Shown here: one piece after another, positions 1 through 32,229 of the stretch | Layout: every line of letters begins with the position of its first letter | Position numbering within the stretch: position 1 is the first letter of the stretch | Assembly: GCA_022794495.1 (NCBI GenBank) | Contig: JAAWEX010000005.1 | Location: 1-32,229, forward strand | DNA length: 32,229 nt | From: Lawsonibacter sp. | GTDB taxonomy: Bacteria > Bacillota > Clostridia > Oscillospirales > Oscillospiraceae | Direction: 5' to 3' | The notes under the pieces: model-generated | Database searches by the model: none | What the model was told of the DNA's origin: nothing | Seen by the model: the letters and a program-made list of their open reading frames with translations, nothing else | Made by a program: the position numbers and the translations under genes

Positions 1-463
1 AGTACGCAGCTTCAGAGTCTGTCATTTCTACCAAAACCTTGCGGAAACGTTCTGCTTCCCCTTCCTTTAGACTCCCTCCTGTCAGCAGGAAATCATACCT
101 GCGGTACACTTCTTCGATGAGCATACAAATCTTTTCCCTTGCCGAGGCAAAGGTATTTGCCTTTATATCTGCAAAGCTTAAAAAGATTACAGGCATACTT
201 CCTTGAAGTTTACGGTATTTCTCACTCTTCCATATGGATAAACCCTTAAACACCTCTCCCTGCCCCGCATATTGTACAGATAAGAATCTCTCCAGCATGT
301 TCATATTCAAGGTCTTGCCAAATCTGCGGGGACGGGTAATCAACGTCACATCGTCCCTGTTTTCCCACCACTGCCTGATAAAATCTGTCTTATCAATATA
401 AAAGTTGTTTTCTGTTATCAGCTTTTCAAAACTCTGAATTCCTATTCCTACGGTTCTTGCCAT
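1..463 (-). CDS. AAA-ATPase-like domain protein (PF09820-type), C-terminus cut by window edge
   Basis: My translation of the minus strand from ATG at 463: MARTVGIGIQSFEKLITENNFYIDKTDFIRQWWENRDDVTLITRPRRFGKTLNMNMLERFL..., with the characteristic FYIDKT...LITRPRRFGKT...NM motif; open to position 1. Confidence 0.85.
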   Translation of the reverse strand, partial: MARTVGIGIQSFEKLITENNFYIDKTDFIRQWWENRDDVTLITRPRRFGKTLNMNMLERFLSVQYAGQGEVFKGLSIWKSEKYRKLQGSMPVIFLSFADIKANTFASAREKICMLIEEVYRRYDFLLTGGSLKEGEAERFRKVLVEMTDSEAAY

Positions 464-533
464 GGCAATATATCTCCCATACTCAAAAGACACTCATTAT
501 ATAAAAACATTCACTAATTCGACCGCAAAAACG

Positions 534-1487
534 CTATATTCCAAACGGCAATGACAACTGCACTATTTCATCTACAGAATTTTCTTCTAACGAATCCGCG
601 TCCACAGAAATATCTGTTTCCCTAGCAGATTCGTCATATTCATCCAATTCATCTATATCATCATTTTGTAATATATTGGACTGTAAGCTCTTTAAAATAT
701 TTTTAATTTCTATTGGAATGTCACTTTCCTGCATCACTTCTAATATATCATCTTTACTTAGATTCAACCTCATCTCAGCATTAAGCCAATTAAAAATCTG
801 CTTTAATGCCTCTTTACCCATTCCTATTTTTTTATATGTTTCTTTGTCATCATACTCCTCATATCTCATCCTGATTTTTTCAGCTTCGCGCTTCACCTCA
901 TTATTATTTCTATACTCCTGTAAATTTAAAATCAGACTTGCCTTAAAAATGCTGTCTTCTAAATTATCATCATACTTATATCGCGACATAACAATCGTAT
1001 TTTTCAATGAATCAAAAATTTTTCTTTCTATCTGGTCAATAGACGGGATACCGTCACTTTGAGAATATTTTTTAAAAAGTGCCCTATTGATTAACTCGCC
1101 ATTTAATAAATAATTTTCTATTTCATACATCTCTAAAAGATAAAGTTGAACACTTTTTGATTTTCCATAATCAACTAATTTTTGTTTCCATTCATCAGGT
1201 AATCCATCACTATCCCGAATAAATATAATATCAATATCCTTGTTTAAAAAATCTTTTAATAATGGCTTAATTTGGAAAGGCATTTTATCATCTTTACTTC
1301 TCCCCTTATGTATTGATACTGTGTTCGCCCCATAAAAAACTTTAGTCCCCAGGATTTTGTCTGCCGTTTCCCATATTTCAACATTAGCATCTTCTATAAA
1401 AACCATCTTCCCACTGATAACAGATTTTGCCAATTCATAATTATCAAGTTGCGCTATCTGCTCATCGACATCTTCTTTTGCCGACAC
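534..1487 (-). CDS. TOPRIM/DUF4435-like C-terminal portion of an AAA/OLD-type ATPase, probably 5'-truncated
   Basis: 317 aa ORF; KMVFIEDANVEIWE..., FIRDSDGLPDEW and EIENYLL resemble the acidic motifs of TOPRIM-like domains that normally follow an AAA ATPase domain; no Walker A/B is present. AT-rich compared with the flank. Confidence 0.5.
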   Translation of the reverse strand: MSAKEDVDEQIAQLDNYELAKSVISGKMVFIEDANVEIWETADKILGTKVFYGANTVSIHKGRSKDDKMPFQIKPLLKDFLNKDIDIIFIRDSDGLPDEWKQKLVDYGKSKSVQLYLLEMYEIENYLLNGELINRALFKKYSQSDGIPSIDQIERKIFDSLKNTIVMSRYKYDDNLEDSIFKASLILNLQEYRNNNEVKREAEKIRMRYEEYDDKETYKKIGMGKEALKQIFNWLNAEMRLNLSKDDILEVMQESDIPIEIKNILKSLQSNILQNDDIDELDEYDESARETDISVDADSLEENSVDEIVQLSLPFGI

Positions 1488-3816
1488 ACTCCGCCTTTTT
1501 GGCGGCTGTAGTCTTTTTTGTTGTGCTTTTCTTTGCCGCCGTCTTCTTCTTCTCCGCCGCAGTCTTTTTCGTGGCAGTCTTCTTTGTGGTGGCTTTCTTC
1601 ACGTCGGCGGATTTTTTTGGCTTCTCCTCCGCCTCCGCGGCGGGGGGCTCCCCCCCGGCGGCGGGCTTCTTCCAGCCTCCCCGCTTCTCCTCGGGGGTAA
1701 AGTTGGAGCACTTCTCGTTGATGCAGAAGGGCTTTTTCGCCCCCCGGCCCGCCTTTTTGAACATGGTCTGACCGCAGACGGGACAGTTGTCCTTTACCGG
1801 CACGTCCCAGGTCATAAAGTCACACTTACTGGTCTCCTCCTTGCCGGTGTGCCGCTCACAGCAGTAAAAGGTGTACTGCTTCCCCGTCTTTTTCGATTTC
1901 CCGGTGCGCTTGAGCAGCCGTCCCCCGCAGATGGGGCACTTTCCCGGCATCTCCACCACCAGGGGCATTGTAAAATCGCACTCCGGCCAGCCGGGGCAGG
2001 CCAGGAACCGGCCGAACCGGCCCGACTTGATGACAAGGTTCCGGCCGCACTGGGGACAGACCTCCTCCGACACCTCGTCGGGCACCTTGATCCGCTCCCC
2101 GTCCAACTCCTGCTCCGCCTTTTTCAGCTCAGCGTCGAACCCGCTGTAAAAATCCGCCAGGAGGGCCTTCCAGTCGGCCGTCCCCTCCTCCACCTTGTCC
2201 AGCCGCTGCTCCATCTGGGCGGTGAAGTCATAGTCCACAATATCGTTAAACTTCTCCTTCATCAGTCCGGTGACCACCTCCCCCAGAGGGGTGGGCCGCA
2301 GGGCCTTGCCGCCCTCCTTCACCACATACTCCCGGTTCATAATGGTGGAGATGGTGGGAGCGTAGGTGGAGGGCCGGCCGATCCCCTGCTCCTCCAGGGC
2401 CCGGATGAGGGTGGCCTCGGAGTATCGGGCGGGGGGCTGGGTGAAGTGCTGGTTTTTTGTCAGTCTCTTGTGGGTGAGGGGCTCCCCCTCCTTCAGGTCG
2501 GGAAGGGGGGACGACCTCTTTTCCTCCTCCTCGTCGTCCCGGCCCTCCTCATAGACGGCGGTAAAGCCGGAGAACCTCAGGGAGGAGTGGCTGGCCCGGA
2601 AAATATAACCGCTGTTCTCCACATCAATGGACAGGCTGTCGTAAACGGCGTTGGCCATCTGGCAGGCCAGGAACCGGGACCAGATCAGCTTATAGAGTCT
2701 GAACTGCTCGCTGGTCAGGTCCTTCTTAATGTCCTCGGGGACCAGGGTCACATCGGAGGGCCGGATGGCCTCGTGGGCGTCCTGGGCGTTGCCCTTGGTC
2801 TTGTACGCCCGGGGCTGGGCGGGGCAGTAGCTCCCGCCGTACCGCTGACTGATAAAGCTCCGGGCGGCGGCCACCGCCTCGTCAGACAGGCGCAGGGAGT
2901 CGGTACGCATATAGGTAATCAGACCCACGGCGCCCTGGCCGCCGATGTCGATCCCCTCATAGAGCTGCTGAGCCACCGCCATGGTCCGGGCGGGGGACAT
3001 GTTCAGCTTGCGGGAGGCCTCCTGCTGGAGGGTGGAGGTGGTAAAGGGGGGTGCGGGCTGACGGTTCTTCTCCTGCCGCTTCACCCTGGCCACCGACCAG
3101 GCCCCTTTTGCCACCGCATCCATCACAGCCTGGGCCTCTGCCTCGCTGTTCAGCTCCATCTTCTTTTCCCGGCCGTGGAACTGGGCCTTGAAGGCGCCCA
3201 GATTGGGGGCCGCCCGCTCCAGATCGGCCTCGATGGACCAGTATTCCTGGGGGACGAAGGCCCGGATCTCCAGCTCCCGTTCTACCACCAGCCGGGTGGC
3301 AACGGACTGCACCCGCCCGGCGGACAGCCCCCGGCGGATCTTCTTCCACAGCAGGGGGGAGAGCTGGTAGCCCACAATGCGGTCCAGAATGCGCCGGGCC
3401 TGCTGGGCGTCCACCAGGTTCTGGTCGATGGCCCGGGGGGCGGCGATGGACTGGTTGACCACGTTCTTTGTGATCTCGTTGAAGGTCACCCGGTAGGTCT
3501 TGTCGTCGGGGATGTTCAGCAGCTCCTTCAGGTGCCAGGAGATGGCCTCCCCCTCACGGTCAGGGTCGGTGGCCAGGTAGACCTTGTCCGACCGCTTGGC
3601 CGCCTTTTTCAGGTCGCTGATGACGTCCTCCTTGCCCTTGATGGGCTGGTAGTCGGGGACAAAGCCCCCCTCGATGTCCACGCTCAGCTTGCTCTTGGGC
3701 AGGTCCCGGACATGGCCCATGGACGCCTTCACCTCATACCCCGCCCCCAGATACTTTCCGATGGTCTTGGCCTTGGACGGGGACTCTACAATGACTAAGT
3801 CAGTTTTATTTGCCAC
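1462..3816 (-). CDS. topA: DNA topoisomerase I
   Basis: 784 aa; LVIVESPSKAKTIGKYLG, DPDREGEAISWHL, active-site ITYMRTDS, C-terminal CxxC zinc-ribbon repeats and a Lys/Ala/Thr-rich tail. Confidence 0.97.
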   Translation of the reverse strand: MANKTDLVIVESPSKAKTIGKYLGAGYEVKASMGHVRDLPKSKLSVDIEGGFVPDYQPIKGKEDVISDLKKAAKRSDKVYLATDPDREGEAISWHLKELLNIPDDKTYRVTFNEITKNVVNQSIAAPRAIDQNLVDAQQARRILDRIVGYQLSPLLWKKIRRGLSAGRVQSVATRLVVERELEIRAFVPQEYWSIEADLERAAPNLGAFKAQFHGREKKMELNSEAEAQAVMDAVAKGAWSVARVKRQEKNRQPAPPFTTSTLQQEASRKLNMSPARTMAVAQQLYEGIDIGGQGAVGLITYMRTDSLRLSDEAVAAARSFISQRYGGSYCPAQPRAYKTKGNAQDAHEAIRPSDVTLVPEDIKKDLTSEQFRLYKLIWSRFLACQMANAVYDSLSIDVENSGYIFRASHSSLRFSGFTAVYEEGRDDEEEEKRSSPLPDLKEGEPLTHKRLTKNQHFTQPPARYSEATLIRALEEQGIGRPSTYAPTISTIMNREYVVKEGGKALRPTPLGEVVTGLMKEKFNDIVDYDFTAQMEQRLDKVEEGTADWKALLADFYSGFDAELKKAEQELDGERIKVPDEVSEEVCPQCGRNLVIKSGRFGRFLACPGWPECDFTMPLVVEMPGKCPICGGRLLKRTGKSKKTGKQYTFYCCERHTGKEETSKCDFMTWDVPVKDNCPVCGQTMFKKAGRGAKKPFCINEKCSNFTPEEKRGGWKKPAAGGEPPAAEAEEKPKKSADVKKATTKKTATKKTAAEKKKTAAKKSTTKKTTAAKKAECVGKRRCR

Positions 3817-3929
3817 TTTGGATTACCTCCAGAGATTGATTACTTACTGTTTTCCCGCATCGTGTAGGGCAAGGGCTCTGCCCTTCATCACATATATGGA
3901 AGGGCAGCCTTTGGCCTGACGGGCCGAAA

Positions 3930-5153
3930 TTACCCCTCCAGCTCCACCGCCGCTATAAACCGCCGGCCCGGCCGCTCCTCCACGGCCCCCTGAACCTGGA
4001 GCATGGTGAGGGCGGACAGCACCCGTTTGGCGGGAATCTGGGTTTTCTCCACCAGCTCGTCGGCGGTGAGGGCCGACTTGGCCGCCGCCGTCAGGATCGC
4101 CAGCTCATCATCGGTAAAACGGGACCTCTGCCGGGCGCGGGGGACCAGCTCCCGCCTGGGGGCATCTGTTTTTTTCTCTGCCTGCGGGGCGGAGGGTCTT
4201 TCGGCCCGGGGCTTGTCCGCCGACAGTCTGGCCGCTGCCACCGCCGGGGACAGGGGGGCCACGGCGGCCAGCTTCACGGGGAACAGGTCCACATAGTCCT
4301 CTAAAATATCCCTGGCGTTCTCCACCAGTCTGGCCTTGCCGTCGTGGATCAGGCGGTTGGTTCCCCTGGAGCGCTTCTCGTCCAGGCCCACAGGGATGGC
4401 GTACACCTCCCGGCCCTGCTCCAGAGCGTGGTTGACGGTGAGCATGGTGCCTCCTGTGCTTTCGCACTCCATAGCCAGCACTCCCAGGCACAGGCCGCTT
4501 AGAATCCGGTTGCGCAGGGGGAAATGATCCCCCTTGTGGGGCGTCCCCGGCGGGTACTCCGAGATAAGCGCCCCCGCGGCGGCCACATCGGCATACAGAT
4601 AGCGGTTCTCATAGGGGAATACCACATCCACCCCGCCGGCCAGCACGGACACCGCCGGCTTTCCCGCCTTAAGGGCACCCCGGACCGCGTGGCAGTCCAC
4701 CCCCTCGGCCATGCCGGACACCACCAGCGCGCCGCTGGAGGCCAGGTCCATGCCAAACCGCTCGGCCCATTCCCGTCCTCTCAGGGAACACTTGCGCATC
4801 CCCACCACGGCCACAGCCGGCTCCTCGTCAAAGCGGAAGACCTTTCCCTTGATATACAGCACCGCCGGAGGTGCTGCGATCTGCCGCAGGCGCTGGGGAT
4901 AGCCGGCGTCCTGAAAGGTCATAATCCGCAGGCCGATCCGGTCACAGTCACCTAAAATTTTGTTGGGCTCGTCCATGCTCTTGTCCAGCAGCGACTGCCT
5001 GGCAAAGGGGGTCAGAGGCAGGGACTCATAGTCCTCTCCCCCGGCGTAGTAGGCCCGCTCCGGCGTGCTGAAGTGATCCAGCACCGCCAGCGCTCCCGCC
5101 GGGCCCAGCCCCTTTCGGGTGGTCAGCCAGAGCCAGTATTTCAGTTCCGCCAT
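3930..5153 (-). CDS. dprA: DNA-processing protein DprA
   Basis: 407 aa; Rossmann-like VVGMRKCSLRGREWAERFGMDLASSGALVVSGMAEGVD, SEYPPG, FPLRNRILSGL; C-terminal winged-helix-like region. Confidence 0.96.
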   Translation of the reverse strand: MAELKYWLWLTTRKGLGPAGALAVLDHFSTPERAYYAGGEDYESLPLTPFARQSLLDKSMDEPNKILGDCDRIGLRIMTFQDAGYPQRLRQIAAPPAVLYIKGKVFRFDEEPAVAVVGMRKCSLRGREWAERFGMDLASSGALVVSGMAEGVDCHAVRGALKAGKPAVSVLAGGVDVVFPYENRYLYADVAAAGALISEYPPGTPHKGDHFPLRNRILSGLCLGVLAMECESTGGTMLTVNHALEQGREVYAIPVGLDEKRSRGTNRLIHDGKARLVENARDILEDYVDLFPVKLAAVAPLSPAVAAARLSADKPRAERPSAPQAEKKTDAPRRELVPRARQRSRFTDDELAILTAAAKSALTADELVEKTQIPAKRVLSALTMLQVQGAVEERPGRRFIAAVELEG

Positions 5154-5233
5154 GGAGCACGCCTTCTCTCAAAAATATTCTTTACAAATCTCCCCATCCA
5201 CGGTATGGTTATACTTGGAAGGGGAGAAATTCA

Positions 5234-6490
5234 ATGTGTTCACGTCAATCCGTCCGCCCCTGGCTGGTGTGCCTGGGCGGGGCTGTTATGTTCTTTGTCG
5301 CAATCGGGCTGGGCAGCAACCTGTATTCTGTCTACCAGCCCTACATTATCGTCCAAAACGGCTTTACCAATACCCAGGCCGCATGGATTGTCACCACCCG
5401 CAGCCTGTTCATCGTTCTGGGCATGTTCACCGCCGGATGGCTGTGCGCCCGCCTGGGCATCCGGAGCACCGTGACGGCGGCTATGCTGCTGATGGCCCTG
5501 TCCCGGTTCCAGTTTGGCGCCGCCCGCACCCTGCCCGCCTATCTGGCGGCGGCGGCGGTCACCGGGCTGGCCTACAGCTGGGGCGGGATGATCCCCCTGT
5601 CTCTGCTTATCAACCGCTGGTTCCAGGACCGGAACACCTTCGCCCTGGGGCTGGCCTCGGCCAGCAGCGGCCTGGCCACCATCCTCCTGCCCGCCCCCAT
5701 CACCTGGCTCATCCAGTCCTGGGGGCTGCGGGAGGCCTTCTGGGCTGAGTCCGCCTTCGTCCTCGTTCTGGCCAGAGTGGTGCATCTTCTGGTCCGGGAC
5801 GACCCGGCCCGGCTGGGTCTGGAGCCCTACCGCATAACGGAGGACCGGGAGCCGGACCGGACCCCGGTTCTCCATCCCGCGCCTGCGGGGATGACCCCGC
5901 TGTACTGGGGGCTGTTTCTGGCGGCGGTATTTCTCATCGGCGCCCCCACAGGCATCGGCATCAGCAACATCGGCGTCCTCTTTGTCACCGAGGGCTTCGA
6001 CGCCGCCACAGTGGCCCTGCTGGTCTCCTGCGTGGGGCTGGCCATGATTCCGGGAAAAATGATCTACGGCGAGCTGGCCGACCGGCTGGGAGGCAGGCTG
6101 TCCAGCCTGCTGCTCTGCGGCGTGTCGCTGCTGTCCTACGCGCTGCTCTGTCTGTCCGGCAGCGGCAGCAAGCCGGCGGCCCTCGCCGCCGTTCTCGCCT
6201 TTGGACTGGGGCTCCCCATCAGCAATGTCTCCTTCTCCGTGTGGTGCCAGGACTTTCTGGGGGACAGCGGCTTTGCCAAAGGGCTGAAATGGAGCCAGAC
6301 TCTCTATGCCCTGGGCATCGTCGCCCTGGCGCCTCTCCCCGGCTGGCTGGCCGACCGGACGGGCAGCTATATCCCATCCTATGTCCTCTTCTTTATGATG
6401 ATGGCGGCGGCCTCTGTGTTCATCCTCCTGACCTACCGGCGGACCGGGTCGGGCAGACGGCCGGTCAGCGGGCCAGCTCCCAGAGGATGA
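5234..6490 (+). CDS. MFS transporter (OxlT/monocarboxylate-like)
   Basis: 418 aa, about 12 hydrophobic segments, internal MFS loops (DRLGGR, WLADRTGSY); RBS ggggag upstream of ATG. Confidence 0.88.
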   Translation: MCSRQSVRPWLVCLGGAVMFFVAIGLGSNLYSVYQPYIIVQNGFTNTQAAWIVTTRSLFIVLGMFTAGWLCARLGIRSTVTAAMLLMALSRFQFGAARTLPAYLAAAAVTGLAYSWGGMIPLSLLINRWFQDRNTFALGLASASSGLATILLPAPITWLIQSWGLREAFWAESAFVLVLARVVHLLVRDDPARLGLEPYRITEDREPDRTPVLHPAPAGMTPLYWGLFLAAVFLIGAPTGIGISNIGVLFVTEGFDAATVALLVSCVGLAMIPGKMIYGELADRLGGRLSSLLLCGVSLLSYALLCLSGSGSKPAALAAVLAFGLGLPISNVSFSVWCQDFLGDSGFAKGLKWSQTLYALGIVALAPLPGWLADRTGSYIPSYVLFFMMMAAASVFILLTYRRTGSGRRPVSGPAPRG

Positions 6491-7217
6491 CTGCCGCGGC
6501 CACCGCGGCGTTCAGCGACTCACACCGCTCCCGCATGGGGATCTTAATGGTTTTTTCACTCAGGCGCAGCAGCTCCTGCGAGACGCCCCCGCCCTCGCTT
6601 CCAATCACCACGGCACAGCGGTCCAGCCGGACCGCCTTCACATCCACGGTATCCTCCCGCAGGGCGGTGGCATACAGGGGCAGCCCAGACCGCTTCAGAA
6701 GACCGGGCAGCTCCTCCGCCGCCGCCTCATATACCGGCAGCCGGAAACAGGCCCCCATGGTGGCCCGTACGGTCTTGGGGGAGAAGGGGTCGGCACAGCG
6801 GTTGGTCAAAATCAAGCCGTCCGCCCCCAGCGCGTCGGCGGTGCGCCAGATCGTCCCCACATTTCCCGGATCCTGAAGGCCGTCCAGCACCAGCCAGCGC
6901 CTCCCCTCCAGCCGTTCCGGCGGGGTCAGATCAGGCATAGCGGCCAGAAACAGCACCCCTTGGGGAGTCCTGGTGTCGCAGAGGCTGTTCAGCAGGTCCT
7001 CCGGCACCTCCGCCCTCCACAGGCCCTCCAGTCCGGGCAGGTCGGTCCCTTGGGCCGTCACCACCGCCTCTATGGCGGCTCCCGCTTTCAGCGCTTCGGC
7101 CAGCAGCTTGGGCCCCTCGCCGAAGAAAAGGCCGCTGCTCCGGCGGAACTCCCGGTCTGACGTCAGCCTGCGGATGCGCTTAATCAGCTTGTTGTTCCGG
7201 CTGGTGATCATTTCCAC
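6465..7217 (-). CDS. TrmH/SpoU-family RNA methyltransferase
   Basis: 250 aa; SpoU motifs LDGLQDPGNVGTIWRTADALGADGLIL, VVIGSEGGGVS, IPMRERCESLNAAVAAAVILWE. Confidence 0.95.
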   Translation of the reverse strand: MEMITSRNNKLIKRIRRLTSDREFRRSSGLFFGEGPKLLAEALKAGAAIEAVVTAQGTDLPGLEGLWRAEVPEDLLNSLCDTRTPQGVLFLAAMPDLTPPERLEGRRWLVLDGLQDPGNVGTIWRTADALGADGLILTNRCADPFSPKTVRATMGACFRLPVYEAAAEELPGLLKRSGLPLYATALREDTVDVKAVRLDRCAVVIGSEGGGVSQELLRLSEKTIKIPMRERCESLNAAVAAAVILWELAR

Positions 7218-7251
7218 GGCGGCCTCTCCTCTCTCCGGACGCGATTCTTAT

Positions 7252-7280
7252 ATAATAAAGGTATCCCCTCCTGTTGTCAA
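7252..7280 (-). promoter_or_regulatory. sigma-70/sigma-A type promoter for the TrmH-family gene
   Basis: Minus strand TTGACA - 17 nt - TATTAT (complement tgtcaa at 7275-7280, ataata at 7252-7257). Confidence 0.75.
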
Positions 7281-7328
7281 GGAAAGATTTTGCAGAAGCG
7301 GGGACCGGGGCGGCACAGAAGCCGCCTC

Positions 7329-8114
7329 CTACAGGATCTCCCCCTCGAACACCGTCCTTGCGGGGCCGGTCATCAGAACGGCCTCCCCCCGCCGCTCCAG
7401 GGCCAGCACCCCCCCGGGCAGGCAGGCCTCCACCCGGCCATCGCACCGCCCCTCCGCCCAGGCCGCCCCGAAGGCGGCGCAGGCCCCGGTGCCGCAGGCC
7501 AGAGTGATTCCGCTCCCCCGCTCCCACACCCGGATATCCAGATGGGTCCGGTCCGGGCAGGATACGAACTCGATATTCCGCCGCTCCCCCAGGGCGGGGT
7601 GGCGCTCCAGAAGGGGCCCCAGCCACTCCAGGTCGATTGTCTCGGGCTTCGCGCAGAAAATGACGCCATGGGGATTGCCCACATCCACCGGAATCACGGT
7701 GAGGGCCATCCCCGCCGCCGCCAGCTCCACCGGCTGAGCGGGCCGCACCTGCCCCATATCCACCGTCACGGCCGCCACCGTGTCCCCCGTAAGCCGGAGC
7801 TCCAGCTCCCTGGGGCCGGCGTCAGTATCAATAGTGAGGCAGGTCTTTGCGGTGAGCCCCCTGTCGTAAACATATTTTCCCACACAGCGGATCCCGTTGC
7901 CGCACATAGCGCCCCGCGACCCGTCGGCGTTGTACATCTCCATGGTGAAATCCCCGGTTTGGCCCGGCCTGATGCAGATCAGTCCGTCCGAGCCCACGCC
8001 GAAGCGGCGGTCAGACAGCCGGCGGGCCAGATCAGGCAGGTCCGCCGGCGTTCCCTCCAGACAGTTGAGAAAAATATAGTCGTTGCCCAGCCCCTCCATT
8101 TTGGTAAAGCGCAT
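7329..8114 (-). CDS. dapF: diaminopimelate epimerase
   Basis: 261 aa; MRFTKMEGLGNDYIFLN, ADGSRGAMCGNGIRCVGKY, ERGSGITLACGTGACAA with the two catalytic Cys. Confidence 0.97.
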   Translation of the reverse strand: MRFTKMEGLGNDYIFLNCLEGTPADLPDLARRLSDRRFGVGSDGLICIRPGQTGDFTMEMYNADGSRGAMCGNGIRCVGKYVYDRGLTAKTCLTIDTDAGPRELELRLTGDTVAAVTVDMGQVRPAQPVELAAAGMALTVIPVDVGNPHGVIFCAKPETIDLEWLGPLLERHPALGERRNIEFVSCPDRTHLDIRVWERGSGITLACGTGACAAFGAAWAEGRCDGRVEACLPGGVLALERRGEAVLMTGPARTVFEGEIL

Positions 8115-8194
8115 GGCTGATTCCCCCTTTCGGTGTCAGCCTATGCGCAGACGGCAGCAGAAAGACCGGGGGCCGATTGCGGCCTCCGGTCAAA

Positions 8195-8279
8195 TGTAGG
8201 GGCCGCCCCCCCTGGGCGGCCCCCTTTCTTTTCCAAAATATTCCTTCAAGGCGGGCCGCCGAGGGCGGCGGCCCCTACA
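8195..8279. repeat. REP-like palindromic intergenic repeat (TGTAGGGGCCGCC...GGCGGCCCCTACA)
   Basis: 13-bp perfect terminal inverted repeat (8195-8207 / 8267-8279) between glnA and dapF; same termini as 17307-17376. Confidence 0.85.
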
Positions 8280-8288
8280 GGCAGCAGG

Positions 8289-9620
8289 TCAATAGATCAC
8301 CAGATACCGCTCCAGCTCCCAGCTGGATACACGGGTCTGATACTCGTTCCACTCCTTCAGCTTCCCCTTCACATACTGCCGGGCCACATGCTCCCCCAGC
8401 ACATCCAGTACCAGGGCATCCTTCTCCAGCTCTTCCAGAGCGTCCTTCAGGGTGTTGGGCAGGCAATGGATGCCGTGGGCCTCCCGGGTGGCGTCGTCCA
8501 TGGCATAGATGTCGCCGGTGATCTCCGGCGGCGGAGTCAATCCCCGCGCAATGCCGTCCAGGCCGGCGGCCAGGCAGACCGCCACCGCCAGATAGGGGTT
8601 GCAGGAGGGGTCTGGGGAGCGCAGCTCCACCCGTGTGGCCTGGCCCCGGGCGGCGGGGATGCGGATGAGGGCGGAGCGGTTAGAGGCGGACCACGCCCGG
8701 TAGCGGGGGGCCTCGTGGCCCGCGCCCAGCCGCTTATAGGAGTTGACCAGGGGGTTGGTGACGGCGGTGAAGCCCTGGACGTGCTCCAGCAGGCCGGCGA
8801 TGAAGGAGTAGGCCGTCTTTGACAGCTTCCGCTCTCCGTTGGGGTCGTAGAAGACGTTTTTCCCCCCCTTGAACAGGGACATATTCATATGCATCCCGCT
8901 GCCGGCAATCCCGTAGACCGGCTTGGGCATAAAGGTGGCGTGGAGGCCGTTTTTCCGGGCAATGCTCTTGGCCATCAGCTTAAAGGTCATAATCTTGTCC
9001 GCCCCGTCCAGGGCGTTGTTATATTTAAAGTCGATCTCGTGCTGGGCCACGGCGCACTCATGATGGCTGGCCTCAATCTCAAAGCCCATCTGCTCCAGGG
9101 TATGGCTGATCTCCCGCCGGGTGGCCTCGCCGTGGTCCAGGGGGCCCAGGTCGAAATAGCCCGCCTCGTCGTGGGTGCAGGTGGTGGCGTGGCCGTCCTC
9201 GTCCAGCTCAAAGAGGAAAAACTCCAGCTCGGGCCCTACGTTGAACACCTCGAAGCCCATGCTCTCCGCCCGGCGCAGCACCCGGCGCAGCACGCCCCGG
9301 GGGTCGCCCACAAAGGGGGTGCCGTCGGTGTTGTACACGTCGCAGAACATCCGGGCCGTTTTGCCGTTGCTCACGTTCTCCGGCAGGACGATAAAGCTGT
9401 TCAGATCAGGATAGAGGCACTGGTCCGACTCGTGGATCCGGGTAAAGCCCTCGATGGAGGAGCCGTCGAACATAATCTGGTTATTCACCGCCTTCTCCAC
9501 CTGGGAGGCGGTGATGGCCACGTTCTTCATCTGGCCGAAAATATCAGTAAACTGCATCCGGATAAACTCCACGCGCTCTTCCCGGACGATGCGGATAATA
9601 TCCTCTTTTGTGTAGGCCAT
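8289..9620 (-). CDS. glnA: type I glutamine synthetase
   Basis: 443 aa; FTDIFGQMKNV, MFDGSSIEGF, GSGMHMNMSLF, RSALIRIPAARGQATRVELRSPDPSCNPYLA. Confidence 0.97.
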   Translation of the reverse strand: MAYTKEDIIRIVREERVEFIRMQFTDIFGQMKNVAITASQVEKAVNNQIMFDGSSIEGFTRIHESDQCLYPDLNSFIVLPENVSNGKTARMFCDVYNTDGTPFVGDPRGVLRRVLRRAESMGFEVFNVGPELEFFLFELDEDGHATTCTHDEAGYFDLGPLDHGEATRREISHTLEQMGFEIEASHHECAVAQHEIDFKYNNALDGADKIMTFKLMAKSIARKNGLHATFMPKPVYGIAGSGMHMNMSLFKGGKNVFYDPNGERKLSKTAYSFIAGLLEHVQGFTAVTNPLVNSYKRLGAGHEAPRYRAWSASNRSALIRIPAARGQATRVELRSPDPSCNPYLAVAVCLAAGLDGIARGLTPPPEITGDIYAMDDATREAHGIHCLPNTLKDALEELEKDALVLDVLGEHVARQYVKGKLKEWNEYQTRVSSWELERYLVIY

Positions 9621-9654
9621 AGGGTAAAACCTCTCTTCTTTCAGGATGTTCTTT

Positions 9655-9684
9655 AGTATCGCACCGTCCGCCCTGGGTTGTCAA
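9655..9684 (-). promoter_or_regulatory. candidate glnA promoter
   Basis: Minus strand TTGACA (9684-9679) - 18 nt - GATACT (9660-9655). Confidence 0.55.
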
Positions 9685-9703
9685 GAAATTTTTGCACTGT
9701 CGA

Positions 9704-9732
9704 TTGACAAATTCCTCCGAATTGGATAGACT
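9704..9732 (+). promoter_or_regulatory. candidate lysA promoter, divergent from glnA
   Basis: TTGACA (9704-9709) - 17 nt - TAGACT (9727-9732); the spacer contains the AATTCctccGAATT inverted repeat. Confidence 0.6.
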
Positions 9733-9798
9733 GTCTGTATTGCTGTTTTTGCCGCCCCGGCATACAGTAAAAATGCAGAAAGAAAGAGGCGCTGACAG

Positions 9799-11058
9799 AT
9801 GAAACAGCCTTTTGTCACCCTGGAGCAGCTCCAGGGAATTGTGCGGGAGTACCCCACCCCCTTCCACCTCTACGACGAACGGGGCATCCGGGAGACCGCC
9901 CGTGCCCTGCGCCGGGCTTTCGCCTGGAACCCCGGCTTTCGGGAATACTTCGCCGTAAAGGCCACCCCCAACCCCCAGATTTTAAAAATCCTCCGCGAGG
10001 AGGGCTGCGGCGTGGACTGCTCCTCCCTCACAGAGCTGATGATGTCGGACCGCTGCGGCTTTGCCGGGGAGGAGATCATGTTCTCCTCCAACGACACGCC
10101 GGCGGAGGAGTTCGCCCTGGCCCATCAGCTGGGGGCCGTCATCAACCTGGACGACCTCACCCATGTGGATTTTTTGCGGAATACAATCGGTACTATCCCG
10201 AAGAAAATCTCCTGCCGGTATAACCCCGGCGGCACCTTCACCCTGGGGGAGAGCAAGGAGGGCTTCCAGGTGATGGACAAGCCCAGCGACGCCAAGTATG
10301 GCATGACCCGGACTCAAATCGCGCAGGCCTTTGCCCGCCTCAAGGAGCTGGGGGCGGAGGAGTTCGGCATCCACGCCTTCCTGGCCTCCAACACCATCTC
10401 CAACGACTATTACCCCGCCCTGGCCTCCATTCTCTTCCAGATGGCGGTGGAGCTGAAGGAGGAGACCGGCTGTCATATCACCTTTATTAACCTGTCCGGC
10501 GGCGTGGGGGTGCCCTACCGCCCGGACCAGCCCGCCAACGACATCGCCGTGATCGGCGAGGGGGTGCGCAGGGCCTATGAGGAGATTTTGGTCCCCGCCG
10601 GCATGGGGGACGTGTCCCTGTGCACCGAGCTGGGCCGCTTCCTGCTGGCCCCCCACGGCTGCCTGGTCACCACGGCCATCCACGAAAAGCATATCTACAA
10701 GGAGTATATCGGTGTGGACGCCTGCGCCGCCAACCTGATGCGCCCGGCCATCTACGGGGCCTACCACCACATCACCGTGATGGGCAAGGAGGGCGCCCCC
10801 TGCGACCATATGTACGACGTGGTGGGCTCTCTGTGCGAGAACTGCGACAAGTTCGCCGTGGACCGGATGCTGCCAAAAATCGACATGGGCGACCTGCTGG
10901 TCATCCACGACGCCGGCGCCCACGGCCACGCCATGGGCTACCAGTACAATGGCCGGCTGCGCTCGGCTGAGCTCCTGCTTCAAGAGGATGGCTCCACCCG
11001 CCTCATCCGCCGGGCCGAGACCCCCGAGGACTACTTCGTCACGGCAATCTGGGACTGA
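9799..11058 (+). CDS. lysA: diaminopimelate decarboxylase
   Basis: 419 aa; TPFHLYDERGIRETA, EYFAVKATPNPQILKIL (PLP-lysine region), SGGVGVPY, CTELGRFLLAPHG, DAGAHGHAMGYQYNGRLR. Confidence 0.92.
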   Translation: MKQPFVTLEQLQGIVREYPTPFHLYDERGIRETARALRRAFAWNPGFREYFAVKATPNPQILKILREEGCGVDCSSLTELMMSDRCGFAGEEIMFSSNDTPAEEFALAHQLGAVINLDDLTHVDFLRNTIGTIPKKISCRYNPGGTFTLGESKEGFQVMDKPSDAKYGMTRTQIAQAFARLKELGAEEFGIHAFLASNTISNDYYPALASILFQMAVELKEETGCHITFINLSGGVGVPYRPDQPANDIAVIGEGVRRAYEEILVPAGMGDVSLCTELGRFLLAPHGCLVTTAIHEKHIYKEYIGVDACAANLMRPAIYGAYHHITVMGKEGAPCDHMYDVVGSLCENCDKFAVDRMLPKIDMGDLLVIHDAGAHGHAMGYQYNGRLRSAELLLQEDGSTRLIRRAETPEDYFVTAIWD

Positions 11059-11074
11059 GCGTCCCCCGCAGGAC

Positions 11075-11208
11075 AAGCCTTCCCCTTTAGGGGAAGGTGG
11101 CGCGGCGAAGCCGTGACGGATGAGGCGGAAAAGCGGAGGCCTCCAAAAGGACGGCCTCATCCGCCCCAGTGTGCCCACTGGGGCACCTTCCCCTAAAGGG
11201 GAAGGCTT
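11075..11208. mobile_element. MITE-like / large palindromic repeat element
   Basis: Perfect 25-bp TIR AAGCCTTCCCCTTTAGGGGAAGGTG (11075-11099) and its reverse complement (11184-11208); inner perfect IR CGGATGAGGC (11117-11126)/GCCTCATCCG (11154-11163); no coding capacity. Confidence 0.8.
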
Positions 11209-11271
11209 TTACGCCCCCACCAGAGTGCTCAGCTCCCGGGACAGCCCAAGCGCCGCACGAAAGAACAGACA

Positions 11272-11303
11272 TTTTATCAGGTTGTCCAGAGGAAATGATA
11301 AAA
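11272..11303. promoter_or_regulatory. 8-bp inverted repeat bracketing the HTH gene Shine-Dalgarno
   Basis: TTTTATCA (11272-11279) and TGATAAAA (11296-11303), with AGAGGA in the 16-nt spacer and ATG at 11304. Confidence 0.55.
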
Positions 11304-11519
11304 ATGACAAGATTATCTGAGAGACTATATTCTTTGCGCAAGGAACAAAATTTGACCCAGCTGCTTGCCGCAGAGGGAATGGGCATCCCATTCAGCACCT
11401 ACCGCCGCTACGAAAAGAACGAGCGTGAGCCAACTGCCCCAATCCTGGTGCAGATGGCGGATTTTTACAGCGTCACCCTGGACTATCTGGTGGGGCGCAG
11501 CGAGGAGAGAACGACATGA
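11304..11519 (+). CDS. small XRE/Cro-like helix-turn-helix regulator
   Basis: MTRLSERLYSLRKEQNLTQLLAAEGMGIPFSTYRRYEKNEREPTAPILVQMADFYSVTLDYLVGRSEERTT; SD AGAGGA upstream favours 11304 (in-frame ATG at 11295 also possible) over the longer listed ORF from 11169. Confidence 0.88.
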   Translation: MTRLSERLYSLRKEQNLTQLLAAEGMGIPFSTYRRYEKNEREPTAPILVQMADFYSVTLDYLVGRSEERTT

Positions 11520-11884
11520 ATATCATGGGCGAGCTGGCCATCCTCTTCGGCGTCTGCCTGATTTCTCAGGGCGTCTCCGCCCTGCTGCCCGTCCCCTTCC
11601 CGGCCAGTGTCATCGGGATGCTCCTGCTGCTGGGGCTGCTGCTTTGCCGGGCTGTCAAGGAGCGGCACATCAGCCGGGTATGCGGTTTTCTGTCCAACAA
11701 TATGTCCTTTTTCTTCGTCGCCCCCTGCGTCGGGCTGCTGGAGCACGCGGACGTGCTGTTGGACTGCCTGGTCCCCTTCTGCGTGGTCGCCCTGCTTACC
11801 ACCCCCATCGTCTACTTCGCCACCGCCTGGACCATCCAGCTGACCATGGCCCTGATGCGGAAGAGAGGAGACCGTCATGACTGA
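11516..11884 (+). CDS. lrgA: LrgA/CidA family membrane protein
   Basis: 122 aa; four hydrophobic segments, PVPFPASVIGMLLLLGLLL, FFFVAPCVGLLEH; ATGA overlap with the HTH gene. Confidence 0.9.
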   Translation: MNIMGELAILFGVCLISQGVSALLPVPFPASVIGMLLLLGLLLCRAVKERHISRVCGFLSNNMSFFFVAPCVGLLEHADVLLDCLVPFCVVALLTTPIVYFATAWTIQLTMALMRKRGDRHD

Positions 11885-12557
11885 AACCATTCTATCCTCC
11901 CCCTTCTTCGGCCTCACCCTCACCTGCGCGGCCTGGTGTATCGGTCTCTGGGTCCAGAAAAGGACCGGCCTGATCCTGTGCAACCCCCTGGTGGTCTCCA
12001 GCGCCCTCATCATCCTGCTCCTGGTGACCCTGGGCATCCCCTACGAGTCCTACGCCCTGGGGGGCGACCTACTGGTACTGATGCAGACGCCTGTAACGGT
12101 GATGCTGGCCCTGAATGTCTATCAGCAGCGCAGGCTGCTGGGGCAGTATTTCCTCCCCGTGGTGGCCGGGTGCCTGGCCGGCTCCCTCGCCAGTATCGCC
12201 TCGGTGCTGCTGCTGTGCCGCCTGATGGTGCTGGACGAGGTTATCACCGCCTCTCTCCTTCCCAAAAGCGTCACCACCGCCATCGCCATCGCCATCTCAG
12301 AGAGCCAGGGGGGCATTCCCGGCCTCACCGTCACCGCCGTGCTGATCGCCGGGGTGATGGGCGCCGTATTCGCGCCGCTCTTCGCCAAGCTGTTTCACAT
12401 CACCGATCCGGTGGCGGAGGGGACGGCCATCGGCGCGTGCAGCCATGGTCTTGGCACCGCCAAAGCCATGGAGCTCGGCCCGCTTCAGGCCGCTATGAGC
12501 TCCATCGCCATCTGCGTCTGCGGAATTATTACCTCGGTTCTGACGCTGCTTATGTAA
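11877..12557 (+). CDS. lrgB: LrgB/CidB family membrane protein
   Basis: 226 aa; CNPLVVSSALIILLLV, LLPKSVTTAIAIAISESQGGIPGLTV, GTAIGACSHGLGTAKAMELG; overlaps lrgA by 8 nt. Confidence 0.95.
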   Translation: MTETILSSPFFGLTLTCAAWCIGLWVQKRTGLILCNPLVVSSALIILLLVTLGIPYESYALGGDLLVLMQTPVTVMLALNVYQQRRLLGQYFLPVVAGCLAGSLASIASVLLLCRLMVLDEVITASLLPKSVTTAIAIAISESQGGIPGLTVTAVLIAGVMGAVFAPLFAKLFHITDPVAEGTAIGACSHGLGTAKAMELGPLQAAMSSIAICVCGIITSVLTLLM

Positions 12558-12591
12558 AAAACCGCCCTGCCTGACAGCAGGGCGGTTTTTT
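12556..12591. terminator. bidirectional intrinsic terminator between convergent lrgB and ftsZ
   Basis: AAAAAACCGCCCTGC CTGACA GCAGGGCGGTTTTTT: 15-bp perfect stem with U-tract on both strands. Confidence 0.93.
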
Positions 12592-13742
12592 CACTTCTTC
12601 TTGCTGAAAATGCGCTCCAGAATATCCCAATCGTCGTCGGCCACGGCAGGCTTGGCCGGCTCGGGGGCGGGAGCGGGAGCGGGCTCCGGCTCCGGTTCGG
12701 GCTCGGGAAGCGTCTCCGCATAAACCTCTTCCACGGGGACGAAGGGGGCGGGCTGGGCAATTTCCGTGGGGAACGGCGGGACAACCTGGTTTTCGTCAAA
12801 GCCGGTGGCGATGACGGTGACCCGAATCTCGTCCTCCATGTCCTCCTCGAAGGTGGTGCCGAAGATGATGTTGTCGGTCTGGGCGGCCTCTCCCACCAGA
12901 TTGGCGGCAATCTCCACCTCTTCCAGGCCGATGTCCAGAGGGCCTGTGACATTAATCAGCACACCGGTCGCGCCGCTGATGGCGGTCTCCAGCAGGGGGC
13001 TGGACACGGCCATCCGGGCGGCGTCCTCCGCCTTATTCTTGCCCGCGGCCCGGCCCACGCCCATGTGGGCCCGGCCGGCGTTCTTCATAATTGAGGACAC
13101 GTCAGCGAAGTCCAGGTTTACCATTCCGGCCACGTTAATCAGGTCAGAGATGGACTTGACCGCCTGGAGCAGCACGTCGTCGGCAATCTCAAAGGCGTTG
13201 GCCAGGGTAATTTTCTGGTCGCTGGCCAGCTTCAGCCGCTCGTTGGGAATGATGACAAGGGAGTCCACCTTGTCCCGCAGCTCCGCGATCCCCTCCTCGG
13301 CCTGGCGCATCCGGCGGGCGCGCTCAAAATGGAACGGCTTTGTCACCACGCCCACCGTCAAGATGCCCTGTTCCCTGGCGATATCGGCCACAATGGGGGC
13401 CGCGCCGGTGCCGGTGCCGCCGCCCATGCCGGCGGTGACAAACACCATGTCGGTGCCCTCCAGCACCTCGGAGATCTGTTTGCGGTTCTCCTCAGCGGCC
13501 TTGCGGCCCACCTCGGGGTTGGCTCCCGCGCCCTTTCCGCCGGTCAGCTTTTCGCCGATTTGAATCTTTATGGTGGCGCTGGAGGTCATCAGCGCCTGCT
13601 TATCCGTGTTGACGGCGATAAACTCAACACCCTTGGTCCCCGTCCTAACCATGCGGTTGACCACGTTGTTTCCGCCGCCGCCCACTCCGATCACCTTGAT
13701 ATTGACAACGCTTTCGGGACCCATATCTAATCCGAACGCCAT
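12591..13742 (-). CDS. ftsZ: cell division protein FtsZ
   Basis: [32 protein letters not shown]-like [19 protein letters not shown]; start MAFGLDMG at 13742 preceded by AGGAGG. Confidence 0.97.
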
Positions 13743-13827
13743 TCTATTTCCTCCTATAGTACAAATGGGAGCCTCCATCCAAGCTGCTGCAGGCAATCCC
13801 GTTATACAGGCAAACTACTATTCAAAT

Positions 13828-13856
13828 ATTGTATCGCACTTTCATTGCCAGGTCAA
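13828..13856 (-). promoter_or_regulatory. candidate ftsZ-specific promoter
   Basis: Minus strand TTGACC - 17 nt - TACAAT in the ftsQ-ftsZ intergenic region. Confidence 0.7.
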
Positions 13857-13907
13857 GAGAAAATCCATAATGAAGAAAAAATTTCCTGTTTTCAGTCAAA
13901 AATCCCA

Positions 13908-14756
13908 TTATTTCTCCGGAGAAAAGACCGCATCCTGTTCCTTTTGGGTCAGGTCCATTGAGCCTCTTATCTCCGTATTTCCCTGGGCTTCCAGCTCTTT
14001 TCGGACGGCCTGCATCAGGCGCAGGCTGTAAGAAAAATCGGCGTTGATCCGCATCTTCACATCAAAGCGCTCCAGGTAGCGCACCGTCAGCTGGGTGGCC
14101 TCCAGATGGATGGAGGACACCTGAGAAAACAGCTCCGCCTGTTCCAGCGCCCCCAGCAGGGCGGCCAGCGCCTCCAGCCGGGTCTTTTCCGATTCCGGCG
14201 TCTCCAGCATGCTCCCCGCCTGGGGGGCTACGGGAGTCAGGCCGGTAACCGAGATAGCGCTGCTGTCCTCCGGCGCAGGTTCCAAAAGCTTCCCTCTGGC
14301 GTTAATCAGCCAGGGCTCCTGGCCCAGCACAGCCGGCTCTGCATCCGGATCGCCCCCAGCCAGCTCCTCTTGGGCCGCGGCCGCCTGGGCCGGGTCGGGA
14401 ACGGCAATTTGGGCCACCGCCTCCCACTCCGTCACCTGGATGACAATCGTGCTGGGCAAAACCCGGTTGATGGACAGCTCCCCCACATAGGGCAGCTGAG
14501 TGCGGATGTTCCGGTCAATGCGCACCTTGTTCAGCGCATACAGGTTGTCGCCAATCTGGATGCCAGAGGCGGCGATAATGTCCTCCTGCGTGTAGCGCTG
14601 GCCGCCGCTGACCGAGATCCTCTCCACCCGAAAAAACACCGTGGCTCCCACCGTCAGCGCCACAACTACGCCAATGATACACATCAATTTGAACAGCGGC
14701 CCAAACCGGCCCCTGTTTCTTCTGCGGGTTCTGCTGCGGCTGCTGCGTCTTGACAT
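13908..14756 (-). CDS. ftsQ: cell division protein FtsQ/DivIB
   Basis: 282 aa; basic N-terminus, single TM, POTRA-like FRVERISVSGGQRYTQEDIIAASGI...; position between murA and ftsZ. Confidence 0.88.
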   Translation of the reverse strand: MSRRSSRSRTRRRNRGRFGPLFKLMCIIGVVVALTVGATVFFRVERISVSGGQRYTQEDIIAASGIQIGDNLYALNKVRIDRNIRTQLPYVGELSINRVLPSTIVIQVTEWEAVAQIAVPDPAQAAAAQEELAGGDPDAEPAVLGQEPWLINARGKLLEPAPEDSSAISVTGLTPVAPQAGSMLETPESEKTRLEALAALLGALEQAELFSQVSSIHLEATQLTVRYLERFDVKMRINADFSYSLRLMQAVRKELEAQGNTEIRGSMDLTQKEQDAVFSPEK

Positions 14757-14793
14757 GGTGTTCTCCTTGGTTCAGCTCTCATGATGCGGGGCC

Positions 14794-16047
14794 TTACGGT
14801 ATCTCCCGGATATCCGCCCCCAGTGCGCTCAGATTTTTGTCCAGGGCCTGGTAACCCCTCCGGATGTGGCGCAGCTCGCCTACCTGGGTGACCCCCTCGG
14901 CCCCCAGGCCGGCCACCACCAGAGCCGCCCCGCCCCGCAGGTCAGTGGAGCGGACGGCGGCCCCGTGCAGCCGCCCCACGCCAGAGACCATGGCGGCCCG
15001 GCCGGCGACCTGGATATCCGCCCCCATCCGGCGCAGCTCATCCACATGGCGGTAGCGGCTGTCGAAGATGTTCTCCTCAAAGAGGGTGGCCCCCTCTCCT
15101 CCCGCCAGAGCGGCCATCAGGATGGCCTGGGCGTCGGTGGGAAAGCCGGGGTAGGGGGCGGTGCGCACCGGGGAAATGCCCCGCAGGAGGGCCCTGCTGG
15201 CCAGGACAATCTGGTCCGGGCCGGTATGTAAGGCGCAGCCCGCCTCTTCCAGGCAGGTCAGCACGGCGGTGAGGGTGTCCGGAGAGACGCCGGTGAGCGA
15301 TACCTCTCCCCCGGCGGCGGCACAGCCGCACAGGTAGGTGGCGGCAGCGATGCGGTCTCCCATCACCCGGTACTCCACCGGGTGGAGTTCCGCGCACCCC
15401 TCAACTTCAATGGTAGAGGTGCCCGCCCCTGTCACCCGCGCCCCGGCGGCCTGGAGAAAGCCCTGCAAGTCGGCGATCTCCGGCTCCCGCGCCACGCCTA
15501 CGATGGTGGTAACGCCGGGACAGCCGCAGGCGGCCAGCACGGCGTTTTCCGTCGCCCCCACGCTGGGGACAGCCAGGCATATCTCCCGCCCTCGCAGGGT
15601 TCCTCTCCGGCAGACCAGCGCCCCCTGCTCCTCTAAAATTTCCGCTCCCAGGGCCCGCAGGGCGGCTAAATGCAGGTCGATGGGCCTGGGCCCCAGCTCG
15701 CATCCTCCGGGGTAGGACAGCTCCGCCTCCCCCAGCCGGGCCAGCAGCGCCCCCAGAAAGGTCACCGAAGAGCGCATCTCCCGCATCAGATGCTCCGGAA
15801 TATTCCATCGGGTGAGGCTGGACGCGTCGATCACGACGGCGTCCCCCTCCCGGTCGGCCCGGCAGCCCAGCAGGCGCAGGATGTCCAGGGTGGCGGATAC
15901 GTCGGACAGGTCGGGGCAGTTGTGGAGCACGCACTGCCCGGGAACAAGCAGGCAGGCGGCCAGGATGGGCAGGACGCTGTTTTTGGCCCCGTGGACAGCC
16001 AGTGTGCCGTACAGGGGACGTCCGCCCTGAATTTCATAATAACTCAT
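14794..16047 (-). CDS. murA: UDP-N-acetylglucosamine 1-carboxyvinyltransferase
   Basis: GGRPLYGTLAVHGAKNSVLPILAACLL, PGFPTDAQAILMAALA, FENIFDSRYRHVDELRRMGADI; start MSYYEIQGG at 16047 with GGAGGG RBS. Confidence 0.95.
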   Translation of the reverse strand: MSYYEIQGGRPLYGTLAVHGAKNSVLPILAACLLVPGQCVLHNCPDLSDVSATLDILRLLGCRADREGDAVVIDASSLTRWNIPEHLMREMRSSVTFLGALLARLGEAELSYPGGCELGPRPIDLHLAALRALGAEILEEQGALVCRRGTLRGREICLAVPSVGATENAVLAACGCPGVTTIVGVAREPEIADLQGFLQAAGARVTGAGTSTIEVEGCAELHPVEYRVMGDRIAAATYLCGCAAAGGEVSLTGVSPDTLTAVLTCLEEAGCALHTGPDQIVLASRALLRGISPVRTAPYPGFPTDAQAILMAALAGGEGATLFEENIFDSRYRHVDELRRMGADIQVAGRAAMVSGVGRLHGAAVRSTDLRGGAALVVAGLGAEGVTQVGELRHIRRGYQALDKNLSALGADIREIP

Positions 16048-16139
16048 GGGATAGCCCTCCAAGTCGTTGGAATCTGGGCTATCCTATGCAAATTGCTAAT
16101 TTACTGTGCGCAGGGGGCGGCCCCTGCATTTATGCCCTC

Positions 16140-16166
16140 GGGGCGGCGCAGAGGCCGCTCCCTACA
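16140..16166 (-). repeat. REP-like repeat, GTAGGGRGCGGCCTCTGCGCCGCCCC family
   Basis: Reverse complement GTAGGGAGCGGCCTCTGCGCCGCCCC; near-identical to 17388-17413, 19798-19823 and 31953-31980. Confidence 0.75.
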
Positions 16167-16168
16167 GA

Positions 16169-17287
16169 TCACCCCATAATCTCCCGCAGCGTCTCGTAGA
16201 TTTTCTCTCCGGCGTTGGGGACGGCCATAGCCTTCAGCGCCGCCGCCATTTTCTCCCGGCGGTCCCGCTCCCGGAGGAGGAGCGCCGCCTCGTCGTAGAG
16301 GGTGTTTTCCACGCAGTCGGCCTCCCGAATCAGGACGGCGGCCCCCTGGCTGGAGAGCACGCGGGCATTTTTCTCCTGGTGGTTGTTGGTAACATTGGGC
16401 GAGGGCACCAGCACGGCGGGCTTGGCGATGGCGGTGAGCTCTGAAATGGTGGAGGCCCCCGCCCGGCAGAGCACCAGGTCGGCAGCGGCCATCACCAGGG
16501 GCATGTCGTAGATATACTCCCGGACCTCGATGCCGTTGTCCCCCAGCTTCAGCCCCCGGCGCAGCAGCTCCTCCTGCATCCAGGGGAAGTCCCGGCCGGC
16601 GCCGTGAATATGCCGCCAGGGGGCGCCCTCATAGCACTCCTTGGCGATAAAATCCACCATCTTCTGGTTCATCACCTCGGCCCCCAGAGAGCCCCAGTAG
16701 GACAGCAGCAGGGGCCGGTCGTCGGAAAAGCCCAGCTTGGCCCGGGCCTCCTCTCTGGTGTACCGGAAAAAGTCCCCCCGGACAGGGGTGCCGGTGACCA
16801 CCACCTTCTTGGGGTCGTCATAGTGGGACCTGCTCTCCTCAAAGCCCACCAGCACCCGGTCCACCACCTTGGACAGGGCCTTGGTGGTCAGGCCGGGGAC
16901 GGCATTGGACTCGTGGACGGCGGTGGGGATGCGGCGGTGGGCCGCCTCGTTGACCACAGGGAAGGAGGCATATCCCCCGGTGCCCACCACCAGGTCAGGC
17001 TTAAATTCGTCCAGGATCGTTCTGGCCTGGCGCTTTGATTTGCTCATGTTCACCAGGGTGCCCAGGTTGTGGGCGATGTCCGCCGGGGCGAAGGAGCGGT
17101 GGAAATTGGTGATGGTAACCGTGCGGATCTGATACCCCTCCTTGGGTACCAGCTTGTTCTCCATCCCACCGTCCGCTCCCACAAAGAGCACCCGGCAGCC
17201 CCGGTGCCGCTCCTGGAAAATGTGGGCCAGGGCCACTGCCGGATTTACATGTCCGGCGGTGCCGCCGCAGGTGAATAAGATATTCAT
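16169..17287 (-). CDS. murG: UDP-N-acetylglucosamine--N-acetylmuramyl-(pentapeptide) pyrophosphoryl-undecaprenol N-acetylglucosamine transferase
   Basis: 372 aa; TCGGTAGHVNPAVALA, VVGTGGYASFPVV, HESNAVPGLTTK, RAGASTISELTAIAKPAVLVPSPNVTNNHQEKNA. Confidence 0.97.
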   Translation of the reverse strand: MNILFTCGGTAGHVNPAVALAHIFQERHRGCRVLFVGADGGMENKLVPKEGYQIRTVTITNFHRSFAPADIAHNLGTLVNMSKSKRQARTILDEFKPDLVVGTGGYASFPVVNEAAHRRIPTAVHESNAVPGLTTKALSKVVDRVLVGFEESRSHYDDPKKVVVTGTPVRGDFFRYTREEARAKLGFSDDRPLLLSYWGSLGAEVMNQKMVDFIAKECYEGAPWRHIHGAGRDFPWMQEELLRRGLKLGDNGIEVREYIYDMPLVMAAADLVLCRAGASTISELTAIAKPAVLVPSPNVTNNHQEKNARVLSSQGAAVLIREADCVENTLYDEAALLLRERDRREKMAAALKAMAVPNAGEKIYETLREIMG

Positions 17288-17306
17288 GCTATCACCTCAT
17301 AAAATC

Positions 17307-17376
17307 TGTAGGGGCCGCCGCCTTCGGCGGCCCGTTTATCATTGGTCGCGGGCCGCCCGGGGGGGCGGCCCCTACA
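17307..17376. repeat. REP-like palindromic repeat (TGTAGGGGCCGCC...GGCGGCCCCTACA)
   Basis: 13-bp perfect terminal IR (17307-17319 / 17364-17376) between murG and ftsW. Confidence 0.85.
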
Positions 17377-17387
17377 TCCAAATCCGC

Positions 17388-17413
17388 GGGGCGGCGCTGA
17401 GGCCGCCCCCTAC
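17388..17413 (-). repeat. REP-like repeat, GTAGGGRGCGGCCTCTGCGCCGCCCC family
   Basis: Reverse complement GTAGGGGGCGGCCTCAGCGCCGCCCC, directly downstream of the 17307-17376 palindrome. Confidence 0.75.
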
Positions 17414-17418
17414 GGGGG

Positions 17419-18648
17419 TCAATCCTTTCTTGGGGCAGGTATCTGCCGGGAAATACTCAAAATTACGCCCATCTCCGCCAGCTGAATCATCAGAGCGGTG
17501 CCGCCGTAGCTGAAGAAGGGCAGGGAAATGCCGGTGTTGGGGATCAGGCCGGTGACCACGCCGATGTTTAAAAACACCTGGGCGGACAGCAGGGTGATGA
17601 TGCCCACGGTGGCGAGCATCCCAAACTTATCCCGTGCGTGGAGGGCGATCCAGTAGCCCCGGAGGATGAGCAGGGAGAACAGCAGCAGAATCATAAAGGC
17701 CCCCACCAGTCCCAGCTCCTCCACCGCGATGGAGAAAATCATGTCGTTCTCCGGCTCGGGGACAAAGCCGTATTTCTGGTTGCTCTCCCCCAGCCCCCGG
17801 CCCAGCAGGCCGCCCGAGGCGATGGAGTAGATGCCCTGCCAGTACTGGTAGCCGCCGTCCTGGGGGTCCACCAGCTCGGGGTGCAGCCAGATGGTAAACT
17901 TTCGCTTTACATAGTTGGTGGTTATATACATCAGCCCCACCATGGCCACGCCCACGCCTCCCAGGCCCACAAACCAGCCCAGGCTGATGCCGGACACCAG
18001 CAGCACCGCGGCCGCTCCCACCGCCACCAGCAGCGCGCCGGACACGTGGGGCTCGAACACCACCAGGCCCAGCACCACCACCAGCACAACGCCGTAGGGC
18101 ACCAGCTCCAGAAAGCCGATCTTCTCCAGCCAGTTCAGCAGCCGCCCGGTGCCGGTGCGGCGGGTAAAGCGCCGCTGCTTCTCGGTGTCCCGCTTGCACA
18201 ATCGGGCGGCGAAAAAGAGGACCACCGCCACCTTGGCCACCTCAGAGGGCTGATAGGTGGGGCCGGCCACCAGAAGCAGCCTCAGCCAGCGCCGCACGTA
18301 GTTGATGGGGGCGTTCAGGCCGGGGATGTAGCACAGCACCAGCAGGACAATGGAGCCCACCAGCATCAGCGGCGCCATCCAGCGCAGGTGCTGGTAATTG
18401 ACCCTGGAAACCAGGTACATGATCGCCAGCCCCGCCCCGGCGTAGAGCGCCTGATTGGTGATATAGAAGTAGGGGTTGTTGTGCACTCTGGGGCTGGAGT
18501 CCCGAAAGGCGGTGTAGTACGAGGCGGAAAAGAGCATCACCAGGCCGATCCCCAGCAGAATCAGCACCAGCATCAGAAAGGGCAGGTCCAGCGGGCCCCG
18601 CGCCAGCTGCTCCTCCATGGTCAAATCGCGTTTCGCTTTGCGGGCCAA
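17419..18648 (-). CDS. ftsW: SEDS glycosyltransferase FtsW/SpoVE
   Basis: 409 aa polytopic; LLVAGPTYQPSEVAKVAVVLFFA, GLGESNQKYGFVPEPENDMIFSIAVEELG, GLIPNTGISLPFFSYGGTALM. Confidence 0.95.
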   Translation of the reverse strand: MARKAKRDLTMEEQLARGPLDLPFLMLVLILLGIGLVMLFSASYYTAFRDSSPRVHNNPYFYITNQALYAGAGLAIMYLVSRVNYQHLRWMAPLMLVGSIVLLVLCYIPGLNAPINYVRRWLRLLLVAGPTYQPSEVAKVAVVLFFAARLCKRDTEKQRRFTRRTGTGRLLNWLEKIGFLELVPYGVVLVVVLGLVVFEPHVSGALLVAVGAAAVLLVSGISLGWFVGLGGVGVAMVGLMYITTNYVKRKFTIWLHPELVDPQDGGYQYWQGIYSIASGGLLGRGLGESNQKYGFVPEPENDMIFSIAVEELGLVGAFMILLLFSLLILRGYWIALHARDKFGMLATVGIITLLSAQVFLNIGVVTGLIPNTGISLPFFSYGGTALMIQLAEMGVILSISRQIPAPRKD

Positions 18649-18680
18649 GGGGACACCTCCTCATTGGAATCCTTACGCCA

Positions 18681-18758
18681 TGTAGGGCAAGGGCTCTGCC
18701 CTTGCCTAACTTAAATTACCGTCTCTGTAAGAGGCAAGGGCAGAGCCCTTGCCCTACA
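18681..18758. repeat. Perfect 26-bp inverted-repeat intergenic element
   Basis: TGTAGGGCAAGGGCTCTGCCCTTGCC (18681-18706) and its exact reverse complement (18733-18758) between mraY and ftsW; a 23-bp partial copy is at 3863-3885. Confidence 0.9.
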
Positions 18759-18781
18759 TCACGGACACAGGAAGGCTTTTC

Positions 18782-19768
18782 TCACATCGGATACCGATAC
18801 ATCACTCCTAAGAAGCCCAGGCAGCACAGGCCCAGGGTGATCCCGGAGAAGATACAGAACAGCTTGGTCTCGCTCCAGCCGCCCATCTCCAGGTGGTGGT
18901 GGAGGGGCGCCATGCGGAAAAACCGCTTGCCATGGGTCTTTTTAAAGTAGACAATCTGAATAATATCAGACAGCACCTCGACCACATAGACCAGGCCGAT
19001 AATGGGCAGCACCAGCGGGATATCCAGGGCGAAGGCCAGTCCGCACACCATCCCCCCCAGGAAGAGGGAGCCCGTATCGCCCATGAACACCTTGGCCGGG
19101 TGGAAGTTATACAGCAGGAAGGCAGCCAGCCCCCCCGCCAGAGCGGCGGACAGGACGGCCAGATCGTTTTTTCCGAACCAGGCCGAGGCTGCCATATAGA
19201 ACAGCGCCACGGGAATGGTGACGCCGGTAGCCAGGCCGTCAATGCCGTCGGTGAGATTGACCGCGTTCACCGTGCCCACCATGACAAAGGCGGCAAAGAC
19301 CATATACACCACCCAGGGCAGAGGAATCACCGTGTTGAAGAACGGGATAAACAGGTTGGGGGTCAGGTAGCCCTTCTCCCGCATGAGGATGGTAAAGACA
19401 ATGGCCGCCGCCAGCTGGAGCAGGAATTTCTGGGCAGCGGTGAGGCCCTCGTTTGCGTGGTGGCGCAGCTTCTGCACATCGTCGATCATGCCGATCACGC
19501 CAAAAATCAGGGCGAACAGAAAGACATACAGATGGTTATAGTTCCCCGCCAGCAGCTCCTCCCAGCCCGCCGCCACGCAGGCCCCTCCGATGGCCAGGAT
19601 GAACATAATCCCGCCCATGGTGGGGGTGCCCTGTTTGGACATGTGCCAGGTAGGGCCGTCCGTCCGGATGGACTGGCCCGCCTTAAGCCTCCGCAGCAGC
19701 GGAATCAGCAGCTGACCCACAATGGCGGCCACGCCGAACGCAATAATAAAGCTGAGGATGTATGTCAT
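18782..19768 (-). CDS. mraY: phospho-N-acetylmuramoyl-pentapeptide-transferase
   Basis: GPTWHMSKQGTPTMGGIMFI, NAVNLTDGIDGLATG, FMGDTGSLFLGG, PLHHHLEMGGWSE; start MTYILSF at 19768 with AGGAGGG RBS. Confidence 0.97.
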   Translation of the reverse strand: MTYILSFIIAFGVAAIVGQLLIPLLRRLKAGQSIRTDGPTWHMSKQGTPTMGGIMFILAIGGACVAAGWEELLAGNYNHLYVFLFALIFGVIGMIDDVQKLRHHANEGLTAAQKFLLQLAAAIVFTILMREKGYLTPNLFIPFFNTVIPLPWVVYMVFAAFVMVGTVNAVNLTDGIDGLATGVTIPVALFYMAASAWFGKNDLAVLSAALAGGLAAFLLYNFHPAKVFMGDTGSLFLGGMVCGLAFALDIPLVLPIIGLVYVVEVLSDIIQIVYFKKTHGKRFFRMAPLHHHLEMGGWSETKLFCIFSGITLGLCCLGFLGVMYRYPM

Positions 19769-19797
19769 ATCTGGAGCCCTCCTGGTTTTTCTCTTAT

Positions 19798-19823
19798 GTA
19801 GGGGGAGGCCTCTGCGCCGCCCC
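19798..19823 (+). repeat. REP-like repeat, GTAGGGRGCGGCCTCTGCGCCGCCCC family
   Basis: GTAGGGGGAGGCCTCTGCGCCGCCCC in the murE-mraY intergenic region. Confidence 0.7.
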
Positions 19824-19890
19824 GCCGCCGTCATCCCGGAGAATGGGGCGGCACGGAGCCCGCCCACCCTCTCTTTGCAAAGACAACGTA

Positions 19891-21381
19891 TCATACCACA
19901 TCTGCCGGAACTTTTCCAGTCATTTTTTGTCTCTCCTCGGTCCGGGCAAACCAGTCCGCGATGATCTCCCGCTCGTCCATGGGGTGCTGCACGCCGTCAA
20001 TCTCTTGATAGGTCTCGTGGCCCTTACCCGCCAGGACGATCACATCCCCCGGCCTGCCCTGCTCCAGGGCCCAGGCGATGGCCGCCCGGCGGTCCGGCTC
20101 CACGTGGGCCTCCGCCCCCCCGCCGGACATACCGGACAGGATATCCCGGATGATGGCCTGGGGGTCCTCGGTGCGTGGGTTGTCAGAGGTGACCACCGCT
20201 ATGTCGGCCAGCTCCTCGACAACAGCTCCCATGATGGGCCGCTTGGCCCTGTCCCGGTCGCCGCCGCAGCCGAACAGGCAGATGAGCCGGCCGGCGGTGA
20301 AGTCCCGGGCAGTGGTGAGGATGTTCTCCAGGGCGTTGGGGCTGTGGGCGTAGTCGATAATAACGGTGTAGGCCCTAGGCACAGGGACCACCTCCACCCT
20401 GCCCTTCACCCCATGGACGGCGGGCATGGCCCGGGCCATCTCCTCCAGGCCCAGCCCCAGGCACAGCCCCGCGGACAGGGCGGCCAAGGCGTTGTAGATG
20501 GAGAACCCTCCGGGGATGGGCAGGTGAACTCTGGACAGCTCCCCCAGGGTGAGGGCCTCAAACTCCACATGGCTGGGGAACAGGCGGATATTTCGGGCGG
20601 TGAGGCTGGCCTCAGCCCGGTTTTCCGAGTAGGTAAAGACGGGACAGTCCACCTGCTCCTGATACCAGCGCCCCGCCGGATCATCCAGGTTCAGGACAGC
20701 CTGCCTGCACTGCCGGAAGAGCAGGCCCTTTGCCTGGCGGTACTCCTCCATGGTGCGGTGGTAGTCCAGGTGATCCTGGGTCAGGTTGGTAAACACCCCC
20801 ACGTCGAAGGCGAGCCCCGCCGTCCGGCTCTGGACCAGGGCGTGGGAGGAGACCTCCAGCACCCCGTAGGCGCAGCCCTCGTCCGCCATCCGGCGCAGAA
20901 GGGACTGCAGCTCATAGCTGCCCGGCGTGGTGCGGTGGGCGGGCAGCTCCTGGCCCCCAATCATGTTCCGGTTGGTGCCGATCAGCCCCACCTTGGCCCC
21001 TGTCACCCGCTCCAGCAGCTCCTTGAGCAGGCTGGTGGTGGTGGTCTTGCCGTTGGTGCCGGTGACCGCCACAAGGGTCATCCCGTCCCCCGGCCGGCCG
21101 AACCAGTTGGCGCAGGCCAGGGCCAAGGCCTGGCGGCTGTCCTCCACGGTGAGCCAGGGGCCGGGGTAGTCCGGGGCCCGCTCGCACAAAACGGCGGCCG
21201 CCCCCCGCTTCAGGGCCTCGGGAATAAACCGATGGCTGTCCTCCTCCCCGCCGGACAGGGCGGCGAAGAGGGCCCCGGGCGTCAGGGTCCGGGTGTCCTT
21301 TGATATGGAATTTATTTCCATATCCAGGTCGGCACTCCCCCCCGTGAGGGAGACTCCTTCCAAAATCTTTCGCAGCTTCAT
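19891..21381 (-). CDS. murE: UDP-N-acetylmuramoyl-tripeptide synthetase (meso-DAP-adding type)
   Basis: VAVTGTNGKTTTTSLLKELL, HRTTPGSYELQ, DNPRTEDP (DNPR motif typical of mDAP-adding MurE); start MKLRKILEG at 21381. Confidence 0.95.
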   Translation of the reverse strand: MKLRKILEGVSLTGGSADLDMEINSISKDTRTLTPGALFAALSGGEEDSHRFIPEALKRGAAAVLCERAPDYPGPWLTVEDSRQALALACANWFGRPGDGMTLVAVTGTNGKTTTTSLLKELLERVTGAKVGLIGTNRNMIGGQELPAHRTTPGSYELQSLLRRMADEGCAYGVLEVSSHALVQSRTAGLAFDVGVFTNLTQDHLDYHRTMEEYRQAKGLLFRQCRQAVLNLDDPAGRWYQEQVDCPVFTYSENRAEASLTARNIRLFPSHVEFEALTLGELSRVHLPIPGGFSIYNALAALSAGLCLGLGLEEMARAMPAVHGVKGRVEVVPVPRAYTVIIDYAHSPNALENILTTARDFTAGRLICLFGCGGDRDRAKRPIMGAVVEELADIAVVTSDNPRTEDPQAIIRDILSGMSGGGAEAHVEPDRRAAIAWALEQGRPGDVIVLAGKGHETYQEIDGVQHPMDEREIIADWFARTEERQKMTGKVPADVV

Positions 21382-21425
21382 GGCGTCACCCCTCAAGGGT
21401 GGAGTTTCATTCTCTTTAAAATACG

Positions 21426-23912
21426 CTATCCCGCATATCCGTCGTCCACCTCGTTAAAGAAGCGCACGTCGATTACGGTGCCGATGGCGGCGGTATCCCC
21501 GCCGGCCACGCTTTGGCGCTCCGCCTTGGTGGTGTTGCTGTAGTAGGTGGACACGCCGGAGGCCCGCATGAAAAAGCCCTCCTTTTCCAGGGCGGTCCGG
21601 GCCGCCTCATAGGTCTTGCCGGTAACGTCGGGCACCGTCCCGCTCTCCTGGGGGACGGCGTCGCCCAGGTACAAAATCACGGTGGAGCCGCCAGGAACCT
21701 TGGTTCCCGAGGCGGGAATCTGCTGGGAGACCGCGTCTCCAGAGCCGATGGTGCGGCACTTCAGGTTTTTCTCCTTCAGCGCCTTCTCCGCCTCGCCGGC
21801 GGACAGGCCAGCCACCTTGGGCATAGACACGTCTGCCACGGCGGACTCGTCGCTGTTGAGGACCCGTTCCACCCCCATGTAGTCCAGGATCTGGGCGATG
21901 AGGGGGCCGGCCTTTCGGGCGGCCATATTGCCGCCGCTGATGTAGCGGCCGGTGGTGGATTCGTTGCTCCCCGGCGCCTTGGGCTGGGGCTTGTCATAGG
22001 CGATAAGGACGATGACCTGGGGGTCGTCGGCGGGGGCGTAGCCCATAAAGGAGACGATGGTCCGGTCCTCCTCGGTCTTCACCTCGGAGGAGCCCGTCTT
22101 GCCTCCGATGCGGTAGCCCGCCACATAGGCGTTTTTGCCCGTGCCCTTAGACACCACCTGCTCCAGGATGTCGGCCGCACGCTGGCTGGTCTGCTGGCTC
22201 ACCACCTGGCGGACCACCTCGGTCTGGGTGTTTTGGATGACCGTACCGTCCTTGGTGCTGATGGACTGGACCACGTAGGGCTTTACCAGGTTGCCTCCGT
22301 TGATCACGGCAGAAAAGCCGCAGATCATCTGGAGGGGGGTAACCTCGAAGCGCTGGCCGAAGGAGGCCACCGCCAGGTCCACGTTGCTCATCTTCTCCCG
22401 GCTCCACATGCCGCCGGCCAGGCTGGCCTCGCCAGGCAGGTCGATGCCGGTGCTCTCCAGCATCCCAAAGGCCTCGAAGTAGTCGTAAAATTTGTCCTTG
22501 CCCAGCCGGCTGCCGATCTCCATAAAGGCGGGGTTGCAGGAGTTGCCCACCGCCTCGGCCAGGGTCTGGCGGCCGTGGCCCGTCTTCTTCGAGCAGCTGA
22601 TGGGCTTGGGGTAGCCCGGAATGGTGACGGAGCCGGAGCAGTAAAAGGTGTCGTTCTCGTCCACCACCCCCTCCTCAAAGGCGGCGGCCAGCACCAGGGC
22701 CTTGAAGGTGGAGCCCGGCTCATACCGGGAATCGATGGCCCGGCTGCGCCACTGGGTGGTCCGGGCGTCGGAGACCGCCTGGCTTTCCGCCTTGGCCATC
22801 AGCTCACTGTCGGTGAGGTTCTCCGTGTTGTTGGCCTTCAGGCTCTGGAAGATGTCGGCTTTGTTCTGCTCCAGCTGGGAGTTGAGCAAATCGTTGGTGA
22901 TCTGGGCGTAGTTGTTGGGGTCGAAGTCCGGCGAGCTGGCGATGCCCAGGATGGCCCCGGTCTTGGGGTCCATGGCGATGCCGAAGGCGCCGTTGCGCAC
23001 GTCAAACTCCTGGATACCCTCCTCCAGGGCCTTTTCCAGGTAGGCCTGGATGGTGGTGTCGATGGTGAGGGTCAGGTTATAGCCGTCCTGGGCGTCGACA
23101 TACTCCGCGTAGGCGTTGTACCGCTCGGTGCCGCCGGCGGTGCGGGTGGTGTATACCCGGCCGGGGGTGCCCTCCAGCAGGTCGTTATACACTGCCTCGA
23201 TGCCATAGGCCCCCCCGTTGGCGTTGACAAAGCCCAGGGCCTGGGCGGCCAGCCCGGAGTAGGGGTAGTAGCGCTTGGTGCTGGTGATGAGATAGAGGTA
23301 AGAGGCCGTTTTATGCTCGGTGATGTACTCCTGAAAGACCTGCTTATCCTCCTCCTCGATATTCACCTTGACCTCCCAGTAGGCGGCCTTGGTGTTGTGG
23401 ACCTGTTTGACCACCTTTTCCCGGTCCAGGGTGGGGACCAGGGCCATCAGCTCCTCCACCATCTGGTCCTGCCGTGCGGCCACGTTGGCATCGTAGACGG
23501 CCTGGTCCAGCAGCTTCCCCTTCTCGTCCTTGTTCGGTACGCTCTTCACCAGGTCGATGGGGGAGAATATCAGCTTATACACCGTGGCCGACATGGCCAT
23601 CACCTTGTCGTTTCGGTCGTAGATGTTGCCCCGGCTGGCCGAGATGGAAAACTCTAAGGTCTGCTGCTTGGTGGCCATCTTCTGATACTCGTCATGGTGG
23701 ACAATGGCGATATCCCACAGCTTCCAAACCAGGGGAAAGAACATTGCCACGCCACACACCGCCATGAGGAACAGCGTTCTGTGGAGGATAGCCCGCTTGG
23801 AGTGGCTGCCCCGCGTGGCGTTGGTGGTCACGCTGCCCCGGCCCAAGCTTCTTTCATATTTACTGCTGTTTCTGATAGGAGGTCCCTCCTTCCTCGCTCC
23901 GTCTCCGAACAC
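21426..23912 (-). CDS. spoVD: class B penicillin-binding protein, SpoVD/FtsI type, with C-terminal PASTA domains (start codon uncertain)
   Basis: STFK (SRYEPGSTFKALVLAA), SCN (VGNSCNPAFMEIG), KTG (GGKTGSSEV); two PASTA-like repeats (MPKVAGLSAGEAEKAL..., VPDVTGKTYEAARTAL...). The listed ORF start is a GTG. Confidence 0.92.
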   Translation of the reverse strand: MFGDGARKEGPPIRNSSKYERSLGRGSVTTNATRGSHSKRAILHRTLFLMAVCGVAMFFPLVWKLWDIAIVHHDEYQKMATKQQTLEFSISASRGNIYDRNDKVMAMSATVYKLIFSPIDLVKSVPNKDEKGKLLDQAVYDANVAARQDQMVEELMALVPTLDREKVVKQVHNTKAAYWEVKVNIEEEDKQVFQEYITEHKTASYLYLITSTKRYYPYSGLAAQALGFVNANGGAYGIEAVYNDLLEGTPGRVYTTRTAGGTERYNAYAEYVDAQDGYNLTLTIDTTIQAYLEKALEEGIQEFDVRNGAFGIAMDPKTGAILGIASSPDFDPNNYAQITNDLLNSQLEQNKADIFQSLKANNTENLTDSELMAKAESQAVSDARTTQWRSRAIDSRYEPGSTFKALVLAAAFEEGVVDENDTFYCSGSVTIPGYPKPISCSKKTGHGRQTLAEAVGNSCNPAFMEIGSRLGKDKFYDYFEAFGMLESTGIDLPGEASLAGGMWSREKMSNVDLAVASFGQRFEVTPLQMICGFSAVINGGNLVKPYVVQSISTKDGTVIQNTQTEVVRQVVSQQTSQRAADILEQVVSKGTGKNAYVAGYRIGGKTGSSEVKTEEDRTIVSFMGYAPADDPQVIVLIAYDKPQPKAPGSNESTTGRYISGGNMAARKAGPLIAQILDYMGVERVLNSDESAVADVSMPKVAGLSAGEAEKALKEKNLKCRTIGSGDAVSQQIPASGTKVPGGSTVILYLGDAVPQESGTVPDVTGKTYEAARTALEKEGFFMRASGVSTYYSNTTKAERQSVAGGDTAAIGTVIDVRFFNEVDDGYAG

Positions 23913-23993
23913 AAACAGCCCCGCTGTGCGGTGCTTGGTTTGTGTTCCTCGCTCCGGTCCAAGCTTCCCTGCTCGGGGATTCGGCGCTTCTTG

Positions 23994-24028
23994 AAAAAAG
24001 GGCGCAAGAAAACCTCTTTCTTGCGCCC
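23994..24028 (-). terminator. Intrinsic terminator between ftsL and the PBP gene
   Basis: Minus strand GGGCGCAAGAAA GAGGT TTTCTTGCGCCC TTTTTTC: 12-bp perfect stem, 5-nt loop, six-U tract. Confidence 0.85.
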
Positions 24029-24102
24029 GAAATCTTTATATACCGGGTGAGTATGCGCACTTTACCCTAACCGGCCCCGCTCCGTTTCACTATATGGCAG
24101 GG

Positions 24103-24660
24103 TCAGCGGAAATATTCTATGATCCCATCCAATATGTCTCCTACGCCTTGCAGGATGCTTTTCAGCCCAGAGGCGCCCTCCCCCTGGAAAACGGTGACCG
24201 TGTCCGGGGCGGACAGGTCGATGTACACCACCTGTTCACTGGTGGGCCGAACCATGGTGTCTCCCACCGCCGCCTGGATGGTAGCCAGGTCGAACACCCT
24301 CTCATACTGGGCGGAGAGGACGGTGTTCTCCGCCTCAAGGCTGGTAAGCTGGCGGCGCAGCGACACCAGCTCGTCGTTGGCCACGGTAAGCTGGGCGTAG
24401 CTGGTTACCAGCAAAGCGGCAAAAACAGCCACGGCCAAAAAGCCTACCACCGCGAAGGGGGCGATGGCCCCCGCCTGCCGGACCTCTACCTGTGCCCGCT
24501 CGTGGCGGCGGACCGGTTTTTGGGGCTGGGGAGCCGGCGCGCGGCGCAGCTCCTCCTCTCTGCGGGGGACACGGGCTGCATTGCCGTCGTAGGTGGGCGC
24601 ATAGGCCACGCTGCCGTAGGTGCTGTATCCAGTTGTGCGCCGGCGGCGGTTTACAGCCAT
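24103..24660 (-). CDS. ftsL: FtsL/DivIC-like septum formation protein
   Basis: 185 aa; one TM followed by a coiled coil (VANDELVSLRRQLTSLEAENTVLSAQYERV); sits between rsmH and the PBP gene. Confidence 0.8.
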   Translation of the reverse strand: MAVNRRRRTTGYSTYGSVAYAPTYDGNAARVPRREEELRRAPAPQPQKPVRRHERAQVEVRQAGAIAPFAVVGFLAVAVFAALLVTSYAQLTVANDELVSLRRQLTSLEAENTVLSAQYERVFDLATIQAAVGDTMVRPTSEQVVYIDLSAPDTVTVFQGEGASGLKSILQGVGDILDGIIEYFR

Positions 24661-24671
24661 AACAGTTCTCC

Positions 24672-25607
24672 TTACAGCTTCTCCGCAACCCTCAGCTTGG
24701 CACTGCGGGCCCGGGAATTCTCTTCAAGCTCCTTCCGGGAAGGCAGGAGCGGTTTCTTGCTTACTAATTTGATGTCCGGCGTTCTGCCGCAGACACACAC
24801 GGGAAAGTCGGGCGGACAGGTGCAGCCCCTGGCAAATTCAGCCAGGCCGGTTTTGACGATGCGGTCCTCCAGGGAGTGGAAGGTGATCACCGCCAGCCGT
24901 CCTCCCCGGTTCAGCCGGGGGACAGCCCGCTGGAGCATCCGCTCCACGCTGGCCAGCTCATCATTCACAGCGATTCGGATAGCCTGAAAGGTGCGTTTTG
25001 CGGGGTGCTGCTTCTCCCGCAGGGCCTTCCCCGGCATGGCGCTTTTAATAATCTCCACCAGCTCCAGGGTGGTGGAAACAGGCTTGTCCTCTCTGCGGCG
25101 GACGATGGCTCCGGCAATCTGGGGGGCGTAGCGCTCCTCGCCGTATCGGGAGATAATCCGCCTCAGCTCCTCCTGCGGCCAGCCGTTGACCACCTCGGCG
25201 GCGGTCAGGCCCTCCTCCTGGTCCATGCGCATGTCCAGCGGGGCGTCGGCCATGTAGGAGAAGCCCCGGCTGCCGTCGTCCAGCTGAGGGGAGGACACCC
25301 CCAGGTCGAAGAGCATACCGTCCACGCCGGGCAGAGACAGCCTGTCCAAAATCTCATCCACCCGGTCGAAGTTGCTGTGGACCAGCTCCACCCGGTCCAT
25401 CCACGGGGCCAGCCGCTCCCGGGCGGCGTCCAGGGCCGCCTGGTCCCGGTCCACGCAGATGAGCCGGCCGGTGGTCAGGCGCCGGGCAATCTCCCGGCTG
25501 TGGCCCGCCCGGCCCAGGGTGCCGTCAAAATAGACCCCGTCCGGGCGAATATTCAGCGCTTCCATGCACTCGCCCAGCAGCACCGGGCGGTGGGTAAACT
25601 CACTCAT
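24672..25607 (-). CDS. rsmH: 16S rRNA (cytosine(1402)-N(4))-methyltransferase
   Basis: 311 aa; HRPVLLGECMEAL, YFDGTLGRAGHS, DLGVSSPQLDDGSRGFSYMADAPLDMRMD, VITFHSLEDRIVK. Confidence 0.97.
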   Translation of the reverse strand: MSEFTHRPVLLGECMEALNIRPDGVYFDGTLGRAGHSREIARRLTTGRLICVDRDQAALDAARERLAPWMDRVELVHSNFDRVDEILDRLSLPGVDGMLFDLGVSSPQLDDGSRGFSYMADAPLDMRMDQEEGLTAAEVVNGWPQEELRRIISRYGEERYAPQIAGAIVRRREDKPVSTTLELVEIIKSAMPGKALREKQHPAKRTFQAIRIAVNDELASVERMLQRAVPRLNRGGRLAVITFHSLEDRIVKTGLAEFARGCTCPPDFPVCVCGRTPDIKLVSKKPLLPSRKELEENSRARSAKLRVAEKL

Positions 25608-25608
25608 A

Positions 25609-26025
25609 TCAGAACCCCAGCTCCGCCATACAGGCGGCCATCATCTCGGGGGTCATCTCTTCCTCCTCCTGGGCGTTCCAGGCCTCGGCGGACCAGATTT
25701 CCGCCCGGTCGTGGACGCCGATGATGACGGCCTCCTTCTCCAGTCCGGCATACTTGCGCAGCTTCTGGGGGATGACAATGCGTCCCTGGCTGTCCGGCTC
25801 GCATTTGGCGGCGTTGGCAAACAGGCGGCGCATTCCCTTTGACTGACTCATGGGCAGAGAGGCAAATTTTTCGGTGAAGCGGTCCCAGGTGGACTGAGGG
25901 TAGACGGCCAGGCAGGCGTCCACACCCACGGCCAGGTAGAAAGCGGCACCCAGCTCCTCCCGGAGCTTGGCGGGGATGAACAGCCGGCCCTTTGCGTCGA
26001 TGTTGTGCTCGTATGTGCCGGTCAC
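25609..26025 (-). CDS. mraZ: transcriptional regulator MraZ
   Basis: 138 aa; MTGTYEHNIDAKGRLFIPAKLREELG and CEPDSQGRIVIPQKLRKYAGL, two SpoVT/AbrB-like repeats; first gene of the dcw cluster. Confidence 0.97.
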   Translation of the reverse strand: MTGTYEHNIDAKGRLFIPAKLREELGAAFYLAVGVDACLAVYPQSTWDRFTEKFASLPMSQSKGMRRLFANAAKCEPDSQGRIVIPQKLRKYAGLEKEAVIIGVHDRAEIWSAEAWNAQEEEEMTPEMMAACMAELGF

Positions 26026-26071
26026 GCCCCCTCACCTCTTCTCCACAAAACCGCTTGTTTGAGGGATTCTT

Positions 26072-26090
26072 CCCCACTTCGCTCCACTTC
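26072..26090 (-). promoter_or_regulatory. candidate MraZ-box repeats in the mraZ leader
   Basis: Minus strand GAAGTGGAGC-GAAGTGGGGA: two GTGG motifs at 10-nt period between the -10 and the mraZ start. Confidence 0.5.
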
Positions 26091-26097
26091 GCTCTCT

Positions 26098-26126
26098 AGT
26101 ATAACCTCTGTTAACATAAAATGCAA
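26098..26126 (-). promoter_or_regulatory. dcw-cluster promoter upstream of mraZ
   Basis: Minus strand TTGCAT - 17 nt - TATACT. Confidence 0.78.
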
Positions 26127-26244
26127 GCATTATTTTCTCCCGATTTTGTTCCAAATACTGCGGTTTTCCCCAAAAGTTCGCATTTTCTCGCCAGAAAACA
26201 AATGTTCTAGCTCAGTCCGCCGCTTCAATTTTCACGCTGGCCCG

Positions 26245-26290
26245 TACAAGATATGCCCTTTTTATCCCAAAAAGCTTTCAACATCTTGTA
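26245..26290. other. Interrupted hairpin in the mraZ-UDG intergenic region
   Basis: TACAAGAT (26245-26252) / ATCTTGTA (26283-26290) enclosing CTTTTT (26258-26263) / AAAAAG (26269-26274). Confidence 0.45.
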
Positions 26291-26443
26291 TTTCTCTGAA
26301 AAGTCCTCGGCCAGCCTCCTCCCCGCAAAGTCCGCAGAAAAGTTAAAAATTTTTCGCCTCTAAAAATTTCTTCCCTCACAGGCCATCTTGTGATATACTT
26401 ACCACAAAGCTGTCGAATCTTGATGCTTTAAGGAGGAAATGTT

Positions 26444-27019
26444 ATGCTGTATCATGATTGGGAGGCCCTGGAGCAGGCCTGTCTTTCCTGCCAGAAGTGC
26501 GCTTTGGCCGACACCCGGCACAATGTGGTATTTGGCATGGGCCCCAGAGACGCCGAGGTGATGTGCATCGGCGAGGGCCCCGGCGAAAACGAGGATTTAC
26601 AGGGCAAGCCCTTCGTAGGCCGGGGCGGCAAGCTGCTGGACGACATGCTGGAGATGGTGGACCTGAGCCGGGAGAAGAACGTCTACATCGCCAATATGGT
26701 CAAATGCCGCCCGCCCCAGAACCGGGACCCGCTGAACACCGAGCAGGACGCCTGCATCGACTATCTGCGCAGTCAGGTGGCCCTCATCCGCCCCAAGATT
26801 ATCATCTGTCTTGGCCGCATCTCCGCCTGCCGCATCATCAAGCCCGACTTTAAGATCACCAAGGAGCATGGCCAGTGGTTTGAGAAAAACGGCGTGTGGA
26901 TGACCGCCCTGTTTCACCCCGCCGCCATCCTCCGGGACCCCCGCCGCCGCCCGGAGACCTTCGAGGATTTAAAGGTGATTCAGGCCAAGATTCACGAGGT
27001 CTGCGACCATACCTATTGA
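26444..27019 (+). CDS. uracil-DNA glycosylase, Fe-S family 4-like
   Basis: 191 aa; N-terminal CxxC (CQKC), GEGPGENEDLQGKPFVGRGGKLLDDML, NMVKCRPPQNRDP, HPAAILRDP; RBS AAGGAGG. Confidence 0.93.
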   Translation: MLYHDWEALEQACLSCQKCALADTRHNVVFGMGPRDAEVMCIGEGPGENEDLQGKPFVGRGGKLLDDMLEMVDLSREKNVYIANMVKCRPPQNRDPLNTEQDACIDYLRSQVALIRPKIIICLGRISACRIIKPDFKITKEHGQWFEKNGVWMTALFHPAAILRDPRRRPETFEDLKVIQAKIHEVCDHTY

Positions 27020-27038
27020 GAGGGAGGACGGAATGTAA

Positions 27039-27878
27039 ATGGACATACAATATGACCTGTCCGCCGCCGAGCTCCTCAAAATCCTGGGCTATACCCAGCC
27101 GTCGGGCCGGGCGTGGCTGGAGGAGCTGAAACGGGAGAAGCAAATCCCCCTGCCCTCAGTCTACACCGAATTTATGGAGCTGGCCTGGCAGTGTCCGCTG
27201 TTTTCCACCTCCAACCTCTGGACCGGAAAAATTCTTCCCCGGATGTATTACGACGAAATTCAGGAATACATTGATGACCTCAAGGCCCACATGGACAGCG
27301 CCCCGGCCTACCTTAAAAACCGGTATGCCCCCTTTGTGAAGCTCCCTCGGGAGGCGTGGACGGACAAACTGGACGATTACCTTATCATAGGCAGCGATTT
27401 CGGCGGTGGCGAAGCCACCTTCGGCATCCGCAGAGCGGACTTGGAGCAGGACGACCCGCCCATGTACTGGCATCACGAGCGGGACCCCGCCGCCAAGTGG
27501 CGGGAGGATAAGCAGACGCTGTCCAGTTTTCTTTTGGAGGCTCTCTGGAATGTGTTAGAGGGTTCAAACTACGACACCGCAGAGCGGGAGCTGGAAAAAT
27601 CAGGCTGGCGGATTGAGGAGTATTTTGATCCCAAAAAAGAGGATTGGGTGGCATCCAAAGCCGTCCTGAAAAAGCAGGGTATCGTCTATTCTGAACTGAA
27701 GCGATATAAAGGCGATGAAGGCGGAAAAGTGTTTGGCTGTTATGACCGAGATCTAAACGTCATTTATACCGGCAGTATAGCGGATGGTGAAATATCTCTG
27801 TCCGCCATCAACCGGGCAGAGGCTGAAAAGGTCCTCCTTGATATTGACGACTACGATTTTCCCCAGGAGGATGGCTGA
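27039..27878 (+). CDS. SUKH (SMI1/KNR4)-like protein
   Basis: 279 aa; LPSVYTEFMELA, YLIIGSDFGGGEATFGIRRADLEQDDPPMYW and SSFLLEALWNVLEG are SUKH-like; 20 bp after the UDG stop, so probably co-transcribed. Confidence 0.55.
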   Translation: MDIQYDLSAAELLKILGYTQPSGRAWLEELKREKQIPLPSVYTEFMELAWQCPLFSTSNLWTGKILPRMYYDEIQEYIDDLKAHMDSAPAYLKNRYAPFVKLPREAWTDKLDDYLIIGSDFGGGEATFGIRRADLEQDDPPMYWHHERDPAAKWREDKQTLSSFLLEALWNVLEGSNYDTAERELEKSGWRIEEYFDPKKEDWVASKAVLKKQGIVYSELKRYKGDEGGKVFGCYDRDLNVIYTGSIADGEISLSAINRAEAEKVLLDIDDYDFPQEDG

Positions 27879-27931
27879 GCCTTCTGTATCATTTCACCTC
27901 TCACCGGGCATACTGTCACTGAGGTGATTGT

Positions 27932-28117
27932 ATGGATTTGAACATGAACGCGGCGGTAACCTTTGGCGAGCTGCTGCAAAAGAACCCCCAGGCCTCTGCC
28001 TTTTACGACCGTTGCACCCCGGAACAGCGGAATGCGATCCTGCTCCAGCTGGGCCAGATGACCAGCCAGTCCCAGCTGCGGGCCTTTGTGGACAACCTGC
28101 CCAGCGCGTCCCTGTAA
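27932..28117 (+). CDS. small 61-aa protein of unknown function
   Basis: MDLNMNAAVTFGELLQKNPQASAFYDRCTPEQRNAILLQLGQMTSQSQLRAFVDNLPSASL; RBS GAGGTG before ATG, terminator directly after. Confidence 0.7.
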   Translation: MDLNMNAAVTFGELLQKNPQASAFYDRCTPEQRNAILLQLGQMTSQSQLRAFVDNLPSASL

Positions 28118-28124
28118 GCACCGA

Positions 28125-28158
28125 CCGCCCGCCCCATACAGGGCGGGCGGCGCTGTTT
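28125..28158 (+). terminator. intrinsic terminator after the 61-aa ORF
   Basis: CCGCCCGCCC CATACA GGGCGGGCGG followed by cgctgtttt; 10-bp perfect stem. Confidence 0.75.
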
Positions 28159-28159
28159 T

Positions 28160-28741
28160 CTACCCCCAGCCGCCGGAAAATTCCGGCTGGCAGTCGGTGT
28201 CCTGCACCACAAAAATCTCATACAGATGGGACAGGGCGTCCCAGGTGGCCTTATCCATACAGCCTGTGGCCGGCAGTCCGGCGGCCCTTTGCAGCCACCG
28301 GACGTTTTCCGCCGACGCAGGCCCGTGGTTTCCGTCCGCCTGGCAGGGAGTGATTCCCTCAAAGTGCCGGGACAGCACATTAAACATGGTCTGTGGAACG
28401 ATCATATACTCCCTGCTGTTCCCCTCGTGAACCTGAATGCCCTCTGACGGAAATACCCGCGTGGCCCGGGAGTAGCTCTCTCTGGTCTGCTGCCTCAGCC
28501 AGCAGCTGTGGATGGCGTCCCAGGTGGCCTGGTCCACCACCCCGGTGACCGGCAGGCCCGCCTCCCGCTGAAAGCGCATCACCGCCTCCAGGGTGCGCTC
28601 GCCGTAGACCCCGTCTACCGCCAGCTCCGGTAAAAACTGATAGGTTTTCGACAGCTGACGGAGCATATACTGCAGGCTGCTCACCGGCTTGGCCAGCATC
28701 TCCCGCTCCAGCAGCTCCCGTCCTGCCGCAGTGTCTCTCAT
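28160..28741 (-). CDS. protein with two PG_binding_1 domains
   Basis: Start MRDTAAGRELL at 28741 (ATGA overlap with upstream stop); LQYMLRQLSKTYQFLPELAVDGVYGERTLEAVMRFQREAGLPVTGVVDQATW and a second copy near the C-terminus. Confidence 0.85.
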   Translation of the reverse strand: MRDTAAGRELLEREMLAKPVSSLQYMLRQLSKTYQFLPELAVDGVYGERTLEAVMRFQREAGLPVTGVVDQATWDAIHSCWLRQQTRESYSRATRVFPSEGIQVHEGNSREYMIVPQTMFNVLSRHFEGITPCQADGNHGPASAENVRWLQRAAGLPATGCMDKATWDALSHLYEIFVVQDTDCQPEFSGGWG

Positions 28742-29994
28742 ACCTCTACTCCTCTCTGTCCATTCTGACCATCCCGCTGGCCCAGCTCCAGGGGCCGGCC
28801 CGGATACTGGCCCATCCGGGGGGTGGCGCCCCACTGCTCCGGCTTCTCTCCGGGCAGGCCTCCAGACATCACCGGAAGGGCGTCCTCTCTCAAGGACTGA
28901 GCCCGCACCGTGTCTCTGCGGAGGAAGTAGTCTGCCAGGGCGAAATTGCTGTAAATGGAGTTCCAGGCGGTCTCGTCCACATAGCCGTTGGGGGTCAGGC
29001 CCACCAGCTGCTGGTAGGTGCGCACCGCCTGGGTGGTGGCGGAGCCGAACTGACCATCCACCGCCATCGGAAGCAGGGAGCTGTCAAACTGGGCCAGCAT
29101 GGCCAGCATATATTGCAGAATGCCCACCTCCGGGCCGCTGTCCCCCTCCTCCAGGGGGCCGGGAAACTGGAAGCGGACGGTGACAAAGCTCTGTCCCTGG
29201 CTCACCAGCTCGGCAAGCTGGAGGATGCCCGCGTAGAGATAGACCATCTTATACCAGGTAGCCTTGCCCACCACCCCGTCCGGGTCCAGGCTGAAAATGC
29301 GCTGGAAGGTGCGCACCGCGTTCCGGGTATCCTCCCCGAAGACGCCGGTAACCGGAGCAATCTTGGGGATGGCGGGGTAATTTTGAGAAATGCGGTTGAG
29401 CATAAATTGGAACATGGCTACATTCTGGCCCACCGAGCCCAGCCGCATGGCTTCCCCCGGATAGGAGGGCGAGATGTCCTGGATGGGGGCGTCTACCACC
29501 AGCTCGATGTCTCTGCCGTAGTAGTGGCGCAGGATCTCCATAGAGTTGAGGCCGTCCTGGGCCAGCTCCTGACTGCCCCACTGGGACAGGCCGTCGCAGG
29601 TGGAGGTGGTGCCGTTGCAGAATTTGGCGGCCAGGGGCTCCACATAGCCCTGGCGGCGGATATAGTCGTTAAAAATCTCGTCCACGATCTGGCTGATGTT
29701 CTCAAAGATGTTCCGGCCCTTGATAAACTTCTGGTCATACTGGGTGGTGGAGGTGATCTGGAAGTCGTAGCCCCGGCTGGGGTAAAACTCGGTATACACC
29801 CGGTTCAGGGCGAAGGAGATGATGGCCAGCACGTTGGCCCGAATGGCGGCGGGCTCCCAGGTGGGGTATATCTCGCTGGAGGCCACGTTTTTTACATAGT
29901 CGGGAAAGGATACGGTAACATTCTCCGCCCACTGGTCGGGCAGGCCCATGTGCACCGTGATGGTGCGGGGCACGTATGGAAGAATAATGGGCAT
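28738..29994 (-). CDS. SleC-like spore cortex-lytic protein core: SpoIID-like lytic domain plus two PG_binding_1 domains
   Basis: 418 aa; NVASSEIYPTWEPAAIRANVLAIISFALNRVYTEFYPSRGYDF, GRNIFENISQIVDEIFNDYIRRQG, GLSQWGSQELAQDGLNSMEILRHYYG; then VFGEDTRNAVRTFQRIF and VDGQFGSATTQAVRTYQQLVG. Confidence 0.82.
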   Translation of the reverse strand: MPIILPYVPRTITVHMGLPDQWAENVTVSFPDYVKNVASSEIYPTWEPAAIRANVLAIISFALNRVYTEFYPSRGYDFQITSTTQYDQKFIKGRNIFENISQIVDEIFNDYIRRQGYVEPLAAKFCNGTTSTCDGLSQWGSQELAQDGLNSMEILRHYYGRDIELVVDAPIQDISPSYPGEAMRLGSVGQNVAMFQFMLNRISQNYPAIPKIAPVTGVFGEDTRNAVRTFQRIFSLDPDGVVGKATWYKMVYLYAGILQLAELVSQGQSFVTVRFQFPGPLEEGDSGPEVGILQYMLAMLAQFDSSLLPMAVDGQFGSATTQAVRTYQQLVGLTPNGYVDETAWNSIYSNFALADYFLRRDTVRAQSLREDALPVMSGGLPGEKPEQWGATPRMGQYPGRPLELGQRDGQNGQRGVEV

Positions 29995-30006
29995 AGCGGC
30001 TCCCCC

Positions 30007-30408
30007 TCACAGGCTCTGGGCGGGGATATCCCGCTCGTCCCGCTGCTGAAGGCTGCAAAGTCCCTGGGGCAGGGGGATCAGCTCCATGCTCTGCATCGTC
30101 TCAACACCGGGGAATATCTGCACGTTCTCCACCTGGAGCATCGCGTAGCCGGGCTGCTCCGCCCACACAGAGCACAGCGCGCAGGGGGCGCCGTCTCCGG
30201 GCAGCCCGTTGGGCGAGGTGCTCTCCGCCGGGAAGGGGGTGTCGATCTGTATGGTGTTGATTTTTCCGCTGCTGTCAGTACACTGTATGGAGAGCAGCTT
30301 CCACTTGCCCTCCTCCCCCGGCGCGGCCACCACTACCGTGGCCCCCTCCAGGGGTATCTGCGCCTGGGAGGTGTACACCCGGACGCTTAAGGTTCCTGTT
30401 GCTTGCAT
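30007..30408 (-). CDS. stand-alone SleC-type N-terminal (prodomain-like) beta-sandwich protein
   Basis: Start MQATGTLSVRVYTSQAQIPLEGATVVV at 30408 (RBS GGAGGT); ...VENVQIFPGVETMQSMELIPLPQ; stops 12 nt before the SleC-like core ORF. Confidence 0.6.
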   Translation of the reverse strand: MQATGTLSVRVYTSQAQIPLEGATVVVAAPGEEGKWKLLSIQCTDSSGKINTIQIDTPFPAESTSPNGLPGDGAPCALCSVWAEQPGYAMLQVENVQIFPGVETMQSMELIPLPQGLCSLQQRDERDIPAQSL

Positions 30409-30518
30409 TGTGATACCTCCTAACGGCAGCCCCATCCAGGGGACTGCCGCTCATCCCATCCTATGCCAGGGATGCCTCCCGTGCCCCGCAGGTTTCTCCG
30501 GAGCTTCGTTTTCCGCTC

Positions 30519-30547
30519 TTGCATTACCTGCATATTTATAGTAGAAT
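30519..30547 (+). promoter_or_regulatory. candidate promoter of the radical-SAM gene
   Basis: TTGCAT - 17 nt - TAGAAT upstream of aaaggagg...ATG (30580). Confidence 0.65.
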
Positions 30548-30579
30548 AAAGCGATTTTGGTAAAAGGAGGCAGGCGTCC

Positions 30580-31956
30580 ATGGGTATGACGGCCGTAAAA
30601 TCAGTGGACCCCCACAGCCCGGCCCGCCGGGCGGGCGTCCGGGCGGGGGAAACCCTCACCCATATTAACGGCCACCCCATTGTGGACGTGCTGGATTATA
30701 AATTCTACAGCTACGACCCCCGGCTGGAGCTCACGCTCCAAGGGGCGGACGGGTCTGTCCGCACGCTGCGGATACGCAAATCCGAGGGTGAGGACCTGGG
30801 GCTGGAGTTCGAGACCTATCTGATGGATCGGGCCCGGTCCTGCGCCAACCACTGCATCTTCTGCTTTGTGGACCAGATGCCGCCGGGGATGCGCCCCTCC
30901 CTCTACTTCAAGGACGACGACGCCCGGCTGTCCTTTCTTCTGGGCAACTACCTCACCCTTACCAACCTCTCCCCCCGGGAGGTCCAGCGGATCATCGACC
31001 TGCGCATCTCCCCCATCAACATCTCCGTCCACACCACCGACCGGGCGCTGCGGGCTCAGATGCTGAAAAACCCCCGAGCCGGCGAGGGCATCGACATTAT
31101 GGAGCGGTTTGCCCGGCATAACATCACCATGAACTGCCAGATCGTCTCCTGCCCCGGCGTCAACGACGGCCCCGCCCTGGACAAGACCCTGGCCGACCTG
31201 GCCGCCATGTTCCCGGCGGTGAACAGCATCTCGGTGGTGCCGGTGGGGGTGACCAAATACCGGGAGGGACTGTATCCCCTGCAAACCTACACCCAAACCA
31301 CCGCCTCCTCCCTCATCCACCAGGTGGAGGCCTTCGCCGCCAGGCACCTGGAGATTCACGGCACAAGGCTGGCGTGGTGCTCCGACGAGTTCTACCTGCT
31401 GGCCGGGCGGGACCTGCCCGACGAGGACTACTTTGAGGACTTCACCCAGCTGGACAACGGGGTGGGGATGCTCACCCTCCTCAGCCGGGAGTTCAGCCGG
31501 GCCCTGGACCTGATGGAGCCGGACGAGCTGGAGGGAACGGTCCCCTTCTCCATCGCCACCGGGGTATCCGCCGCCCCGTTTTTGGCAAAATTGGTGGCCC
31601 GGGCCAGGGAAAAATGTGGTACAATAGAGGGGCGGGTCTACCCCATCGTCAACCGCTTCTTTGGCGAGACCATCACGGTGGCCGGACTGGTCACCGGGGG
31701 AGACCTGATTTCCCAGCTCCGGGGAAAGGAGCTGGGAGAGCGCCTGCTCATCCCGGCCAGTATGCTCCGCTCCGGAGAGAATGTCTTTCTGGACGACGTG
31801 ACCACCGCGGACGTGGAGCGGGCGCTGGGGGTGCCTGTGGTCCCCGTCCCCCAGGACGGCTACGAGCTGCTGGACGCCATCTGCGGCGTGGCGCTCACCC
31901 ACGAAGCCCAGCGCCCGGCTTGGGAAAATGAGGAATTTTATCGGTATAATCCGTAG
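30580..31956 (+). CDS. DUF512 family radical-SAM protein with N-terminal PDZ-like domain
   Basis: 458 aa; [22 protein letters not shown] (PDZ), [14 protein letters not shown] (CxxxCxxC), [23 protein letters not shown]; immediately upstream of der. Confidence 0.93.
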
Positions 31957-31980
31957 GGGGCGGCCTCTGCGCCGTCCCTG
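31953..31980 (+). repeat. REP-like repeat, GTAGGGRGCGGCCTCTGCGCCGCCCC family
   Basis: GTAGGGGGCGGCCTCTGCGCCGTCCCTG between the radical-SAM gene and der. Confidence 0.7.
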
Positions 31981-32008
31981 CACATGCGAATCAAAAGGAA
32001 GTGACCAA

Positions 32009-32229
32009 ATGAAACCTCTAGTTGCTATTGTGGGCCGGCCTAATGTGGGCAAGTCCATGCTGTTTAACAAGCTGTGCGGCCAGCGGCTGTCCATTGTGGA
32101 GGACACCCCCGGCGTCACCCGGGACCGGCTGTACGCCCCGTGCGAGTGGCGCAACCGGGTCTTCGACATTGTGGACACCGGCGGCATCGAGCCGGGCACC
32201 GATGACCAAATTCTATCCTTTATGCGGGA
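32009..32229 (+). CDS. der: ribosome-associated GTPase Der (EngA), truncated by window end
   Basis: [65 protein letters not shown]-loop, G2 and DTGG motifs; open to the window end. Confidence 0.95.

Follow-up and report, generated by a model that had tools for sequence, protein, structure and literature searches.

The cutting of SleC by Csp proteases is the textbook start of clostridial spore germination, a picture drawn from Clostridioides difficile and Clostridium perfringens. The window considered here (the whole stretch of DNA that was analysed, 32,229 nt) raises the question of how a SleC might be deployed when its N-terminal region and its enzyme are encoded by separate genes. An initial annotation had described three open reading frames, reading the first as the SleC propeptide region, the second as a SleC-like enzyme and the third as a protein of two PG_binding_1 domains, and had suggested that the first acts in trans, as inhibitor or chaperone, and that activation may be Csp-independent. 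The layout that it gave was confirmed in its coordinates, its 12-nt gap and its ATGA overlap: on the minus strand ORF1 is followed by ORF2 and then ORF3, all co-directional, and the gene upstream of ORF1 is divergent (Table 1).

Table 1. Features of the split SleC locus, in window coordinates
Feature	Coordinates	Strand	Description
Promoter, AC-N15-CATAGGAT	30458..30482	(-)	sigma-K-type mother-cell promoter, 49 nt before ORF1 ATG
ORF1, 133 aa	30007..30408	(-)	SleC pre-domain homologue, prealbumin/CnaB-like beta sandwich, free-standing protein
Spacer ORF1-ORF2, 12 nt	29995..30006	(-)	sequence; Shine-Dalgarno-like GGGGGAG before ORF2 ATG
ORF2, 418 aa	28738..29994	(-)	SpoIID-like lytic transglycosylase SleC chain, two PG_binding_1 repeats; without pre or pro segment
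Glu41 codon, in NVASSEIYPTW	29872..29874	(-)	presumed catalytic acid
PG_binding_1 repeat 1, ORF2 residues 189-250	29245..29430	(-)	Pfam
PG_binding_1 repeat 2, ORF2 about residues 287-349	28948..29136	(-)	Pfam, two stretches
ORF3, 193 aa	28160..28741	(-)	counted from ATG overlapping ORF2 stop as ATGA; ATGA-coupled to ORF2; two PG_binding_1 repeats

The relationship of ORF2 to SleC, as annotated, is clear, residues 6-263 aligning to 217-476 of the solved pre-pro form of SleC (PDB 9h68) with E=4e-72 across the catalytic core. Pfam recognises PG_binding_1 (4e-27) and, at the cut-off, SpoIID (1.3e-4), and the second of its PG-binding repeats is also covered by NCBIfam and PDB matches at 276-349. 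The position of Glu41 is invariant in both a 15-row SleC alignment and a 54-row composite alignment, and by analogy with SpoIID this residue is presumed to be the catalytic acid. The fold of the catalytic domain is common to ORF2 and SpoIID, but ORF2 carries added PG-binding repeats and falls far under the SpoIID equivalog cut-off (TIGR02870, 33.4 bits against 234.75). Hydrolase_2 (PF07486) had no match in ORF1-3, placing them outside SleB, whose model matches the PG-binding part only.

As a single sequence ORF1 had no match above the cut-off in Pfam or the PDB. A profile built from 55 split ORF1s matches residues 61-177 of 9h68 (E=1.4e-19); transthyretin-like and collagen-binding-adhesin folds rank far behind. 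When a model was trained on split ORF1s and nothing else, it picked up all the fused N-domains that were tried but no shuffled control. The AlphaFold model of ORF1 (pLDDT 85.5) likewise has SleC as its best match, the top four structures in a fold search of the PDB being the four chains of 9h68 (TMq 0.77-0.79). Purifying selection acts on the gene, with dN/dS of 0.14-0.28 when genus relatives are compared. Judged by profile and modelled fold, ORF1 is thus a homologue of the SleC pre-domain encoded separately.

ORF3 has no catalytic domain and its PG_binding_1 match (9.9e-27) falls in two stretches, that is, the two repeats that had been annotated, a number equalled in ORF2. A homologue of ORF3 follows downstream at every genus locus (30/30) and at 85 of 109 split loci elsewhere; of the 13 single-chain loci tested none has one. 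On this distribution ORF3, a putative third subunit or adaptor in the annotation, is specific to the split form. It would supply, as a protein of its own, the additional PG-binding repeats carried in cis by long single-chain forms of SleC.

A split of this kind could be an artefact of sequencing or assembly, and the ORF1-ORF2 junction had been flagged for checking against a frameshift. The check was made through relatives. ORF1 precedes ORF2 in 151/152 split loci with upstream sequence (150 found by script and one, L188, by direct search), the exception, L176, lying near a contig end, and it is directly upstream in 25/25 genus genomes examined. The offset between the two genes is distributed over all three frames (62/35/53 loci) and the ORF1 stop codon may be TGA, TAA or TAG. 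A frameshift or assembly artefact is rejected since adjacency is kept across relatives whilst the frames vary, and conserved or programmed read-through is rejected since neither frame nor stop codon is conserved; the split is genuine. In the window itself ORF1 and ORF2 do share a frame, separated by one TGA and four codons, so that read-through of the TGA could here yield some ORF1 and ORF2 as one chain, but with frame and stop codon varying as they do elsewhere this is extremely improbable. The conserved adjacency of the two genes is evidence of a functional linkage, not of a complex.

The survey of related genomes for fused and split versions, which had been proposed with the annotation, found both, the split form being common to the genus and to many relatives. 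ORF2 was matched in 60/61 genus genomes, and the loci of the order and class show a clean divide: in split loci the core begins 4-14 aa after the start codon and an ORF1-like gene lies upstream, and in fused loci 150-190 aa precede the core. Of the named genome loci, 80 in all, the scoring gave 77 split, none fused and three without a score; one of these three (L188) is split and the other two are at or near contig ends. Ruminococcus flavefaciens (L163, L190, L138), generally described as non-spore-forming, carries a split SleC pair; cultured carriers are its strain SAb67 (L163) and Ructibacterium gallinarum DSM 107454 (L155). In an unrooted tree of 84 cores, from which one very long row (L211) was left out, a single branch (bootstrap 99, SH-aLRT 92), recovered in 100% of the bootstrap trees, separates all 54 split rows from the rest, and another (100/100) sets apart all eight Csp-type rows. 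As the split cores form one clade, one ancient event is indicated; on this tree the split arose once and persists in many families of clostridia in the absence of Csp, and gene fission is likely, rather than fusion. No description of a split SleC was found in a literature search, which is not proof that there is none. In sum, the split form of SleC is genuine, ancient and conserved, and within the literature searched it is undescribed.

An important consideration is which part of the classical protein has been separated from the enzyme. C. difficile SleC is cut twice, by YabG after R119 during sporulation and later, at germination, by Csp; the YabG site in C. perfringens SleC is R114. Edman data equate Q120 of SleC with position 177 in the 9h68 chain, an offset of 57, by which ORF1 corresponds to residues 4-120 of SleC, namely the pre-domain, with a short tail in addition. 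The annotation was thus right in that an N-terminal region of SleC is present as its own gene, but that region is the pre-domain removed by YabG and not the segment removed by Csp. Mature C. perfringens SleC starts at Val150, the Csp cut site. The initiating Met of ORF2 falls at about SleC residue 155 and so corresponds approximately to the start of the mature enzyme, because Val150 plus the five-residue offset between the YabG sites leads to the same place. A KIPE motif marks the pro segment in 8/8 Csp-type SleCs and is absent from long single-chain SleCs (0/23), split cores (0/54) and split ORF1s (0/79), as counted by eye on printed junctions with F and D variants included. Its absence from the split genes indicates that the gene boundary sits where the Csp-cut propeptide would be. 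By sequence comparison ORF2 lacks the Csp-cut pro segment, and its start lies close to that of mature SleC. Two features of a classical zymogen are accordingly missing: split forms have no KIPE pro segment, and pre-domain, pro segment and enzyme are not in one chain, pre-domain and core being separate genes in the source DNA and in split loci of genus, order and class.

A third such feature is the protease itself. The Csp prodomain family was found in 5/194 class genomes and 3/119 order genomes. In the genus it was found in 0/61 genomes, 31 of them near complete, a search that matched no control genome and that depends for its validity on the positives which the same model gave in class and order. 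As the genome of the source DNA is 70% complete, the absence of Csp rests on these relatives. With a CspB protein query three order genomes scored 248-1291 bits and no other exceeded 37 bits, and the possibility that Csp had been missed through a weak model was rejected for the order on this basis. All eight genomes with Csp (G217, G237, G294, G317, G324, G130, G178, G167) carry a Csp-type SleC, which usually adjoins the csp genes. In G167 there is only a fragment, a 217-aa core piece truncated at its start (L196:1505-2155) with csp on another contig, and this piece is a decayed or misassembled copy. Two of the eight, G130 (L053 with L108) and G324 (L083 with L103), have a Csp-type SleC beside csp and a split pair elsewhere without csp; no Csp was found in the other split genomes searched. 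Since Csp is present only in genomes with a Csp-type SleC, it tracks the KIPE-bearing SleC and not SleC generally. The suggestion of Csp-independent activation has so far gained support, the split arrangement going with the absence of Csp.

The C. difficile sleC gene belongs to the sigma-K regulon, whose promoters have AC and CATA-type boxes (PMC3789822). A CATAGNAT-type box is kept in the upstream regions of the genus, and of 128 split loci 30 have AC-N15-17-CATANNAT upstream of ORF1 (shuffles: 0.5, maximum 3) and 53 have a match to CATANNAT by itself (shuffles: 4.6), the distance to the ORF1 start being mostly 30-50 nt. By this enrichment the split loci have the sigma-K-type promoter of a classical sleC. 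Two more CATAGGAT boxes are present on the minus strand of the source DNA, at 16081-16088 and 6376-6383.

It might be asked whether the split protein acts at germination at all. By its kinship with SleC we infer that ORF2 would be a cortex-lytic transglycosylase acting at germination. Instead it could act in spore formation, in cortex or septal wall remodelling or in mother-cell lysis, with other hydrolases opening the cortex. Its fold relative SpoIID acts in engulfment, and a SleB/CwlJ-type hydrolase is found in 30/31 near-complete genus genomes, so that the main cortex enzyme may be one other than ORF2. However, SleC is by far the closest solved relative of ORF2, the promoter is of the sigma-K type as for C. 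difficile sleC, none of the 31 near-complete genus genomes has YpeB, the usual partner of SleB, and the SleB/CwlJ family was not found in some split genomes (e.g. G072, G095, G114, G254). A role in spore formation is on these grounds improbable. A GerA-type protein is found in 31/31 near-complete genus genomes, as one copy in 30/31, and in G007 its gene lies within a full operon with GerAC-like and spore-permease genes.

The interpretation that we favour, and consider rather likely, is that the locus encodes a Csp-independent, non-zymogen SleC expressed from a sigma-K-type promoter, with the N-domain supplied in trans, more probably as a partner in folding or placement than as an inhibitor. 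The three proteins would be made by the mother cell at a late stage of sporulation. ORF1, whose translation immediately precedes that of ORF2, would be an intermolecular version of the pre-domain and may help ORF2 to fold or to reach the cortex, where the PG-binding repeats would anchor the complex. ORF2 would not be held as a proteolytic zymogen and, with pro segment and Csp both missing, spores probably switch SleC on in some other way. The start signal would probably arrive by another path, for example through a Ger receptor operon like that of G007 and calcium-dipicolinate release, or through loss of contact with ORF1 or ORF3.

A chaperone role has been proposed for the prepeptide of C. 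perfringens SleC. The inhibitory role offered for the N-segment in the initial annotation is not supported. ORF1 would then cover the ORF2 cleft during dormancy and be released without cleavage at germination, and the conserved adjacency of the two genes would fit, as would a short C-terminal motif (PAQSL or PPQNL) kept by many ORF1s, which matches the start of the pro segment and is a predicted strand. In C. difficile, however, the pre-domain is removed during sporulation, and in yabG mutants SleC retains it and is still activated (PMC10681294), so that no block of the enzyme by the pre-domain is known and folding or placement is favoured over inhibition. A single-chain composite model of ORF1 and ORF2 (pTM 0.66) has two good domains that are packed unlike those of 9h68 (whole-chain TM 0.42), without the packing of the zymogen; this too argues against inhibition, which we consider unlikely, and as the packing differs any docking of ORF1 on ORF2 is putative.

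The form of SleC most favoured here, with its pre-domain in trans, shares with the Csp-activated SleC of C. difficile and C. perfringens a pre-domain, a SpoIID-like core, a PG-binding repeat and a sigma-K-type promoter, and differs in having separate genes for pre-domain and enzyme, no pro segment, no Csp and extra PG-binding repeats, some of them on a third protein. There is also a third form of SleC, one chain of about 600-930 aa in which the pre-domain is joined to the core and several PG-binding repeats are present (L058, L062, L064, L065, L067, L068, L070, L092, L093, L195, L197-L206). Like the split form these long single-chain SleCs lack the KIPE pro segment and have several PG-binding repeats, and there is no Csp in their genomes unless a Csp-type SleC is also present; unlike it they have the pre-domain fused to the core and, at the 13 loci tested, lack an ORF3-like gene. 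Of the rows outside the split clade, one of them, L092, lies closest to it. In the SleB-YpeB system of Bacillus a cortex enzyme is likewise encoded with a separate partner protein, but the catalytic domain is unrelated and the N-terminal partner here resembles SleC and not YpeB.

Most SleC relatives outside the Csp group in this survey have neither the cut segment nor the protease. The separate N-domain gene offers a natural test of pre-domain function because it can be deleted or swapped with the enzyme untouched, and G130 and G324, which have both systems, allow comparison in one cell. It is conceivable, if some way short of probable, that in a large share of the gut spore-forming clostridia the main cortex enzyme is a multi-subunit, non-zymogen SleC with its pre-domain in trans, germination proceeding without Csp proteolysis and being gated by the assembly or release of the complex. 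The findings suggest that the spores of many gut commensals may germinate by a route untouched by agents aimed at Csp.
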